64,000 bases of DNA from assembly GCF_900473965.1 (NCBI RefSeq), contig NZ_UCNJ01000012.1:310001-374000 (forward strand), written 5' to 3'. This document shows, one piece after another, positions 1 through 64,000 of the stretch. Position numbers and translations under genes: made by a program. How positions within the stretch are numbered: position 1 is the stretch's first letter; each line of letters starts with the position of its first letter. The notes below the pieces were generated by a model. The model worked only from the letters and a program-made list of their open reading frames with translations, had not been told where the DNA came from and made no database searches. This stretch comes from Synechococcus sp. UW179A. Its GTDB lineage: Bacteria > Cyanobacteriota > Cyanobacteriia > PCC-6307 > Cyanobiaceae.

Positions 1-523
1 AGATGCAAAGGCTTCCGTAAAGGAAGGAGAGGTTGATGCGTCCCCTGCGTCCAAGGCCAATCGTGATCAGCAGGATCAGCAGAACGCTGATGATTAGAAC
101 GGTCCATTCCGGTTGAAACGGAACACTCCACCAGTGGGCTAAGAGAAAAGGCTGCTTCCAAGCCAGCCAGGCAAGCCGAGTTGTGATGCCAAGAACGCTC
201 AGAAGGACTGTCAGGCAGGCGAGCAATGAAATGGAATAGACGCCCCCTCGCAATGCGGGGATCTCACCACGTGGTGTAGGGACATAGGCCAGCATCCATC
301 GGTGTCGCCACCAGGCGGAGATCAGCACCAGCAACAGCGCAAAACCAGCTCCGAGGATTTGAAAGCCGAGTCGCTCGACGTAGATCCCCTCGTGCCCGAA
401 CTGGGAAAACCACGACCACTCAACCTGAAGCCTGGCGAACAGCCAGAAAGCTGGAAACACCAGCAGCAGCCACGCCGCTGATGGACGCAATAGGGAGGAA
501 AGTCCCCGTTTGAGCAGGCTCAA
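1..523 (-). CDS. UPF0182 family membrane protein (3' end outside window)
   Basis: An open frame on the minus strand runs from just after ftsH to the window edge with no stop, so only the N-terminal ~174 residues are visible. They are strongly hydrophobic, with at least four membrane segments (for example WLLLVFPAFWLFARL, ILGAGFALLLVLISAWW and WTVLIISVLLILLITI) and a VEWSWFSQFGHE stretch that I recognise from UPF0182 (COG1615), a large cyanobacterial membrane family of unknown function. The start is uncertain. The likeliest is a TTG at 523-521 overlapping the ftsH stop (TTGA), which suggests translational coupling; no in-frame ATG occurs until about 100 residues in. Function is unknown. Confidence 0.7.
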   Translation of the reverse strand, partial: MSLLKRGLSSLLRPSAAWLLLVFPAFWLFARLQVEWSWFSQFGHEGIYVERLGFQILGAGFALLLVLISAWWRHRWMLAYVPTPRGEIPALRGGVYSISLLACLTVLLSVLGITTRLAWLAWKQPFLLAHWWSVPFQPEWTVLIISVLLILLITIGLGRRGRINLSFLYGSLCI

Positions 524-2382
524 GCCCCAGCCGGCAACTGATCCAGGCTAGAGCTCCTGGTGGGTACGTCGATACCTGCAAGAACGTGAAAACGATCAGA
601 CTGCAAGGTCTCTTCCTCAATGAGTGCCTCGACAAGACGATCCATCAGCTGCCTCCTTGATTTGAGTAGGTCAATGGCCTGCTGCAGTGCTTCTTGAGCC
701 AAGGCACGCACGCGACGATCAATTTCTCGACCGGTGCTTTCGGCATAGGACTGCCTGGTGTTGACCAGATCTCGTCCAAGGAAAACTTCCTGATCTTGGC
801 CTTCAAGAGCAACGGGGCCCAGATCAGAAAATCCGAAACGCGTCACCATTTCTCTCGCAAGCTGGGACACCATCTGGAGATCGCCGCTGGCTCCCTGTGT
901 TACTTCAGAGTCTCCGAAAACCACAATCTCTGCTGCACGACCCCCTAAGGCCGTCACCAGTCGTGCTCTCAGATAGGCACGTGTCACGAGGCCGGAGTCA
1001 ATGATTTCCTCGTCAGGAAAGAAACGGGTGAACCCTCCCACACCACCACTGCGTGGCAGCAAAGTAACTTTGTCGACCGGGTCGGCATGGGGAGTCAATG
1101 CCGCCACCAATGCATGGCCGATTTCGTGATAAGCGATCAAACGCTTCTTTGCTCCGTCTTGGAGTGGGGCTGCAGTGAGGCCCATGGTGATGCGCTCCAG
1201 TGCTTCCTCAAGTTCTTTGTTTCCGAGAAACGATGCTTCATGTCGCGCGGTGAGAATGGCTGCTTCGTTGAGAAGATTTGCCAGATCTGCGCCTGAAAAG
1301 CCAGGTGTTCTGCTTGCCCAGTCAGCGAGGGAAACCTCATCTGACAAGGGTCGTGTTCTTGCATGAACAGCGAGTATCGATTCGCGACCGCGGCGATCGG
1401 GAAGACCTACCTGAATGCGTCGGTCGAACCGTCCTGGACGCATCAGTGCCGTGTCCAGAACATCAGGACGGTTCGTAGCTGCTAGGAGGATGACCCCGGA
1501 GTTATCGGCGAATCCATCCATTTCGGTCAGCAACTGATTCAGTGTTTGCTCCCGTTCATCGTTTCCACCACCAATGCCCGCACCTCTTTGGCGACCGACA
1601 GCGTCGATTTCATCGATAAACACGATGCAGGGAGCTTTTTCCTTGGCCTTTCGGAATAGATCTCTCACCCTGCTGGCTCCGACCCCTACAAACAATTCAA
1701 CGAATTCAGAGGCTGCGATAGAGAAAAAGGGAACACCGGCTTCACCTGCGATCGCTTTGGCAAGAAGAGTTTTTCCGGTTCCGGGAGGGCCGATCAACAG
1801 AACACCTCGAGGTATTCGGGCTCCAAGCTTGATGAAGGTCTCCGGCTGTTTCAGAAAGGTGACTACTTCCTGCAGCTCTTCTTTGGCCTCACCGATCCCT
1901 GCGACGTCTTCAAAGCGAACCGTAATTTCATCCTGAGGGCTGGTTCTCGCCTGGCTACGTCCAAACCCCATCGCCTTGTTGGCAGCCTGCGCAGAACGTC
2001 GCAAAAGCAACGACAGGCCGACAACGATCAAAACGATCAGAGCGAGATTTCCAGCGAGTCCGGCCAGTGCCTGCTCCTGACGGACATCCTTGACATTCAG
2101 TGGTGTGCCCGATGCTTCGGCGACTCTGAGGATCTGCTGATCATTCGCCAGTACAGGAACTGTGATCTCCTTCCCATCGAGGTAGGTGACAATCACCTGC
2201 CGGCGGCCAGGGACCAACACCAGTTCCTTGACGGAGCCGGACGAAATTTCTTTCAGCAGGGTGCTGTAACTCACATCCGGTTGCCTTTGAAACAGGGCAA
2301 ACGGACTCTTCTGTGGCTCCTCAGGCTTTGACTTGGGCGCTGGAGTTCCCTGTTCTGACTGGGTCGGCTGCTCTGAACTCAC
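520..2382 (-). CDS. ftsH: ATP-dependent zinc metalloprotease FtsH
   Basis: This is a membrane-anchored AAA+ protease that degrades damaged or unassembled membrane proteins; in cyanobacteria some FtsH paralogues act in photosystem II repair. Visible features are a Walker A GPPGTGKT at ~198-205, a Walker B IVFIDEID at ~253-260, an SRH region with PGRFDRRI, and a zinc-site HEIGH at ~419-423 (usual consensus HExGH). Its 620 residues fit the family. Only one clear transmembrane segment is seen (~108-127). The first ~50 residues are Pro/Ser/Glu-rich and hydrophilic, so the usual N-terminal first membrane helix is missing. I cannot say which FtsH paralogue it is. The upstream gene rpmF is divergent, and the downstream UPF0182 frame overlaps its stop. 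Confidence 0.95.
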
Positions 2383-2469
2383 ACCGCTGATGCGTTGTAC
2401 AAAGACTAGCGATTTGACGAGTGGCCTCTCCGAAGTAGATCATGGCTGTTTGGCAGTGAAGCGCCCGCG

Positions 2470-2646
2470 ATGGCCGTCCCGAAGAAGAAAACCTCAAAAA
2501 GCAAGCGCAACCAGCGTCATGCTGTCTGGAAGGCCAAGGCTGCTACTGCGGCTCAACGTGCTCTCTCCATCGGCAAGTCTGTGCTGAGTGGTCGGGCTCA
2601 GGGCTTCGTTTATCCCGTTGCTGAAGAAGAAGAAGCTGAAAGCTGA
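2470..2646 (+). CDS. rpmF: 50S ribosomal protein L32
   Basis: This is a 58-residue basic protein beginning [20 protein letters not shown], the canonical start of bacterial/plastid bL32, a component of the large ribosomal subunit. The C-terminus is an acidic tail (VAEEEEAES), common in picocyanobacterial L32. It lacks the zinc-binding Cys pairs of some L32 forms. It is divergent from ftsH, with about 87 bp between the two start codons that must hold both promoters. Its 3' end overlaps the tail of the convergent glycerate-kinase-like gene by 37 bp. Confidence 0.95.
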
Positions 2647-3623
2647 GACTTCATCACATGGATCTCACGCACATCGCGTGATGCCGTGAGATCCATCACT
2701 GCACTACTCAGGGAAAGGTTTCTTAACCAGCTTGGTGGCAGTGCAGCAAGCACCATGCGGTTGAAGTCGGAAAGGTCACTCGTGCGGTAGCCGACACCAC
2801 TTTGCTGTTCCAATGTGGCTAGTTGTTGCTGCTTCCATCGAGAAGACAGGTCACTACGAACGGCCCGCAAATGCCAGAGATCATCAAGGAGTGTCCAGAT
2901 CTCCTGATAGTCAGCGAGTAAAGAAACGGCTCTGGAGCGCCATGTAAGCTCCAGCTCTGACAGATCTTCAACGATTTCAGTTTCAATCGAGGGGAGCGGG
3001 GATACCCCCAGAAACCACCCCTCTATCAGCACCACTTGTGGTCGTGAACTTGAAGTTCCGAATCGGTCTCCCCGGCCATTGCGAAGTGACTTGTCAAAGC
3101 GTGGAGAGGTGATCTGCCCGCTTGTTTTCCAATCATCTAGTGATTGCAGCAGCCCTTCAATGTCATGGCTGCCAGGAAGAGCTCTCGGAACAGACCAGGG
3201 ATTGCCCTGCATGCTTCTCTCCAGCTGCTCCGCAGGCCAGTAGAAATCATCAAGCGAAAGATGTTCAACTGGCCATCCCAGTTGTTGTGACGCCGATTTA
3301 ACCCAGCTGCACAGGGTTGATTTACCGCAACCAGGTAGGGCGCTAACACCGAGAATCACAGGCTCTCCATGACGCAGAGCCAACTCAACTCGGCTCAGCA
3401 ATGGCAGACCAACGAAGGCGATCCAGCCGTCAACAACTGGCACGGACCATTGATTTCTGGCCAGATTGAGACCGCCAACCCGCTCCCATCGATGCCACCA
3501 ATCATCAACGTTGGACCAATCGAGGCGTTCAAGTAAAGACAGGAGCCCGTTAGGGATCCGCTGGGGCACTGAATTAATTTGGCGATCAGGATCCAAGCTT
3601 GTAAGCCTCAAGCACCACGGCAT
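2610..3623 (-). CDS. P-loop kinase, D-glycerate 3-kinase (GLYK)-like
   Basis: This 337-residue protein has a P-loop [10 protein letters not shown] at ~93-102, a downstream LSLDDFYWP motif and [11 protein letters not shown]. That pattern belongs to the phosphoribulokinase/uridine-kinase-like superfamily, which includes plant-type D-glycerate 3-kinase. In cyanobacteria this enzyme phosphorylates glycerate as the last step of photorespiratory 2-phosphoglycolate recovery, and that is my best assignment. The last ~12 residues (Ser-rich) are encoded opposite the end of rpmF. The 5' end abuts the DUF565 gene (38-bp overlap at its 3' side), so it probably sits last in a minus-strand transcript HAD hydrolase - DUF565 - kinase. 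Confidence 0.7.
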
Positions 3624-3924
3624 AGACCGTGCCGATGCGCAAATTGTCGAGGGCTAGCCATGGGAGTGGCCATGGGCCAGGACGTACTTTGCTGCGCAGA
3701 CGAACCATCAGTTCAATGATGAGCACCATGACCAGCACCGCTACAGGACGGTTCTGACCGGACCTCTGAAACCAGATCATCGTCACGTTGCTGCCGATGA
3801 TGAAGCCAAACAGCAGAGCAAGAACCCCCACACTGCGTCGTCTCCACGGACCAATCAGGGTCTGGTTCAATAGCCTGCCGATCCGCCGCTGCAACTGGTC
3901 GTAGCGAGTGGCCTGAAGGGTCAT
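3586..3924 (-). CDS. DUF565 / Ycf20-like membrane protein
   Basis: A 112-residue protein starting MTLQATRYDQLQRRIGRLLN, with two hydrophobic helices (SVGVLALLFGFIIGSNVTMI and VAVLVMVLIIELMVRL). The size, the two membrane spans and the IIE motif match DUF565, the cyanobacterial/plastid Ycf20 family. Algal and plant homologues have been linked to non-photochemical quenching, but the biochemical role is unknown. I chose the ATG at 3924 because it overlaps the stop of the upstream HAD gene as ATGA, implying coupled translation. A longer in-frame extension upstream would run into that gene. Confidence 0.75.
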   Translation of the reverse strand: MTLQATRYDQLQRRIGRLLNQTLIGPWRRRSVGVLALLFGFIIGSNVTMIWFQRSGQNRPVAVLVMVLIIELMVRLRSKVRPGPWPLPWLALDNLRIGTVYAVVLEAYKLGS

Positions 3925-4700
3925 CGCGAGGGGGCTGAAAGTAGCAACTCCAGATACTCCAGCGTGATCAGACCTCCTGCACAAGGGGGTCCACTGAAGA
4001 TTCTTGCCTTCTGGTCATCCTCTCCGAGCTGATCGATCACAGCAGAAGCATGTTGCTGACTGTTTTCAAGCTCTTTATCCCATGGGGATGGGGTCAGCAC
4101 ACAGCGCAGACCCGCTGCACGGGCTGAGAGGAGTCCAGGAGTGGAATCCTCAAAAACCACAACAGTGGCACGATCTGATTCACTGCGTTCAAGTGCCAGT
4201 TGATAAGGGTCTGGATGCGGTTTGTGCCTCTCCACATCATCGGCAGTCACCATTCCCTGAAAAATATCGGTTAGCTCGCTTGGAAAAGACTCGAGTAAGG
4301 CAAGAACCGAAGCTTCTCCGCTGCTGGTCACAATCCACTGCTGCACATCGGCTTTGTTGATTTCCTGCAGAAGTCGACTGACTCCAGGGCGCAAAGTGAT
4401 GGCTCCAGAGGAAACGACCTTGAGATAGTTCTGTTGTTTTGATTGACGTAATCGGTCCAGGAATGCAGCATCAAGCGTGTCTCCCAATCGCTCTGCATAA
4501 AACTGCATTCGCTGCCGTCCACCGGGAATGCTCAGCAATTCGGAGTAAAGCTCCTCATTCCAGTTCCAGCTGAGGCCACAGTCTGAGAAAGCCTGATTGA
4601 AAGCATGGCGATGGCCATTCAGCTCGGTGTCAGCAAGCGTTCCATCCACATCCCAGAAAACAGCCTGCAAACGGGTCATGTCGGAGATCCGATCGGGCAC
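3921..4700 (-). CDS. HAD-superfamily hydrolase, CbbY/phosphoglucomutase-like
   Basis: A 259-residue protein with HAD motif I FWDVDGTLADTE (nucleophile and acid/base Asp), motif II IVTSSGEA, a Lys motif HKPHPDPY and motif III VVFEDSTPGLLSARAAG. The helical cap inserted after motif I and the overall layout resemble CbbY (xylulose-1,5-bisphosphate phosphatase, which clears a Rubisco inhibitor) and beta-phosphoglucomutase. I cannot tell the substrate from sequence. An internal ATG at 4679 (MTRLQAVF) may be the true start. It overlaps the downstream DUF565 start by 4 bp. Confidence 0.85.
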   Translation of the reverse strand: MPDRISDMTRLQAVFWDVDGTLADTELNGHRHAFNQAFSDCGLSWNWNEELYSELLSIPGGRQRMQFYAERLGDTLDAAFLDRLRQSKQQNYLKVVSSGAITLRPGVSRLLQEINKADVQQWIVTSSGEASVLALLESFPSELTDIFQGMVTADDVERHKPHPDPYQLALERSESDRATVVVFEDSTPGLLSARAAGLRCVLTPSPWDKELENSQQHASAVIDQLGEDDQKARIFSGPPCAGGLITLEYLELLLSAPSR

Positions 4701-4739
4701 CAGCTTGACCGATCGCTTTTGAGGCGATGAAGCCCCACA

Positions 4740-6659
4740 ATGCAGCTATTAATCTCCTTTGGCATGGTGGCGGGCGCCCGGGATCAGCAGTGGCGACTCC
4801 CACAACCGATCGTGGGCGACCCACTGCCTTCAGTGAATCTGCCGCTGGCTCTGAAAGCAGTCCTATTCAGACGAGGACTCCAGAGTCCTAAGCAGGTGAT
4901 GGTGCTTCTCAGCGATCAACCGCTGCCGGCAGCAGATGATCATTTCCCGGAGCTGAGTTCAGCACTGACGCGGCTTAAAACTGCATGCCTCAACAAGGAG
5001 GCAGTCGCCATTTGTGGCGATTACGACGCCGATGGCATGACAAGCACTGCTCTCTTAATGCGTGCTTTTGAAGCCATGGGAGCCACTCCACAAGCGGCGA
5101 TTCCAAGCCGAATGGCCGATGGATATGGCCTGAACAGCGGAATGGTTGAGCAGCTCCATGCAGAGGGAGTCCGTTTGCTGGTGACGGTCGACAACGGAGT
5201 GGCCGCTCATGAAGCTCTCGAGAAGGCTTCAGAACTGGGCGTTGAGGTGATCCTCACTGATCACCACACCCTTCCTGCCAACCGACCTAAGGCACTGGCT
5301 TTGATTCATCCTGCTACCACTCCGAAGAACTCTCCCTATGGCTGTTTGGCCGGGGTGGGACTGGCTTTTGTGCTGGCCAGAGCATTATCGGCGGAGTTGA
5401 AGAACCCTGCTGCGGTCACCACAGCAAGAGATCTTTTTTGTATCGGCACGGTGGCTGACATGGCACCACTCACCGGCGCTAATCGAACCCTGCTGAGGGA
5501 GGGGCTGGTTCATCTACATCGAAGCAGCTGCCCCGGAGTTCAGGCCCTGCAGCAACTTGCAGGCCTTGGAGACCGTCCTTTACGGGCTGATGACATCGGT
5601 TTTCAGCTGGCGCCGCGAATCAATGCGGTGGGCCGCATTGGTGAACCCTCCCTAGTGGTTGACTTGCTCACAGCTGATGACCCGAATCGTGCTTTTGAGC
5701 TCGGGCGTCAGTGCGATGCGCTTAATCGTCAGCGACGCGAGCTGTGTGATGCGATCGAAGCGGAGGCTCTTGCATTGCTTGAAAGTGATCCTTCACCCTT
5801 GCCTCCCTTTCTTTTGCTTGCACAGGGCCATTGGCATCATGGTGTTATTGGCATCGTTGCCGCACGTCTCGTTGAACGTTATCAACGACCCGCAGCTCTT
5901 CTGGCCAGTGACGGCGATGGACGCATGCGCGCTTCGGTGCGTGCACCCGATGGTTTTGCTGTTGATCGTGCGTTGCAACAGTGCAGTGAACTTCTTGAAC
6001 GGCATGGAGGCCATCCAGCTGCTGGTGGTTTCACCGTTCAGGTCACTGCTGTTGCTGCACTTCATCAGGCCCTTAACGCTCTAGCGATGCAATGGCTGCA
6101 AGGCCGAGGTGAGGATGTGTTGGTGGAGCCCGAAGCGTTATTGGAACTCGATCAAATTGATCATCGTTTCTGGCAAGGCCTGCAAGCGCTGGAACCGTTT
6201 GGGGCTGGTCATCCAAAACCTCTTTTCTGGTCACGCGGTTGCCGAATCACTGACCAACAGTCCTTGCGTGGAGGTCACTTACGGCTGAAACTTGAGCAGA
6301 ACGGAGTGGAGCGTGAGGCCATTGTTTGGCGCTGGCCTGAAACGGCTGTGCTCAGTCAGACCATCGATATGACGTACACCGTCACTCAGAATCACTGGCG
6401 CGGTGAGACCCGCTTCCAACTGGAGATCCAGGCTCTTCGTCCCCATCTTGAAGCGATGGAACTCCATCGTTCGAGAGGCAGTTACCGCGTCCAGCGCATC
6501 GACAGCACAAGCCTTGAGCTGATCAATCCAGAGGGCGAGTCACTGGTGAGCCGGGTCAATCGCGAGGGTGTGCTGGAAAGCGACGACAGTCGCGCCTCAC
6601 ACCCTTACGTTGCTGCTTTACTTCAGGAGGCTTGTATCGGCCTCGGTTTACGCCCATGA
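4740..6659 (+). CDS. recJ: Single-stranded-DNA-specific exonuclease RecJ
   Basis: A 5'-3' ssDNA exonuclease for recombinational and mismatch repair. The DHH-phosphoesterase motifs are clear: CGDYDADGMTS (motif I), LVTVDNG (II) and ILTDHHTLP (III, DHH), followed by the DHHA1 motif RHGGHPAAGGFT and a C-terminal OB-like domain. Its 639 residues fit the family. The start could be the ATG at 4740 or the one at 4764 (MVAGARDQQWRLP); the latter removes a weak hydrophobic lead. The gene is divergent from the HAD hydrolase with a very short gap, and its stop overlaps the start of the CLC gene (ATGA). Confidence 0.93.
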   Translation: MQLLISFGMVAGARDQQWRLPQPIVGDPLPSVNLPLALKAVLFRRGLQSPKQVMVLLSDQPLPAADDHFPELSSALTRLKTACLNKEAVAICGDYDADGMTSTALLMRAFEAMGATPQAAIPSRMADGYGLNSGMVEQLHAEGVRLLVTVDNGVAAHEALEKASELGVEVILTDHHTLPANRPKALALIHPATTPKNSPYGCLAGVGLAFVLARALSAELKNPAAVTTARDLFCIGTVADMAPLTGANRTLLREGLVHLHRSSCPGVQALQQLAGLGDRPLRADDIGFQLAPRINAVGRIGEPSLVVDLLTADDPNRAFELGRQCDALNRQRRELCDAIEAEALALLESDPSPLPPFLLLAQGHWHHGVIGIVAARLVERYQRPAALLASDGDGRMRASVRAPDGFAVDRALQQCSELLERHGGHPAAGGFTVQVTAVAALHQALNALAMQWLQGRGEDVLVEPEALLELDQIDHRFWQGLQALEPFGAGHPKPLFWSRGCRITDQQSLRGGHLRLKLEQNGVEREAIVWRWPETAVLSQTIDMTYTVTQNHWRGETRFQLEIQALRPHLEAMELHRSRGSYRVQRIDSTSLELINPEGESLVSRVNREGVLESDDSRASHPYVAALLQEACIGLGLRP

Positions 6660-8020
6660 GTCCGGATAGTCGTCACGAACCAGTCCTGATTCCTGGAACG
6701 CTGCCGTCACAGAGTCGGCTCAAAGGGTTTGTGCGGCATTTCATCGGTCTTGTTCTGGTCGGAGTGTTGATTGGCCTGGCGTGTCTGCCTCTGAACCTTG
6801 TTGATGGTGTTCAGGATCATCTTTACGCCCTGATGCCGACCTCCGCCGACGAAAGTTGGACGTGGAAGGGAGTGATCGTTGCCTTCTTGCCACTCGTGGT
6901 GATGCCACTTCTGTTGCTGCTTCAGCGTGGCCCCTGGCAAGCCGGTGCAGGTTCCGGCATTCCATCCACGATGAATGGGCTAGAAGACCCTTCCCAACTG
7001 CCTAAAGCGATGGCAACAGCGGGAACAGTGCAGCGTGGGGTGCTTTGGTCAATAGCCACCGTCGCCATGTTTCCGCTTGGAAGGGAGGGTCCGGTCGTTC
7101 AGTTCGGTGCTGCAGTTGCGCGGGCTTGCCATCGACGTTTCCGCAACTGGCTGCCTTCTCTGAATGAACGGCAGATTGTGGCCATCGGTGGAGGTGCAGG
7201 TCTTGCCGGCGGGTTCAATACGCCTCTGCTTGGAGCCGTGTTCATGCTTGAAGAACTCACGGCCGACTATTCGATCGTGACGATCTGGCCCGCGCTAGTG
7301 ATCAGCGTTGCCGCTGCAGGGTTCTCCAACATCGGAGGTGAACCAATGTTTGGACTCGGTGTTCTCAACGTCGCTCTACCGGAAATCGAGCAGTTGATGC
7401 TGGCTTTTCCGATCGGAATCGTCTGCGGACTCGTTGGTGGTTTCTTCAACAAGGGACTGGTTTGGCTCACAGGACGTCTTGCCCCTGTGATTAAACAAAA
7501 ACCTCTGAAAACAGGTCTCTATCTCGGTGGGGGATTGACACTTCTTGCACTAATGAGCTGGGGAACCTCCACCTCTGATGGCGAATCGCTCGTGCGTCAG
7601 CTCATCGAACAGGGGATGCCCAATGCCATGGGTAATGATCGGGTATACATCAGTGGACTGACGAGTATCTGGATCACACTGGTCAGGGTGATTGGACCGA
7701 TGCTCGCTTTAAGCCCTGGTGTACCTGGCGGCTTGATTGACCCTTCTCTGACCTTCGGTGCCGTTCTTGGCTACACAATCTGTGCTGTGGCAGGAATCAG
7801 CTCACAGGTCGGCATCGGTTTGGGTCTAGCTGCAGGCCTGTCAGGAGCAACCCAACTCCCGCTCGTCTCGATTGTGTTCGCCTGGAGACTGGCCGGAGAT
7901 CAACAACTCTTTGCTGGAGTGGTGCTCGCTTCAGTGTTGGCTGCCTACACCGGACGCTTGGTCTGTAGAGATCCGGTGTACCACGGGCTCAGCAAACTTC
8001 AAAGAGCACCACGGCGGTAG
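6656..8020 (+). CDS. CLC-type chloride channel / H+-Cl- antiporter
   Basis: This polytopic membrane protein of ~454 residues has the CLC selectivity motifs GSGIP (in [11 protein letters not shown]), GREGPVV and a C-terminal GVPGG, plus the usual ~10 hydrophobic segments. The external gating glutamate is the Glu of GREGP, so it is compatible with either an antiporter or a channel; no CBS domains follow. The start is the ATG at 6656, which overlaps the recJ stop as ATGA. Its last 22 bp lie opposite the end of psb30. Confidence 0.9.
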
Positions 8021-8106
8021 AAGAGAATGAAGATCACTGCGGGGCCTGCAAGGGTGATTAAGGCCAGTGCAGCGAAATTGGCGATCAGGTGGAAATCGAT
8101 TCCCAT
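7999..8106 (-). CDS. psb30: Photosystem II protein Psb30 (Ycf12)
   Basis: A 35-residue single-span protein, [20 protein letters not shown] followed by [15 protein letters not shown]. The pattern N-terminal helix - GPxxIFxLxxRRGxL is the hallmark of Psb30/Ycf12, a small peripheral subunit of the PSII core near cytochrome b559. The start at 8106 is preferred because it gives the family's usual length; an in-frame ATG lies ~8 codons upstream (MPLICLRF-). It is convergent with, and overlaps by 22 bp, the CLC gene. Confidence 0.85.
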
Positions 8107-8241
8107 GAAACGTAAGCAAATAAGTGGCATGTTGCCTTGTGCAGGCTACGAGGAATGCCCCCTTCCCGTACAGCTCAAACTCAACGTCTGTGATGGCTTG
8201 TCACAGCCTCAATGGGCTGAACATGGTTCTGAGGTGATCAC

Positions 8242-8610
8242 ATGACACGTTCTGGACAGCAATGGGCCTGCATGGACCAGTGCGGTGCCTGTTGCCGATT
8301 GGCCCCTGATGAACGCCCTGAAGCCGTGGAGGCTCTTGATCCTCTTCAGCAAAAGCAATACCTGTCGATGGTGGGTGACGATGGCTGGTGCATCCATTTC
8401 GACAGTGGATCCAGACGCTGTCGGATCTATGAGTCCCGGCCAGATTTCTGCCGCGTCAGCAGTCTCTGCGGCTTGTTCGGCATTGAGGCTGATCATGCGG
8501 ATTCATTTGCGATCGCCTGCTGCCGACAACAGATCCGTTCAGTTCATGGCGGTCGCAGCAGGGAACTACGTAAATTCGAACGTCTCATCCGCTCAACGGA
8601 ACCTTTGTGA
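8242..8610 (+). CDS. YkgJ-family cysteine-cluster protein
   Basis: A 122-residue protein with an N-terminal CMDQCGACCRL cluster and further paired cysteines (GWCIHFD, RRCRIYESRPDFCR, ACC). This is the CxxxCxxCC signature of the YkgJ family, putative Zn/Fe-S chelating proteins of unknown biochemical role. Its stop overlaps the start of the first UPF0016 gene (GTGATG), making it the first gene of a probable three-gene operon with the Mn-exporter-like pair. A metal-related role is therefore suggested by context only. Confidence 0.85.
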   Translation: MTRSGQQWACMDQCGACCRLAPDERPEAVEALDPLQQKQYLSMVGDDGWCIHFDSGSRRCRIYESRPDFCRVSSLCGLFGIEADHADSFAIACCRQQIRSVHGGRSRELRKFERLIRSTEPL

Positions 8611-8939
8611 TGACTGATTCCGGCACCACACAACGTCCTGGATTCACGACTGTTCTTCTGACAACCTTCACAACGGTTTTCCTGGCTGAGCTTGGAGATA
8701 AAACCCAGCTCGCCACACTTCTACTTTCTGCGCAATCGGGTCAACCCTGGCTCGTGTTCGGTGGAGCTGCACTGGCGTTGATCTGCTCCAGCCTGGTAGG
8801 CGTTCTGGTGGGTCGTTGGCTGTCGACCGTGATGCAACCTGAACGACTCGAGCAAATGGCCGGACTGTTGATGTTGGGACTTGGGTTGTGGCTTGGTTCC
8901 CAGGCCCTGCAGTCGTTGATCTCCGCGAACCCTCTTTAA
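8607..8939 (+). CDS. UPF0016/GDT1 half-transporter (first of a split pair)
   Basis: A 110-residue membrane protein with the AELGDKTQLATLLLSAQ signature of the UPF0016 (TMEM165/GDT1/Mnx) cation exporters, and three hydrophobic segments. Full-length members carry two such repeats. Here each repeat is a separate gene, and the second copy begins 43 bp downstream, so the active transporter is probably a heterodimer. Family knowledge points to Mn2+ export (Mnx in Synechocystis). The start is either GTG at 8607 or ATG at 8610, overlapping the upstream stop. Confidence 0.88.
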   Translation: MMTDSGTTQRPGFTTVLLTTFTTVFLAELGDKTQLATLLLSAQSGQPWLVFGGAALALICSSLVGVLVGRWLSTVMQPERLEQMAGLLMLGLGLWLGSQALQSLISANPL

Positions 8940-8981
8940 ACATCCTGCCTTAATCGATTTGCCTTTGAACTTTGTCTTGTC

Positions 8982-9287
8982 ATGAATCTGACCTTGCTAC
9001 TTTCCACGTTCGCCACGGTTTTCCTGGCGGAACTCGGCGACAAGACGCAACTCGCCACTGTTGCAATTAGCGGTACGTCCAACCGACCCTTTGCCGTATT
9101 CCTCGGCTCATCATCAGCGCTCGTCTTGGCAAGTTTGATCGGTGCCATAGCGGGTGGATCACTCTCAGGCGTTGTCCCTGCCGACTGGTTACAGCTCCTC
9201 GCATCACTGGGTTTTCTGGCGATTGGCCTGAAACTGCTTTGGCCACTTCTCAGTGGGGCGGAATCAACAGCAACGGCCGACGACTGA
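8982..9287 (+). CDS. UPF0016/GDT1 half-transporter (second of a split pair)
   Basis: A 101-residue protein with AELGDKTQLATVAISGT, the second UPF0016 signature, and three hydrophobic stretches. It is paralogous to the gene just upstream, with nearly the same motif block (TFxTVFLAELGDKTQLAT), and is presumed to form the other half of a Mn2+/Ca2+ exporter. The ATG at 8982 is preceded by a short 43-bp spacer, so the pair is likely cotranscribed. Confidence 0.88.
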   Translation: MNLTLLLSTFATVFLAELGDKTQLATVAISGTSNRPFAVFLGSSSALVLASLIGAIAGGSLSGVVPADWLQLLASLGFLAIGLKLLWPLLSGAESTATADD

Positions 9288-9408
9288 ATCTCCAGGGTGC
9301 CAGGGGCCCTTAAGATTGAAGAATCAAGGGAAAGCGCGGTCTTTCGCTGCACGCGCACCCGAGATGATTCCTCCCGGTCCTGAAGGCCGGTTCCCGTAAA
9401 CCGTTCCG

Positions 9409-11775
9409 ATGAAATTCACGGTCGCTGACCTGCTCGACCAGGTTCCCGATGAGGGCAATTTGGAGATTGCCAAGCTTGAAAAGATTCTGCGGCTGACCAA
9501 TCGATCCGAGAAACAGTCCCTCGAGCTCGCTGTTCAGGGTTTATCAAGGCTAGGAATCCTTGATCTCGACAGCGATGGAGGAATCAGCAAGGGAACAGCT
9601 GACGATTTGGTTGAAGCGCGTCTCCGCTGCAGCAGCAAGGGGTTTTGTTTTGCGATTCGCGATGACGGTGGAGACGATATCTATATCCGTGATCATCAGC
9701 TCAATCACGCCTGGAACGGTGATCGGGTGCTCGTGAGGCTGACCCGTGAAGGAGGCAGACGTCGTTCTCCTGAAGGCGGTGTGCAATGCATTCTTGAGCG
9801 AGCCACCACAAGCCTGCTTGCATCGGTAGAGCAACAGGATGAACGCGTTATCGCCGTTCCCCTGGATGACCGCTTGTTGGCATCGATTGAACTGTCTCCA
9901 GACGATGCCAGCCATGCAGCAAAACCGGTTGGCTTGGCTGTTGCCGAGGTGGTGATGGATCGCTACCCGATCGCACAGTTTGCGGCACGTGGACACGTTG
10001 CACGATCGCTACCCCTCAATGGAGGTTCGGTTGCAGATCGAGAGCTGATGCTCACGAAGGCCAATCTTCATCAGCGACCGGCTCCTCCTCGTGCAAGTTT
10101 TAAGGCACCATCAGCCAAGAAGCGTCAAGACCTCAGTGACCAACCCTCCCTGATGATCAGCGGCTGGGCTGCAGAAGGCGCTCCAGCTCTTCCAGCTGTG
10201 CATGTCATCCCCCACGACGGCGGTACTCGTCTTTGGATTCATACCCCCGCGGTGGCCGAACGTCTTAGCCCGGGGAACAGTTACGACCAGTGGCTTCTCA
10301 ACCAATCGGAAAGCCTCTGTCTGGGTGGACACTGGATGCCGTTGCTTAGCCCTGCGCTCGCCAAAGCCTGTTCCTTTTCAGTCGGGGAGGTGCAAGACGC
10401 TGTGTCACTGCGTCTGGATATTGGTTCCGACGGTGAGTGGCGTCACTGGGAGTTTTGTCTGAGTCGGATTCGCCCTGTTGCTGAAGTGAATGCTGATGCC
10501 CTCCACGCTCTGGAATCTCGAAAACCAAAGTCCAGAGCAGTTCCTGCCGCTCTGAAACCAATCAAAGATCAAATTGGTCAGCTGCAAACACTGATTTTTT
10601 GTGCAACAAAGTTGCAAGAAGCTGAACGAAGAGAAGGCCGAATTGAACTGGATCTCAAGCGTGCTCAGGCCGACGATCTGTGTGATCTCAACAACGTGTC
10701 GCCCGATGGCGATGGTCAGAGCTGGTCGACGCCACTCAACACCAGTTGCCCTAATTCAATCCTTTCAGTGCTCATCAGGCATGCCCATCGTGTCTGGGAA
10801 GAGCACAGTCGCCAACTGGGTTTACCTTCGATTATTCTTGATGCTGCGCCGTCGGATGACGCTGCTCTCAATGACGTTGCCAAGGCTGCCGTAGCGCTGG
10901 GCGTTCCTCTTGAACTGGATGAAGACGGAGCACCCACACCGTCCGAGCTGGCCCTGGCTTTGGCGAGCAGTGATTTGAGCCATGTTCTTAATCTTCAACT
11001 CAGGCATGCATTACCTGAGAGTCTTTATCGAGCATCAACAATCAGCAAGCAATCCAGTCCGGCAACTTCTGAACCGTCATCCAGCGAGTTCGCTGCGGAT
11101 CAGGCATCGAATCACGGTGCTGATAACAGCGATGAGGATGGGTCGGGCAATCAACATCTCAATCCATTTGCACCGTGGTGCTGCCCAACGCTGCATCAGG
11201 CCGATGTGATCAACCAGCAGGTGCTGTGTTCCCTGCTCAACGACGGGAAAGATCGTCCAACGGTGCGTCAGAAAAACAAAATCAAACTGGGGGAAAAAGG
11301 TGCTGCAGCTTCAGTGAGCTGGCCATTGTTTACGGCTTCTCAAGAGCAAAAAATCATAGAAATGATTCGGGAACGCACCGTGCAGAGGTTGAATGTGCGT
11401 CGTCGCCAGGTTGAAGAGCTGAAACGTGATGTGCTGGCAATGGCCAAGGCTCGCAGCGCTGAGCCGATGCTCGATCAGCTTCAGACCGGTGTGATCAGTG
11501 GAGTTCAGAGCTACGGATTCTTTGTTGAGATTGCTCCTTCCATGGTGGAAGGCCTTGTTCATGTGAGCTCACTGAATGATGACTGGTACGAATATCGATC
11601 AAGACAAAATCGTCTCGTTGGCCGCAGAAGCAGGCGCGTTTATCAGCTGGGTGACACCGTTGAGGTAAAAGTTCTCAAGGTTGACGTGCTGAGAAATCAA
11701 ATTGATCTTGAAGTGGTTCCTGCCACGACTCCTGTTTCCGACGATCCCCTGCCAGTGGCTGTGAGCGAGGAATGA
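9409..11775 (+). CDS. RNase II/R-family protein with degenerate RNB domain and S1 domain
   Basis: A 788-residue protein with the RNase R layout: an N-terminal winged-helix-like segment (~1-60), cold-shock-like domains (~70-230), an RNB-like region (~245-590) and a C-terminal S1 domain (~695-770, TGVISGVQSYGFFVEIAPSM). It would usually be called ribonuclease R/II. However, the catalytic Asp cluster (DxxxxxDxDDA) normally opening the RNB domain is not there; the equivalent stretch reads MISGWAAEGAPALPAVHVIP. The SPLRRYxD block is also replaced (NPFAPWCCPTLHQADVINQQ). I infer an RNA-binding pseudo-nuclease rather than an active exoribonuclease. Its stop overlaps ubiX. Confidence 0.8.
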   Translation: MKFTVADLLDQVPDEGNLEIAKLEKILRLTNRSEKQSLELAVQGLSRLGILDLDSDGGISKGTADDLVEARLRCSSKGFCFAIRDDGGDDIYIRDHQLNHAWNGDRVLVRLTREGGRRRSPEGGVQCILERATTSLLASVEQQDERVIAVPLDDRLLASIELSPDDASHAAKPVGLAVAEVVMDRYPIAQFAARGHVARSLPLNGGSVADRELMLTKANLHQRPAPPRASFKAPSAKKRQDLSDQPSLMISGWAAEGAPALPAVHVIPHDGGTRLWIHTPAVAERLSPGNSYDQWLLNQSESLCLGGHWMPLLSPALAKACSFSVGEVQDAVSLRLDIGSDGEWRHWEFCLSRIRPVAEVNADALHALESRKPKSRAVPAALKPIKDQIGQLQTLIFCATKLQEAERREGRIELDLKRAQADDLCDLNNVSPDGDGQSWSTPLNTSCPNSILSVLIRHAHRVWEEHSRQLGLPSIILDAAPSDDAALNDVAKAAVALGVPLELDEDGAPTPSELALALASSDLSHVLNLQLRHALPESLYRASTISKQSSPATSEPSSSEFAADQASNHGADNSDEDGSGNQHLNPFAPWCCPTLHQADVINQQVLCSLLNDGKDRPTVRQKNKIKLGEKGAAASVSWPLFTASQEQKIIEMIRERTVQRLNVRRRQVEELKRDVLAMAKARSAEPMLDQLQTGVISGVQSYGFFVEIAPSMVEGLVHVSSLNDDWYEYRSRQNRLVGRRSRRVYQLGDTVEVKVLKVDVLRNQIDLEVVPATTPVSDDPLPVAVSEE

Positions 11776-12380
11776 TTCCCTATGTGATCGGCATAAGCGG
11801 AGCCTCAGCTCAACAGCTGGCTGAACGCACTTTGCAGTCGATGTTGCGCCGTGATCTGAGTGTGCATGTGATTGTCAGCCGTGGCGCCCATGGAGTCTGG
11901 CGAGCGGAACGATCCATTTCAGTTCCTGTAGACCCCAGGCTTCAGGAACGCTTCTGGCGTGATCGACTTGGTGTCAAGGAAGGGCAACTCATCTGTCATC
12001 GCTGGGACGATCAATCAGCTGTTGTCGCCAGTGGCAGTGTTCCCACCAAAGGCATGGTGGTTGTGCCCTGTTCCATGGGAACAGTTGGTCGTCTGGCGGC
12101 TGGACTTGGTGGTGACTTACTTGAGCGTTGTGCTGATGTCCATCTCAAGGAAGGACGTCCCCTAGTGATTGCACCTAGGGAGATGCCCTGGAACCTGTTG
12201 CATCTGCGTAACCTCACGACCCTCGCGGAAGCTGGAGCAAGAATTGCTCCACCGATACCGGCTTGGTACACCCAGCCTGAAAGCATCGACGACATGCTCG
12301 ATTTTCTGGTGATGCGCCTTTTTGACTGTTTAGGGGTATCGCTCACGGATCAGAAGCGTTGGCAAGGACCACAGTCATGA
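11772..12380 (+). CDS. ubiX: Flavin prenyltransferase UbiX
   Basis: A 202-residue flavoprotein-fold enzyme starting MIPYVIGISGASAQQLAERT, with the GISGAS phosphate/FMN loop, VVVPCSMGTVGRLAAGLGG, and PREMPWNLLHLRNLTTLAEAG towards the C-terminus. All are UbiX/Pad1 hallmarks. It makes prenylated FMN, the cofactor of UbiD-type decarboxylases. The start overlaps the upstream RNB gene and the stop overlaps the next gene, both as ATGA, so three genes are probably translationally coupled. Confidence 0.93.
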   Translation: MIPYVIGISGASAQQLAERTLQSMLRRDLSVHVIVSRGAHGVWRAERSISVPVDPRLQERFWRDRLGVKEGQLICHRWDDQSAVVASGSVPTKGMVVVPCSMGTVGRLAAGLGGDLLERCADVHLKEGRPLVIAPREMPWNLLHLRNLTTLAEAGARIAPPIPAWYTQPESIDDMLDFLVMRLFDCLGVSLTDQKRWQGPQS

Positions 12381-12880
12381 CTCCACTTCAACGCCTACTG
12401 CTGATCCCTTGTCTTTCACCGCTTCTACTGACCTTGCTTGTCGCTGGTCTCAACCTCGGAAAGATAGGCAGTCTTCGCATCCTCACCTGGGAACTACCCA
12501 ACCTTCCTCTGGGCGTATGGATGGCTGTGGCCGCCACATCAGGCGCCGTCCTTGGATCTGGTGGTGTCTTGGCGGCCGGATCTTCAAATCAGCAAACCCT
12601 GCAACGGGAGGTTCGGCGACCGTATACGTGGCAGGAAGAAACTCCAGAGCAGAACACTGAGCGTGCTGCCACTGCAGCAGCAACCATGCCCTGGCCCGAG
12701 AGAGACCTTCGTGAACCTGCGCCCACCGTATCTGTTCCCTTCAGGGTGATTCGCACTGGTCGACCATCGAAAGACAGTGTTGCTGAGTCGGAGCTGAAGG
12801 AGAGGGCTGCTTCCAAGCCTGCTGAGACCTCAACAACAGTTACTGATGATTGGAATCAGCCGATTCCATCAGATTGGTGA
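12377..12880 (+). CDS. Conserved hypothetical membrane protein
   Basis: A 167-residue protein from an ATG overlapping the ubiX stop. The first ~75 residues hold two hydrophobic helices (RLLLIPCLSPLLLTLLVAGL and LGVWMAVAATSGAVLGSGGV). The rest is hydrophilic, rich in Glu/Thr/Arg and probably disordered. The two-helix N-terminus resembles LapA-like/DUF1049-type small membrane proteins, but I would not assign it. It has strong coupling to ubiX, and no function is evident. Confidence 0.7.
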   Translation: MTPLQRLLLIPCLSPLLLTLLVAGLNLGKIGSLRILTWELPNLPLGVWMAVAATSGAVLGSGGVLAAGSSNQQTLQREVRRPYTWQEETPEQNTERAATAAATMPWPERDLREPAPTVSVPFRVIRTGRPSKDSVAESELKERAASKPAETSTTVTDDWNQPIPSDW

Positions 12881-12934
12881 AGCTGGTGAGAAGTGCCCTG
12901 GGCTGTCTACAGTCCCGCGAACGATTGATGTCCG

Positions 12935-13978
12935 GTGAGCGAAACCCCCGACACTCCTGCCAAGCCTGAACCGCCTGAGGTGCCGGCATCGACTTCAAGT
13001 GCAAAAGGTTCTGCTGAGGCTGAGGTGACAGTCTCTCCAGACCAGTCCGAACCAGCGGCAGCAGCGGATAAGCCCGCCAAAACCGAAGCAGCCGTGCAAG
13101 CAGCATCAGCAGAAAAAGTCGAATCAGCGGCAGTAGCGGACAAGCCCGCTAAGACCGAAGCAGCAGCAGCAGCGGATAAGCCCGCTAAGACCGAAGCAGC
13201 AGCAGCAGCGGATAAGCCCGCCAAAACCGAAGCAGCCGCGCAAGCAGCATCAGCAGAAAAAGTCGAATCAGCGGCAGTAGCGGACAAGCCCGCTAAGACC
13301 GAAGCAGCAGCAGCAGCGGATAAGCCTGCCAAGAGCGAAGCAGCCGCGCAAGCAGCACCAGCAGAGAAAGTCGAACCAGCGGCAGAAGCGGATAAGCCCG
13401 CTAAGACCGAAGCAGCAGCATCAGCGGATAAGCCCGCTAGGAGCGAACCAGCGGCAGAAGCGGATAAGACCGCCAAGACTGAAACGTCTTCCAAACCCGA
13501 TGGAGGAGAGAAGAAAGACCCAGCGCCCAAGAAGGCTGCCGTCGTCAATGCTGACAAAGCTTCCAAGTCAGACAGTGCAGATAAACCGGTCAAGCCTGCA
13601 AAACCTGCTCCAAAACCCAAACCGGAGGACAAGCCCTTTGCCAGCTTCATCCAGGAGGATCTGCTGCCATCACTGACTCAATCCTTGATCGATCGCGATC
13701 AGGCTCCGATCAGTCTCGTGTTGGTGGAGGGAGAACGACCGGTGGTGGGTGGTCGTTGTTGGATGGTTCAAGGTGAATTACCCGCAGGGCGACGCTTCTG
13801 GCTCTGCTTTGAATCCGATGCGATTTCATCAGGCAAGACGATTGCCCTGGCTGAATCCGGGTCAGACCCAAGTCTGCTCGAATCATTCCTGATCGATGAG
13901 AAACGCATCAACCAGGCCCTGCTTGAATCGCGATTGCTTCAACGACTCAATGGACAGAAGTGGTTCGGAGGCAACTGA
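12935..13978 (+). CDS. DUF2996-type protein with long Ala/Lys/Glu/Pro repeat region
   Basis: A 347-residue protein from GTG 12935. Residues ~40-180 consist of near-perfect tandem units of the type AAADKPAKTEA (33 nt), some with an inserted AQAASAEKVES segment. The C-terminal ~125 residues (from DKPFASFIQEDLLPSLTQSL) form a compact domain resembling DUF2996 of cyanobacteria and plastids, whose function is not established. The repeat encodes a charged, proline-containing linker and also creates a spurious 247-codon open frame on the other strand. It lies upstream of acsF, with ~70 bp between. Confidence 0.75.
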   Translation: MSETPDTPAKPEPPEVPASTSSAKGSAEAEVTVSPDQSEPAAAADKPAKTEAAVQAASAEKVESAAVADKPAKTEAAAAADKPAKTEAAAAADKPAKTEAAAQAASAEKVESAAVADKPAKTEAAAAADKPAKSEAAAQAAPAEKVEPAAEADKPAKTEAAASADKPARSEPAAEADKTAKTETSSKPDGGEKKDPAPKKAAVVNADKASKSDSADKPVKPAKPAPKPKPEDKPFASFIQEDLLPSLTQSLIDRDQAPISLVLVEGERPVVGGRCWMVQGELPAGRRFWLCFESDAISSGKTIALAESGSDPSLLESFLIDEKRINQALLESRLLQRLNGQKWFGGN

Positions 13979-14050
13979 TCCAATGGGTTACATCAAGCCC
14001 CAGCTGTGCCATGGCTGCATTTACGATGAACAAACCATACGTTGGATCTG

Positions 14051-15133
14051 ATGGTGCCTCCTACCGCTGTGAATGAAGCAAAATCCGGGGGTTCCGGCAT
14101 CGCCGTAAAAGATCCGGTCAAGGACACAATCCTCACTCCGCGCTTTTACACAACGGATTTTGAGGCCATGGCGGAGATGGATCTCCGGCCTAATGAGGCT
14201 GAACTGGAGGCAATCTGTGAGGAATTCCGCAAGGACTACAACCGTCACCACTTTGTCCGCAACGGGGAATTCGACGGTGCAGCAGAGAAACTCGATCCCG
14301 ACACGCGACGCGTTTTTATCGAGTTCCTTGAACAGAGTTGTACCTCTGAATTTTCAGGTTTTCTTCTTTACAAGGAGCTGAGCCGTCGTATCAAGGCAAA
14401 GAACCCTTTGCTCGCGGAATGCTTTGCACATATGGCCAGGGATGAAGCCAGACATGCTGGCTTCCTTAACAAATCCATGAGCGATTTTGGACTTCAGTTA
14501 GATCTGGGATTTCTTACCGCAAACAAGAAATATACATTCTTTAAGCCTAAATTTATTTTCTACGCAACTTACCTTTCTGAAAAAATAGGATATTGGCGTT
14601 ATATCGCGATTTTCAGACATCTTGAAAAAAATCCAGAGAGTAAAATCTTCCCAATTTTCAACTTTTTTGAAAACTGGTGTCAAGATGAAAATCGTCATGG
14701 CGACTTCTTTGATGCCTTAATGAAATCTCAGCCGGAAACGGTTCGTGGTCTACGCGCGCGACTTTGGTGCCGCTTCTTTCTGCTAGCCGTCTTCGCCACG
14801 ATGTACGTCAGGGATGTGGCTCGGAAGGAGTTTTACGAGGCCCTTGGTCTTGATGCACGTGAATACGATCGAATTGTTATTGACAAGACCAATGAAACAT
14901 CTGCTCGAGTTTTCCCTGTTGTCCTTGATGTGAAGAATCCCCGGTTCTATGAACGTTTGGAAAAAATTATCGTTAACAACGAGTCTTTGGAATCCGTTGA
15001 TAAAAGTTCTGCACCAAAACCGCTCAAATTTGTACGCAAACTTCCACATTGGATTGCTAACGGAGCACAGATGGCTTCTCTCTTCTTGATGTCACCTGTA
15101 CGAAGCGAAAATTATCAGCCCAGTGTGCGCTGA
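14051..15133 (+). CDS. acsF: Mg-protoporphyrin IX monomethyl ester (oxidative) cyclase, aerobic
   Basis: A 360-residue diiron enzyme that closes the isocyclic (E) ring of chlorophyll using O2. Diagnostic motifs are two Glu/Asp-His metal-ligand blocks, [20 protein letters not shown] and [14 protein letters not shown], with the conserved [14 protein letters not shown] helix before them. I place the start at ATG 14051; an upstream TTG adds three residues. Its partner Ycf54 is encoded about 8 kb away. Its stop overlaps the tldD start (TGATG). Confidence 0.95.
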
Positions 15134-16581
15134 TGAACTCAACTCTTCAAAAGTCTTTGGCTGGGTTCAATAATCTGGACCCAGGCCATCATCCCTGGCG
15201 TCAGCGGCTCGACTCATTGCTGAATCTTGGGGTCAAAGCTGGAGCTGATCTTGTTGAAGTTTTTCTTGAACGCACAGACCATTTAGGTGTCCTTGCTGAA
15301 CAGGACAAGATCACAAGCGTGAGTCCCTCGTTTGGCATGGGAGCAGGAATCCGTGTGTTCCGTTCCGGAAGAGATGGTTTCGTCAGCACCAATGATCTCA
15401 GCGATCAAGGGCTGGAAGAAGCTCTTCAGCAGGCCCTGGCCATGCTTCAGCTCAATGCATCAACGCTTGAGGCAGCTAGCGGATTTGACGGGCTTGGTCC
15501 ACTTCGCGACTATGGGTCTTCAAAAAACAACTGGCTGGACAGCACGCCTGATTTGGTGACGATCACTCAGCGCCTGCTCGAAGGAACTGACTGCCTGCAG
15601 AAGCGTGGGCAGCACCTCGACGTGCGTCGTGGCAGTTTCGCTCGCGACTGGCAGGAGGTGCTGGTGGCAGCTAGCGACGGAACATTCGCTCGTGACATCA
15701 GGCTGCATCAGTCCAGTGGTCTGAGCGTGCTGGCCGCTGATGGTGAACATCGCTCCAGCATTGCGCGTCGATATGGAAGCACCGATCGACCTGACGATCT
15801 TTGCAACTGGAACGTTGATGCCTCTGCTCAAGAGGTCTGTGACAGTGCTGTGAAAATGCTTCGCGCTGATTACGTCGACGGTGGCCAGATGCCCGTGGTG
15901 TTGGCCAATCGCTTTGGTGGTGTGATCTTCCACGAGGCTTGTGGCCACTTGCTTGAAACCACCCAGGTTGAACGTGGCTCTACACCTTTTGCTGACAGCA
16001 TCGGAGAAAGCATTGCCCATTCAGCCGTTACCGCGATCGATGAAGGCATGAGTGGCGGCGCTTTTGGATCCATCTCAATGGATGATGAAGGGATGGAGCC
16101 GCAGAAAACCGTCTTGATTGAGAACGGAATCCTGCAATGTTTTCTCAGTGACCGAGCCGGTGAAATGCGTACGGGACATGCCCGCACTGGAAGCGGTCGT
16201 CGACAGAGTCATGGTTTTGCTGCTGCAAGCCGTATGCGCAATACCTACATCGCTGCAGGACCTCATAGCATTGATGACTTGATCAGTTCCGTTGACCATG
16301 GTCTGTATTGCAAGTCAATGGGGGCAGGCAGCGTAGGTGCCACCGGTCAGTTCAATTTCTCTGTTGAAGAGGGTTATCTGATCAAAAATGGTGAACTTGG
16401 TCAACCCGTCAAAGGCGCCACGCTGATCGGCGATGCCAAAGAAGTTATGCCCAGGATCTCGATGTGTGCAGATGACCTTGAGCTTGCTGCCGGGTACTGC
16501 GGATCTGTCAGCGGCAGCGTGTTTGTGACCGTGGGTCAACCCCACGTGAAAGTGGATTCAATCACCGTGGGAGGTCGTTGA
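15133..16581 (+). CDS. tldD: Metalloprotease TldD
   Basis: A 482-residue TldD/PmbA-family protein. The zinc motif HEACGH (IFHEACGHLLETTQ) marks it as the catalytic subunit of the TldD/TldE heterodimer, which degrades unfolded peptides and in enterobacteria processes microcin B17 and CcdA. Glycine-rich blocks (GAGSVGATGQFNFSVEEGYL) and the C-terminal GYCGSVSGSVFVTVGQPH fit the family. tldE follows immediately with overlapping codons, so both subunits come from one transcript. Any link to the peptide precursors elsewhere in the window is speculative. Confidence 0.93.
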   Translation: MNSTLQKSLAGFNNLDPGHHPWRQRLDSLLNLGVKAGADLVEVFLERTDHLGVLAEQDKITSVSPSFGMGAGIRVFRSGRDGFVSTNDLSDQGLEEALQQALAMLQLNASTLEAASGFDGLGPLRDYGSSKNNWLDSTPDLVTITQRLLEGTDCLQKRGQHLDVRRGSFARDWQEVLVAASDGTFARDIRLHQSSGLSVLAADGEHRSSIARRYGSTDRPDDLCNWNVDASAQEVCDSAVKMLRADYVDGGQMPVVLANRFGGVIFHEACGHLLETTQVERGSTPFADSIGESIAHSAVTAIDEGMSGGAFGSISMDDEGMEPQKTVLIENGILQCFLSDRAGEMRTGHARTGSGRRQSHGFAAASRMRNTYIAAGPHSIDDLISSVDHGLYCKSMGAGSVGATGQFNFSVEEGYLIKNGELGQPVKGATLIGDAKEVMPRISMCADDLELAAGYCGSVSGSVFVTVGQPHVKVDSITVGGR

Positions 16582-17951
16582 TCTTGGCCGACGCACCACT
16601 CAATGTCAGGTCACTTCAAGATCAACTCCATTCACTGGCCAGTCGTGAAGGAATTTCGAAATGGGATCTGGGCGCCAGTCGCAGCAGCAGCGCTTCGGTT
16701 CAAGTTGATCGTGGTCAGGCCAAACAGCTGAAAGCTTCACAACGCAGTTCGATCACCATTCGAGTGTGGAACCAACAGGGGTTGGTTGGCATCACAAGTA
16801 CCTCTGATCTTTCTGATTCAGGTCTGGAAAGAGCACTGATGGGGGCTCACCAGGCGAGTGGTTTTGGAAATCCAGATGATGTTCCTGGCTTTTCCCCTCT
16901 CGCAACGGCACCCGAACCGGATTTGCACCGTCCACTTCAGGATGCACAGGGCATTCAGAGGCTTCTGAATCAATTGCTCGATGCAGAAAAACAACTGCTG
17001 GGTCGTCATCCTGCGATCGGCACACTTCCCTACAACGCCATGAATGAGGGTAGTAGTGAACGCATCTACCTAAACAGTGAAGGTGCCTTGCGCCAGGCCC
17101 AGCGCACTCAAGCGAGCATTTTCTTGATGGCACGGGCTGAGGAAAGTGGTCGCAAACCCCGCAGCGGTGGGGCAGTTCGGATCGCTCTTGGCAGCCGCGA
17201 TCTTGATCTAGCGGGATGCATTAATGAAGCGGCAGAACGCACCATCAGTCATCTCAACTATCAACCGATCGACACTGGCCGTTATCTCGTGTGTTTTACG
17301 CCCGAGGCCTTTCTTGATTTGATCGGGTCATTCAGCAGCATGTTCAATGCACGTGCCGTTCTTGATGGTGTGAGCCTCAGCAAAGCCAGCTCGATAGGCG
17401 ATCAACTAGCTGTTCCTTTTTTCAATCTCACGGATAACGGTCTACATCCTGCCCATGTTGGAGCGATGCCCTTCGATGGAGAAGGAACGCCAACTCGACG
17501 CCTTCCTTTGATCCATGAGGGATGCCTTGAGAACTTCCTACATTCCGAAGCTACCGCTCGTCATTTCGGCGTTGATCCAACAGGTCACGCAGGGATGGGT
17601 GCCAAGGTATCAGTCGGTCCCGATTGGTTTGAAGTTAGTCGCACTGCTTCGATGAGCACTGGAGCTGACCATCTAGACCACGCCAACACCAGTGACAGTT
17701 TCGTTTTAATTGAAAGTCTTAGTGCCCTTCATGCCGGTGTGAAAGCCAGTCAAGGAGCGTTCTCCCTGCCATTCGATGGTTGGCTGGTGAAAGGTGGGGA
17801 ACGCATTTCCGTTGAAGCAGCAACCGTGGCTGGAGACATCCGGGAACTCTTACGTTCGATCGTTCATCTAGAGCCCAAATCCGTAATCACCCATGAAGGA
17901 GTCAGTCCCTACGTTTGGGTTGATGGTTTGGCGATCACTGGTGAAGCCTGA
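16578..17951 (+). CDS. pmbA: TldE/PmbA-family metalloprotease subunit
   Basis: A 457-residue partner of TldD. It has the family fold and conserved blocks (GLVGITSTSDLSDSGLERAL, LPFDGWLVKGGERISVEAAT) but no HExxxH zinc motif, as expected for TldE/PmbA, which contributes to the dimer without the metal site. The start is uncertain: TTG codons at 16578 and 16584 both overlap or abut the tldD stop, and no ATG lies close by. Coupled expression with tldD is likely. Confidence 0.9.
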   Translation: MILADAPLNVRSLQDQLHSLASREGISKWDLGASRSSSASVQVDRGQAKQLKASQRSSITIRVWNQQGLVGITSTSDLSDSGLERALMGAHQASGFGNPDDVPGFSPLATAPEPDLHRPLQDAQGIQRLLNQLLDAEKQLLGRHPAIGTLPYNAMNEGSSERIYLNSEGALRQAQRTQASIFLMARAEESGRKPRSGGAVRIALGSRDLDLAGCINEAAERTISHLNYQPIDTGRYLVCFTPEAFLDLIGSFSSMFNARAVLDGVSLSKASSIGDQLAVPFFNLTDNGLHPAHVGAMPFDGEGTPTRRLPLIHEGCLENFLHSEATARHFGVDPTGHAGMGAKVSVGPDWFEVSRTASMSTGADHLDHANTSDSFVLIESLSALHAGVKASQGAFSLPFDGWLVKGGERISVEAATVAGDIRELLRSIVHLEPKSVITHEGVSPYVWVDGLAITGEA

Positions 17952-17975
17952 ACAGTCATTGCTGATTCGTTGGTC

Positions 17976-18983
17976 GTGAAAATCCTGTTCTGGGGTACTC
18001 CTATGTATGCGGTGCCCACATTGGACGCACTGGTGAGTGCGGGACATCAAATTGTCGGTGTTGTCACTCAGCCTGATCGCCGCCGAGGGCGAGGTAAACA
18101 ACTGATGCCCTCAGCGGTGAAGGCACGGGCACTGGAACTCGGTCTGAACATCTACACCCCGGAGAAAATTCGCCGAGATCATGTCTGTCAACAGCAGCTT
18201 GTCGATCTCGGTGCTGACATCTCTGTCGTGGTGGCATTCGGACAGATACTGCCCCCAGAAGTGTTGACACAGCCACCTCTGGGGTGCTGGAACGGCCATG
18301 GCTCCCTGCTGCCCAGATGGAGAGGAGCAGGCCCAATTCAATGGTCAATCCTCGAAGGTGATGCTCAGACCGGAGTTGGTGTGATGGCGATGGAGGAAGG
18401 GCTGGACACCGGTCCTGTGCTCATGGAAAGGAAGCTCGATATTGGATTGCTTGAGAACGCGCATCAACTCGGTGCACGACTGAGTCAACTCACAGCCGAG
18501 TTGATGGTCGAGGCCATCCCACGGATTGAAAGCGTCGGACCAGGGCCTGAAGAGGAGCGACTTCGTCAGTTGGGCGTGCGCTGCCAGGCTCCGGACATCA
18601 CCTATGCACGGATGCTCGTTAAAAGTGATTACCAGGTCGACTGGTCCGATTCAGCACTGGCAATTCACCGCAAGGTGATGGGGCTCTTTCCAGGAGCAAT
18701 GACATTCTGGAAGGGGAAGAGACTGAAATTGCTGTTCACTGAACCGCTGATCGAACGGCTTCGAAACGAGCTGAGCCCAAGCGCCCAACAGATGCTTGGT
18801 CGCTGGCCCACCGGTCAATATCTAGCTGGAACGGTTTTGGACACCAGTGAGGCTGGTTTAGTGGTGAGCAGTTCGGGTTGTCCGCTGCTGATCCGTGAAG
18901 CACAACTGGAAGGCAAGAGTCGGAGCAACGGGCGCGCTCTTGTTCAGCAATTGCAGGCCAGTGCAAGCGACACGCTGGGCTGA
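17976..18983 (+). CDS. fmt: Methionyl-tRNA formyltransferase
   Basis: This enzyme formylates initiator Met-tRNA using 10-formyl-THF. The N-terminal Rossmann-type domain has FWGTPMYAVPTLDALV, the catalytic Asn-His pair in WNGHGSLLPRWRGAGPIQW (usually NxHxSLLPRWRGAAPI), and MEEGLDTGPVL. A C-terminal OB-like domain follows to ~335 residues. I use GTG 17976 (VKILFWGTP); TTG at 17970 would add two residues. The gene lies 24 bp after pmbA on the same strand. Confidence 0.95.
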   Translation: MKILFWGTPMYAVPTLDALVSAGHQIVGVVTQPDRRRGRGKQLMPSAVKARALELGLNIYTPEKIRRDHVCQQQLVDLGADISVVVAFGQILPPEVLTQPPLGCWNGHGSLLPRWRGAGPIQWSILEGDAQTGVGVMAMEEGLDTGPVLMERKLDIGLLENAHQLGARLSQLTAELMVEAIPRIESVGPGPEEERLRQLGVRCQAPDITYARMLVKSDYQVDWSDSALAIHRKVMGLFPGAMTFWKGKRLKLLFTEPLIERLRNELSPSAQQMLGRWPTGQYLAGTVLDTSEAGLVVSSSGCPLLIREAQLEGKSRSNGRALVQQLQASASDTLG

Positions 18984-19008
18984 CCTAAAAGCACGCCCTT
19001 GGCGCTGG

Positions 19009-20151
19009 TTAGCGTCTGCGCTGGCGTGATGCTGGGGTTGCGCTGCCACGAGTGCGTTGGTTGTTGCGTTGATGACTGCGCCGTTTACCGCCTCCGAGGT
19101 CCAGAGGTGGTGCCGTCAAAATCGTTGGCTCGAAGCCCTTCACCTGTTCTTTGGGCAATGTTTCGCCTGTGAGTCGCTCAATGGCCTTCAGTAAGAGGGA
19201 TTCCTCAGCGGCAACCAACGAAATGGCATGACCGGTTTCACCAGCGCGTCCAGTCCGCCCAATGCGGTGGACATAATCCTCGGCGATGTTGGGAAGGTCC
19301 AGGTTGACCACGTGCGGCAACTGCTGAATATCGATTCCCCTTGCAGCTATGTCGGTTGCCACAAGCACCCGCACACGACCTTGCTTAAAGCCCTGAAGTG
19401 CACGGGTACGAGCACCCTGGCTCTTGTTGCCGTGGATCGCGGCAGCTTCGAGTCCTTCCTTGCTGAGTTTCTCCGCGACCCGATTGGCCCCATGCTTGGT
19501 CCGCGAAAACACCAAGACCTGACGCCAATTCCCACTTCTAATCAGATGACTGAGAAGATCTGATTTTCGTTTCATGTCACAAGGGTGAACGACCTGCTCG
19601 ACGGAACGTGCGGTCTGATTTTCAGGAGTGACCTGAATCTGCAGTGGTTGATGCAGCAACCCTGTTGCCAACTTTCGGATTGGTGGGCTGAACGTGGCGG
19701 AGAAGAGCAGGGTCTGCCGTTGTTCGGGCATCAGCCGAATCAATCTGCGAATGTCGTGGATGAAGCCCATATCAAGCATCCGATCCGCTTCATCCAGCAC
19801 GAGGCATTCCAACTGGTCAAAACACACGACACCCTGCTGATGAAGATCAATCAGTCGGCCCGGTGTCGCTACCAGCAGATCGACACCTCCCTGAAGCCGA
19901 TCGATCTGGGGATTAATTTTGACTCCACCGAACACCACATCACTGCGCAACGGAAGGTGATGCCCGTATGCACGCACATTCTCATGCACCTGAGCTGCCA
20001 GTTCACGGGTGGGGGTCAAGACCAGCGATCTCACCTGACCACGACCAGAGCGCCTTCCATGCCGAAGTCGTTCGAGCATCGGCAGGGTGAATCCAGCCGT
20101 TTTGCCAGTACCGGTTTGCGCAGCAGCCATCACATCGCGACCACGGATCAC
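19009..20151 (-). CDS. DEAD-box RNA helicase (N-terminus extends upstream, start codon unclear)
   Basis: Helicase motifs are AQTGTGKT (I), PTRELAAQV (Ia), TPGRL (Ib), DEAD in [16 protein letters not shown] (III), [18 protein letters not shown] and [10 protein letters not shown] (VI), then an Arg-rich tail typical of RhlE-like RNA helicases. The coordinates start at a GTG inside the conserved [10 protein letters not shown] segment. In-frame codons upstream clearly encode the missing Q-motif ([20 protein letters not shown] then PSPIQEQ) back to about 20250. Between the in-frame TAG near 20312 and this GTG there is no ATG, GTG or TTG. The protein therefore either uses a non-canonical start or is frameshifted from a GTG in another frame near 20308. 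Confidence 0.85.
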
Positions 20152-20365
20152 CGCTGGAATTGCCTGTTCTTGAATCGGCGATGGGTGGATGTACCCCTTC
20201 TCTCTCAGCGCCTTGAGAAGGGGTTCTCCGAGTCCCAGGTGTTCGAAGCCGACCTGTGAATTGACCGTGACAAAGGACTCGCCGATCGTGTTGGAGCCGA
20301 ATCTTTCACCCTAGGAGGCGGCCAAAAACCCTTCTTTGACAGTGTCTAGGGCTGCAAAGAACCAC

Positions 20366-20599
20366 TCAAATAATCTTCCAAACAGCATTTTCAGGAATCT
20401 CTGGAGCAGCGTGTGGATCGGATGGTTCTTGTTGCGTCACCCGCCAAGCGGGAACCCTGGTATCGCGAAAGTTGCCATGTTGAATCAGCACTCCTTCCTG
20501 TTCATCTGTGGTGGCATAAAACCCTCCTTCCCAATGGGACTTCTGATTCAGACCACCACGAAACCAGACCCAACAGCGTTCACGTTTCATGGATGTCAC
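20366..20599 (-). CDS. Small conserved-type hypothetical protein
   Basis: A frame of up to 77 codons whose GTG start overlaps the stop of the DUF6464 gene (GTGA); ATG 20590 is the alternative. It contains no membrane segment and has aromatic/charged residues throughout (for example RCWVWFRGGLNQKSHWEGGF). I do not recognise the family. Support comes mainly from the start/stop overlap and the normal-looking composition. Confidence 0.5.
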   Translation of the reverse strand: MTSMKRERCWVWFRGGLNQKSHWEGGFYATTDEQEGVLIQHGNFRDTRVPAWRVTQQEPSDPHAAPEIPENAVWKII

Positions 20600-20964
20600 T
20601 CAGACCAGTGACTGCAACGCTCGCATGGTCCTTCCGGAATGACGGCACAGCGCATGAGTGGACTTCGGGCATTGAAGCGACAGGCTGGATCACCAATGAC
20701 CCATCCATGCTCAAACCAGCGAGCATCGGCTGGTTGCTTCTGGGGTTTGACCATCAGCACGACTGAACTCAATTGATAACGACCGGAATGCAGTCGGTAA
20801 CGGTGGCGGCACTGCATCACGAGAAAACTGTTGTGTTCGTGGAGGAACCAACGGCCTGGAGAAGGTGGCTCATCAAGCTCAACACGATCGAGCAGTTGCT
20901 CACTGCCAGTCTGTCGGAGTTCCACAAGCATGAGCTCAAGACTCCTCTGCTGCTGGAGATTCAC
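20596..20964 (-). CDS. DUF6464-type cysteine-containing protein
   Basis: A 122-residue protein. The C-terminal half has RYRLHSGRYQLSSV and then GDPACRFNARSPLMRCAVIP followed by EGPCERCSHW, a Cys-rich arrangement I associate with the cyanobacterial DUF6464 family (function unknown, possible metal site). It overlaps the 3' end of the TerC gene by 29 bp and the next small gene by 4 bp, so it lies in a minus-strand TerC - DUF6464 - small protein cluster. Confidence 0.7.
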   Translation of the reverse strand: MNLQQQRSLELMLVELRQTGSEQLLDRVELDEPPSPGRWFLHEHNSFLVMQCRHRYRLHSGRYQLSSVVLMVKPQKQPADARWFEHGWVIGDPACRFNARSPLMRCAVIPEGPCERCSHWSE

Positions 20965-21655
20965 GCAGCGAAAATCCCCACATCATCAAACCAACCACAG
21001 CTGCAAGAGTTACCAGTTCTGATGGATGCAGGGTCGGCAGAGCCATCAACGCCAGCAATTTGAGACCCACAAATCCGACGGCTAAGAAACCGGCTGTTTC
21101 CAGTCTTGGATAAATCTGCAGCCATCGGATGAAGAGTCCTGAGGTGAAACGCAAAGCGACCACTCCGATCAAGGCACCCGTCAACACAAGTAGCAACTGA
21201 TCACTGATCGCAACCGCTGCCGCAACACTGTCGATTGAGAAGGCGAGGTCAGTGATTGCCAGGGTCAGCACGGTTCGATTGAAACAAACCGAAGTGATCA
21301 ATGTTTCCTCTGAACCCTCACTGATCTGATCTGGTGAAGAATTCCAGTGACTTATGCAAAGCCAGAGCAGATAAACGCCTGCAATAAATTGAATTGGAGG
21401 AAAAGCGAGAACATATTGCGCCATCAAAATCAGTCCGACGCGCAGACCGAACGCCATCAAAATGCCGAGATTTAACGCTCGACGTTCCAATTGAGGATCA
21501 CGCTGTTCTCGCGCGATTGCTGCTAGGGCAATCGCATTATCGGCCGACAGAATCAACTCGAGTGTGATGAGAACTGGCAACAGCGGCAGCAGTTCACCCA
21601 GCTGGTCAACGCCATCCAACCAGGCAGTGAGTGACGACAGTGCAGCTGCATCCAT
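20936..21655 (-). CDS. TerC-family integral membrane protein
   Basis: A 239-residue protein with about seven hydrophobic segments and the TerC signature of acidic residues inside helices: LILSADNAIALAAIA and LAITDLAFSIDSVAAAVAIS. TerC/YkoY proteins are linked to Mn2+ export, or to thylakoid biogenesis in plastids; the substrate here is unknown. It is divergent from the hypothetical gene at 21693. Confidence 0.88.
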   Translation of the reverse strand: MDAAALSSLTAWLDGVDQLGELLPLLPVLITLELILSADNAIALAAIAREQRDPQLERRALNLGILMAFGLRVGLILMAQYVLAFPPIQFIAGVYLLWLCISHWNSSPDQISEGSEETLITSVCFNRTVLTLAITDLAFSIDSVAAAVAISDQLLLVLTGALIGVVALRFTSGLFIRWLQIYPRLETAGFLAVGFVGLKLLALMALPTLHPSELVTLAAVVGLMMWGFSLRESPAAEES

Positions 21656-21692
21656 ACCTACAGCCTAGAAATGGAAGACATTGATTAGTGGA

Positions 21693-22496
21693 ATGCGAAC
21701 CCACGCCCAGCTCTGCCACATCAGTGCCGAACGATGCGTTGTTCTCGTTGAGGCCTATGAGGGAACCACACCGCTCGGAAGCTCTCTCGGTGAGGGCCAC
21801 AGCGTCTCAGAGGCAGAGGATCAAGCTCTCGAGCGACTGCGTTCAAGGTTCTTCTTTTCCTCGAAACCAACCGAAGACAGGGAAACACCAAACACGTCCG
21901 CTGAGGCAAGTGTTGAAAGCAAAATGCAGCTTGATGGATCGAAGCAGCCAATGCCGATCAAGCGCGTCGCCCCATCTGACATAACGACGTCCGAAGAACC
22001 CAAGCAGCTCCCGCAGTCCTTGCAGACCCAGTCAACTCCCCCTGCCGATGCTGCCGGAATTGTGGAGAGGGGACCTGATCGTCAACCGCCTAGCGAAGCA
22101 CCGATCGATCCAGAAGACTGGAGTGAGGAGCTCACCGCCATTGATCTCGAACTCCAGAGGGTGGGATGGGATCGCGACAGTGAAAAGGTCTATCTCGAGC
22201 GAGCCTTCGGTCATGCGAGTCGCCATCGGCTCACACGCTTCAGCGATCTTGTGTCGTATCTCAAACGTCTTCGAGATCTTTCGGTCGGAAGTGACCCACT
22301 GCATGCAGAGATTCCTTTACGTCGATCAGATTTAGTCATACAGGGCGATGAAATTCTCAAACGCCTGCAATGGAGTCAGCAAGAGGCGAAGGACTTTCTG
22401 AACAAAAACCTTCAGGCCAATTCAAGACAACAACTCTCCGATGAACAACTTTTGAGTTTTAACATGATGCTTGAAGAGCAACTGCTTGATTTATAA
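21693..22496 (+). CDS. Conserved cyanobacterial hypothetical protein
   Basis: A 267-residue soluble protein. The N-terminal ~55 residues are a small folded-looking domain (RCVVLVEAYEGTTPLGSSLG). A Pro/Ser/Gln-rich disordered stretch follows to ~145. The C-terminal ~120 residues are helical (DWSEELTAIDLELQRVGWDR; LLSFNMMLEEQLLDL). I do not recognise a function. ATG 21693 is preferred to the upstream TTG 21681. Confidence 0.65.
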   Translation: MRTHAQLCHISAERCVVLVEAYEGTTPLGSSLGEGHSVSEAEDQALERLRSRFFFSSKPTEDRETPNTSAEASVESKMQLDGSKQPMPIKRVAPSDITTSEEPKQLPQSLQTQSTPPADAAGIVERGPDRQPPSEAPIDPEDWSEELTAIDLELQRVGWDRDSEKVYLERAFGHASRHRLTRFSDLVSYLKRLRDLSVGSDPLHAEIPLRRSDLVIQGDEILKRLQWSQQEAKDFLNKNLQANSRQQLSDEQLLSFNMMLEEQLLDL

Positions 22497-22573
22497 CCTC
22501 CAATCTCTGTTGAAAACTCAAATACCCAAGGACAGTGTGATGATTACTCCATCTAATTAGGATCATGGAGTGT

Positions 22574-22894
22574 TCAATCAGCCGTTGCTATGGCATCTGG
22601 AATCTCAGCACTGGGCGCCTCAAAACATCCATCAAGAACAAACTCCAGCCTCAATTTCATGAACGTAATGAAATTCGAGTCCGTGGAAACCACTGCCGCA
22701 GCAGGCTGGGGAAGCTGAGCACGAAGCGACTTCATCTTCTCTGTGTTGAGAAAGGCAGGTTGGCGAACAAGCCAGAAGTCGACCTCCTTGCCGTTTTCTT
22801 TGTAATGACGCCGTCTTTCCTTGAGAACTTCCTCCAGGGGCTCCTCCTCTGTGAGGAAGCGATCGCTGGCTGCAACGAAGTAATAGGTGGTCAT
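22574..22894 (-). CDS. ycf54: Ycf54, Mg-protoporphyrin cyclase accessory protein
   Basis: A 106-residue protein starting [20 protein letters not shown], with KEVDFWLVRQPAFL, PQPAAAVVSTDSNFITFMKL and RLEFVLDGCFEAP. This is the complete Ycf54 (DUF2488) pattern. Ycf54 stabilises the aerobic cyclase AcsF (encoded at 14051-15133) and is needed for E-ring formation in chlorophyll. The start overlaps the pdxJ stop as ATGA. Confidence 0.93.
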   Translation of the reverse strand: MTTYYFVAASDRFLTEEEPLEEVLKERRRHYKENGKEVDFWLVRQPAFLNTEKMKSLRAQLPQPAAAVVSTDSNFITFMKLRLEFVLDGCFEAPSAEIPDAIATAD

Positions 22895-23661
22895 CAACTT
22901 TTGCTGGCGAACAAGGGCTCACGGCGTGGATTCTGAACCAGGGAGCGCATCTCACTCACAGCAGCTTTCAAACCCACTGCCAGTGCACGAGCCACGATCG
23001 TGTGGCCGATGTTCAGCTCCTCCATTCCCTCGATGGCAGCAACTGGCTCCACGTTTTGATAGGTGAGTCCGTGGCCGGCATTGACGCGAAGACCTAGAGA
23101 ACGGGAAAAAGCCGTGGCTTCCGTTAGGCGTGCCAGCTCATGGGGCTGTTCAGACCAAGCAGCCTCTGCGTAGGTTCCTGTGTGGAGTTCGACCCAGCGT
23201 GCTCCTGTTTCGTAACTGGCCCTTAGCTGCGATTGATCCGGATCCACGAAAAGGCTTACGGGAATACCTTCATCGTGAAGCCGCTGCACCATTTTTTTCA
23301 GTTGCGGAAGCTGACCAGCCACATCAAGCCCACCCTCGGTGGTGACTTCTTCACGCCGTTCTGGCACAAGCGTGACCATGTCTGGACTGACGCGCAAAGC
23401 AACTTCAATCATCTCGTTTGTAGCCGCCATTTCTAGATTCAACCTGCTGCGGACCGTCTGCCTGAGCAGATCCACATCACGGTCCTGGATATGACGACGA
23501 TCTTCACGCAAATGAACAGTGATGCCGTCAGCTCCTCCCAGTTCTGCTAGGAGAGCCATTGGCACAGGATCGGGTTCCACCGTGCGCCTGGCCTGCCGCA
23601 CATTGGCAATGTGGTCGATATTCACCCCAAGGCTGGCCACGTTGAGTCGTTGGAAAGGCAT
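22894..23661 (-). CDS. pdxJ: Pyridoxine 5'-phosphate synthase
   Basis: A 255-residue TIM-barrel enzyme that condenses 3-amino-2-oxopropyl phosphate with deoxyxylulose 5-phosphate in vitamin B6 synthesis. Typical blocks are [17 protein letters not shown] near the N-terminus, [38 protein letters not shown] and [11 protein letters not shown]. The start is ATG 23661. The downstream ycf54 is translationally coupled. Confidence 0.96.
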
Positions 23662-23774
23662 GAATCCTATTCAGCGCGTGATCCGATTCGGCCGAAGGAG
23701 CAACTGCCCAGCAGAGTCCTTGGTGTGCGGTCTTCCCCGGTAATTTCTGCTCAGTGGATTTTTAGTTCAAGGCG

Positions 23775-24470
23775 GTGTCCAGCAGCCTGACGACGCGTTC
23801 ATCTGCCCTTGACACGGGGATCGATCCCTTCTGGGCGCCTCTTGCCATGTTCCTAACCCAGGACATGGCCCTTCATTACCTTCGAGCGAGGACAGTTCTC
23901 GGTTCCGAAAACCTTCCAAAGGAAGGTCCAGTTCTTTTGGCTCCAACACACAGAGCCCGCTGGGATGCTCTGATGATCCCCATGGCAGCTGGTCGGCGAA
24001 TTACTGGACGTGACTGCCGTTTCATGGTCACGAGAACAGAAATGTCCGGATTGCAGGGTTGGTTTCTGCATCGTCTGGGCTGTTTCGCCGTCGACCAAGA
24101 CAAGCCTTCGCTGACAACCCTGCGATTCGCTCTCGACCTGCTTGAGAGTGGTCAGCAGCTGGTTGTCTTTCCTGAGGGACGTATCAAAAGAACAGATGCT
24201 CCCATTGTCTTGGAACAGGGCCCAGTGCGACTTGCACAACTGGCTCATCGGCGTGGGATCAATGTGCAAGTTGTTCCTGTTGGTCTTGCCTACAACCCTG
24301 CTATTCCTGGTCCACGCAGCCGCTCAGCAATCTGTTTCGGCAAATCTTTGGTTGTTAACGGCAAGGGAAAGGAGGAAGCCCTTCGCTTCAATCATCTGCT
24401 GGCCGAGCGGATGCATACGGCTGAACAAGCGGCCCGAGAGGCTATCGGAAGACCGCTGAATTGCACTTAA
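23775..24470 (+). CDS. 1-acyl-sn-glycerol-3-phosphate acyltransferase (PlsC-like)
   Basis: A 231-residue acyltransferase of phospholipid/glycolipid synthesis. It has the HX4D motif in THRARWDALMIP and the FPEGRIKR block, plus a GPVLLAP motif before it. It uses a GTG start at 23775. No strong membrane helix is seen, as in several cyanobacterial lysophosphatidate acyltransferases. It is divergent from pdxJ. Confidence 0.88.
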   Translation: MSSSLTTRSSALDTGIDPFWAPLAMFLTQDMALHYLRARTVLGSENLPKEGPVLLAPTHRARWDALMIPMAAGRRITGRDCRFMVTRTEMSGLQGWFLHRLGCFAVDQDKPSLTTLRFALDLLESGQQLVVFPEGRIKRTDAPIVLEQGPVRLAQLAHRRGINVQVVPVGLAYNPAIPGPRSRSAICFGKSLVVNGKGKEEALRFNHLLAERMHTAEQAAREAIGRPLNCT

Positions 24471-24495
24471 AGTCCGCGCATTCAAGATTGGTTCC

Positions 24496-25029
24496 ATGGG
24501 CACCCGCCTTCTTTGCTCAGCGATTGCCCTGACTGCCGGCTTGTGCATCACTCCTGCGTTCGCTCAGTCGGGATCGGATGAATCCGGATCCGCGACCAAA
24601 GTGCTGGCTTCAAGTGGGTCGGGATTCAATGTCTCGTCAGTCGAAGCCTTGATTCAGCGTGGTGATGCAGCAGTTGCATCCGGCAATCTGGTTCAGGCCA
24701 AGAAGGACTACGACAACGCCAGGACGGCGTCCAAGCAACTTCTGGCGTTCTACCGCGATCTCTCTGGGTCATTCCGAGGCCTCGACGCCCGTATTCCAAG
24801 GGAAATGGACACCAAAGGACGTGCTGCATTGGCTCTACTAGCTCAGTCCAATTTGCGTCTTGCTGCTCTCTTCCGCCGGCAGGGTCAGCCCGAAATTGCA
24901 GTACCTGTGCTGGTGGAGGTCGTTCGATTGATGACACCAGCCAAGCCCGATGGTCAGAAGGCTTATCAGAGTCTGCTCGAACTTGGCTTTGTTGATACCC
25001 CCTATCGCGGAGCTGGTGGGGGTGAGTGA
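24496..25029 (+). CDS. Secreted/periplasmic hypothetical protein
   Basis: A 177-residue protein with a clear Sec signal peptide (MGTRLLCSAIALTAGLCITP, cleavage probably after AFA). The mature part is helical, with TPR-like spacing (VEALIQRGDAAVASGNLVQA) and LRLAALFRRQGQPEIAVPVL, suggesting a small tetratricopeptide-type periplasmic or lumenal protein. No specific function is recognised. Confidence 0.75.
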   Translation: MGTRLLCSAIALTAGLCITPAFAQSGSDESGSATKVLASSGSGFNVSSVEALIQRGDAAVASGNLVQAKKDYDNARTASKQLLAFYRDLSGSFRGLDARIPREMDTKGRAALALLAQSNLRLAALFRRQGQPEIAVPVLVEVVRLMTPAKPDGQKAYQSLLELGFVDTPYRGAGGGE

Positions 25030-25086
25030 TCTCATTCACACGAGACATCCATCTGCCAGCATCAATTGAGTTCAAGCTCTGTTCCA

Positions 25087-25320
25087 ATGGTTCAGCCTGA
25101 CGCCGTCTCTTCTGCAATCCGTCGCGCTATCCCAGATGCCCAGGTGAGCGTTGAGGATCTCACTGGTGGTGGTGACCATCTCCAGGTCAGTGTGGTCTCA
25201 ACTGCCTTCGACGGTCTCAACCGCATCCGTCAACATCAGCTTGTTTATCGAGCCTTGCGTGAGGAGCTGGCTTCAGAGGCTATTCATGCCCTTGCTCTGA
25301 ACACCTCCACACCCAGCTGA
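25087..25320 (+). CDS. BolA-family protein
   Basis: A 77-residue BolA-like domain with [20 protein letters not shown] and the RHQLVYxALxxEL helix (here [14 protein letters not shown]), containing the conserved His used for [2Fe-2S] binding with CGFS glutaredoxins. It lies 30 bp upstream of a monothiol glutaredoxin gene, the classic BolA-Grx4 pairing in iron-sulfur/iron homeostasis. Confidence 0.92.
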
Positions 25321-25350
25321 TTCCTCTTTTTCTCTCATCGCCCGATACCC

Positions 25351-25674
25351 ATGGACCCCCAGACCCAATCCCGCATCGAGAGCCTGATCCAGTCGAGCCC
25401 GATCTTCGTGTTCATGAAGGGCACCAAGTTGATGCCCCAGTGCGGCTTTTCTAACAATGTTGTGCAGATCCTCAATGCTCTTGGCGTGAGCTTTGAGAGT
25501 TTTGACGTTCTCTCTGATCCTGAAGTTCGTCAAGGGATCAAAGAGTTTTCTGATTGGCCCACAATCCCTCAGGTGTATGTGAAAGGTGAATTTATGGGTG
25601 GTTCAGACATTCTCATCGAGATGTACAACGAAGGCACACTGAAGGAGAAGTTGGAAATCGCTCTGGCTAGCTGA
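25351..25674 (+). CDS. grxD: Monothiol glutaredoxin (CGFS type)
   Basis: A 107-residue glutaredoxin with the active-site CGFS in MPQCGFSNNVVQIL, the TIPQVY-like WPTIPQVYVKGEF block and GGSDIL near the C-terminus. CGFS glutaredoxins bind and transfer [2Fe-2S] clusters, alone or as heterodimers with BolA, encoded just upstream. Its stop is directly next to the convergent alpha/beta-hydrolase gene (no gap). Confidence 0.95.
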   Translation: MDPQTQSRIESLIQSSPIFVFMKGTKLMPQCGFSNNVVQILNALGVSFESFDVLSDPEVRQGIKEFSDWPTIPQVYVKGEFMGGSDILIEMYNEGTLKEKLEIALAS

Positions 25675-26541
25675 TCAATCCTGCTGAGCAAGAAAATCGT
25701 TCACCACTTCAACTAACGCTTGGTTGCGATCAATATAAGTTTTATGTCCTGCATCCTTAAGTACTTTTAGTTGCGCACAATCACCAATTGCTGATTTTGC
25801 ATCCTTCATGGTCTGAGGAGTTGCAGTGTCGTATTCGCCACAGATAAGCAGCGTTGGATGAGATAGATCCTGAAAGCTTGGAAACAAGTCAAGCTCGCTG
25901 AGCATTCCTTGATGCTGGAACTCACTTGGTCCCCAAATCTGTTTATAGAGTTTGTAGTTTCCTCGTCGACGTTCACAACGCAATGCAGCTTGATCTGCAT
26001 CCTTTGTTGAACGACAGAAGTGTCTGCGTTCAAATTCCTCCTCTAGATTCACCGATTCTCCTAGCTCCAGTTGCATTTTTTTGATCAGTTGATTGCAATC
26101 GGTAAGCCACCGTTGCGTGGACAGCAGAGGAGACGAGAGCAAAAGAGCTTTCACCCGATCTGGGTGATCAAGGCAGAACTGCGTCATGACGGCACCACCC
26201 CATGAGTGTCCAAAGAGATGGGCATGGGGAATTCTGAGCTGATCGAGAATGCACAGGGGCTCCGTTGCGAAGCGCTTCAGGGTCATCTGCTCAAGCTGCA
26301 GTTCAGCAGGTGACGTAAACGATCCCAGTTGGTCGTAAAAGAGCGTCGGTCTTTGGTCCGCAAGAGGGTGCAAAGCGTCATAGAGACCAACACTTGAACC
26401 ACCCGGACCGCCGTGGGTGAGCAGCAGTGGAATCCGATCAGCAGCTTCGTCACAGTGAGGTCGATAGCAGCGGAGCTCAATCTGCCCTCCCTTGACTGCG
26501 ACCGTTCTGACCGCCTCAAGCGAATGGCGATTGATGCCCAT
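25675..26541 (-). CDS. Alpha/beta-hydrolase, proline-iminopeptidase-like
   Basis: A 288-residue hydrolase with an oxyanion HGGPGGSS motif, the nucleophile elbow GHSWGGAV, an acidic ICGEYDTATP and a catalytic His in DAGHKTYI. HGGPG plus GHSWGG is the pattern of proline iminopeptidases and related esterases; the substrate cannot be set. The codon use is slightly AT-richer than its neighbours. It abuts grxD tail-to-tail. Confidence 0.8.
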   Translation of the reverse strand: MGINRHSLEAVRTVAVKGGQIELRCYRPHCDEAADRIPLLLTHGGPGGSSVGLYDALHPLADQRPTLFYDQLGSFTSPAELQLEQMTLKRFATEPLCILDQLRIPHAHLFGHSWGGAVMTQFCLDHPDRVKALLLSSPLLSTQRWLTDCNQLIKKMQLELGESVNLEEEFERRHFCRSTKDADQAALRCERRRGNYKLYKQIWGPSEFQHQGMLSELDLFPSFQDLSHPTLLICGEYDTATPQTMKDAKSAIGDCAQLKVLKDAGHKTYIDRNQALVEVVNDFLAQQD

Positions 26542-26553
26542 GGCTTCAGAGGA

Positions 26554-26823
26554 TCAATACTGATTTGGATGTCTGTACAGAGCGCTCACATCTCCATCAG
26601 GACCGATGAAACTGGATGGATCCAGGATCCAGCGTTCAATCAGTGTTTCAAGTTTGGATAATTCCCTTGGATCGAGATCACCAGTTCGGCGCAGAGCATG
26701 CAAGTAGCCGTCTGCATAAAGACGAAGCTCTGATGGGCCGTGATAACGAGTTGTTAGTTCCTGGCATGCATCACAGAGCGCCTGGAAGTGGCGAATGGCC
26801 TCCGGGTGCTGAAGAGATGTCAT
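26554..26823 (-). CDS. DUF6761-type small protein
   Basis: An 89-residue soluble, helical protein (HFQALCDACQELTTRYHGPS; LRLYADGYLHALRRTGDLDP; LIERWILDPSSFIGPDGDV). I associate the pattern with the cyanobacterial DUF6761 family, of unknown function. It lies 12 bp upstream of, and on the same strand as, the alpha/beta-hydrolase. Confidence 0.7.
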   Translation of the reverse strand: MTSLQHPEAIRHFQALCDACQELTTRYHGPSELRLYADGYLHALRRTGDLDPRELSKLETLIERWILDPSSFIGPDGDVSALYRHPNQY

Positions 26824-26900
26824 CTTTGGTGAGGACGGCAGCCTCTGTTACCAGCGTGCCTTAGGAATGGCATTAGCGTAAGACGGCTTTCGGACGCCTT

Positions 26901-27665
26901 GTGACCTCCTCCTCCCGCGATCTCCTCGCCCATGGAACCGGTCAGGCTCCTGTGCAGCAACTGACTGTTCCCGCGATTCCTTCCCGAGAACCCGCCCGGG
27001 TTCTGGTTGTTGAGCCCCATCCAACATTGCGCACGGTTCTTGTTCAGCGTCTGCGTCAGGACGGCCACCTCACTGCTGCGGTGTCTTCATCGCAGGAAGC
27101 CATTGAGCTCTGCCAGGAGCAGTCTCCGGATCTACTGGTCAGTGCTGAACTGCTGGAACAGAGTTCTGCCCTGAGACTTGGCCAGCAATTGCGCTGTCCA
27201 GTGATTGTGTTGACAGCCCGTAGCGGAGCTGAACCTGTTGTGGGGCTACTTGATGACGGCGCGGATGATGTGCTGCGCAAACCCTTTGGTCTTGAAGAAA
27301 TGGCCGCTCGCTGTCGCACTCTGCTCAAGCGAGGTCGCAGCGGTCTGCAGGAACGCGTTGCCGTTGGCCCCCTTGAGGTTCATCTGCTTCTCCGGCAAGT
27401 CACCCTGCGCGAGCAACCAGTTGAACTGAGCCCCCGTGAATTCGCACTGCTGTGTGCACTGCTGATGCCACCTGGAATGGTGCGCAGCCGTCAAGAGCTC
27501 CTGAGAATGGCCTGGCCTCCATTCAGCGGTGGACCACGCTCAGTGGACACACAAGTCTTGACACTCCGCCGCAAACTTGAGCAAGCAGGTCTTGGCGAGG
27601 GTGGTGGCATTACCACCGTTCGTCAACAGGGGTATCGATTCAGCCTGGATAACCTTCCGGAATAA
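26901..27665 (+). CDS. OmpR-family transcription factor with degenerate receiver
   Basis: A 254-residue, GTG-start response-regulator-like protein. The receiver region (~32-145) keeps the Thr (VIVLTARS) and Lys (LRKPFG) switch positions. The phospho-acceptor Asp is replaced: where PDLVxLDxMLP is expected the sequence is PDLLVSAELLEQ, and the N-terminal acidic pair is VEPHP. The C-terminal winged helix is intact (ELSPREFALLCALLMPPG; SVDTQVLTLRRKLEQAG; TVRQQGYRF). I infer a DNA-binding regulator not controlled by ordinary Asp phosphorylation. No adjacent kinase. Confidence 0.85.
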   Translation: MTSSSRDLLAHGTGQAPVQQLTVPAIPSREPARVLVVEPHPTLRTVLVQRLRQDGHLTAAVSSSQEAIELCQEQSPDLLVSAELLEQSSALRLGQQLRCPVIVLTARSGAEPVVGLLDDGADDVLRKPFGLEEMAARCRTLLKRGRSGLQERVAVGPLEVHLLLRQVTLREQPVELSPREFALLCALLMPPGMVRSRQELLRMAWPPFSGGPRSVDTQVLTLRRKLEQAGLGEGGGITTVRQQGYRFSLDNLPE

Positions 27666-28200
27666 CAATCCACCCGTATCCGACGCCAACTGCCACTGCT
27701 GATTCCACAATCAGCATTCCGACCGCCAAACCAAACAGCAGCTGGTACGTCCAGGGTGGGGTTAACCGTTGAATCGAACTCGTCTTAAGGCCCGTTTTTT
27801 GCTCAATGATTGAGAGAAAACGATCAAACTGTTCGAGACGTTGCGGAAGCAACCTTTGTCCCAGATTGGTCGTGGTGAGGTAATAAACCGTTCCTCCTTG
27901 GCTTGTACTAACGGGAACCAGCCTTTTGATTTCATCCCACTGCAGCTGCCAACCACGACGGATCAACCAGTTGCACCAAGGGGGATGCCCCACGCTGATT
28001 CCGTTTTCATCAACGCTCACCTGCTCGCTGAGCATGGCGAGCACCAGCGCAAGTCCGATCGGAGCAGCACCCCAAAGGATGAGCTTCAACCCAGGGGGTG
28101 CCATCAACGGTAATGGCAGTACGAGTGCCAGATACACGCTGATCAAGGTCCACCTAATCAGCGGCGAAAGTCGAAACCGCTGTTCAAGCGCGGCAGGCAT
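27640..28200 (-). CDS. Hypothetical membrane protein
   Basis: A 186-residue protein with two N-terminal hydrophobic helices (~15-60), a central soluble part (GISVGHPPWCNWLIRRGWQL; WDEIKRLVPVSTSQGG) that looks like a small PH-like beta domain, and a C-terminal membrane helix. The layout resembles bacterial PH-domain membrane proteins, but the function is unknown. It overlaps the 3' end of the response-regulator gene by 26 bp. Confidence 0.65.
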   Translation of the reverse strand: MPAALEQRFRLSPLIRWTLISVYLALVLPLPLMAPPGLKLILWGAAPIGLALVLAMLSEQVSVDENGISVGHPPWCNWLIRRGWQLQWDEIKRLVPVSTSQGGTVYYLTTTNLGQRLLPQRLEQFDRFLSIIEQKTGLKTSSIQRLTPPWTYQLLFGLAVGMLIVESAVAVGVGYGWIVIPEGYPG

Positions 28201-28203
28201 GTC

Positions 28204-28488
28204 TCAGCGATCCTCCGGTGAACCCGGCAATGGCTCGATGACATCGTTGGGTCGGTAATCACCGTTAAAGACTTCTTCTTCTCGCCCCTTCCAGAATTCA
28301 CCCAGACGCATGAGGTCAGCATGGGCCTCCTGAATCGATTTGAGATAGGTCTCTGGGCTCATCTGATCACGCGCTTCCTTCAATTTTGAAAGCCGCAGCA
28401 CCTGAAGCATCCAAGGCTTCCCCAGTTCACCGCGTTGTTCCAGGTAACGGGCAAGTTCAGCAGAACTGGGTTGAGGAGCTGATGCCAT
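28204..28488 (-). CDS. Conserved hypothetical small protein
   Basis: A 94-residue soluble, mostly helical protein (LQVLRLSKLKEARDQMSPET, then YLKSIQEAHADLMRLGEFWK) with an acidic C-terminal tail. No family recognised. It lies 3 bp upstream of the membrane-protein gene on the same strand, so the two are likely cotranscribed. Confidence 0.65.
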   Translation of the reverse strand: MASAPQPSSAELARYLEQRGELGKPWMLQVLRLSKLKEARDQMSPETYLKSIQEAHADLMRLGEFWKGREEEVFNGDYRPNDVIEPLPGSPEDR

Positions 28489-28545
28489 AGCAATGAAGTT
28501 CTCAGATGGACCTTAAACAGCTGATCAGGTCTGACGTGGTCAGGC

Positions 28546-30096
28546 TCAGGCAGGAAGAGCCCAAGGATTCAGACCAAGATCCGCACCGATGCGATGGCTG
28601 CAGGCATAGCCACTGAAGGCAACGGCGTTCAATCCCTGCCCCGGGAAGCATGAGTCTCCAACGCAATAGAGACCTTTTAAACCCGTTCGATTGAACGGCA
28701 TCGGCAGCAGTCCAGGCAGTCGACCTGCCGGAATTGGCCCATAGGACCCCCCCATGCGCCCTAGGAAACGACGATGGGTACGAGGACTTCCAACCTCCTG
28801 AAGTTGGATGGCCTGGGATAAACCAGGAAGAATTGACTCGAGCCGCTGGATTAGTCGAGACGCATCAAGCTGCTTTTTGGCTCTGTATTCCTTGGGCTTC
28901 AGACCGTTCCAGTGCTGAATATCACTCATGGTGAAGCAATGAACGATATGCCGATCCTCGGGTGCCAGTGATGGATCCAGCAGGGTTGGAATGGAGACAA
29001 AGATCACTCCCTGTTCGGCCTCAAGTTCATTCCAGTCCTCCAGCAACAAGTGATGGCAGTGGAACCCCTCTGGCACAACATCTGCCCTTACCCCGAGGTG
29101 GACTGACAGAAAAGAACTGGAAGGTTGATAACGGCGACGCCAGGTGGATTCGGAGGCAGGAGTGTGATCCTTCGTGACCAGAGTGTTTTCTGGTGAACCG
29201 TCTCCAGCGAAAGTATCCCAGCGGGTGGCATTGCTCACGATGCGACTGCCTCTGAGTTCTTCACCATCGGAGAGGACCACTCCGACGGCACGACCCTGTT
29301 CAATCAGCACCTTCCTGACGCGGGTCCGGTAGCGGATGGTGCCGCCATGAGCTTCAAGACCTGCCACCAGCTTCTCGGCGATCCTGCCGACGCCACCCTT
29401 GGGGTAATTGATGCCACCGGCATGGCGGTCGGAAAAGACCATGCCAGCGTTGATCATTGGGGTCCGATCGGCTGGCATCACCGACCAGCAGAAACACTCC
29501 ATATCAATCAAACGGAGCAATTCCTGATCCCGGATGTGTTTGCGAGCCACATCCCCCACATTGAAAGGCAGCCAGCGAGCCAGTCCCAGGCAAGCAAGGG
29601 GTGCCCTGAAAAAGACTTTGGCTAGGTAAGCCGGATCCTCAAGGGAAAGAAGCGGCATGGCATCGAGACAGCGAAAGACCTGCCAACAGGTGTCATAAAA
29701 GGCTTTGATCCCCTTCTCCTCATCGGGAAATCTGGCGCTCATCCTGGCGATAAATCCTTCATAGTCACGATCAACGGCCATGATCAGACCATCGGGGAGG
29801 TGGTATTCCAGTTGCACAGGATCTGGCACTGTTTCGCAGCGCTGCCCCACGTCAGCAAGAGCCCTCGTTAGCAGGTTGGTGTGCCCGTGCTCGCCGAATC
29901 CGAAGATCATCGAAGCCCCAACGTCAAAGGTGTACCCCTTGCGTTGGAAGCTGCCACCAGACCCCCCTGGAATCAGATACTGCTCAAGCACAACAGTTTT
30001 GGCTCCTTTGGCAGCCAACTGAGATGCAGTCACCAGCCCTCCAATGCCTGAGCCGATCACGATCACATCCCAATTTGGGTTTGAGCTCACGGCCAC
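28546..30096 (-). CDS. crtH: Carotenoid isomerase (CRTISO)
   Basis: A 516-residue FAD enzyme that converts poly-cis lycopene to all-trans lycopene. It has the N-terminal dinucleotide motif VIVIGSGIGGLVTASQLAAK with VLEQYLIPGGSGGSF and the family blocks FDVGASMIFGFGE and CFCWSVMPADRTPMINAGMV. A C-terminal FAD motif LYCVGDSCFPGQGLNAVAFS is also present. These match CrtH rather than the related CrtP/CrtQ desaturases. It is monocistronic or first in a small minus-strand group. Confidence 0.93.
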   Translation of the reverse strand: MAVSSNPNWDVIVIGSGIGGLVTASQLAAKGAKTVVLEQYLIPGGSGGSFQRKGYTFDVGASMIFGFGEHGHTNLLTRALADVGQRCETVPDPVQLEYHLPDGLIMAVDRDYEGFIARMSARFPDEEKGIKAFYDTCWQVFRCLDAMPLLSLEDPAYLAKVFFRAPLACLGLARWLPFNVGDVARKHIRDQELLRLIDMECFCWSVMPADRTPMINAGMVFSDRHAGGINYPKGGVGRIAEKLVAGLEAHGGTIRYRTRVRKVLIEQGRAVGVVLSDGEELRGSRIVSNATRWDTFAGDGSPENTLVTKDHTPASESTWRRRYQPSSSFLSVHLGVRADVVPEGFHCHHLLLEDWNELEAEQGVIFVSIPTLLDPSLAPEDRHIVHCFTMSDIQHWNGLKPKEYRAKKQLDASRLIQRLESILPGLSQAIQLQEVGSPRTHRRFLGRMGGSYGPIPAGRLPGLLPMPFNRTGLKGLYCVGDSCFPGQGLNAVAFSGYACSHRIGADLGLNPWALPA

Positions 30097-30124
30097 TCTT
30101 CGGAGATTGCTGCAGCTTCAGACC

Positions 30125-31081
30125 CTAGGAAACGCTGGCTGCAGCGAAGGGTGGAGTTGCAGTCAAAATCACTTCCGTACGAACAGGACAATTCAGCAAG
30201 GACTGACATCGCTGCTGGATACGATCACGAATCAGATCTATGGCACCTCCATCCATCGGTTGACTCGGATTCAAATAAACGACCACAAAGGCTGTCCGAC
30301 CGACCTGATAAACAGTGAGATCAAGAAGCCAGCAAGACAGACCTGCAAGCAGGTCCTCTAAGGCAAGACGAGTGCTGCGGATCAGATCGTTGTCAGCAGA
30401 GGCACCCGCCGCCTGCCCCAAAGCGATGAGGAAACCCTGTAAGGGCTCACGTAACACCAAAAGACTCACCACCAACACCAATATCGAATCGGTGATAGGA
30501 ATCAGGCCAGACAGCATCGTGCCGTTGAGGAACGGTGCACTAAGCAAAGCCAAGCCAGTCAGACCACTAATCAGACCATCAAGTCGTGCTGCCTTGGCTT
30601 CGGTGAGCAGGATCTGAGAGTGACAGCCTGTGCGGCACCAGTCGTGATGATGGCGCCAGGCAAGCCCCCAGCATGTGGCCACCATGGCAATCGAATACCA
30701 AGCGACGGGCCCTAACCGAACAGTGCTCACGGGAACTCCGTAGGCGTAATCAATCACGGTGCTGAGAGCTGAAATCGCAGCGAAAGAAAGCACCCCCATT
30801 AGCAGCAGAGAGCGGAACAGCACGTACAACGCTTCCTGTCCGTCGTAGCCAAAGGGATAAGCCCGATCTGGCGGTCGAACCACGTTGCGACTGATCCTTG
30901 CGGCAACAAGGCCAGAACCCACCATGACCGCTGAATAGAAGCCGTCCAGCAACAAAGCGTAGGAGCCTGAAATCAAGTGAACACAGACACCTGCCACCGC
31001 CATCATGGCGCTGGCAAAAACGCCGATTTTCAATGATCGGCGCTCAATCAGCCGGTCTTCAGGCAGGACAGGCGACATCAA
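30125..31081 (-). CDS. Cation diffusion facilitator (CDF) transporter
   Basis: A 318-residue membrane protein with ~6 hydrophobic helices. The metal-site helix [20 protein letters not shown] and the later [20 protein letters not shown] each carry the Asp position of CDF transporters, with a cytoplasmic C-terminal domain after ~210. CDFs export divalent cations (Zn, Fe, Mn, Co) by H+ exchange. The second-site motif is less canonical (D in place of HxxxD), so the substrate is unknown. Its start overlaps the end of trmFO by 23 bp. Confidence 0.82.
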
Positions 31082-32435
31082 CAGACTCCTGCTTCTGTGC
31101 TGCTAGCAGCAAATCATTGAGGGCTCTGTCCCTGTAAGCGCCATAGCGACGGCGCTTGTCTCTGATCCTTTCAGGCAGTTCAGGCAACAAACCAAAGTTG
31201 GGGGGCATCGGCTGAAATTTGCCTGATGGGGCCTCACTGATGAAATGGGTGAGTGCTCCAATCATGGTTGTTGGAGGTAGGTCGAGCGTGGCTTGTCCTA
31301 AGGCCAGCCGTGCTGCATTAGTGCCCGCAAGCCAGCCGCCAGCGACTGCGGCGGCATACCCCTCAGTGCCTGTGATTTGCCCTGCGGCAAGAAGACGTTC
31401 GCGCTCTCGAAACTGAAGCGTGGGTTGTAAGAGCTCAGGAGCCTCGAGAAAAGTGTTGCGATGCATCACACCGAAGCGCACGAATTCAGCTTGTTCAAGA
31501 CCTGGAATCATGCGAAGGACCCGTTTCTGTTCTCCCCATTTGAGATTCGTCTGGAATCCAACCAGATTCCAGAGGCGGCCGTCTCTGTCCTCCTGACGCA
31601 GCTGGACCACGGCATGGGCACGTCTGGCACGTCGCACATCACGATCGTTGACATCTCCCCAACGTGGATCCCAGAGTCCAATGGGCTTCAGCGGTCCATA
31701 GCGCATGGTGTCCTCACCACGGCGTGCAAGTTCCTCGATCGGTAAGCACCCTTCAAAAAAAGTGGCGCAGTTTTTCTCGAAGTCCTTGAGCTCAGCCTGT
31801 TCGGCGTTCAGAAGCGCTGCCCGAAAGGCTTGATACCGAGGCTGATCCATCGGGCAGTTGATGTAATCCGCGTCACCCTTGTCGTAACGGCTTGCTCGGA
31901 AAGCCTTCTCCATATCAATGGTTTCACCATCGACGATCGGACTTGCAGCATCAAAGAAGTGACAGTCATCACGACCTGTGAAGTCGCGAAGGTCATTGGC
32001 CAGTGCCTCGCTGGTTAGCGGCCCCGTGGCCAAGACTGTGATTTGGTCTGAGTCAGGCAGGAACATCTGTTCACGACGTTCGATCGTGACCAGAGGATGT
32101 TGTTCAAGAATCTCCGTTAGAGCGGCGCTGTAACGTCCGCGGTCAACAGCCAGTGCGCCGCCTGCCGGCACTGCATGGGCATCTGCTGTTCGGATCACCA
32201 ATGACCCCAGTCGTCGCAGTTCTTCTTGCAGCAAACCCGCAGCCCGATCACTGCTGAGAGCACCGAAGCTGTTGCTGCAGACAAGCTCAGCAAATTCACT
32301 GCTGTGGTGAGCAGGAGACCGCTTGAGCGGTCGCATTTCAACCAAATGGACCGGTACTTCAGCTTGAGCAACCTGCCAAGCAGCCTCAGTACCGGCCAAA
32401 CCGGCTCCAATCACAACGACGGGTCCGAAATTCAA
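31059..32435 (-). CDS. trmFO: Methylenetetrahydrofolate-tRNA-(uracil-5-)-methyltransferase
   Basis: A 458-residue FAD/folate enzyme that makes m5U54 in tRNA. It has the N-terminal [20 protein letters not shown], then [20 protein letters not shown] and [20 protein letters not shown], plus GALTHFISE near the C-terminus, all characteristic of TrmFO. It is first in a coupled minus-strand pair with the CDF transporter. Confidence 0.96.
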
Positions 32436-32492
32436 GATTGATCAATCAATCAATCTCAACCCTATCGATCGATTCAGAACAGTTCAGAAAGC

Positions 32493-32615
32493 TCAGGCTT
32501 CTCCACGCTTGAGCATCATTTGCAGTTGACCAACAGCGGCACGACTGATGTTGTACCCAGCCCAGCCAAGGGCAATCAGGATGGGTGCTGCCACGACGAC
32601 GACGCGAAGGTCCAT
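32493..32615 (-). CDS. psbY: Photosystem II protein PsbY
   Basis: A 40-residue, single-span protein starting [20 protein letters not shown] with [20 protein letters not shown]. The MDxRVVVVxAPxxIAxGWAxxNI pattern is that of cyanobacterial PsbY, a peripheral PSII subunit near cytochrome b559. It lies between trmFO and the gamma-carbonic-anhydrase-like gene, same strand. Confidence 0.9.
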
Positions 32616-32675
32616 GGTTTCTAGGGATGGTCGGCAGATCCTAATGAATGCAAGCGCAATAAAGGATCAATAACG

Positions 32676-33209
32676 TCAGTCCGTTTGGTTTTGCAGCATT
32701 TCAGCCCACCTAGCAGCGAGTTGCGCGTAGTGCACCGCGTGGTGTTTCTGTTCAACCACTGCTGAATCGCTCTGTTCCCTTTTCACCTGAGCGGGTACTC
32801 CAGCCACCAGGCTGCGCGGTGGAACATCACGCGTCACAACAGCACCTGCGGCAACAAGAGCTCCTGCACCCACTGTGACACCGTTGAGAACGATCGCTCC
32901 AATCCCGATCAGACAACCGTCTTCAAGGGTCGCTCCATGAACCACAGCCCGGTGGCCGACTGTGACGTCGGAGCCGATCAGCACTGGCGATCCAGGATCA
33001 CCGTGCAGAACGGCTCCGTCCTGCACGTTGCTGCCTGGACCGATCACGATGGCCGACAAATCACCCCTTGCAACAGCAGTTGGCCAAAGGCTGGCACCTG
33101 CAGCAATCTCGACATCTCCCATCACAACAGCACTTTCAGCTACCCAGGCCTGAGTATCAATCTTTGGAGAACCGATGTTCAACGGCTCTGGAGTAGGCGA
33201 ACCAATCAT
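32676..33209 (-). CDS. Gamma-carbonic-anhydrase-like hexapeptide-repeat protein
   Basis: A 177-residue left-handed beta-helix protein with hexapeptide repeats ([40 protein letters not shown]) and His positions ([22 protein letters not shown]) corresponding to the trimeric metal site of the gamma-CA/YrdA/CcmM-N family. True carbonic anhydrase activity is not certain, as many YrdA-like proteins are inactive. Confidence 0.85.
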
Positions 33210-33407
33210 CAGTTCATAGTTGTGGACTCGGTGTGCTGATTCAAGTGGTTGAGATCAGAGCCAGACGAGAACACACACCAACGGTCAAGACAATTCAAGC
33301 GGACATCAATTCAAGGGTGCTCGTGGACGTTGGTTCGTCAGGGTGATATTTTTCATGGGTGCTTGAGAGCACAACCTGTCCCGGATCGGTTGCTCCGGCT
33401 CAAGTGA

Positions 33408-33479
33408 GGGTCGCTAGCTCAGCGGTAGAGCACTCGGCTTTTAACCGATTGGTCCTGAGTTCGAATCTCAGGCGACCCA
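33408..33479 (+). tRNA. trnK: tRNA-Lys (anticodon TTT)
   Basis: A 72-nt cloverleaf: acceptor GGGTCGC pairs with GCGACCC, discriminator A. The D arm is GCTCAGCGGTAGAGC. The anticodon loop is CTTTTAA with TTT. The T arm is CTGAGTTCGAATCTCAG. No encoded CCA. One weak pair sits at the base of the anticodon stem. Confidence 0.97.
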
Positions 33480-33536
33480 TTTCACCGACATCCCTGGAAC
33501 TGCAGTCATGATGCAGTCAGCGGATCAAAGCTGACC

Positions 33537-33929
33537 ATGGATGACAAACCACGGGTCGCCTTTGTCGATGACGATCCTCGTCTTCGCAGCCTGATTGCGG
33601 AAGAGCTTTTTGATGAGGGTGTTCACCCTCTCGCTTGCAGCACCGGTCAGGAACTACTCGATTGTTTGGCAGCGGAAAGGATTGACCTGATCCTGATCGA
33701 TCTGATGATGCCGGTCATGGACGGACTGAGCTGTCTTCGTCATCTGAATGAGCACACCGAGAATATTCCGATCCTTGTCGTCACTGCATTCAACGACGAG
33801 GTCAAGCGACAGGAGTCAATGGAGAATGGAGCGACTGATTACATCGTTAAGCCGGATTTGTTTGAGCGCCTTCCGGAGCTCCTGGATCGACACCTTAAAC
33901 ACCCAAGACAAACAAATGAAATCGATTGA
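33537..33929 (+). CDS. Single-domain response regulator (CheY-like)
   Basis: A 130-residue receiver domain with an acidic pocket FVDDDP, phospho-acceptor Asp in LILIDLMMPVMDG, Thr in LVVTAFN and Lys in YIVKPD. There is no output domain, so it acts through protein-protein contact or phosphotransfer. It follows the tRNA-Lys by 57 bp. A shrunken relic of the same gene lies ~1.5 kb downstream (35045-35180), so this locus was once duplicated. Confidence 0.9.
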   Translation: MDDKPRVAFVDDDPRLRSLIAEELFDEGVHPLACSTGQELLDCLAAERIDLILIDLMMPVMDGLSCLRHLNEHTENIPILVVTAFNDEVKRQESMENGATDYIVKPDLFERLPELLDRHLKHPRQTNEID

Positions 33930-34084
33930 CAAAGATTAAAAGACAAGAGCCATTTACTGTCCAGAGCCTTTCCCTTGATCGCATATTATTTTTCCCAAGG
34001 TGTTATTGGAGACATTAAACACAAGTTAGTTGTGGAATTTTCAGTTCTCCTGAAAACAACAAGGTACGTGCTCCATAACTTTGC

Positions 34085-34090
34085 TATAAC
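34085..34090 (+). promoter_or_regulatory. Extended -10-like TTGCTATAAC upstream of the 34123 gene
   Basis: The stretch TTTGCTATAACC lies 33 bp before the ATG at 34123. The same TTGCTATRAC block recurs at a similar distance before the Nif11-leader precursor genes at 49.2-51 kb, suggesting a shared promoter type. Confidence 0.5.
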
Positions 34091-34122
34091 CAGTTGTGAA
34101 GTCCTAGCCATTTGCCTTAAAG

Positions 34123-34575
34123 ATGAAAGATTTAAGCGATATTAAAGATCTAGAAGAATTTGAAAGGCATCTCATGAGTCTTCTTACGGCAGAACAACGT
34201 CAGGAAGTCAATCAAATAGAAGAGTTAATGCAACTGGCGGGAGCTGCATCAACTGAGCGGGAAATAGAACGATATTTAGACGCTGAAATTCTGATTGAAG
34301 ACCTTGATCAGACAAGCAGTGAACTCTATGGTTTCTTACGTGGGATAGAAGCCTCAATCCATGCCAGGGAGGACAAACTCCGCGAGCCCTTTAGTGATGA
34401 GTTTCTAATACGACAATTCACAACACTTCCGGCACCAGTTCAGACTGAAGTTGCCGAAAACTTTTGGGAAGTAGATCCCGAAATAGCGCAGATACTCAAT
34501 CGCTTTTCAGCCCTTAACCAGCAAGAGAAAAGTGCCCTTATTGCTTGGCTTGATAGAAAGGAAAAGATGATTTAA
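34123..34575 (+). CDS. Hypothetical acidic helical protein
   Basis: A 150-residue, highly acidic, helix-rich protein (DIKDLEEFERHLMSLLTAEQ; IERYLDAEILIEDLDQTSSE) with no signal peptide or membrane span. I do not recognise a family. It is AT-rich relative to the core genome and marks the start of the gene-poor island. Its promoter region resembles that of the peptide-precursor genes, which hints at joint regulation but nothing about function. Confidence 0.6.
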   Translation: MKDLSDIKDLEEFERHLMSLLTAEQRQEVNQIEELMQLAGAASTEREIERYLDAEILIEDLDQTSSELYGFLRGIEASIHAREDKLREPFSDEFLIRQFTTLPAPVQTEVAENFWEVDPEIAQILNRFSALNQQEKSALIAWLDRKEKMI

Positions 34576-35044
34576 GAATGTAGCTATCAGCAAGCTGCTG
34601 AGCTGGCAAATATATAATTTTTGAAATTATGGATTTTAGCAAAGACAGTCATATCTGAACTAGTAATCACACCTCTATCAATAAAAAACTTCAGCCGATA
34701 CTTGGTTTGCGTTGGCAATCAACTCCAACTGCCTGGCATTGGCACTACGCGTCGGCTACCCGAAGTATTAGCGATATTTGGCTCTGTTTTGGTTCTCAAG
34801 CACCAACTTCAATTGTTCAGCTGTTTCAGGGATTTGAATGTTGTGCTGGTCTTGAGGAAGTAGAGCTTCGCCAGAACTGGTTCGGCAGCAAAGCAGCATC
34901 ACTTTGAAGTTCTGGATTCCGTTGCACAAATCAACTTTTATCCGACTCAGGATTTATTAAAGCAGGTTGTTAAAGGCAGAATCTGCCTGGAGCCAAAATT
35001 TTTGAGATTGCATCGCTTCAACGATCAGCCAAGTTGGTGCGGAG
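34576..35044. other. Gene-poor stretch, no supported gene
   Basis: A frame of ~66 codons (34707-34907, + strand) has unconvincing composition (many Trp, Cys and Gln) and no start signal or family resemblance. The stretch leads into a relic of the response regulator and is most likely decayed sequence. Confidence 0.5.
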
Positions 35045-35180
35045 GTGTCGATGGCTCGCAGCCTATTTGCTGAAAACTGTTTGATGGAGGAGTTCACCCT
35101 CTCGTTTGTAGCGCCTACCGTAGCTCTTGGATCAACATCTTAAAAGCCCAAGACACACAAATCAAATCGGTTAATAAAGT
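35045..35180 (+). pseudogene. Internally deleted relic of the response-regulator gene
   Basis: Two blocks align with the receiver gene at 33537-33929. Positions ~35055-35115 (CTCGCAGCCTATTTGCTGAA, then GAGTTCACCCTCTCGTTTGT) match the gene at ~33583-33646. Positions ~35111-35180 (GCGCCTACCGTAGCTCTTGG, then AAGCCCAAGACACACAAATC) match its last ~70 bp including the stop region. About 220 bp between them are missing. The copy carries many substitutions and no usable frame, so it is a decayed tandem or translocated duplicate. Confidence 0.75.
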
Positions 35181-35331
35181 GAATGAGATAAAACGATTAA
35201 CGATATTGTTTTTCTGTTAATCACATACAATAATCTATAAACCAACCACCAATGCCTGGCATGATTGAGCGCAGTTGAGCAGTAATCAAGCAGGTAAAAG
35301 AGCTTTTAAAAAGATGGCGGCAGACCTCTGA

Positions 35332-35450
35332 GCCATTCACCAGAAGCTCACCAAAACTTCCCAAGTACTACACCAGAGCTGTGCGGTGGTGCCCACCAGA
35401 AGACCTGTGATCTTGAAGGAGTCGAGGGGGCAATACTCCCAACACAACTC
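35332..35450 (+). promoter_or_regulatory. CACCAG-repeat leader element, copy 1
   Basis: A ~115-nt block with ATTCACCAG, CTCACCA 11 bp later, ACACCAGAGCTG and CCCACCAGAAG. These are followed by CTGTGATCTTGAAGGAGTCG and a hairpin GGGGG-CAATA-CTCCC (35426-35440). It ends 29 bp before the ATG at 35479. Four related copies occur in the window, each ahead of a small-peptide gene. The stem changes as G-C to G-U relative to copies 2 and 3, consistent with a transcribed RNA structure. Confidence 0.6.
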
Positions 35451-35478
35451 GCACACTCAAATCAATCACTTCAAAACC

Positions 35479-35643
35479 ATGACTACACTCAATACTCAAG
35501 ATCAAATCCCTGAACTGACTGACGAACAACTTGAAGCTGCCCATGGTGGCTGTGGACATCAACAAGAGGCTGTCGGTGCTAACGAAACATGTCGGACAAC
35601 TTATGACCCAGCTGGTGGTGTACGCATGGTTTGCTACCAATAG
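35479..35643 (+). CDS. Short-leader double-glycine peptide precursor
   Basis: A 54-residue protein, MTTLNTQDQIPELTDEQLEA then AHGG, followed by a 31-residue tail CGHQQEAVGANETCRT... ending VCYQ with three Cys and several Thr. The LTDEQLEAAHGG segment is a typical double-glycine leader end, as in bacteriocin/RiPP precursors cut by C39-type transporters. The leader is only ~23 residues and has no Nif11 domain. The tail could be modified (lanthionine, disulfide) or unmodified. Preceded by CACCAG leader copy 1 and followed by a terminator. No processing gene lies nearby. Confidence 0.65.
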   Translation: MTTLNTQDQIPELTDEQLEAAHGGCGHQQEAVGANETCRTTYDPAGGVRMVCYQ

Positions 35644-35683
35644 GAAAACTTCGATTAATGCTAACTAAAGAGCCTACATAAAA

Positions 35684-35708
35684 CCCCTGCATTTTGTCAG
35701 GGGCTTCT
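35684..35708 (+). terminator. Rho-independent terminator
   Basis: CCCCTG - 8-nt loop - CAGGGG, then CTTCTTATT, located 41 bp after the precursor stop. A similar CCCCTGCATTGACAGGGG hairpin follows the Nif11 precursor at 49627. Confidence 0.65.
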
Positions 35709-35831
35709 TATTGCTTCAATTACACTTAAAAGACTCGATAGCAACCTCGAATAACTGGCACGATTAAGCGCAGTTGAGTAGATATCAGGCAAGTAAAAGC
35801 GCTTTTCAAAAGGTGGCAGCAGAACTCTGGG

Positions 35832-35941
35832 GCATTCACCAGACGCGCACCAGAAACTAACGGGGTCTGCACCAGAGCTGTGTAGTGGCTATCACCAGAA
35901 GAGCTGTGATCTTGAAGGAGTCCAGGGGGCTACACCCCCAA
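35832..35941 (+). promoter_or_regulatory. CACCAG-repeat leader element, copy 2
   Basis: The same layout as copy 1: ATTCACCAGACG, CGCACCAGAAAC, CTGCACCAGAGCTGTGTAG (a stem CTGCAC/GTGTAG around CAGAGCTG), ATCACCAGAAG, CTGTGATCTTGAAGGAGTCC and a hairpin GGGGG-CTACA-CCCCC at 35925-35939. The homology with copy 1 extends ~75 bp further upstream (from ~35757, GGCACGATTAAGCGCAGTTG), so this is part of a tandem duplication. Confidence 0.6.
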
Positions 35942-35960
35942 TAATTCATTCCTTAGAACA

Positions 35961-36212
35961 ATGACAGAAGAACAACTCACAGCTTTTCTGGCTAACGCCA
36001 AAGAAAACGGCAGACTTCAAGAACAGCTCAAAGCAGCGGCCGATACCAAGGCTGTTGCTGCCATTGCTAAACAATCAGGGCTTAATATCTATATTGATGG
36101 TCTTATTATAGTTCAACCAAGACTTTCAGATAACGAGCTGGAAGGTGTTGCTGGTGGACGCGGTTTCTCCTATCTACCACAACAATGTGTGACTGACTAT
36201 TTATGTGGATGA
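35961..36212 (+). CDS. Nif11-leader (prochlorosin-like) peptide precursor
   Basis: An 83-residue protein. Residues 1-66 are a Nif11-type leader (MTEEQLTAFLANAKENGRLQ ... DNELEGVAGG) ending in Gly-Gly. The 17-residue core is RGFSYLPQQCVTDYLCG, with two Cys, one Ser and one Thr. In picocyanobacteria such precursors are substrates of a single promiscuous LanM-type synthetase (ProcM) and exported after Gly-Gly cleavage. It sits behind CACCAG leader copy 2. No synthetase is nearby, so modification is inferred. Confidence 0.8.
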   Translation: MTEEQLTAFLANAKENGRLQEQLKAAADTKAVAAIAKQSGLNIYIDGLIIVQPRLSDNELEGVAGGRGFSYLPQQCVTDYLCG

Positions 36213-36680
36213 TAGGCGTCAGGCGTATTGCAAAGTGTCTAGATGGCTTACTCAAGCACAGATATTTGAGCCTGGGCAAAGGCAGTCTCGAAGATGATGA
36301 TCGGGCCAATGAACAGAATTGAGTAGAAATAGATCAGGCGCAATTGGCATCGTGGCAAGATATTACTTAACAACGCCAACTGACACTCATGCTGTGGCAA
36401 AACGATCATCCTGGATAATCTTGCACCAGTCAATTATTACTGCCTGCAATGATCTCTGGATGTTGCACTGCAGACATGAACGAGAAGAACCCTATAATTT
36501 TGTTTGAAAGCAAGTGCTTTGAGAAATATAATGCACATTATTTAGCTTATAATTCTTTTGTCTTGCCCGACATTGTAAATCACCCAAACGGGGGAATATA
36601 CACAGTTCACCTTCCCCCATTCGTGGGAGGTAGATTCAGGAAATAAAGCCTATTTTTAGTGAAGATATTTCTATGATTCG
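36213..36680. other. Intergenic stretch with an inverted repeat; no confident gene
   Basis: A 56-codon + frame at 36476-36646 (MNEKNPIILFESKCFEKYNA...) is possible but unsupported. Inside it, GGGGGAA...TTCCCCC (around 36594-36618) can form a hairpin. Nothing else is recognised. Confidence 0.4.
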
Positions 36681-37382
36681 ATGTCGGAAAAACAGAACTA
36701 CGTGCGGTCATCATTTTCCGATGGTGCTGCAAAATTAGCTGTATCCATACTGCAAACAGCTAAGGAGCCTGAGAAAGTATTCCAACATGGTCGATATTTT
36801 ATAATCCCAGGAATGACCACACTGCACAAAGAGTGTTTTGAAAGATTGCTAAATTCTCCAAAGGTTCAGGATCTGCTGGCCAATCGGCCTTCACCAATAT
36901 GGCCAGATCTTGAAGAAATGGGTGCAATGCCCAAAGGGAGTCTTGGATGGTGCCTCCAACAACGTATGAACAAGCTCGGTATTTCTTTTTTACCTGAGCC
37001 AGAACTTCTCGAAACAGAGTCTGATGAGGCTTTCTTTACAAGCAGATCAGTAAGATCCCATGAAATTCATCATACGATTCTTGGTCTGCCGATCACGGTC
37101 GCAGGTGAGGCTGCTGCCTCGTCATTTTATGCGAGCACTGGGTCGATGCCTTTTGACATTGGAGTTCTGGCTTCATGGATGTTGCGTGGATCTTTCCAAC
37201 CGAGTGAGCGCAGACTGATCTGGGATGGCATCGGTTTCGGTATTGCAATTGGTCAGGTGGTACCTGAACTTTTCTCACCACGTTGGGAAGAGGGATGGGA
37301 AAGGTCGGTCATCGATTGGCAGAACGAACTAGGCATTACCGAGGTGTTGAAGAAATCTCCGTTCCAGGAGTACTTACAATAG
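36681..37382 (+). CDS. Coq4-family protein
   Basis: A 233-residue soluble protein. The motif HEIHHTILGLPITVAGEAA matches the Coq4 zinc motif HDxxH-x11-E, and it has the helical layout of that family around it (GSLGWCLQQRMNKLGI; GFGIAIGQVVPELFSPRWEE). Eukaryotic Coq4 acts in ubiquinone synthesis. Cyanobacteria make plastoquinone and the role of their Coq4-like proteins is not known. Codon use is AT-leaning like the island. Confidence 0.75.
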   Translation: MSEKQNYVRSSFSDGAAKLAVSILQTAKEPEKVFQHGRYFIIPGMTTLHKECFERLLNSPKVQDLLANRPSPIWPDLEEMGAMPKGSLGWCLQQRMNKLGISFLPEPELLETESDEAFFTSRSVRSHEIHHTILGLPITVAGEAAASSFYASTGSMPFDIGVLASWMLRGSFQPSERRLIWDGIGFGIAIGQVVPELFSPRWEEGWERSVIDWQNELGITEVLKKSPFQEYLQ

Positions 37383-38206
37383 AGCTATTTCTAAAGTCTC
37401 TGATTACTCCATTTCAACATTCCTCAATCAATCATCATCTCTGTTGCTGATCGAAATCTTAGCTACATACACAATCATCACTCAATTAAAAAGATAAAAT
37501 TGGATTATTAGCATGTTTGTCTGCAAACTCTAGTCCCTAAAAATTCAGACTGAAATAGAAGTTTATAAATATTTCAAATTCAGGCTTTCCATGACGTTGG
37601 ACGAACTTCTGAAAGAATGAAACCATATCCTTCTCTTGTTCTGGCTCATACACCCATGAATAGAGCAGGCACGTAGGTCAAACATGTCCCAGGCAAGAAC
37701 ATGGGTTACATAAGCCTTGACTTTGTTTTAGCAGACGAACTTTCTGAGCGACCCCCAAAAGCTTCTGCCGGCATGCACGGCGCTTGCGCGAGACGAGTCA
37801 CGCACTACTGGGGTAATCAACAACCTTCAGAGAATCTTAGTAATCCAGAGTGAGCAACTCGCATTAGGAATGCTCACTGCTCGGCTACTGATCGCTAGAG
37901 ACCGACGCCGAACCTGCTGATCCAAGGACCACAGCAGCACTACCCTGTGCCTAACCACCAAGCTTGCCATCACACTTGAGGCCGGACTGCTGGATGACTA
38001 GAACTGAAACCTCAGACACTGCATCGATTGGGAACAATCAGGGCGGCTGGATTTGGCAGGTGAGGAAACGGGCGACACGGGGGAAGGGCCTGGGGCTGGA
38101 TATCTCTAGATAACACTGTCTGAGCAGAGTTAGCGCATGACCTGAGACCCACTGCCGCAAGATGATTCAGCCAGATCCCCGTCAGGTCCTACTATGTGGG
38201 AGTAAC
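37383..38206. other. 824-bp non-coding stretch upstream of tRNA-Pro
   Basis: No open frame of convincing composition is present on either strand. AT-rich at the left, it becomes GC-richer toward the tRNA. It may be decayed coding DNA; I see no repeats or RNA gene in it. Confidence 0.5.
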
Positions 38207-38280
38207 GGGGCGTGGCGCAGCTTGGTAGCGCGGGTGCTTTGGGAGCACTAGGTCGCAGGTTCGAATCCTGTCGCCCCGAT
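38207..38280 (+). tRNA. trnP: tRNA-Pro (anticodon TGG)
   Basis: A 74-nt cloverleaf: acceptor CGGGGCG pairs with CGCCCCG, discriminator A. The D arm is GCGCAGCTTGGTAGCGC, the anticodon loop TTTGGGA and the T arm GCAGGTTCGAATCCTGT. It has no encoded CCA. It forms the left border of a phage-satellite-like block, a common integration target, but I found no second copy of its 3' end on the right. Confidence 0.96.
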
Positions 38281-38645
38281 TGCGATCTCAGCGATTGACC
38301 CTCAAGGTTGTGCGCAAAACGTGCGCAAAATCACGCCATATCTGGTGGGCTTTGCGCACGACTTTTGCCAGTTCTTGCCAGATTCCGCCTCCGCAGCGAT
38401 ATATTCAGCGCACGGAAAGGACAGACCACTTGAAAATGAGCCCCACCGCGAAGGTGTGACTAGCTCTGCTTCTTATGTGATCTGACGACCTCCGCTTACC
38501 AAGTGCTTCGAAACTCTCCTGTCATATAGGCAGCGAAAAGTCGACTGACACGCAGGCACAAACAGCTCTAATTCTCCCCTGAACATGCACAAATTGCGTG
38601 TTGCAGGGTCAATGTCTGCCTGCAATGAATCAAACCCCATAGTGG
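38281..38645. promoter_or_regulatory. Left end of element with tandem GTGCGCAAAA sites
   Basis: Immediately after tRNA-Pro, GTGCGCAAAAC (38310-38320) is directly followed by GTGCGCAAAAT (38321-38331), and an inverted TTTGCGCAC lies at 38351-38359. Related tandem sites (GTGCGCAAGAGT, GTGCGCATAC) lie at 42649-42670. Such direct repeats beside a tRNA resemble integrase/excisionase arm sites or a repressor operator. No gene is seen in the remaining ~280 bp. Confidence 0.5.
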
Positions 38646-38939
38646 GTGCCAGAAAAGGAAGCTCAAGAGTTTCTTGGTCTCGCAAACAGCACCCTTCGAC
38701 TCATGCGCCGTGAGCGCAAACTGCTGCCTGGAGAACATTGGATCTTTGCCACTGGCAAACCTAATGGCCCAGTGCATTACGACATCGCTGCGATCCGCAA
38801 GCACCTCGTTGAGCTGACGATTGCTGCAGCGAAGGAAGAGGATCAGCGTCGAAAGCAAGAGCTAACGACACGCAGAAATGCTGTCGAGACCTACGACGCC
38901 CCGCACCTGGATCAACTGATCGCGGAGGTGCAGAGCTGA
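38646..38939 (+). CDS. Excisionase-like / winged-HTH DNA-binding protein
   Basis: A 97-residue protein from GTG 38646. The N-terminal half (EAQEFLGLANSTLRLMRRER; HWIFATGKPNGPVHYDIAAI) has the layout of a MerR/Xis-type winged helix-turn-helix, and the C-terminal part is a charged helix. The position at the element's tRNA-proximal end fits an excisionase or regulator. This is inferred from pattern only. Its stop overlaps the next start (TGATG). Confidence 0.55.
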   Translation: MPEKEAQEFLGLANSTLRLMRRERKLLPGEHWIFATGKPNGPVHYDIAAIRKHLVELTIAAAKEEDQRRKQELTTRRNAVETYDAPHLDQLIAEVQS

Positions 38940-39142
38940 TGCCATGTCGGATCTCTCGTGTTGTTGGTAAATCCAGAGAAGACACCGCCACCGTTCTCAC
39001 AACGGGACAAAGGTGGGAATCATTACGGGCTGGTTTCTGGGGTGGTTTGAATCACCCAGAACTGGCGATTGATTGCCGTAATCGCGCCAAGGAGTACGAC
39101 GCAGCCCTCACCAACCACCTGAATAATCAGAAAAAGGGGTAG
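38939..39142 (+). CDS. Small hypothetical protein of the element
   Basis: A 67-residue basic protein (PCRISRVVGKSREDTATVLT ... NHLNNQKKG) whose ATG overlaps the stop of the HTH gene. No family recognised. The translational coupling supports it as a real gene. Confidence 0.5.
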   Translation: MPCRISRVVGKSREDTATVLTTGQRWESLRAGFWGGLNHPELAIDCRNRAKEYDAALTNHLNNQKKG

Positions 39143-39269
39143 GTATTTCTACCCTAATTTTCCTGTAAGTCCATCAACAGCTGACTGCAAATGTCAGCAG
39201 GTGTTTGGTATACGGAAACCAACGGATTAGGGGGTTGGGACTCATGCCCTATCTCTTTACATTGCGGCT

Positions 39270-39497
39270 ATGAATGCTTCACTCACCACACCACAGACCC
39301 ACAAGGAATACATCTATTACGAAGCCAGATTTGGCGGCGTAAAAGATCGCACCTCGATGGTTCGCCTGTCCCGGCAGATGTACGCCCATGTCGGAACTAT
39401 CGCCCGTCAGGAAGATTCCGACTGCTCGACTGTCATCAGGCACGCAGTCTTCGAATACCTAGAACGAAAGGGTTTCAAGCCCTTTCAGCCTCAATGA
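39270..39497 (+). CDS. Ribbon-helix-helix-like small protein
   Basis: A 75-residue protein. The C-terminal half, MVRLSRQMYAHVGTIARQED then SDCSTVIRHAVFEYLERKG, follows the RHH pattern (beta strand with alternating residues, helix, S-T-V-I-R-x-A, helix). It is probably a DNA-binding regulator of the mobile element. Confidence 0.55.
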   Translation: MNASLTTPQTHKEYIYYEARFGGVKDRTSMVRLSRQMYAHVGTIARQEDSDCSTVIRHAVFEYLERKGFKPFQPQ

Positions 39498-39554
39498 AAA
39501 ACCGCCTCAGGTCTCCACACCCTCAGCGGTCTTCAGACAACGTGCTTTCTACAA

Positions 39555-39788
39555 ATGAACTCTATCCGAGGTCGGCAGTCAACCGACACCCAACACATTC
39601 AATCGGTCACACAAGCAGCTGCTGCACGATTTGCAGAACCGCTCCCGCTGCCTCCTGAATACGACTTTCAGGCAGACGTGCAGAACGATCTCAAATTCGC
39701 TGCTTTGCTCTGCGCCATCAGAAAGATCGCAAAGCAACGCGGCACAACTATCACCCAGCAACTTGATACCTGGGAGGCGGGTGAGTGA
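39555..39788 (+). CDS. Small hypothetical protein of the element
   Basis: A 77-residue soluble protein (QADVQNDLKFAALLCAIRKI, AKQRGTTITQQLDTWEAGE). Its stop overlaps the GTG of the next gene (GTGA), placing it in the replication operon. No function recognised. Confidence 0.5.
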   Translation: MNSIRGRQSTDTQHIQSVTQAAAARFAEPLPLPPEYDFQADVQNDLKFAALLCAIRKIAKQRGTTITQQLDTWEAGE

Positions 39789-40393
39789 AATCATCTGGGC
39801 ACAATCAACCCTGCCCCGTTTGTTCCAGGGTCAAAGACGCTGATTGCAGATTCAACGATCAAGTTGTCCTCTGCCATACCGGCACTGATCTACGCCCAGG
39901 CGATCAGATCACCATCAGCGGGGCGCAATGGGCATTCATTCACCACAACGGTGGGTTCAGTGGTTCAGCCGCAGTCTTCAAGCCACACAGAGAAAGGGAT
40001 TCACATAGGGGTCAACGCCTCCAAACCCCTAATACTGCGCAGGAACTTCTATCCCGCCAAACCAAGCGCTCTCAATGGGCGCACATCCTTGATCAATTCC
40101 ACGATGCCTACGACGAGGCGTGGAACATCCCCGACCTCTACACCTGCACCCCTAATCAATTCCAATCCGCCTGCGCAGCCGTATCAGACGCACAGGCCAA
40201 AGCAGCAGCCCTCCGCCCTCATCTCAGGACCATCTGGAGGGATCACGACGACCTTGCGCAGCTGCATCGCCTACGCGTCGAAGCTCAGCTGAAATCCATC
40301 GCCTACATCGCAGAAGATCTCAGACAGTTTCAACAGAACGAACTCGGTCTCCCTTGCCCCGCGGCTGTTCGAGAGCTGGAGGCAAGCCAATGA
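39785..40393 (+). CDS. Zinc-ribbon (primase-type) protein of the element
   Basis: A 202-residue protein. The N-terminus has CPVCSRVKDADCRFNDQVVL then CHTG, a four-Cys/His arrangement like the CHC2-type zinc ribbon at the front of phage/plasmid primases. No TOPRIM motifs follow, and the rest is helical. It overlaps the ATPase gene (ATGA). I infer a DNA-binding partner of the downstream helicase. Confidence 0.55.
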   Translation: MKSSGHNQPCPVCSRVKDADCRFNDQVVLCHTGTDLRPGDQITISGAQWAFIHHNGGFSGSAAVFKPHRERDSHRGQRLQTPNTAQELLSRQTKRSQWAHILDQFHDAYDEAWNIPDLYTCTPNQFQSACAAVSDAQAKAAALRPHLRTIWRDHDDLAQLHRLRVEAQLKSIAYIAEDLRQFQQNELGLPCPAAVRELEASQ

Positions 40394-41733
40394 CAACCAC
40401 TCCAGATCAGGCAGAACTGGCCAAGGTCTTTGAACTGCCAACAGGGCATAACCAAGACCCGCTCGATAACTGGGAATCGATCATCACCAATCTGGTGAAC
40501 CCTGATCATCCTCACTTCGAAAAAAACATCATCAGACGCCAGATCCGTGCACAGACAGCAGCACAGGAAAACGATCTCCGCGTCTCTCCAGATCAGGTCA
40601 GAGCACGCCTGATCCAGAAGCAACGTGATCTGATCGCTGACACTGATTCCAAAGGCGTTGCTGGCGGAGACGTTGCCAAATTTGCGGAAAAGACCTGGCT
40701 TATCCAAGGACTAATCGCTGAAGGTTGCCTCACTGGAATTGCAGCGTTCGCCAAGGTCGGTAAGACCAAAGCGCTAACCGAGCTGGCGGCTTCTCTCATC
40801 CATCAGCAGTCCTTCATGGGTAACCCTGAATGGATGCCTGCTCCAGGGCCGCACAAGCTCATCCTGTGGTGGACAGACCAGCCTGGTGTTGACTCTGCTC
40901 AATACCTAAAAGCTCGTGGCCTCATGGAGCCCGATGGCACCCTGCACCCGCAGATCATCAAGCTCTACACGCAGGAAGACGGTCTCTGCTGGGATGACCA
41001 GGGCATGGATGAAATCATCCAGATCACAACAGCTGAACCTGACTCGATCCTGCTGACTGACAGCTTCTACGCCAACGTCCAGCCCATCTACGGAAGTGAT
41101 CAAGAGGCGGAATCAGGCGGTGCTCTCATCGATGTTCAGACCTATTGCACCAAACGCACCAAGGCTCACGTCTGCGCTTTCCACTCACCACAGGAGAAAG
41201 ACAAGGTTGGCGTTGAAGCAATGCGTGGTCATGGCTCAGCCAAAGGCGTGGTCTCCTCCACCATCAGCCTGCATTTCCTTGAGAAGAAATCCGCCACAGG
41301 ATCAAACAAATGGGTCAGCGATAAAGAGAACCCCCATCGCCGTCTCGTCTTCGAAGGTCGTGGTCCCTATGTCGACATGCTCGTTCGCCTTGATGGTGCA
41401 GCAGGCACTTGGGAAGTAATCGGCAAGTTCGATCGGGCTCTCGCTGAATTGCAGTCCGACGATCAGAAGAGTGAATCCATCGGCGGCCTAACTGAAGGTC
41501 AACGACAAACACTCGAATGGGTCGGCGCTGCGTCTGAAATCTGGAAGCACCCTCATGGCGTCACGGTGCAACAGGTCGCAGCTTGCAAAGTGCAGCATCT
41601 CAACCGCGAAGCGACTGGCTCGGAGATCGAAACCACACGCAAACAGCTTCGCGCTTGCACCAAAGCAGAGCTGCTTTCACAGACCACAAAGGGCAACACC
41701 CATTACTGGGCATACAAACAGCAAGACGGCTGA
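40390..41733 (+). CDS. RepA/DnaB-like hexameric helicase ATPase
   Basis: A 447-residue RecA-fold ATPase. Its Walker A-like sequence is AAFAKVGKTKAL (~118-129). A strand with acidic end SILLTDSFYANV fits Walker B, and AFHSPQEKD and GVVSSTISLHFLEKK fit later motifs of RSF1010 RepA-type helicases. A C-terminal helical domain (~355-447) could be a winged helix. It is the core replication protein of the satellite-like element, with candidate iterons starting at its stop codon. Confidence 0.7.
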   Translation: MTTTPDQAELAKVFELPTGHNQDPLDNWESIITNLVNPDHPHFEKNIIRRQIRAQTAAQENDLRVSPDQVRARLIQKQRDLIADTDSKGVAGGDVAKFAEKTWLIQGLIAEGCLTGIAAFAKVGKTKALTELAASLIHQQSFMGNPEWMPAPGPHKLILWWTDQPGVDSAQYLKARGLMEPDGTLHPQIIKLYTQEDGLCWDDQGMDEIIQITTAEPDSILLTDSFYANVQPIYGSDQEAESGGALIDVQTYCTKRTKAHVCAFHSPQEKDKVGVEAMRGHGSAKGVVSSTISLHFLEKKSATGSNKWVSDKENPHRRLVFEGRGPYVDMLVRLDGAAGTWEVIGKFDRALAELQSDDQKSESIGGLTEGQRQTLEWVGAASEIWKHPHGVTVQQVAACKVQHLNREATGSEIETTRKQLRACTKAELLSQTTKGNTHYWAYKQQDG

Positions 41734-41960
41734 CTTGGTTGAACCCCAGCGACACCAGTCAATCTGATGGTTGACTCCTTGCCCCGTTTTGCCTATTTCA
41801 GCCCTCTTCCGTGTGGGAGGTTGAGAGAAAAAACTGGCTGATTTCGTTGATCCCCAGTCCACAACTGGCTTCTCTTGGTTGACCCCGATGGTTGTCAACC
41901 GTTGTCAACCACTCCCCTCAAACACCAAACCCCCCATCACCACTACAACCCAACCAAGTC
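41728..41960. repeat. Candidate replication iterons
   Basis: A 22-bp unit (GGCTGAYTTSGTTGAW followed by CCCCAG) occurs at 41728-41749 and 41836-41857, with a diverged third copy at 41867-41890 (CTTGGTTGACCCCGATG). GTTGTCAACC is then repeated twice in reverse orientation (41891-41910) and AAGTCAACC lies at ~41956. It lies directly after the RepA-like gene, where a replication origin would be expected. No gene is seen between 41734 and 42068. Confidence 0.5.
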
Positions 41961-42068
41961 AACCAGAAAAAATGTCTCACCTCTTACACGCGTGCGTAAG
42001 CAGAACGAGTTAGCCGCTTCTATTTATGACGTCTTAAAATTTTTAAAAGGCTCAGAGTTAGTAACATC

Positions 42069-42596
42069 GTGGCTGCATCGATTGAGCAGAGAAAAGAAGC
42101 AGAAATTAAGCGCAATCGTGCTTGGCAATTACATCTGAACGGTGCCCCGCAATTTGCAATCGCTGCCGAGTTGGAGATAACCCAGGCCAGGGTGAGCCAA
42201 TTCATCAAGCAATCAGCCAAGGCGCACCCGATCAATCAGCTGACGCTCGAAGAGCGGATGGCAGTCAGCGAAGAGCGCTGGAATTTGTCTGAGCGGGAAT
42301 TACGCGAGCAGATTGCGGTGCAACGCCAACACGGCCGCACCGTCACTGAAACGGTCACCGACGCCATGGGCCGCACCACGGTGAAGACCACGCACGAGCC
42401 TGGTGTCGATCCAGCTCTGCTCCGTGCGCTGTCAACACATCACGATCGCCGTGCTCGTCAGCTCAACAATCAGCTCAGCCCTGATACCGGTGTCCAGGCG
42501 ATGCAGGTCAACGTCGTGAAGGATTTCATTCAGCAGGGCGTTGGCCAGGGCAAGCTCTCTGCCGAGCAGTGGAATCAGCAGGCAATCGACGTTTGA
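42069..42596 (+). CDS. HTH protein, candidate terminase small subunit
   Basis: A 175-residue protein from GTG 42069. Residues ~15-50 (QLHLNGAPQFAIAAELEITQ ARVSQFIKQ) form a helix-turn-helix of the type opening many phage small terminases. A long, charged coiled region follows (LEERMAVSEERWNLSERELR), with a C-terminal helical end. The same element has a large terminase, which supports a packaging role. It could instead be a plain transcription factor. Confidence 0.5.
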   Translation: MAASIEQRKEAEIKRNRAWQLHLNGAPQFAIAAELEITQARVSQFIKQSAKAHPINQLTLEERMAVSEERWNLSERELREQIAVQRQHGRTVTETVTDAMGRTTVKTTHEPGVDPALLRALSTHHDRRARQLNNQLSPDTGVQAMQVNVVKDFIQQGVGQGKLSAEQWNQQAIDV

Positions 42597-42648
42597 TTGC
42601 TTAATAAGCAACGGGTCCACCAGTTACTGACTGCATTGCTGCACCGCT

Positions 42649-42670
42649 GTGCGCAAGAGTGTGCGCATAC
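42649..42670. repeat. Second pair of tandem GTGCGCA sites
   Basis: GTGCGCAAGAGT is directly followed by GTGCGCATAC, resembling the tandem GTGCGCAAAA sites next to tRNA-Pro (38310-38331). The two pairs bracket the replication/small-terminase module. Confidence 0.45.
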
Positions 42671-42771
42671 CGACCACCAGTGATCCGCTGACTGACTGCT
42701 GTGATGCCCTGCTGATCAGGTGGATTTAATTAAATCGACCAGCCTGCTTTAGAGGTTAGAAGGAACTCCCT

Positions 42772-43083
42772 TTATTTACACTTCCAGCATGTTACCCCCG
42801 GCGCAAAGACGTCAGGACAAGGGACCTGAGCGCAATTAATGTCTGTAGCCAAATTTGTTTGACCAGAGTTGCTGCCAGAGCCAGCTCTGGGAAGCTTCTG
42901 TCCAGGGAGATACCAAACCCCATCCAAAAAGTAAGCCTTCCCATTAGATACTTTGCTAGGAGGTTTTTGGGCAGCAGGCATAATTCTTCTTCTCATTTGG
43001 GCTGAAGAACCGGCAGATGCAAGTCCTCCAATTGCACCAAAAGAAATCATCAAAACAGCCCAGTAAATAGCCCTTTTGTTCAT
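42772..43083 (-). CDS. Secreted small cysteine-containing protein
   Basis: A ~103-residue protein starting MNKRAIYWAVLMISFGAIGG, a Sec signal peptide (cleavage near ASA or SSA). The mature part contains YFLDGVWYLPGQKLPRAGSG and a Cys-rich end (NCAQVPCPDV ... VTCWKCK). It has no recognised family. Its placement in the element suggests an accessory (moron-type) gene. Confidence 0.55.
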   Translation of the reverse strand: MNKRAIYWAVLMISFGAIGGLASAGSSAQMRRRIMPAAQKPPSKVSNGKAYFLDGVWYLPGQKLPRAGSGSNSGQTNLATDINCAQVPCPDVFAPGVTCWKCK

Positions 43084-43210
43084 AGTTTTGCGACGACAGT
43101 TTTCAGCATATAAATGCATTTATTTTTCGCCCAATTTTTTCATTGAATTCTCATCAAGGAACAATGCAAATTTAATTTAATTTTTTTGAAGCTGGCTGAC
43201 ACCATTTGAT

Positions 43211-43288
43211 GGCTGGATGTCCAGCCATGGATTCATCGGCAAAACGCGATTGTGGTTTTAGGGGTGCTGGCGAAGTGGGACGTCCCAC
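43211..43288. repeat. Two GC-rich palindromes
   Basis: GGCTGGATGTCCAGCC (43211-43226) and GTGGGACGTCCCAC (43275-43288, perfect). They are similar in style to the palindrome array at 45.1-45.3 kb. Confidence 0.5.
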
Positions 43289-43319
43289 CTCGGGATTGAC
43301 ACCATTCCGCCGCTGCTGA

Positions 43320-43505
43320 CTACTGCTGATTGATCAGCGCCTGATGCACCGCTTCACGAACGAACCGCGTGCCGTCTTTGCCCATGGCCCTGACTGCCTC
43401 GTCATCGGACTCGTATAGGCGCACACCAATGGGCTTCTTGCTCAGTGGTTCCTGCCCATCCGGCACCTTGTACTGATGCTGTTGCAGGTGTTTAACCGAG
43501 CCCAT
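43320..43505 (-). CDS. Small RHH-like putative repressor
   Basis: A 61-residue protein from ATG 43505 (MGSVKHLQQHQYKVPDGQEP). The part PIGVRLYESDDEAVRAMGKD then GTRFVREAVHQALI has the strand-helix-helix spacing of plasmid/phage ribbon-helix-helix proteins. An 18-bp near-palindrome (43509-43526) lies just before the start, and the same motif recurs upstream of the zincin gene, so this protein may bind it and regulate both genes. Confidence 0.5.
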   Translation of the reverse strand: MGSVKHLQQHQYKVPDGQEPLSKKPIGVRLYESDDEAVRAMGKDGTRFVREAVHQALINQQ

Positions 43506-43508
43506 CTC

Positions 43509-43526
43509 TGACGCGTTCACATGTCA
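43509..43526. promoter_or_regulatory. Near-palindromic operator, copy 1
   Basis: TGACGCGTTCACATGTCA. Compare TGACGCGTTAACGTGTCA at 44839-44856. Each copy is upstream of a minus-strand gene of the element. Confidence 0.5.
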
Positions 43527-43590
43527 GGCACGGTAACGCTTGCGGTCATGGTGGCTAGCGGTAACTTGTGAGCCTGTGAGTAACTTCTCG

Positions 43591-43806
43591 ATGACTGCAG
43601 CGCCTGTTGATCTAGTGAGCGACATGCAGGCGATTGAGGACCATTGGCACGAGGGTCAGTTCTTGATGGCCACGGGGCAGTTCACTGAGGCGGAGTGGAG
43701 CGAGCACGAGGCGATCACGATGAGCGCGTTGATCGTGTTGGGCCTTGATGGGATGAAGCAGCTGGGTAGGCGATGCCTACTTGAGGGAGCGATCGAGCTG
43801 GTCTGA
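43591..43806 (+). CDS. Small hypothetical protein of the element
   Basis: A 71-residue acidic protein (MTAAPVDLVSDMQAIEDHWH; EAEWSEHEAITMSALIVLGL). A clean ATG at 43591 is used in preference to an earlier in-frame start. No family recognised. Confidence 0.5.
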   Translation: MTAAPVDLVSDMQAIEDHWHEGQFLMATGQFTEAEWSEHEAITMSALIVLGLDGMKQLGRRCLLEGAIELV

Positions 43807-43971
43807 TCAGTCGCTCCAGTCGTTGAGGAGGTGTTCGAGCATTCCTGCGATGAAGTCATCAGGGCAGTTGATTGATTGCTGGAGATCTTTCAGCTCCTGT
43901 GAAATTGCTTCAATTACTGGGCTGATTTCAAGGTTGAGCTGATCGTCTGTGGGCTTGAAGGTGTTGTTCAT
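43807..43971 (-). CDS. Small hypothetical protein of the element
   Basis: A 54-residue acidic helical protein (MNNTFKPTDDQLNLEISPVI ... MLEHLLNDWSD). It directly abuts the convergent 71-residue gene, and its composition looks coding. No function recognised. Confidence 0.45.
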   Translation of the reverse strand: MNNTFKPTDDQLNLEISPVIEAISQELKDLQQSINCPDDFIAGMLEHLLNDWSD

Positions 43972-43983
43972 GAGATTGATGGC

Positions 43984-44011
43984 GTAGGGGTGATGAAGCG
44001 TTAACCCCTAC
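43984..44011. repeat. Inverted repeat GTAGGGGT-N12-ACCCCTAC
   Basis: A perfect 8-bp arm at the 3' end of the zincin gene. The same arm pair and spacing recurs at that gene's 5' end (44802-44827), both with GTTRACCCCTACC on the right. Confidence 0.55.
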
Positions 44012-44802
44012 CCCTCAGGAAGGATGAGGGGGATGCGTGCAGCGGGTTTGATGTTCTGCTGCTTGTAGCTGTTGCATGGAAAGCCAGTGATTTCGGAGAT
44101 GCTGGCGATTAGCTGACCGTTGTATGTCTCGGTGCCGTTGTCTTGGATGGTGGGGGTGATTTCTGCCCCGTCGATTGTTGGCACCCAAGTCCAGCGGCGG
44201 CGGTTGTTGATTTGTGCCCCGCTGAGGTCTGAGGGGTTGGGCTGTCGGGTGTCTTCGTGGTGTGCGCGAGCTAGGCGAGAGCGAACTTCGTCGGCGTGTT
44301 CTTTGCGCTCGACGTAGAGGGGCCAGATGCGAGGGGTGATGCCGATGAGGCTGGCGACCCGTTCGCATTCAGCTAGCCAAGTGTGGTTGTGATGGGCTTC
44401 TGTTTCACCTTTGCGGTTGGGGGGGTATTTGATGCCCTGTTGATGGTGTGACTGGTGCATCGACTCGTGGAGCAGGGTGCCAAGAGCAGTGCCGACGCCA
44501 AAGGCTTCAGGGCGGAGACCCCAGGAGTCGAGAGCTTGATTTCGGTTAGCCATGACCCAATCAATTTCACCTTGCTTGGCGAAGTCTTGGCCTGGGAGGG
44601 CTTCATGAAGGGTGATGGCGTTGTTTTTGGGGTTGTAGGAACCGAAGTTGCAGCCAGCGGTGAGGCCCCAAAGGATTGCGCCTGGTGTGAGGGATGAATC
44701 CCAGAAGCGTGAGTTGATTGATTGCCAGGTATCGAAGGACCAACCACCACGGACTGGGAAGAGGATTTCTGCTGCTTGGCGGTAGGCGGTGATTGTCGTC
44801 AT
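44008..44802 (-). CDS. Zincin-type (SprT-like) putative metallopeptidase
   Basis: A 264-residue protein with LGTLLHESMHQSHH, an HExxH zinc motif with more His nearby, and a downstream HHNHTWLAECERVASLIG that could give the third ligand. That arrangement resembles phage SprT-like/zincin proteins. The C-terminal ~90 residues form a separate region with WTWVPTIDGAEITP. It is bracketed by two copies of the same inverted repeat, with an operator and a TATAAT in its 5' region. Substrate unknown. Confidence 0.6.
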   Translation of the reverse strand: MTTITAYRQAAEILFPVRGGWSFDTWQSINSRFWDSSLTPGAILWGLTAGCNFGSYNPKNNAITLHEALPGQDFAKQGEIDWVMANRNQALDSWGLRPEAFGVGTALGTLLHESMHQSHHQQGIKYPPNRKGETEAHHNHTWLAECERVASLIGITPRIWPLYVERKEHADEVRSRLARAHHEDTRQPNPSDLSGAQINNRRRWTWVPTIDGAEITPTIQDNGTETYNGQLIASISEITGFPCNSYKQQNIKPAARIPLILPEG

Positions 44803-44869
44803 AGGGGTTTCGACCTGTTGACCCCTACCATAGCACTCTGACGCGTTAACGTGTCAAGCATGATATAAT
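44802..44869. promoter_or_regulatory. Regulatory region: inverted repeat, operator, -10
   Basis: It contains TAGGGGT-N12-ACCCCTA (44802-44827), the near-palindrome TGACGCGTTAACGTGTCA (44839-44856) and a consensus TATAAT (44864-44869, + strand). It lies between the divergent zincin gene and the 60-residue TM-HTH gene. Confidence 0.5.
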
Positions 44870-44930
44870 AGATATAGCCTATTGAGCGATCCATGGGGTC
44901 CCGTTGGCGTCTTCACTGCATTGACTACTG

Positions 44931-45113
44931 ATGAACACCGCACTTGCCTGGATGGCTGTGCTGGTGACGCTCCCGCTGATCGTTCTGTTCTGGATGACTG
45001 AGAGCCGATCCACCCGCATCCAGCGCCTGCGCCGCCAGGGGCTGACCTGGAAGGTCATTGCTGCCCGCTACGGCTGCAGCGCTACGACAGCACGGAGATG
45101 GGCCAACGCATGA
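44931..45113 (+). CDS. Membrane-anchored HTH miniprotein
   Basis: A 60-residue protein. Residues 1-25 are one membrane helix (MNTALAWMAVLVTLPLIVLF). Residues ~30-58 (IQRLRRQGLTWKVIAARYGC, then SATTARRWANA) are a textbook Hin/IS630-type helix-turn-helix. A DNA-binding motif attached to a single membrane span in so short a protein is unusual. I do not recognise a family. Confidence 0.5.
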   Translation: MNTALAWMAVLVTLPLIVLFWMTESRSTRIQRLRRQGLTWKVIAARYGCSATTARRWANA

Positions 45114-45121
45114 TCTCGCCG

Positions 45122-45332
45122 GGGGTCACCCCTGGTGAAAAGGGAACACGTGTTCCCCTCAGGTGGGCACGTGCCCACTTTTGAAAAGGGAGCCCCGGCT
45201 CCCCTCAGGTAGGCCCCGGAGCACAGCTGTGCTCAGAAGGGAGCACGTGCTCCCCTCAGGTACTCCCCGGCCCACTTTCCGCAACATTGTTAAGTCCCGA
45301 GCACGCCCGTGCTCAGGGGAGCGCCCGCTCCC
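45122..45332. repeat. Array of GC-rich palindromes upstream of large terminase
   Basis: In order: GGGGTCACCCC; GGGAACACGTGTTCCC (45142-45157); GTGGGCACGTGCCCAC (45163-45178); GGGAGC-CCCG-GCTCCC (45188-45203); GAGCACAGCTGTGCTC (45219-45234); GGGAGCACGTGCTCCC (45239-45254); GAGCAC-GCCC-GTGCTC (45299-45314); GGGAGC-GCCC-GCTCCC (45317-45332). Three are followed by CTCAGGT. They lie in a gene-free ~285-bp gap before the terminase gene, so a packaging or replication signal is possible. The spacing and unit variation do not fit CRISPR. Confidence 0.8.
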
Positions 45333-45398
45333 TTTTGCACCGCTGATTGCCGCGTGCTCGCGTCAGGCTGACCATTCCGCAGAATCGGTCTCGTCAGA

Positions 45399-46997
45399 AT
45401 GAACTGTTGCCTCGATCGCAGTTCATTGGCTGATACCTCGCCCCGCACCATCCAGCTCAGTGCATGGCAACGCAAGGTTGCTGGCCTGGTTCAGAGCGTC
45501 GATGAACTCAACACGCTCGTTCTCGCTGGTGGTCGAGGTGGCGGCAAGTCGATCCTGCTGATCTGGCTAATTGGTTACTTCGCCTTGATCAGTGGCGAGT
45601 CACTCAATGCCGTGTTGATCAGGCGTGATCTAGCTGGACTGTCCAAGCTTGAAGACCTGCTGTTTCAGCAGATCCCGACGTTGATGCCAGGCTCGAAGTA
45701 TTTCAAGGCCAAGCGCCAATGGAAGCTCAGTAACGACGGCACGCTCAGGCTGATTCACATGGACGCAGGCGATGCGTTCAACAAGATTCAGGGTGAAGAC
45801 CTGAGCCATATCTTCTGGGATGAACTGGGGCAGGAAGCCGATCCGCAGGTAGTGCTCAGGGCTCGTTCATCCATGCGAACGACTGACCCGACCGTGGTGC
45901 CAAAGTTCATTGCTACGGCCAACCCGCTTGGACCTGGCAGCTGGTGGATCAGGGATTATCTGGTCACCAAGGCGATGCCGAACCGCATCTTCACCTGTGA
46001 GTTCTTTGGTGCTCAGCCTGCGGTCTGGATCAAGTCGACGCTCAGGGATAACCCCTATCTCTCGAACCCCGATCAGTACGAGAAGGAACTGCGGGCCAGT
46101 TGCTTTGGCGATGAATCAAAGATCGCCGCTGAAGTGCTGGGCGAATGGGGTCAGGTCACTGCTGGATTCTTTGGCTCGTGCCTGAGCATTGAGCGATCAA
46201 TGCTGCCCCGTGATTTTCAGATCCCTTGGTATCCCGATAAAACCGGATCGTTTACCGAAAAGACCAAGGCTCATTGGTGCTGGATCGGTGGTGACTGGGG
46301 CACGGCCAGCCCTGCATGCGTCGTGTTGATGTGTCAGATCCAGGAGCCAATGATGGTCGGAGAGCGTCATATCGCCAGAGGTAGTTGGGTATGCGTGGAT
46401 GAGGAATACGTCTGCTCGATTCAGCCAGACGGATCAAAGGAATGGAATAGGGGTGATCGCTCATTAACTGCACCGCAGTTTGTGGAGCGAGTGAAAAAGC
46501 TCTACATGCGGAATGGGTTCACTGATTGGGTGATTCCGCACCGCAGAGTGATTATGGATTCAGCAGTTACTGCACAGCTTGGTTTCGGCGGTCATAGCGA
46601 TCCAGTGACACTGAGCACTGAATTTAAGAAGTACGGATGGCAGGTCACTGGTAGCCCGAAGAGCAGCCGTGCTGTCGGCTGGCAACTGATGAAATCTCTG
46701 TTGTGGCAGGCAGGCAGTGATGAGCCTGGTTTGTTTATCTCAGAGCGGTGCGAAAGCTTGTGGGCGACGTTGCCTTATTGCATCAGTGATGATCGCAATC
46801 CGGAGGATATGGAGAAGGCAGCGCCTGATCACTCTGCTGATGCTGTCAGGTATGTATTGACCGCAGCGAACCAAGGCCAGCACAGCTATCGGCAATCACA
46901 GCGAAGCGGAGCACATCCGCTGATGTGGGGTAAGGAAGAGAAGCCGAGACGATATTCAGGAGGCGTGCGGACGTTTAAGCCAATGCCGATTCGTTGA
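45399..46997 (+). CDS. Phage terminase, large subunit
   Basis: A 532-residue packaging motor/nuclease. The ATPase part has Walker A LAGGRGGGKS (~42-51), Walker B LSHIFWDELG (~135-144) and a coupling motif FIATANPLGPGS. The C-terminal RNase H-like nuclease shows its acidic residues in GGDWGTASPACVVL (Asp ~299), RVIMDSAVTAQLG and DHSADAVRYVL. The protein looks complete and undamaged. No portal, capsid, protease or tail genes lie in the window, so its partner head proteins would have to come from another phage. Confidence 0.9.
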   Translation: MNCCLDRSSLADTSPRTIQLSAWQRKVAGLVQSVDELNTLVLAGGRGGGKSILLIWLIGYFALISGESLNAVLIRRDLAGLSKLEDLLFQQIPTLMPGSKYFKAKRQWKLSNDGTLRLIHMDAGDAFNKIQGEDLSHIFWDELGQEADPQVVLRARSSMRTTDPTVVPKFIATANPLGPGSWWIRDYLVTKAMPNRIFTCEFFGAQPAVWIKSTLRDNPYLSNPDQYEKELRASCFGDESKIAAEVLGEWGQVTAGFFGSCLSIERSMLPRDFQIPWYPDKTGSFTEKTKAHWCWIGGDWGTASPACVVLMCQIQEPMMVGERHIARGSWVCVDEEYVCSIQPDGSKEWNRGDRSLTAPQFVERVKKLYMRNGFTDWVIPHRRVIMDSAVTAQLGFGGHSDPVTLSTEFKKYGWQVTGSPKSSRAVGWQLMKSLLWQAGSDEPGLFISERCESLWATLPYCISDDRNPEDMEKAAPDHSADAVRYVLTAANQGQHSYRQSQRSGAHPLMWGKEEKPRRYSGGVRTFKPMPIR

Positions 46998-47197
46998 GGG
47001 GTTAAAGCAGAGGGCTACCGAAACGGGGGAGTCAGACGGGTGGAAGATCACTCGAATGGGTGATGTGAATCCGATTGATTCCGGAGATGGTGAAGAGGTC
47101 CAGGAGGGATGACCTCCAGCACGAGATCAACGAAAGGAAAAAGGAAGTCCTGGGCATAAGACCCATTAGGCATCTAAGACGATTGCAACCATCAGGC

Positions 47198-48163
47198 TTA
47201 TGCGGTTCGTGATTTCGACTTTTGATCACCACTAAAAACAGCCGCAGTCTGTTGTTGCCTATTCACTTGAAGACTGAAAATATCCGGGCGGTTGTAGTGA
47301 CCAGCTATATCGAGGCTTCGTCGAGAACTTCGCACTTCAGCCAGATCAATATCAGCATAAAGGATACCAACTTCTGAATCCAAGGGGCCAGCAATCATGG
47401 TTCCACCCGGAGCGATGATCGAGCTTTTGCCGGAATTGATCTGCTCATCATCAGTAAAGATTTGCTTGCGGCCTGGAAAAGCGGCAGGAACGTCAGAACC
47501 ACGCATGGAGGTGCAGCAATTAATCACATAGCAACGACCTTCGCGCGCAATGTGTTGCATGCTTGCTTGCCAGCCATCACTGCTATCCCATGTCGGTGCA
47601 ACATAAATTTCAACGCCTTGAGAGTACAGAGCCATGCGAGCGAGCGGCATGTAGTTCTCCCAGCAAATGAGTGCACCAACACGTCCCACAGGTGTGTCAT
47701 TGACACGCAGGCCTTGCCCATCCCCAAACCCCCAAACCATTCTTTCAGGGTTGGTAGGCATTAACTTACGATGAACATTTGCATACGCACCATGACAATC
47801 GATATGCACGTAAGAATTAAAAAGTGTTGTGCGACTCTGGGAATTGTCGATCTCATTGATACCGATCAGGATGTCAACTTGATGATGCTTTGCAAGGGAT
47901 CTCAGCGGATTTAAGTGTTGCCCATCGAGATTGACTGCATTCTCAAGCATCAATGCATGAATCTCAGAAGACAGTCCCATATCCCCACCAGGTCTTAGGC
48001 GCCATATGTAGGTTGGATAACCGGGGATAAAAGCCTCAGGCAAAACAATCAGTTTTGCACCCGCTTGTGCAGCGGCATCGATTAGAGAAACCGCCTTCTC
48101 AATTGTTTCAGCACGATTGCCAAGTACAGGCGGGTATTGAATCAGCGCAACTTTTGAGAGCAT
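47198..48163 (-). CDS. Nitrilase (carbon-nitrogen hydrolase family)
   Basis: A 321-residue enzyme with the nitrilase catalytic triad: Glu in LIVLPEAFIPGYPTYIWRL, Lys in NVHRKLMPTNPERMVWG and Cys in VGALICWENYMPLARMALYS. It hydrolyses nitriles to carboxylic acid and ammonia. The substrate is unknown, but release of ammonium from organic nitrogen is a plausible role in marine Synechococcus. It lies next to the terminase element but has its own minus-strand orientation. Confidence 0.9.
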   Translation of the reverse strand: MLSKVALIQYPPVLGNRAETIEKAVSLIDAAAQAGAKLIVLPEAFIPGYPTYIWRLRPGGDMGLSSEIHALMLENAVNLDGQHLNPLRSLAKHHQVDILIGINEIDNSQSRTTLFNSYVHIDCHGAYANVHRKLMPTNPERMVWGFGDGQGLRVNDTPVGRVGALICWENYMPLARMALYSQGVEIYVAPTWDSSDGWQASMQHIAREGRCYVINCCTSMRGSDVPAAFPGRKQIFTDDEQINSGKSSIIAPGGTMIAGPLDSEVGILYADIDLAEVRSSRRSLDIAGHYNRPDIFSLQVNRQQQTAAVFSGDQKSKSRTA

Positions 48164-48227
48164 TAGATGGCTTTAATTCAATACCTGTAAATTGGAGCCT
48201 GACTAAGCATTGCTCATGAAGCCGTTC

Positions 48228-48584
48228 TTAACGACCGGTGAGAGTTTCTTTATCTTCTGCTGAGATACAGCTGAGTCCTGCCGCCTTCAACTTGTCGCAG
48301 AGGCGCTTGATAAGAAGACCAATGGTCGAGGAACCTTTGTTGAGTTCGAAATCAAAAACTGTTTCTGGCAGGCCCAAGCCAAGAGACCAGACAACGCACT
48401 GCACAGAACGTGGATGGAGATATTCAACTATGTCTGGCCACAGCCTCATACGCGGGTCCTTCACGATCGCTTCGAGGAACTCTCCGGACTTTGCCGTTGA
48501 GCCATGAGGCCAGCTCAGGATCTGGATTGCTGGACGGGGCAGGTGATCCACTGCGGCGGCGGTGCCCGTGACCCGAGCATTCAC
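48228..48584 (-). CDS. Hypothetical protein
   Basis: An open frame of 118 codons. The segment MRLWPDIVEYLHPRSVQCVV then WSLGLGLPETVFDFELNKGS looks like real protein. The first ~27 codons overlap a plausible gene on the other strand (48504-48680), so a later start (for example the Met at ~48452) is possible. No family recognised. Confidence 0.5.
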   Translation of the reverse strand: MNARVTGTAAAVDHLPRPAIQILSWPHGSTAKSGEFLEAIVKDPRMRLWPDIVEYLHPRSVQCVVWSLGLGLPETVFDFELNKGSSTIGLLIKRLCDKLKAAGLSCISAEDKETLTGR

Positions 48585-48680
48585 AACCTGTTCCAGATAG
48601 CTGATGTGGATTCAGGTGTGATCCGCTGGGTGAACGCTGATCTGGTGACGCACATCCTTCCGAGGGAACCAGGGCAATGA
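48504..48680 (+). CDS. Small hypothetical protein
   Basis: A 58-residue protein (MRPAQDLDCWTGQVIHCGGG ... WVNADLVTHILPREPGQ). Its stop is followed within 6 bp by a strong terminator, which supports expression on this strand. It overlaps the 5' part of the opposing frame at 48228-48584, so at most one of the two is complete here. Confidence 0.4.
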   Translation: MRPAQDLDCWTGQVIHCGGGARDPSIHNLFQIADVDSGVIRWVNADLVTHILPREPGQ

Positions 48681-48685
48681 CAAAG

Positions 48686-48707
48686 CCCCGCACTTGGCGG
48701 GGTTTTT
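48686..48707 (+). terminator. Rho-independent terminator
   Basis: CCCCGC-ACTTG-GCGGGG followed by five Ts. An almost identical hairpin is found at 49146-49162. Confidence 0.8.
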
Positions 48708-48772
48708 GCTCTCCTTTACCCTTCGCGGCACAGTCTTCCGAGTAAGCTAAGCCCAGTCAGGCAGGTGGTTCT

Positions 48773-48890
48773 GAGCCATTCACCAGTTGCTCACCAGAAC
48801 TTCGCGGGGTCTACACCAGAGCTGCGTAGTGGGGTTCACCAGAAGGGCTGTGATCTTGAAGGAGTCGAGGGGGCAACACCCCCAACACAA
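48773..48890 (+). promoter_or_regulatory. CACCAG-repeat leader element, copy 3
   Basis: ATTCACCAGTTG, CTCACCAGAAC, CTACACCAGAGCTGCGTAG (stem CTAC/GTAG around CAGAGCTG), TTCACCAGAAG, CTGTGATCTTGAAGGAGTCG and a hairpin GGGGG-CAACA-CCCCC (48869-48883). It precedes the short-leader precursor at 48917, giving the same gene arrangement as copy 1 thirteen kb away. Confidence 0.6.
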
Positions 48891-48916
48891 CTCACACACT
48901 TATCAGCTTTAAAACA

Positions 48917-49105
48917 ATGACTACTTCAATCTTCAATGCTCCCTTGCAAATCAAGGAAGCTATTCCAACCTCCACCCAGCCAGAGCTTGAACCGCTCTTC
49001 GATCAAGAGTTGGAAGCTGCTGCTGGGGGAATGTACCTCGGCAATCTGGATCGCGTCCTGGCACCACTCGATCGCTGTCTCTCACCTCTGGGAAGATGTT
49101 TGTAA
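48917..49105 (+). CDS. Short-leader double-glycine peptide precursor
   Basis: A 62-residue protein: a ~38-residue leader (MTTSIFNAPLQIKEAIPTST ... LFDQELEAAAGG) and a 24-residue tail MYLGNLDRVLAPLDRCLSPL then GRCL. The tail has an internal near-repeat (RVLAPLDRCLSPLGRCL) and two Cys. The leader lacks a Nif11 domain but ends ELEAAAGG, like the precursor at 35479, with which it shares the CACCAG leader. A terminator follows. Confidence 0.65.
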   Translation: MTTSIFNAPLQIKEAIPTSTQPELEPLFDQELEAAAGGMYLGNLDRVLAPLDRCLSPLGRCL

Positions 49106-49145
49106 AAACTGAACGCAGGCCTCTCAACAAGTGAGACCAATTACG

Positions 49146-49168
49146 CCCCGCCAAGTGCGGGGTTGTTT
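49146..49168 (+). terminator. Rho-independent terminator
   Basis: CCCCGC-CAAGT-GCGGGG followed by TTGTTTATT, 40 bp after the precursor stop. Confidence 0.75.
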
Positions 49169-49190
49169 ATTGCCTACTGCCGACCGCTGC

Positions 49191-49196
49191 TATGAC
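49191..49196 (+). promoter_or_regulatory. Extended -10-like GCTGCTATGAC
   Basis: TATGAC preceded by TGC (extended -10), 27 bp before the Nif11 precursor at 49218. The same block is found before the genes at 49627, 50110, 50547 and 50991. Confidence 0.5.
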
Positions 49197-49217
49197 TGCT
49201 GAACAGACCTAGTACCC

Positions 49218-49442
49218 ATGTCAGACGAGCAACTCAAGGCATTCCTTGAAAAGGTCAAAGCAGACACCAGTCTTCAGGAGAGACTGAAGATGGAAGGTGC
49301 TGACCCTGCTGCGATTGCGAAAAATGCTGGGTTTAGGACCTCTGCCGACGAATTGAAAGGAGAGATTTCAGAAGAAGAGCTAAATGAGAGCAACAATTGG
49401 AATGACATTTTGAGAAAATATTATTATATTGCTTGTCAATAG
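49218..49442 (+). CDS. Nif11-leader protein lacking the Gly-Gly site
   Basis: A 74-residue protein. Residues 1-56 are an unmistakable Nif11 leader (MSDEQLKAFLEKVKADTSLQ ... GEISEEEL). The expected EGxAGG is replaced by NESNNWNDILRKYYYIACQ, with a single Cys. It may be a decayed precursor whose 3' end was replaced, or a leader-only protein. It has the family promoter. Confidence 0.65.
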   Translation: MSDEQLKAFLEKVKADTSLQERLKMEGADPAAIAKNAGFRTSADELKGEISEEELNESNNWNDILRKYYYIACQ

Positions 49443-49534
49443 CTTAACTTCCTGCTCGTATTAAGAGCCTGAATTCCATGCGGATGCAGGGGATTTTGAA
49501 TGCATCAATTAATCCCATGAGAACAAAAAAATAC

Positions 49535-49610
49535 CATCCAATGTCTAGTACGATTATGCGTATTAATTATCAGCCAAAGACGCTGCTGCATATCGTTGCT
49601 ATGATTATAG
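49535..49610 (+). promoter_or_regulatory. Conserved precursor promoter block (diverged copy)
   Basis: CAGCCAAAGACGCTGCTGCA, then TCGTTGCTATGAT (TATGAT at 49600-49605). It matches the blocks upstream of the three following precursor genes; the GGCACGATTGAGC part is diverged (AGTACGATTATGC). Confidence 0.5.
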
Positions 49611-49626
49611 ATCACGCTTGATACTA

Positions 49627-49863
49627 ATGTCCCTAGAGCAACTCAAAGCCTTCCTTGAAAAAGTCAAAGGCGATAGCTCCTTACAGGAGAAGCTGAAAGG
49701 CGCAGCTGACCCTGATGCTGTTATTACGATTGCCAAAATAGAAGGTTTTAGTATCTCTGCTGATGACTTGAAGAGCGCTCAATCAGAGGTTTCTGATGCA
49801 GAGCTGGAAGGTACGGCTGGCGGTCTACGTACTCCTCTCTCGGCGCACTGTTGCGTAGGGTGA
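49627..49863 (+). CDS. Nif11-leader (prochlorosin-like) peptide precursor
   Basis: A 78-residue protein: a Nif11 leader (MSLEQLKAFLEKVKGDSSLQ ... DAELEGTAGG) and a 12-residue core LRTPLSAHCCVG with adjacent Cys, one Thr and one Ser, enough for one or two (methyl)lanthionine rings if modified. A CCCCTG/CAGGGG terminator follows at 49959. Confidence 0.8.
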   Translation: MSLEQLKAFLEKVKGDSSLQEKLKGAADPDAVITIAKIEGFSISADDLKSAQSEVSDAELEGTAGGLRTPLSAHCCVG

Positions 49864-49958
49864 GCTGAACTCGGGGATGTGATGGCTGCTACATATACAT
49901 ATCATCAAAGCCCTAGGAACGGTAAAGAACGTAAGGACAACCGAGCCTTACACTAAAC

Positions 49959-49982
49959 CCCCTGCATTGACAGGGGCTTTTT
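49959..49982 (+). terminator. Rho-independent terminator
   Basis: CCCCTG-CATTGA-CAGGGG followed by CTTTTTATTTC. Confidence 0.7.
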
Positions 49983-50029
49983 ATTTCTTCAATAGTCTGG
50001 CTAACCCCACAAATCAGCATCCAATACCT

Positions 50030-50090
50030 GGCACGATTGAGCACATTAAGTATTAACTAAAGACGCTGCAGCGGAACGTTGCTATAACCG
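50030..50090 (+). promoter_or_regulatory. Conserved precursor promoter block
   Basis: GGCACGATTGAGC (50030-50042), TAAGTATTAACTAAAGACGC, then GTTGCTATAACC (TATAAC 50083-50088), 22 bp before the ATG at 50110. It is shared with the copies at 50467-50525 and 50911-50969. Confidence 0.6.
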
Positions 50091-50109
50091 TTAAAGACTC
50101 CTGAAACCT

Positions 50110-50418
50110 ATGTCAGAAGAGCAACTCAAAGCCTTCTTAGAAAAGGTTAAATCCGATACCAGCCTTCAGGAGAAACTCAAAGTCGCTGTGGATGCTGAAG
50201 CTGTTACTGCCATTGCAAAAGAGGCTGGGTTTATGATTTCAGCTGATGATTTGAAGAAGGTTCAAGATGAGGTTACAGAAGAGGAGCTGGAAGGCGCAGC
50301 TGGTGGATTCACGAATTTTACACCCATGACGCCAGGCATGGGGGCACAAGGAACCATTGCCAGGCCTATAGTAGCGAAACCAGTTGACACATCAGTCCTC
50401 AGCCCCTGCAATGGCTGA
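50110..50418 (+). CDS. Nif11-leader peptide precursor with long core
   Basis: A 102-residue protein: a Nif11 leader (MSEEQLKAFLEKVKSDTSLQ ... EEELEGAAGG) and a 36-residue core (FTNFTPMTPGMGAQGTIARP ... SVLSPCNG) rich in Thr/Pro with only one Cys. That allows at most one thioether ring. The long, Cys-poor core is unlike its neighbours. Confidence 0.8.
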   Translation: MSEEQLKAFLEKVKSDTSLQEKLKVAVDAEAVTAIAKEAGFMISADDLKKVQDEVTEEELEGAAGGFTNFTPMTPGMGAQGTIARPIVAKPVDTSVLSPCNG

Positions 50419-50466
50419 TTTCTTAAATAGTCTGACAGTAATCCCATCAATCAGCCTTCAATACTT

Positions 50467-50525
50467 GGCACGATTGAGCGCTGTAAGTATTAGCCAAAGA
50501 CACTTCATGACATTATTGCTATAAC
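50467..50525 (+). promoter_or_regulatory. Conserved precursor promoter block
   Basis: GGCACGATTGAGC (50467-50479), TAAGTATTAGCCAAAGACAC, then ATTGCTATAACCG (TATAAC 50520-50525), 22 bp before the ATG at 50547. Confidence 0.6.
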
Positions 50526-50546
50526 CGTTAAAGACTCCCGATATCC

Positions 50547-50798
50547 ATGTCAGAAGAGCAACTCAAAGCCTTTATAGAAAAGGTCAAAGCTGACACCAGC
50601 CTTCAGGAGAAACTCAAAGCCGCAGCTGATTCAGACGCAGTTCTTGCGATTGCGAAAGAAGCAGGTTTTAGTATTTCTGCTGACGACCTGACTAAGGCTC
50701 AATCAGAGATTTCTGAAGAGGGGCTGGAAGGCGCGGCTGGTGGGGTGCCTTGTCCTGTGTCGGCTTATACCCTACACGGCGGTGGTTGTGCGGCTTGA
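50547..50798 (+). CDS. Nif11-leader (prochlorosin-like) peptide precursor
   Basis: An 83-residue protein: a Nif11 leader (MSEEQLKAFIEKVKADTSLQ ... SEEGLEGAAGG) and a 17-residue core VPCPVSAYTLHGGGCAA with two Cys, one Ser and one Thr. It is a typical prochlorosin-type substrate. Confidence 0.82.
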   Translation: MSEEQLKAFIEKVKADTSLQEKLKAAADSDAVLAIAKEAGFSISADDLTKAQSEISEEGLEGAAGGVPCPVSAYTLHGGGCAA

Positions 50799-50910
50799 AG
50801 TGACTCATATCCTAAAGGTGTAGTGCTAGTTTAATCAAAGCCCCAGCAACCTAGGAGTTTTTTATTGCTTCAATCACTCCAAAAAGACCATCAATCAGCC
50901 TCCAATGCCT

Positions 50911-50969
50911 GGCACGATTGAGCGCAGTAAGTATTAGCCAAAGACGCTGCAGCAGACTGTTGCTATGAC
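50911..50969 (+). promoter_or_regulatory. Conserved precursor promoter block
   Basis: GGCACGATTGAGC (50911-50923), TAAGTATTAGCCAAAGACGC, then GTTGCTATGACTG (TATGAC 50964-50969), 22 bp before the ATG at 50991. Confidence 0.6.
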
Positions 50970-50990
50970 TGCTGAAAAGACCTGCTACTC

Positions 50991-51236
50991 ATGTCAGAAG
51001 AGCAACTCAAAGCCTTTCTCGCCAAAGTGAAAGGTGATTCCAATCTTCAAGACAAGTTAAAAGCAGCTAAGTCACCTGAAGATGTTGTGAGCATCGCTAA
51101 AGAACACGGCTTCGAATTCACTGCTGATAAGATTACTGATCTCAGTGAAGAGGAACTAGAAGGCGTGGCTGGAGGGTGTGGGGGAGGTGCAAGCCATTGT
51201 TGGAATCAAACTGAACATTGTATAAATACTGGCTGA
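50991..51236 (+). CDS. Nif11-leader (prochlorosin-like) peptide precursor
   Basis: An 81-residue protein: a Nif11 leader (MSEEQLKAFLAKVKGDSNLQ ... EEELEGVAGG) and a 19-residue core CGGGASHCWNQTEHCINTG with three Cys, one Ser and two Thr, so up to three thioether rings are possible. It is the last intact member of the array; a relic follows. Confidence 0.82.
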   Translation: MSEEQLKAFLAKVKGDSNLQDKLKAAKSPEDVVSIAKEHGFEFTADKITDLSEEELEGVAGGCGGGASHCWNQTEHCINTG

Positions 51237-51474
51237 TTTCTGGAGGTATTTGAATAGTCTGATTTCCCCTCGGCTTCAAAACTTACACACTCAAAGCCTC
51301 TGCATTGCCAGGAGCTTCTTATTTCTTCAATGGTCTGAATAATCCCATAAATAAGCCTTCATTACTCGGCACGATTGAGCGAAGTTGAGCTGAGATAGTC
51401 TGGGCTTAATCAGTAATCAATCCTCCTTTTAAATCGTAATTCAAACTACAGCTGAGCCTAAAAGAAGCAGAGTT

Positions 51475-51560
51475 ACTAAATAACAGCATTTTTATCGCTA
51501 AGCAACATGGCTATGAATTCACAATCAAATTAATCAAACACCTCAATGAAGCTGATTAAG
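51475..51560 (+). pseudogene. Relic of a Nif11-leader precursor
   Basis: The translation NSIFIAKQHGYEFTIKLIKH then LNEAD-stop aligns with VVSIAKEHGFEFTADKITDL SEEEL of the gene at 50991. The start, N-terminal half, Gly-Gly and core are missing. A GGCACGATTGAGC block (51368-51380) still lies upstream. Confidence 0.7.
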
Positions 51561-51721
51561 ATTATTGAGTAGAGCAATGATCTGCCTCCACGAATCAACG
51601 AACTGAAAAAAACAAATCGCGTGCACTTTATACTATCAATCATTTACGTCTATAGTAGCTATGCATCATTGAAGTGTTAATAGCACACCACTTGCAAACC
51701 ATACTCGTCTACGATGCACAA

Positions 51722-53077
51722 TTAGACAATTCCATAAGCAAGCATTGCATCAGCAACTTTGGTAAAACCAGCAATATTTGCTCCTGTAATATAATCAGTA
51801 TAATTTTCGGACTTACGACTATGCTGAACACACTTAGAATGAATTTCCATCATAATTGACTTTAAGCGCTGATCAACTTCTTCTCGACTCCAAGACAAAC
51901 GCAATGCATTCTGACTCTGCTCAAGGCCAGAGACTGCCACACCACCAGCATTTGCAGCCTTAGCAGGAGCAAGGATGACCTTCGCATGGCGAAATTCATG
52001 AATACCTTCAAGGGTGGTTGGCATGTTCGCACCCTCAATCACAGCCTTAACTCCATTCCTGATGAGTTCCTGTGAATCTGTCTGGCTTATCTCGTTTTGT
52101 GTGGCACAAGGAAAGGCAATATCACAGGGAACACTCCATGGTCTCTTTCCTGCGTAAAAATCAACACCATCGTATTGATTAGCAAATTCGTGGATTCGAC
52201 CACGACGGAATGTTTTTAGCTCTTTTACATAATCAAGCATTTCTAGATTAATACCATTTGGGATATGTACAAAACCTTCCGAATCGGAAAGTGTAACAAC
52301 TTTAGCTCCTAACTCTATTGCCTTTTCGACTGCGTAGAGTGCCACATTGCCAGAACCAGAGACTAAACATTTTTTGTCAACTAGAGAGTCACCTATATAG
52401 TTCAGTATATTTTCACAGAAATAAGCACAACCATAACCTGTCGCTTCAGTACGAACAAGACTTCCACCGAACGACAGCCCCTTACCAGTCAGGATTCCAC
52501 TAAATCGATTCTCAAGACGCTTATACTGTCCAAACATATAACTGATTTCACGAGAACCGACACCAATATCACCAGCGGGCACATCTGTATCCTCACCAAT
52601 ATGCCTATGCAGTTCAATCATCAGAGATTGACAGAAACGCATTATTTCCCGGTCACTTTTTCCCTTCGGATTAAAGTTAGAGCCACCTTTTCCTCCACCC
52701 ATCGGCAGACCCGTAAGACTATTCTTGAAGGTTTGTTCAAAACCTAAAAATTTCAAGACACTTAATGAGACATTTGGGTGAAATCGCATTCCACCTTTAT
52801 AAGGGCCGATTGAATTATTAAACTGCACACGCCACGCACGATTAGTACGTACATTGCCAGCGTCATCTTCCCAGCAGACTCGAAAAATAACGACGCGATC
52901 AGGTTCAGTCATCCGCTCTAGAATCTGTGCATCCTTGTATACACTATTGCAATGAATGAACGGTATTAGGGTTTCTACAACTTCATGGACAGCTTGATGA
53001 AATTCCGGCTCTCCAGGATTTCTTTTGACCAAACCCTTCATGAATTGATCTATCTCGTTGCTAGCAGCATCAGACAT
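51722..53077 (-). CDS. gdhA: Glutamate dehydrogenase (NADP-type)
   Basis: A 451-residue enzyme that interconverts 2-oxoglutarate plus ammonium and glutamate. It has the catalytic Lys region LTGLPMGGGKGGSNFNPKGK, the substrate-site GPYKGGMRFHP and the dinucleotide fold CLVSGSGNVALYAVEKAIEL. Length and the VFRVCWEDDAGNVRTNRAWR block match the hexameric NADP-dependent class. It is present in some marine Synechococcus beside the GS/GOGAT route. AT-rich codon use fits the island. Confidence 0.95.
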   Translation of the reverse strand: MSDAASNEIDQFMKGLVKRNPGEPEFHQAVHEVVETLIPFIHCNSVYKDAQILERMTEPDRVVIFRVCWEDDAGNVRTNRAWRVQFNNSIGPYKGGMRFHPNVSLSVLKFLGFEQTFKNSLTGLPMGGGKGGSNFNPKGKSDREIMRFCQSLMIELHRHIGEDTDVPAGDIGVGSREISYMFGQYKRLENRFSGILTGKGLSFGGSLVRTEATGYGCAYFCENILNYIGDSLVDKKCLVSGSGNVALYAVEKAIELGAKVVTLSDSEGFVHIPNGINLEMLDYVKELKTFRRGRIHEFANQYDGVDFYAGKRPWSVPCDIAFPCATQNEISQTDSQELIRNGVKAVIEGANMPTTLEGIHEFRHAKVILAPAKAANAGGVAVSGLEQSQNALRLSWSREEVDQRLKSIMMEIHSKCVQHSRKSENYTDYITGANIAGFTKVADAMLAYGIV

Positions 53078-53421
53078 CAGCGATGGTTTCTTAACACAAT
53101 AGTCAGTATGACGGAATTACTTGTAGCTGAAGTGACTTTGAATACAATCGTTTACCCAGATCAACTTATGAATATGACCAAAGAATTTAAGAAAACATGG
53201 CAGCAAGATGATGAAAGAATGATCCTTTTTTTGTTGATACTTTTGAATGCTAATGACAGTCATTCCTATCTTGGTTCTCAGCCTTAGACAGATACCCCTA
53301 TATCTTCAAAATCTAATCATTGTATAGTCGTAACAGGTCTACATTTCAATCCTATTATTGCAATCTTTATGTGAATATTTTCCAATAAGTTACTTCGTGG
53401 CAGTCATCCTGGAGTAAGTGT

Positions 53422-53517
53422 ATGTCTGATGGACAAAACAAGGTCGAAGTCGATGCAGACAAGAAACCTAAAATCAAAGGCTTTAATTCTGAAGACTATT
53501 GGTGGGATGAAAGCTAA
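53422..53517 (+). CDS. Possible 31-residue peptide gene
   Basis: MSDGQNKVEVDADKKPKIKG then FNSEDYWWDES, with a GGAG Shine-Dalgarno eight bases before the ATG. It is strongly charged with an aromatic end. There is no homology I can name; support is the ribosome-binding site and composition only. Confidence 0.4.
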   Translation: MSDGQNKVEVDADKKPKIKGFNSEDYWWDES

Positions 53518-53930
53518 AGTTCTCAACTTAATAAATCCGGTATAAATAAATTTTGTTTTTCTAATAACTCTGTTTTTAGGTATTGCTGCTTAGATTTGAA
53601 ATAGATATTACTCTTGGAAAAATATAATTTTGCATTTTATAGTAATTAATACAGACAATTCTGCTGGTTTGAGCAATTCATAGTGTTCTTTAAAAAATCT
53701 CCAACACTAATGCAGCATGGTTAACTTTGGCCGATTTGAATACGAAGACGTAGCAGATTCATCCACGAGCTCTGAAAGCGATTCATCGTGAGGAATGTCT
53801 AATCGCTATCGATCACTCTCCCAAAACAATTCATCTCAATTGGTCAGAGTAAGGCAATCCCCATTTGGCTGTATTGGAGTCCTTCTTCTAGTGTCTTCGC
53901 GAAGAGGAATTCCACAGATTCCAGTGATCT
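53518..53930. other. AT-rich intergenic stretch
   Basis: Mostly non-coding. A 24-codon frame at 53717-53791 (MVNFGRFEYEDVADSSTSSE...) could be a microprotein but has no further support. Confidence 0.4.
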
Positions 53931-54045
53931 CAGCAATTCACCAGAAGTTCACCAGGATCTTTCTGGTTCTCAACCACAACTTTAGAGAGGATTTCACCAG
54001 GTCGGCAGAGATCCTGAAGAAGTCGTTGGGGCACAACTCCCCAAA
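53931..54045 (+). promoter_or_regulatory. CACCAG-repeat leader element, copy 4
   Basis: ATTCACCAGAAG, TTCACCAGGATC (11 bp later), a diverged middle, TTTCACCAGGTC, GAGATCCTGAAGAAGTCG and a hairpin TTGGGG-loop-CCCCAA (54026-54044). The stem sequence differs from copies 1-3 yet still pairs. It ends 18 bp before the ATG at 54063. Confidence 0.55.
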
Positions 54046-54062
54046 TATTTTGTCTTCACACC

Positions 54063-54239
54063 ATGATCACCTCATTACTCACTTCCGTTTTCATGACGGC
54101 TAACTTTCTGAAATCAAGCCCAGATCCTATGGTCGAAGATCTCATCGCTGAAAAATTATATTATGCAGAGGGTCGTCAACATCCAGGTCATCCCCTTCAT
54201 GGATCACATAGGGGGCTGTGGACAGGCTCGGAACGTTGA
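54063..54239 (+). CDS. Small picocyanobacterial-type protein behind a CACCAG leader
   Basis: A 58-residue protein (MITSLLTSVFMTANFLKSSP DPMVEDLIAEKLYYAEGRQH...PLHG...GLW). The block DLIAEKLYYAEGRQHPGHPL HG resembles a small picocyanobacterial family I have seen annotated only as hypothetical. The N-terminus is mildly hydrophobic. It has no Gly-Gly site, so it is not an obvious precursor, yet it shares the leader element of three precursor genes. Confidence 0.55.
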   Translation: MITSLLTSVFMTANFLKSSPDPMVEDLIAEKLYYAEGRQHPGHPLHGSHRGLWTGSER

Positions 54240-54540
54240 TCTGGTTATGGCAGCTGTGGTGAAGAGACCAGCCTGAATGGACCTATTCGCCATAGTTTCC
54301 AAATCATTGACTTAAAACAGGTGTGAATGCTGCCGTTACCAATAGGAGTATTGCTTTGGATGTCCAGAACCATCTTGAATGTTTTAAAGCAATGCACAAT
54401 CTATATCTCAATCTTCTCTCCTTTGCATTACTCTTGGAATAAATAGAACGTCTACTACTCAGTTTCAATGACTTCATTTGAATATTATCAAAAACAGCTA
54501 ATCACCCCAATGCGGTGACAAATAAATTGATCTCATACCG
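54240..54540. other. Intergenic stretch, no supported gene
   Basis: AT-rich. A possible 39-codon GTG frame begins at ~54324 (VNAAVTNRSIALDVQNHLEC...), not supported by any signal. Confidence 0.35.
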
Positions 54541-54822
54541 ATGTCCAAAGAACAACTGAAATCATTCTTAGAACAAGTAAAGGAAGACACAATGCGGGAA
54601 AGATTAAAGCTGCAAAAACTACGTGAATTTCTTGATATTGCCAAGGAATACAACTATCAACTTACTGCTGATGTTCTCAAGGATTGAAGTCCCGAAGAAC
54701 CTGAGACACTATACGGTGGCTGAGATTGTCTATAGAGAAAGTGCAATTGTTGCGCGAATACTGGCATTCCAACAGCTCAAGGGCCAGGAGTGAGTGGACC
54801 GATCAATGGCTCAGCCTTTTGA
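54541..54822 (+). pseudogene. Nif11-leader precursor with three in-frame stops
   Basis: Reading straight through, the frame gives MSKEQLKSFLEQVKEDTMRE ... LTADVLKD, stop (TGA 54685), SPEEPETLYGG, stop (TGA 54721), DCL, stop (TAG 54733), then a Cys/Thr-rich tail KCNCCANTGIPTAQGPGVSG PINGSAF and the final TGA at 54820. Leader, Gly-Gly and core are all still in one frame of 93 codons, so loss is by point mutations only. Confidence 0.75.
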
Positions 54823-55305
54823 ATTGATTATTTTTATTTTTTTCAAGAACAACATCGTTTCTACTGATGATTTTCACACTATTCCCATTGGATAAATCAA
54901 TCTTCAACTACAGTCGAATCAGACGATGTATTCCCTTATTGTAATAATAATGGTGATCCCGACATGATTGAATTTATCCATATACTTCTTAAACTTGATT
55001 TAGATGTGTATTCTGTGGTCACCGGATTAAACGCATTGATTTGAAAAGCAGCTTTTCTGCTCTTGAACTTTCTGTGCACGCTTCTAACACACCCGCAATC
55101 GTTCAACAGATTATGTTGCATTCTTATCGTTCTAATAGAACCGAAATTGATGACTACAACCGCTAGGAAACACAGTAATCGAATTCATCATCGCATAGAC
55201 CGAAATCAGATCAAGTTTTCAGACCGTAGAACATAAAGACACTTACATCAATCAGACTGCATTGATCAAAAGTAGCTAGTGATTTAAAACAAGCTAAATT
55301 GTCTT
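54823..55305. other. AT-rich intergenic stretch
   Basis: No supported gene. A short + frame near 54964 (MIEFIHILLKLDLDVYSVVT GLNALI) is noted but unsupported. Confidence 0.4.
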
Positions 55306-55776
55306 TTGAAGCCTCTTGTTATTAACGCTGCCTTCGCCGCACTTCGGATTTTATTTCCAATCATTGGAATCGGTTATTTAACCATCGAATCTCGCGAGGT
55401 GTTTGTTGTTAGGCAATTATCAAATTTAACTTTGTTTGTTGCATTCTTTATGATTGCCAACCTTCAAATGGTTACCAGTAGAGCTCTTTTACGTACAACA
55501 CAACGAAGGGCGGGCATCAAAGCAGCTCAACTTGCTGGAATTATGTTCATTGCAACTCTTTTTGCTGCTGTGGATGCAGCACTTGATGCATTCTTTAGCC
55601 AATATAACGTATCCGCGAATTGGCCAATTGGGTTTTCGCTGTTCTTTCTAGGCTGGTTGTGCAATTCAACTGCCGTGGTATTCGCTGTTGTTTCAATGCA
55701 TCGATTCATTGGTATATTGAATAATTTTATTCAATCTTCTGTTACAGAGTTAGAGGTAATCTCTAGCAATACATAA
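55306..55776 (+). CDS. Hypothetical membrane protein
   Basis: A 156-residue protein, TTG start at 55306, with four hydrophobic helices (ALRILFPIIGIGYLTIES; LTLFVAFFMIANLQMV; AGIMFIATLFAAVDAALDA; GFSLFFLGWLCNSTAVVFAV). No family recognised. AT-rich, island-type codon use. The start is uncertain. Confidence 0.55.
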   Translation: MKPLVINAAFAALRILFPIIGIGYLTIESREVFVVRQLSNLTLFVAFFMIANLQMVTSRALLRTTQRRAGIKAAQLAGIMFIATLFAAVDAALDAFFSQYNVSANWPIGFSLFFLGWLCNSTAVVFAVVSMHRFIGILNNFIQSSVTELEVISSNT

Positions 55777-56064
55777 TAGAAACGTCTACTTGGATCAGCC
55801 TAGATCTCAAGGTTCCATCTCATTCTCAAGTGAACGACAATTAAATGTCTTACCAGATATCAGCCAAAAGCTATCTCTGGTTGAGTCCACGCTCAGGTAC
55901 ATACAGCCTAAAACTTTGAGGAGCTGTTTCGAGACTCTGTTCACAACTCTCGCCGTTAAGTGCATTGAGACTATTTCGCAGCAAAATCGATGTCTTTTGC
56001 TTCAATCCGTTATTTCTTCTGTAGTGTTGACTGATTCAAGATACTGGACTTTTGGTCTAGGCAA

Positions 56065-56283
56065 ATGATGGATAATTTTTTAAAAACCATCGCCGTGTTT
56101 TGTGCTGTATCGGTGGCACTGTTGACCGGATCTCTTTATGTACGCGGCATCAGAGAAGACATCAAAGATCAGCAACAGCTGAATCAACGCCTTCATGAAC
56201 TCTGTGATAAGGCACGAAAGTCTGACTTGACAGATGCTCGTCGCACTCAATTTCTTAACAGAAACTGCGAACATCAATCATAA
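56065..56283 (+). CDS. Small membrane-anchored hypothetical protein
   Basis: A 72-residue protein: an N-terminal membrane helix (LKTIAVFCAVSVALLTGSLY) followed by a charged helix (IREDIKDQQQLNQRLHELCD KARKSD). No family recognised. The composition looks coding. A weak upstream frame (55790-56068) overlaps its start. Confidence 0.5.
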   Translation: MMDNFLKTIAVFCAVSVALLTGSLYVRGIREDIKDQQQLNQRLHELCDKARKSDLTDARRTQFLNRNCEHQS

Positions 56284-56656
56284 TGAAACACTCTTAATCC
56301 CTTGACAATATTGATTGGAATAAACTGAATACGATTCATTACTGGGCTGTTATGTCCTTCTATTGATGACTTTTTCCATGATTGATGTCAGCTTAGATTG
56401 TATTTGAGTATTGTCTTACCAGTAATTACTGCAGTCGGACGTTCAATCACAATTACTTAATTGCAATCAATTCACTTAGATGCTAGTGTCTACAACATAG
56501 TTTTACTTGACCCCGAAGGAACAATTCTCTTAAGCATTACTATGTTTTATTCGGTCTATCAAGTGATGACTTGAAGCGTCGGTTTATTAAACCAGCTCTG
56601 CATACTTGAAAAGTTTACTTTTCTTGCATAGACTATTGTTAATACAGGAATTAAAG
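56284..56656. other. AT-rich intergenic stretch
   Basis: No gene or repeat recognised. It must contain the promoter of the ROK kinase gene. Confidence 0.4.
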
Positions 56657-57370
56657 ATGAAAGCAGTACCAGACACACTCTGCATTGACATTGGCGGAAC
56701 AGGAGTGAAGCTGATTGTTGTTGATTCAAAGGGTACTCCGCTTTGCGATCGAAAACGTTGTGAAACCCCTCATCCTGGAACACCAGATGCGATCATTGAG
56801 GTGATCGAACAATTGACCTCAGAAGTCCCTGGATTTGATCGTGTGGCTGTTGGTTTTCCAGGGGTTGTACGGAATGGAATTATTGAAACAGCCGCCAACT
56901 TGGACGTGAATTGGCCAGGTACCAATTTGGCTGTTTTGTTGGAGCATCAATTGAGCAAACCGACTCGTGTGGCTAATGATGCTGATGTTCAGGGATATGG
57001 ATGTGTTTCAGGAGAGGGTGTTGAAATGGTGTTGACCCTTGGTACCGGGATGGGTTCAGCCCTTTTTGTGGATGGAAGCCTTGTACCCAACCTCGAACTT
57101 GCGCATCACCTTTTTAAAAAGAGTAAAACTTACGAGGATTATGTTGGCAGAATGGCTCTTGAATCCACTGGTAAAGACAAATGGATTAAGCGTGTCGAGA
57201 GAGTAATCTCAACGACAAAACATATATGGAACTGGGATCTGCTGCACTTGGGAGGTGGCAACAGCAAGCTTCTTAAAGAAGTTGAACTCTCCAATGAGGT
57301 GATCCTGCACTCAAACAAAGCAGGCGTCTTGGGAGGCTATTTTTTATGGGAGAATTATCAATCAAGCTGA
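56657..57370 (+). CDS. ROK-family kinase, polyphosphate-glucokinase-like
   Basis: A 237-residue sugar kinase. The phosphate-1 loop is CIDIGGTGVKLIVVDSKG, with VAVGFPGVVRNGIIETAANL, the catalytic Asp in RVANDADVQGYG and the phosphate-2 LTLGTGMGSALFVDGSLV. The GFPGVV/NLDVNW and LELAHH pattern is that of polyphosphate (strictly or mixed) glucokinases, which phosphorylate glucose with polyP. It lacks the ROK zinc cluster of repressors. The start is ATG 56657; the longer frame from 56606 has poor composition. Confidence 0.82.
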   Translation: MKAVPDTLCIDIGGTGVKLIVVDSKGTPLCDRKRCETPHPGTPDAIIEVIEQLTSEVPGFDRVAVGFPGVVRNGIIETAANLDVNWPGTNLAVLLEHQLSKPTRVANDADVQGYGCVSGEGVEMVLTLGTGMGSALFVDGSLVPNLELAHHLFKKSKTYEDYVGRMALESTGKDKWIKRVERVISTTKHIWNWDLLHLGGGNSKLLKEVELSNEVILHSNKAGVLGGYFLWENYQSS

Positions 57371-57780
57371 CAATTAAAAATCATCCTATATTCTTATTAT
57401 TTGCTTCTCTATTTCAACGGCTATCAGCTCCCTGCTTATAGTAATTAAAGTTTAGATTCATCGATTCGATAACTTGAATTGATGATGAAATAGATTCAAT
57501 AAGTCTGGATTTTCTGATGGTCGGCTAAGTGAACTCAATTCACTCTCGCAGCATGTTGAGATCATTCGATTGTTCTGAGCAATTGCTTTTGGGTCTCTAC
57601 CCGACAATTCAAGCAAAAAAGCATAACGGTTTTAACAAAACGCAATTCTTTGTTGACCTGTTTTTTACATCTAGAAATCCTGTCTGCAACTGCAGTTCTG
57701 CCTCGCTTCGTCGCCCCTACTTTTTATTTTAAAGAGCCGCAGAGGAATCAACGCTGAAGTGTGGCATCAGAACCAGATCC
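57371..57780. other. AT-rich intergenic stretch, right edge of island
   Basis: No confident gene. A 67-codon + frame at 57529 has random-looking composition. Base composition shifts back to core-genome values after this point. Confidence 0.4.
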
Positions 57781-58176
57781 ATGGCTATGCCTAATGAAAC
57801 GGGCTCGGTTATGCGCTGGCTGTTGTTTTTTTCCGGGCTGATGATGTCAGGAATGTGGGTTGACCTCAAAGCAGAACAACGACTCCCTGATCTCCAGGCT
57901 GGGCAGTCGATTTTAGACGTTGACCAGACGCTCACTTCAACAGGTTGGAATCCTGCGCCTGAGGGACAGGTGCGCAACTTTGAGCAGCAATTGGCGGGCA
58001 ACCAACTTTCCTCACTGGCGTCCTGCTCAGGGACTGGTGTCGGTTACTGCCGGTATGACTATCAACGGAGTAACAAAAGGCTTGTGGTCGTGACTGTGCC
58101 AGCCAGTCAGCCCGATGAAGCTGGACGTGTCGCCCGTTGGTGGATGGAATCCGTGACTCTCAACCCAACACGTTGA
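57781..58176 (+). CDS. Secreted hypothetical protein
   Basis: A 131-residue protein with an N-terminal hydrophobic signal (VMRWLLFFSGLMMSGMW) and a mature part with two Cys (ASCSGTGVGYCRYDYQRSNK), probably a disulfide. The LDVDQTLTSTGWNPAP block suggests a conserved cyanobacterial periplasmic protein, function unknown. Confidence 0.65.
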   Translation: MAMPNETGSVMRWLLFFSGLMMSGMWVDLKAEQRLPDLQAGQSILDVDQTLTSTGWNPAPEGQVRNFEQQLAGNQLSSLASCSGTGVGYCRYDYQRSNKRLVVVTVPASQPDEAGRVARWWMESVTLNPTR

Positions 58177-58537
58177 TCAATCTCAGGGTTCCCCACAGGT
58201 CAAAGACACAGAAAATCAGACCAATCACAATCAGGTCCCAGGCGCGATGACGCAGTGCCCATGGAGCAAGAAAAACTTCGGCAACGCCATGCAGAGCTGT
58301 ACCCAGAGCAATGTGCTCAAGCACCAACAGCCCGTGGGCCAGCAGGAAAAGACCGCTCGCAAAGAAGCGCATTAGCACCGTCCAGGAGACCGACACTCTG
58401 TTCTTCAAACGGCAAGTCAGCCTATCGGGTTTGCCTACATGCTCCTTAGCAAACTGTTGAGCCTTGTTAAGGACGATGTCGTGTCGATCGCAATCAGTCG
58501 TTTCAGCGATCCCTCCAGGACCCGAGCAAGGTCCCAA
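58160..58537 (-). CDS. Small membrane protein of unknown function
   Basis: The C-terminal ~75 residues hold two hydrophobic helices (LMRFFASGLFLLAHGLLVLE; AWDLIVIGLIFCVFDLWGTL). The N-terminal ~50 codons look doubtful, so the real start may be the ATG at ~58372 or a codon shortly upstream. Overlaps the upstream + gene by 17 bp, tail to tail. Confidence 0.55.
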   Translation of the reverse strand: MGPCSGPGGIAETTDCDRHDIVLNKAQQFAKEHVGKPDRLTCRLKNRVSVSWTVLMRFFASGLFLLAHGLLVLEHIALGTALHGVAEVFLAPWALRHRAWDLIVIGLIFCVFDLWGTLRLINVLG

Positions 58538-58673
58538 TGAACTGCCATTTTTGCGGGGGCTTCGTATCAGGGGTCACACCCACGACCAGCCAAAGGAGAA
58601 AACAACTCATCAACAAGCACTGGTAGAGACTCTCAATAGTGCGTACTATTGAGAAATACCGCATACGGTTTGC

Positions 58674-59126
58674 ATGTCGCCTGCAACCTCTTCTGCTGAA
58701 GCGACCGGAACTCTTAAGAAGGGGCTTCATCAAGATGGGCGTCGGATGACGCCGCAGAGGCGATTGGTTCTCGACCTGTTTGAAGAGATCGGCAGTGGAA
58801 GCCATCTCAGTGCAGAAGAGGTCCACCGTCAGCTTGTCGACAATCAGTCAAAGGTCTCTCTCGCCACCATCTATCGCACCCTGCGTTTGTTGGTGGAGAT
58901 GGATTTTCTCCAGGAGCTGGAACTCCGAGACGGTGGCAGTCGTTTTGAGCTGGCGGATGCCGAACACATTCACCACCATCACCTTGTCTGCGTGAGGTGT
59001 GGACGAACGGAGGAATTTGAAAATGAGCCGGTTCTTCAGGCTGGTCGTGATGCCTGTAAGCAATTCGATTTTGAACTGATCGACTCCAGCCTGAACGTGC
59101 GGGGAATCTGCCGAGAGTGTCGCTAA
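58674..59126 (+). CDS. Fur-family metalloregulator (Zur/PerR-type)
   Basis: A 150-residue protein with an N-terminal winged helix (MTPQRRLVLDLFEEIGSGSH; VSLATIYRTLRLLVEMDFLQ) and a metal-binding half with DAEHIHHHHLVCVRCGRTEE, plus a C-terminal CRECR, giving two CxxC pairs for the structural Zn. I cannot separate Zur from PerR or Fur by eye. The convergent neighbour is a His-rich protein with a putative metal-binding domain, which fits a metal-responsive regulator. Confidence 0.88.
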   Translation: MSPATSSAEATGTLKKGLHQDGRRMTPQRRLVLDLFEEIGSGSHLSAEEVHRQLVDNQSKVSLATIYRTLRLLVEMDFLQELELRDGGSRFELADAEHIHHHHLVCVRCGRTEEFENEPVLQAGRDACKQFDFELIDSSLNVRGICRECR

Positions 59127-59134
59127 TCGGGTTT

Positions 59135-59629
59135 TTATTCGTGATGGCCCGTTGAATGCTCGGCACAAGCCATCCAGTGACTACCCATCTGATGAACCCC
59201 CTCGCAGCCGATCAATCTGGCCTGTTTTTCGGCTTCAGCCTTTGTGGGATAGGCCATGAAGCGAGGATCATCCCCAGACTCGGCGGCCGCATTGCTGCCA
59301 TGTTGGCTGTGGTTATGGCTGCTGTGGTTATGGCTGCTGCGACCACCGATTTGCACCAAGCCCATGCTCATCGGTCCAACCGTCCAGACCCCCATGGTGT
59401 TGGCACCAATCGCCAGCAAACCCATCCCCACAATTGAGAGATTGATCACTCCCATGGCGACAACACCGATGGAAACAACTCCCATCGGAACGATACCAAT
59501 ACAAATTACGCCCATTGGGACGATCCCGATGGAGACCGTTCCTAGAGGAGCGATTCCAACAGCCAAACGTTTGGGCTTACTGCCGCAGTGAGCGGGTGCA
59601 GAATCTGGTGAGGAGGATTTAGTCATCAC
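59135..59629 (-). CDS. Decapeptide-repeat protein with His-rich linker and DUF3721-like end
   Basis: A 164-residue protein. Residues ~22-95 are seven tandem 10-residue repeats of the type VSIGIVPMGV, giving a Gly/Met/Ile-rich regular solenoid or membrane-active segment. A His/Ser linker follows (SSHNHSSHNHSQHGSN), then ~60 residues (YPTKAEAEKQARLIGCEGVH, QMGSHWMACAEHSTGHHE) resembling the DUF3721 metal-binding-type domain. It is convergent with the Fur-family gene (8-bp gap). A metal storage or sensing role is plausible but unproven. Confidence 0.7.
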   Translation of the reverse strand: MMTKSSSPDSAPAHCGSKPKRLAVGIAPLGTVSIGIVPMGVICIGIVPMGVVSIGVVAMGVINLSIVGMGLLAIGANTMGVWTVGPMSMGLVQIGGRSSHNHSSHNHSQHGSNAAAESGDDPRFMAYPTKAEAEKQARLIGCEGVHQMGSHWMACAEHSTGHHE

Positions 59630-59681
59630 TGCATGGTGACGGTTGCTGCGACTTTCCTCCAGCCTCGCCAGGCTGAGAGTA

Positions 59682-59942
59682 ATGAATCAATTCACTCAAG
59701 AGCGATCACAGGAGTTGCTTGTGATCCGTCCACAGGACGTGACGGAAGGGATGTCAGCCGTTCTGGCCGTTCGTAGTCAGAAAACGGTGGTCCTTGATCT
59801 CAGTGCCATGGACAACGCCCAGGCACAACGCACCGCCGATTTCGTTTCAGGTGGTGTCAGAGCCGTCGACGGAGAAGAACATCGCCTTGGCGATCACGTT
59901 TTCCTATTCACGCCAGCCGGGGTTCAGGTGACGCTCAACTGA
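59682..59942 (+). CDS. SepF-like protein (short form)
   Basis: An 86-residue protein with VLDLSAMDNAQAQRTADFVS GGVRAVDGEEHRLGDHVFLF TP, the core of the SepF (DUF552) fold, which tethers FtsZ to the membrane in Gram-positives and cyanobacteria. The N-terminal membrane-binding amphipathic helix and linker of full SepF are absent, so this may be a paralogue. It overlaps arsS by 8 bp, tail to tail. Confidence 0.75.
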   Translation: MNQFTQERSQELLVIRPQDVTEGMSAVLAVRSQKTVVLDLSAMDNAQAQRTADFVSGGVRAVDGEEHRLGDHVFLFTPAGVQVTLN

Positions 59943-60888
59943 GAGAACCCCCACAGCTAGATCCATTGCCAGCTGTGCACCCGAAACAATGATCTGCGAC
60001 TGCGATCGGTTGATCCATCAGCCCATCGGCTGCGCTAAGTAGATCAGTGAGATGTTGTGGTCCAACGTTGGATGCAAGATCCAACTGTTGGTTGAAATCG
60101 CAGTCGTAGAGGGCTCCAGTCCAACTCACACTGATCAGGCTTCGGCACATCACCGCATGGATATTTTCCGGTCGATGGGCTTCTCGCAAAATCTGCTGAT
60201 ACGGCTCGAGCTGACCTTGATGCTGCAAATCGCGTGCGAAGCGCTGGATCGGCATGTTGGTGATCGTGAGCAGGTGGGAAAACGAAATTCCGTGGCTTGC
60301 TGACAATGCCTGCCGGTATTGAGCTTCAAGGGGCTGCTGCGCGGGCGGTAGACAAGGACCTGATGGATTGAAGACCAGATCCAGCTGCAACGGCGATCCT
60401 GGTTGGGCATACCCCAGCTGATTCAACTGTTTCAGACCCGCAATGCTGCGCTCGTAGACGCCCTGGCCTCGTTGCAGATCCACCCTCTCTTGCTCGTAAC
60501 AGGGCAGAGATGCAACCACCCTCACTCCCATGGTCGCTAAGAATTCAGCAAGATCCTCGTATCCGGGTTCGCTGAGGATCGTAAGGTTGCAGCGATCAAT
60601 CACCTCAACGCCAAGAGTCCTGGCCGCTGAAACAAGCTCACGAAACTGAGGGTGCAGTTCCGGCGCACCGCCGGTGAGATCTAAACAGTGAAGATCTAGC
60701 CGGGCGAGCACCTCAGGGATCAGATCAATCAGCTCCCCGGCCATCATTTCCCTCCTCCAGGGGCCTGCGTTCACATGACAGTGACTGCAGCTCTGATTGC
60801 AGCGATAGCCGAGATTGACCTGCAGAGTGGTCAATTTCCCTCGGCGAACGGGAGGGAACCTCAGCGTTTCTGGAAAGGTTGATGTCAA
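59935..60888 (-). CDS. arsS: Radical SAM protein ArsS (arsenosugar biosynthesis)
   Basis: A 317-residue radical SAM enzyme with the [4Fe-4S] motif GYRCNQSCSHCHVNAGP and GGAPELHPQFRELV. The C-terminal SPASM-like Cys set (CDFNQQLDL ... HCFGCTAGNGSSCGG) matches ArsS, which acts with ArsM to convert arsenite to arsenosugars in cyanobacteria. ArsM is not in the window. Arsenic handling is relevant at low-phosphate marine sites. Confidence 0.92.
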   Translation of the reverse strand: MTSTFPETLRFPPVRRGKLTTLQVNLGYRCNQSCSHCHVNAGPWRREMMAGELIDLIPEVLARLDLHCLDLTGGAPELHPQFRELVSAARTLGVEVIDRCNLTILSEPGYEDLAEFLATMGVRVVASLPCYEQERVDLQRGQGVYERSIAGLKQLNQLGYAQPGSPLQLDLVFNPSGPCLPPAQQPLEAQYRQALSASHGISFSHLLTITNMPIQRFARDLQHQGQLEPYQQILREAHRPENIHAVMCRSLISVSWTGALYDCDFNQQLDLASNVGPQHLTDLLSAADGLMDQPIAVADHCFGCTAGNGSSCGGSLS

Positions 60889-60945
60889 CGTCGGAAAGCG
60901 ATCTGAGCCATGACCTGCTGGGATTCTGGCGAAATACCCACAGAG

Positions 60946-61707
60946 TTAAGACTCCGACTTTTCAACCAAAGCAACCGTCAGGTCATCACCTTGTGTCTGC
61001 AGATAGGCGTAGCCCGAGCCATCTGAGCGCAGTATCGCTGCGTAGGCGTAGGTCACACCCCGATCATCCTGTTGACGAATCCGACCGATGCAGTTGTCGT
61101 GCTGAGTGAATTGGCCCTGATAACCAGCCACCTCACCAGCGCCGTCGTAGGAGGAGACCGCGAGACCAACCATCTGCCATCCGGTCCAGCTCTCACGCTG
61201 AATCACGGCATTGGGCTTCCATGACGAAGCAGCAAAACTGCTACCTCTTTGTTGGCTCAGGAAGCTGCCGTTCATGCTCTCTGGTTCACAGCGAAGATCA
61301 GGCTGCGCCATCCATTGTTCCCTTACAACGTCGCCAATTCGATTGCTGAGTCCGAAGCGAGGCAGCCCCTGTGCAGTGAGCAAAACCTTGCTTCCGTAAC
61401 CTTGTTGATCTCTGATCACAGTCAATCGACAGTGGCTATCTGACTCCCAGCGACCTTCGTATTTCGTTTCGCGATAGCTGCGACCAACCCGCAGAAAACG
61501 GGTGCCGCTGACGGAACCGTTGGGCAACCACGTTTCCAGTTGAAGGCTGCCCATTGGTTGGTTACCACGCAGACCCTGACTCACGATCAGATATTGCCCT
61601 GTAACCGGAACTGCGCAGGAGATGGATGCCTGGACAGGCTGCGCTTGAACGAATGCATTTGCAAGAGCTGATGCCAGCAGCGTTGGCAACGACAACAGTG
61701 TTTGCAT
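60946..61707 (-). CDS. Secreted conserved hypothetical protein
   Basis: A ~253-residue protein from ATG 61707, whose N-terminus is a good signal peptide (MQTLLSLPTLLASALANAFV, cut near VQA). An in-frame Met 22 codons upstream is also possible. The mature part is beta-rich with several Cys (ISCAVPVTGQYLIVSQGLRG; HDNCIGRIRQQDDRGVTYAY). No family recognised. Confidence 0.65.
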   Translation of the reverse strand: MQTLLSLPTLLASALANAFVQAQPVQASISCAVPVTGQYLIVSQGLRGNQPMGSLQLETWLPNGSVSGTRFLRVGRSYRETKYEGRWESDSHCRLTVIRDQQGYGSKVLLTAQGLPRFGLSNRIGDVVREQWMAQPDLRCEPESMNGSFLSQQRGSSFAASSWKPNAVIQRESWTGWQMVGLAVSSYDGAGEVAGYQGQFTQHDNCIGRIRQQDDRGVTYAYAAILRSDGSGYAYLQTQGDDLTVALVEKSES

Positions 61708-61846
61708 TGCAGAAGATCTGATCAACCAAGTCTGCAGAAACAAGCTCACCAATGCATTAATGAATAACCGCAAGGTGATATCAGAAGAAGTGAACAGGCC
61801 ATGGAGACCGAACGCTTTGATTTGATTTGTTCAGATTTAGGCCGAC

Positions 61847-63052
61847 TCAGTGCTTTGAGATAGCCATAGCTTCCGACAAACCGGTGAACCAGTTCACATA
61901 GGCCTCTGGACCACCAGGAATACAAACATCAAATTTAAGAGGGTCCTCTGGGTCACTGATCCCGGCTTGAGAGCCATCAGCCAGAGAAGGGCGGTCCACT
62001 TCTCCCGCACTGCTGTCGACGAGCACAACCCGGTTGGGACGTCCAAAGCTACATCCCAGTTCCTGAAGAAGAGTGAGAAAGCCTCGGTCGCTGCCTCCTC
62101 GCAACCAGCCATCTCCCGAAGGGTTGATTGTTGAAGTAACGGTGTCACCAACGCCCACCAGGTGTGGCATCTGATCACGGGGTATCCGTTGTTTACACAG
62201 GGCAAGCAGCGACGCATGGTCGTGGGGTGCATTTCGAACGTTGAACTCTTCACCGAGAGGTGCGGTGCCTGTGCGCGCTTGGATATGGCGATTGATCAAG
62301 ACCAGTAACCCGGCTTCCTTGATAGCTCCCCGCAACATGAACTGGATATCGGTGCTGCCGACATTTCCCTGCTCGGCTGGCTTGAGCCGTTCATGGCCAA
62401 GGGAGTCGCGCCCGAGGTTGGGAGCGACGTGCAGAAAGAAAGAGTCCTGAAGCCCTTCGGCCACAGCCATTGCCATCAGTTGCTGCATGAGCGACTCCAG
62501 CATTGACTGCAATCGCCGCTGATGCTCAACATCATCAGGGGTTCGACTGAACAGGTGGTTGAGATTGATGGTTGGTGAGAGCTGAGTGTCTAGAACCGCC
62601 AGCTCCAACTCAACGGCAAGCTGCTCATCGCTCAATTCCGGCATCAAGGCAGGAAGCATGGAACTCATCAGAGCCCTCATTCGCTCCGGGACGGAAGCCA
62701 GGAAGCTGATTTCAGACTCACTGACTCCAGGATGCGTGACATTGCCGAATTCATCCTGGAGCTGCACTCCACCAGCAGCAAGACCGGGTAAATAGAGCCC
62801 TTGGCTTCGCGCTATTGCACTGTCACCGAGTGCCGTTTCAACCAGACGGTTCACACCACGACGACCTTCGTGCTCACCATTCGTGAGAACAGCGAAGCTG
62901 CCTCGTAATCGGGCTGCAGCGTGGACGTAGTCCGGAGAAATAGTCCTGGTTAGGGGATCCTTCACCAGTGGAATGCAGACCCCATCAAGGTCCTGAACGA
63001 TCAACAGGTCAGGACTGTCAACGAGTTCTCGATGCAATGAAGCAAGATCCAT
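61847..63052 (-). CDS. stpA: Glucosylglycerol-3-phosphate phosphatase
   Basis: A 401-residue enzyme that dephosphorylates glucosylglycerol-phosphate to the osmolyte glucosylglycerol. The N-terminal LLIVQDLDGVCIPLVKDPLT contains the HAD nucleophile, followed by FAVLTNGEHEGRRGVNRLVE and QGLYLPGLAAGGVQLQDEFG, which I recognise from cyanobacterial StpA. The C-terminal VYVNWF-type end also fits. GgpS is not in the window. Confidence 0.92.
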   Translation of the reverse strand: MDLASLHRELVDSPDLLIVQDLDGVCIPLVKDPLTRTISPDYVHAAARLRGSFAVLTNGEHEGRRGVNRLVETALGDSAIARSQGLYLPGLAAGGVQLQDEFGNVTHPGVSESEISFLASVPERMRALMSSMLPALMPELSDEQLAVELELAVLDTQLSPTINLNHLFSRTPDDVEHQRRLQSMLESLMQQLMAMAVAEGLQDSFFLHVAPNLGRDSLGHERLKPAEQGNVGSTDIQFMLRGAIKEAGLLVLINRHIQARTGTAPLGEEFNVRNAPHDHASLLALCKQRIPRDQMPHLVGVGDTVTSTINPSGDGWLRGGSDRGFLTLLQELGCSFGRPNRVVLVDSSAGEVDRPSLADGSQAGISDPEDPLKFDVCIPGGPEAYVNWFTGLSEAMAISKH

Positions 63053-63141
63053 CCGAACCAGGGTTGCCGCAGTCTTGGTTCACACCCTCCCATGCATTGA
63101 CTGAATCGCCAATCAGCACGGACCAAGACATTGATCACAGT

Positions 63142-63726
63142 TCAGGCATACCCCATGACAAACCTGTAAGCCGGACGTCGGCTTGTGGACTCGATCACCG
63201 CCTGAACGACGGGATAAGGGCTGAGATCGATCTCAGGAAAAAACAGCGGCAGGTAACTGAGGTAAGCGTGGACAGCGCAGTCCGCTGCTCCCCAACAATC
63301 ACCAACGAGAGGACGTTCAGGATCCAATTGCTGATTGAGCGTCTCCATGAGTCGTGGGAATTCACGCTCGCGATTGGAGGGAACGAACAGAGCAATGGAA
63401 AGCGTTGAGTTGGCAAACAACACCCACTGGCTGGTCAGGGCTCGCTGTGCAGGCGTGATGATCTCGCCGCTATAATTCTCGGCCAGATGCAGCAGGATTG
63501 CTCCGCTTTCAAACAACTTCAGGGGAGATCCATCCTCAAGCAGCACGTCGCTGTCGATCAGCGCGGGCAACTTTCCAAATGGGTTGATGCCAAGAAAATC
63601 TGGCTGGTGATGCTGCTTCGACTGAAGGTCCAGTTCCACCAGCTCGTAGTCGATCGCTTTCTCTTCCATGAACCAGCGGGGCATGCTGGCTCGTGTTCTT
63701 GGACCACCAAAGAGCTTTAAAGCCAT
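63142..63726 (-). CDS. Glutathione S-transferase family protein
   Basis: A 194-residue protein: an N-terminal thioredoxin-like domain (MALKLFGGPRTRASMPRWFM; INPFGKLPALIDSDVLLEDG; KLFESGAILLHLAENY) and a C-terminal helical domain (PLVGDCWGAADCAVHAYLSY). The N-capping DxxxxD-like motif in the second domain supports the GST class. Substrate unknown. Confidence 0.88.
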   Translation of the reverse strand: MALKLFGGPRTRASMPRWFMEEKAIDYELVELDLQSKQHHQPDFLGINPFGKLPALIDSDVLLEDGSPLKLFESGAILLHLAENYSGEIITPAQRALTSQWVLFANSTLSIALFVPSNREREFPRLMETLNQQLDPERPLVGDCWGAADCAVHAYLSYLPLFFPEIDLSPYPVVQAVIESTSRRPAYRFVMGYA

Positions 63727-63915
63727 GGATCACTTCAACAAAATTCAATGCTGGCAATGAACAGTTGAAGATTCAAGGTTCATTAGGTCACAACATCAGT
63801 TTTTACTGTCCTGTAAAACCCAACGCTGTGATTGATCATTCGGATTGTGCGATCAGACAGTTGAAGTGGCCAGCTAGCATTAGAAGCAGAACCATAATCA
63901 AAAGACATCGTACAA

Positions 63916-64000
63916 ATGCCATTCGATTTGAGTTCTTCAGAATTGTTCGGCTTCGCAGCGGCAACGCTTTCAACGATCGCATTCTTGCCACAAGTCATCA
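63916..64000 (+). CDS. SemiSWEET/PQ-loop transporter (5' end only)
   Basis: The first 28 codons read MPFDLSSSELFGFAAATLST then IAFLPQVI and run off the window. The GFxAAxLSTxAFLPQVI helix with PQ is the start of bacterial SemiSWEET (MtN3/saliva) small sugar transporters, normally ~85-100 residues with three helices. Confidence 0.75.
   Translation, partial: MPFDLSSSELFGFAAATLSTIAFLPQVI

What the first reader, a model, noticed from the sequence alone, without database searches (positions are those of the whole stretch)
45122..45332. Array of seven 14-16-bp GC palindromes immediately before the large terminase
GGGAACACGTGTTCCC, GTGGGCACGTGCCCAC, GAGCACAGCTGTGCTC and GGGAGCACGTGCTCCC are perfect; others have the form GGGAGC-N4-GCTCCC or GAGCAC-N4-GTGCTC; CTCAGGT follows three of them. 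Units swap arms and centres while keeping symmetry, which implies selection for the fold or dyad itself. Candidates: pac/cos-like packaging site, replication origin, cruciform-binding site, or stacked terminators insulating the terminase.
Basis: seen in the sequence. Interest (0 to 1): 0.8.

Follow-up and report, generated by a model that had tools for sequence, protein, structure and literature searches.

The report
Seven-hairpin DNA array before phage terminase
A short non-coding stretch in an incomplete phage-like island of a picocyanobacterium holds seven tiny mirror-image DNA motifs whose two arms change only together; the array is real and locally made, but most relatives of the neighbouring terminase gene do without it, so it is probably not the DNA-packaging site.

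Summary
Confirmed: seven 16-nt palindromes at 45142-45332, each with 6-bp arms and a 4-nt centre, lie between a 60-aa TM+HTH gene and a large-terminase gene. Shuffles give 0.08 where 7 are seen; 400 kb sampled from the same genome never holds more than 2 per 250 bp. Between units the arms change only on both sides: 42 of 42 pairs Watson-Crick, no G-T. Shared flanks show local duplication.

The terminase link is not supported: in six of eight close relatives that keep the gene start, the 500 bp before it hold no cluster. Arrays with other arm sequences occur in AG-673-B04 and in contig G120:C71, so 3 of 11 loci with the island's 88-aa gene have one. Each motif tested is mostly or wholly confined to its array, unlike REP families. 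No unit meets the terminator consensus.

Best reading (0.4): a locally amplified DNA-hairpin repeat in a tolerant slot of an incomplete satellite-like island, symmetry kept by hairpin-templated repair and/or weak selection. Rivals: protein-bound dyads or origin, terminators, packaging site.

The parts
45142..45157 (.). palindrome P1, GGGAAC-ACGT-GTTCCC, flanks AAAA / CTCAGGT
45163..45178 (.). palindrome P2, GTGGGC-ACGT-GCCCAC, flanks CTCAG / TTTT
45188..45203 (.). palindrome P3, GGGAGC-CCCG-GCTCCC, flanks AAAA / CTCAGGT
45219..45234 (.). palindrome P4, GAGCAC-AGCT-GTGCTC
45239..45254 (.). palindrome P5, GGGAGC-ACGT-GCTCCC, flanks AGAA / CTCAGGT
45299..45314 (.). palindrome P6, GAGCAC-GCCC-GTGCTC
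45317..45332 (.). palindrome P7, GGGAGC-GCCC-GCTCCC, flanks CTCAG (from P6) / TTTT
45119..45135 (.). eighth, imperfect hairpin CCGGGGGTCACCCCTGG with one G-T pair, just after the stop of the small gene
43275..43288 (.). lone palindrome GTGGGACGTCCCAC followed by CTCGGG, alike to P2 by eye, in another intergenic gap of the same island
44931..45113 (+). 60-aa protein: hydrophobic helix (by eye) plus HTH (HTH_23), ends just before the array
45426..46997 (+). terminase large subunit; start TTG at 45426 by homology, first ATG in frame at 45399
43540..43806 (+). island marker gene (88-aa ORF, homologous part from 43591) shared with related islands
42069..42596 (+). HTH-like protein, possible small terminase (position and weak HTH matches only)
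40354..41733 (+). AAA_25 ATPase/helicase-like protein of the island
38206..38279 (+). tRNA-Pro at the left end of the island

Best explanation
The array is a locally amplified cluster of short DNA inverted repeats in the variable slot between a conserved 88-aa gene and the terminase gene of an incomplete, tRNA-Pro-linked satellite-like phage island. A 16-nt hairpin unit with its flanks (AAAA-hairpin-CTCAGGT) was duplicated in direct orientation (shown by shared flanks), perhaps also inverted (suggested only). Units then diverged, with arms changing on both sides together (shown). I infer that hairpins formed on single-stranded DNA during replication both promote the duplications and let one arm be copied from the other (template-switch repair), which restores perfect symmetry; weak selection for a cruciform or dyad may add to this. 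The array has no demonstrated role for the terminase.
For: Same flanks around P1, P3 and P5 within a direct repeat of 63 nt in three copies, 62-73% alike. Between units the arms vary at 3 of 6 pairs, always on both sides: 9 two-sided cells, 0 one-sided, 42 of 42 cells Watson-Crick, no G-T. The G120:C71 array behaves alike: 27 of 30 cells paired, 5 two-sided. Each motif tested is mostly or wholly confined to its array: 3 of 5 places in the own genome, 3 of 6 in G346, 2 of 2 in G120. No DNA match at E <= 0.001 in 399 other family genomes, none in phages or plasmids; at E <= 0.1 three of 30 other genus genomes give single 25-37-nt matches. The slot differs in content between related islands. Two islands with arrays look damaged: the G273 integrase has no match on the window's contig, and the AG-673-B04 terminase changes frame and ends at residue 175 in that assembly. 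No cluster in the 500 bp before the terminase in six of eight close relatives.
Against: All seven units keep exactly the same 6-4-6 size, which looks like a size constraint and is not expected from neutral repair. Three of 11 loci with the 88-aa gene hold arrays, while 400 kb of host DNA outside the window holds no set of three same-arm hairpins within 350 bp (the G120 array is recognised by palindrome count, not by that test), which hints at a role in the island. The array lies cleanly between genes. In G120 three stem-base cells are unpaired, one of them by a one-sided change, so perfecting is not complete.
Confidence: 0.4

Rival explanations
1. Cis-acting DNA dyad array: several copies of a 16-bp site, bound as duplex or as extruded hairpins by a protein of the island or its helper phage, serving as a replication origin (iteron-like), partition or control site.
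For: Constant 16-bp size, Watson-Crick symmetry without G-T, a 44-nt gap between P5 and P6 that could be an unwinding region, recurrence of arrays in related islands.
Against: Arms are not one conserved half-site (GGGAAC, GTGGGC, GGGAGC, GAGCAC). Centre spacings of 21, 25, 31, 20, 60 and 18 are not regular, and the gap is not AT-rich (AT 0.35-0.5). Eight of 11 loci with the 88-aa gene have no array. No linkage to the replication module could be shown: neither the AG-673-B04 stretch nor the G120 contig matched the window's AAA_25 or Cys-rich genes.
Confidence: 0.25
2. Stacked bidirectional transcription terminators or RNA hairpins that insulate the terminase gene.
For: GC-rich 6-bp stems with 4-nt loops; TTTT follows P2 and P7 on the + strand and P1 and P3 on the - strand; one of five G120 units has a T-rich tail on one strand; the own genome has a GGGAGC-N4-GCTCCC hairpin beside what looks by eye like a terminator (L001). 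RNA folds are stronger than shuffles, z -5.0 and -4.2.
Against: The terminator scan finds no site in the array. Only four T follow. The AG-673-B04 hairpins and four of five G120 units have no T tract directly after the stem. Absence of G-T pairs in 42 cells argues against selection at the RNA level.
Confidence: 0.2
3. Packaging (pac/cos-like) recognition site of the terminase.
For: Position directly upstream of the large terminase gene; the island also has a possible small terminase.
Against: Terminases 71-93% identical have no palindrome cluster in the 500 bp before the gene (G216 twice, G273, G289, G134, G265). DNA homology with G216 (two copies) and G273 begins only within about 10 nt of the TTG start.
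Confidence: 0.07
4. REP/BIME-type or other dispersed mobile palindromic element.
For: Clustered GC-rich palindromes with asymmetric flanks; two Y1-transposase (RAYT-like) genes in the genome.
Against: Motif mostly confined to the array; no such palindromes in the 1.5-kb flanks of either Y1 transposase.
Confidence: 0.04

Closest known systems
REP / BIME repeats (with RAYT transposases; features recalled)
   Same: Short GC-rich palindromes with asymmetric flanks, clustered, intergenic
   Different: Not dispersed in the genome; no such palindromes beside the Y1 transposases; arms differ within one array
Intrinsic terminator clusters
   Same: GC stem of 6, loop of 4, some TTTT tails, between genes
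   Different: No unit reaches the scan's consensus; one of five G120 units and no AG-673-B04 hairpin has a T tail
Iteron-type origins of phage satellites (recalled: SaPI ori)
   Same: Several short repeats in a non-coding gap of a satellite-like island with its own helicase-like gene
   Different: Palindromes, irregular spacing, no AT-rich centre, absent from most relatives
Tycheposon / VEIME / PICMI marine satellites
   Same: Small integrated islands of marine bacteria that use phage functions; passages of PMC10803314 seen
   Different: This island carries its own large terminase; the words terminase and palindrom- have no hit in the main text of PMC10803314
Phage N4 hairpin promoters (recalled)
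   Same: Short DNA hairpins of 5-7 bp stem with a small loop that extrude from supercoiled DNA
   Different: No N4-type polymerase was looked for; loop of 4 and variable stem sequence

Membership tests
REP/BIME | many dispersed copies in the genome | tested here: not met
   5 places in 3.06 Mb, 3 in the array; best BLAST match outside the array in the own genome E 0.097
REP/BIME | REP copies flank a RAYT gene | tested here: not met
   two Y1_Tnp genes, 1.5-kb flanks without such palindromes
Intrinsic terminator | GC hairpin followed by a T-rich tract | tested here: not met
   0 array units among the 2 sites found in 42500-48500, 5.7 expected by chance; four units do have TTTT on one strand
pac/cos site | conserved next to orthologous terminase genes | tested here: not met
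   6 of 8 close relatives without a cluster in the 500 bp before the gene; the 2 others (AG-673-B04, G061) have palindromes of other sequence
pac/cos site | virion DNA ends map to it | not testable with these tools
   needs sequencing of packaged DNA
Replication origin (iterons) | regularly spaced direct repeats beside an AT-rich region | tested here: not met
   centre spacing 21, 25, 31, 20, 60, 18; AT 0.25-0.5 across the array
Replication origin (iterons) | binding by the cognate Rep protein | not testable with these tools
   needs a binding assay
CRISPR array | identical direct repeats with equal-length spacers | tested here: not met
   repeats differ and spacing is irregular
Known structured RNA | match to an Rfam family | tested here: not met
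   only the two tRNAs in the window; in 42600-45450 one sub-threshold match at 43976-44083 and none in the array at E <= 1
Satellite island (tRNA-integrated, own terminase) | tRNA attachment, integrase, replication gene, packaging gene, no capsid genes | tested here: inconclusive
   tRNA-Pro, AAA_25 protein and terminase present; no right att copy found in the window and no match to the G273 integrase on the window's contig; both present in the relative in G273

The most novel reading that the evidence does not exclude
Arrays of tetraloop DNA hairpins, each island with its own arm sequence but the same architecture, are a functional signal of this satellite family, read as an extruded DNA structure (by shape, not sequence) by an island or helper-phage protein.
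Probability: 0.12. Interest if true: 0.75.

Novelty: new variant of a known kind. Interest (0 to 1): 0.42.

Why it matters
If selection holds the symmetry, this would be a rare case of a DNA signal read by shape, in a little-known satellite-like island family of picocyanobacteria. If repair holds it, the array is a clean natural record of hairpin-templated mutation. The paired arm changes between duplicated units make the two readings testable.

Tried and rejected
Packaging site: rejected as leading idea because most close terminase relatives lack it. My first reading of upstream regions took the wrong side for loci matched on the minus strand; one search repeats it correctly and replaces it. 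REP/RAYT: Y1 transposases found but no such palindromes beside them. Link to the small TM+HTH gene: matched in 32 of 300 family genomes, own included, and in 19 viral contigs; of the 20 genome loci examined only the window and L066 (same DNA as L080) have a long array nearby (L061 has the three G061 palindromes), and none of the 19 viral loci has three same-arm hairpins (three have two; L166 has a mixed cluster of four palindromes). Viral contigs with GGGARCACGTGYTCCC: 18 stretches; one (L104) has a mixed cluster of four, none a matching array. One viral contig with the hairpin plus CTCAGG is a lone hairpin. A conserved hairpin before another terminase type (L036, L046, L047) lies inside an open frame. 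Close relatives of the terminase or of the possible small terminase in viral contigs: none; in genome contigs one, AG-673-B04. Distant phage terminases (365 records, best rows about 25% identity) were not examined for arrays. Rfam: nothing in the array. A host cluster of palindromes in L109 (5369-5503) has unlike arms and lies almost wholly within a 333-aa ORF. L086 gave one same-arm triple (GCCGG), one member of which lies within a small-gene homologue; I take it as chance. PADLOC: no match for five proteins. Literature: eight searches, listings only, and passages of PMC10803314; no listing showed such an array, which is not proof that none is in print.

Full report
What is there. Between the stop of a 60-aa gene (44931-45113) and the start of a terminase large subunit gene lie seven palindromes of exactly 16 nt, 45142-45332. 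Read as hairpins all have six paired bases and a centre of four. Four are perfect through the centre (ACGT three times, AGCT once); three have centres CCCG, GCCC, GCCC. Arms are GGGAGC (three), GAGCAC (two), GGGAAC and GTGGGC. The terminase start is probably TTG at 45426, near which homology with relatives begins, rather than the first ATG at 45399.

More than chance. In the 211 bases of the finding, 7 strict 6-4-6 sites stand against a shuffle mean of 0.08 (maximum 2 in 5000 shuffles). The whole window has 22 such sites; 30 shuffles of it average 6.6, and none puts more than 2 in 250 bp. Twenty stretches of 20 kb from the same genome have 73 sites and never more than 2 in 250 bp. Three or more hairpins with the same 5-base arm within 350 bp occur once in those 464 kb, namely here.

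How the array is built. P1, P3 and P5 share flanks (AAAA or AGAA before, CTCAGGT after) and lie in a 63-nt direct repeat of three copies, 62-73% alike. P4 and P6 share arms and a following AG. So the array grew by local duplication. P2 and P7 have CTCAG before and TTTT after; read on the other strand that is AAAA-unit-CTGAG, one base off the flanks of P1. With 79-81% complementary stretches of 26-28 nt this suggests inverted copies, but palindromic cores give part of that score by themselves. On an alignment of the seven units, 42 of 42 arm cells are Watson-Crick; three of six pairs vary, always on both sides (9 cells), none on one side, none by G-T; 0 of 500 shuffles reach that covariation score. 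The units were picked as palindromes, so full pairing is partly by choice; what carries weight is that units sharing flanks differ in the arms only in pairs, while centres and flanks differ freely. Each unit folds as DNA with -4.7 to -7.8 kcal/mol.

Where it lies. The surroundings are a phage-derived island: tRNA-Pro (38206-38279), ORFs with weak excisionase-like and CopG/Arc-like PHROG matches, a Cys-rich ORF (zinc finger by eye), an AAA_25 protein, a HTH-like protein in the place of a small terminase, an 88-aa marker ORF, and the terminase. In G273 a relative runs from tRNA-Pro to an att copy with an integrase at the far end (weak Phage_integrase match, E 6e-5) and a VapE-type protein. No second att copy is found in the window, and the G273 integrase has four matches in the own genome (best 33% identical over most of its length), none on the window's contig: the window's island looks incomplete. 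No capsid gene was seen among the ten proteins scanned. The slot between the 88-aa ORF and the terminase differs from island to island; in the window it holds a 264-aa ORF matched in no other of 300 family genomes, the 60-aa gene and the array.

Relatives. Terminase relatives at E <= 1e-10 occur in 19 of 300 family genomes, own included, many of them partial or distant. In six the 500 bp before the terminase hold no cluster; of these, G273 has four palindromes further up (-746 to -556) and G265 three scattered stems (-413 to about -70). G061 has three unrelated GC palindromes at -377 to -213. AG-673-B04 has CCCAA-N4-TTGGG three times plus a longer palindrome with the core CCAAGGACTTGG, between the 88-aa ORF and a terminase that changes frame and ends early in that assembly. 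Searching with the 88-aa ORF gave 11 places in 9 of 400 genomes, own included. Three have arrays (window, G346:C10, G120:C71), eight do not within 1.5 kb, nor do the longer stretches that I took of those eight hold three same-arm hairpins. The G120:C71 contig (4.6 kb) has homologues of the 88-aa and 60-aa genes and five palindromes of 24, 24, 20, 14 and 12 nt, the first two with the core CGTGYTCCGGARCACG. Its arms also change in pairs: 27 of 30 cells paired, 5 two-sided, 3 unpaired at the stem base, one of these by a one-sided change. It does not pass the same-arm test because its arms differ. The motifs tested are mostly or wholly confined to their arrays: 3 of 5 places in the own genome for GGGAGC-N4-GCTCCC, 3 of 6 in G346, 2 of 2 in G120.

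What it most likely is. Shown: a local, duplicated array with arm changes in pairs; absent beside most orthologous terminases; recurrent, with other arm sequences, in two related loci. Inferred: hairpins formed during replication drive both duplication and arm correction, in a slot that tolerates inserts; weak selection for the structure is possible. I give this 0.4. The constant 16-nt size and the recurrence speak for a recognised DNA structure (0.25). Terminators (0.2) suffer from the failed consensus scan, the scarcity of T tails in the other arrays (one of five G120 units) and the absence of G-T pairs. A packaging site (0.07) suffers from non-conservation. A REP-type element (0.04) fails on dispersal and on the RAYT flanks. 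On re-checking I softened the inverted-copy claim, noted the G120 T tail and the G273 palindromes, and left the odds as they were.

Limits. G000 is a 35-contig assembly; about 13% of it was sampled for background, and by a looser count (arm 6 or more, gaps under 70) that sample does hold small clusters of three to five unlike or nested palindromes. Families were sampled (300 or 400 genomes); metagenome contigs could not be scanned; distant phage terminases were not examined. The difference between 3 of 11 island loci and none in sampled host DNA is suggestive only. Placing the host among marine-type Synechococcus rests on the named relative and on gene content, not on a record of the window.

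Noticed in passing
window 49218-51236 and 35961-36212: Run of five short Nif11-type leader-peptide-like ORFs (MSEEQLKAFLEKVK...) and one more at 35961; the family name is recalled.
   Followed up: no
window 47014-47140 and 48669-48929: Segments repeated at about 87-94% identity near terminase genes of another type (L046, L047) and in L026/L056; possibly an old element end or dispersed repeat.
   Followed up: partly
G000:C25:249195-249737 (L038, L057): A second, 96% identical fragment (residues 352-532) of the terminase elsewhere in the same genome.
   Followed up: no
window 44931-45113; L061-L079, L149-L167: Tiny hydrophobic-helix plus HTH protein family, matched in 32 of 300 family genomes and 19 viral contigs; function unknown.
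   Followed up: partly
window 44008-44802: 264-aa ORF with a HExxH stretch (TLLHESMHQSHH), matched in no other of 300 family genomes.
   Followed up: partly
window 43209-43338: Second small palindrome cluster in the island (ATGGCTGGATGTCCAGCCAT, GTGGGACGTCCCAC, GCTGATTGATCAGC).
   Followed up: partly
L080 1049-1207: Separate array of five palindromes up to 24 nt in G120:C71; half-sites GTGTTCC and GTGCTCC also occur in the window array (by eye).
   Followed up: yes
L048 against window: Replication-type genes are swapped between otherwise related islands (AAA_25 protein in the window, VapE-like in G273).
   Followed up: partly
L054, about 100-400 bp before the terminase (reverse strand): In G265 the stretch before the terminase looks by eye like a tmRNA gene, so that island may sit at a different site.
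   Followed up: no
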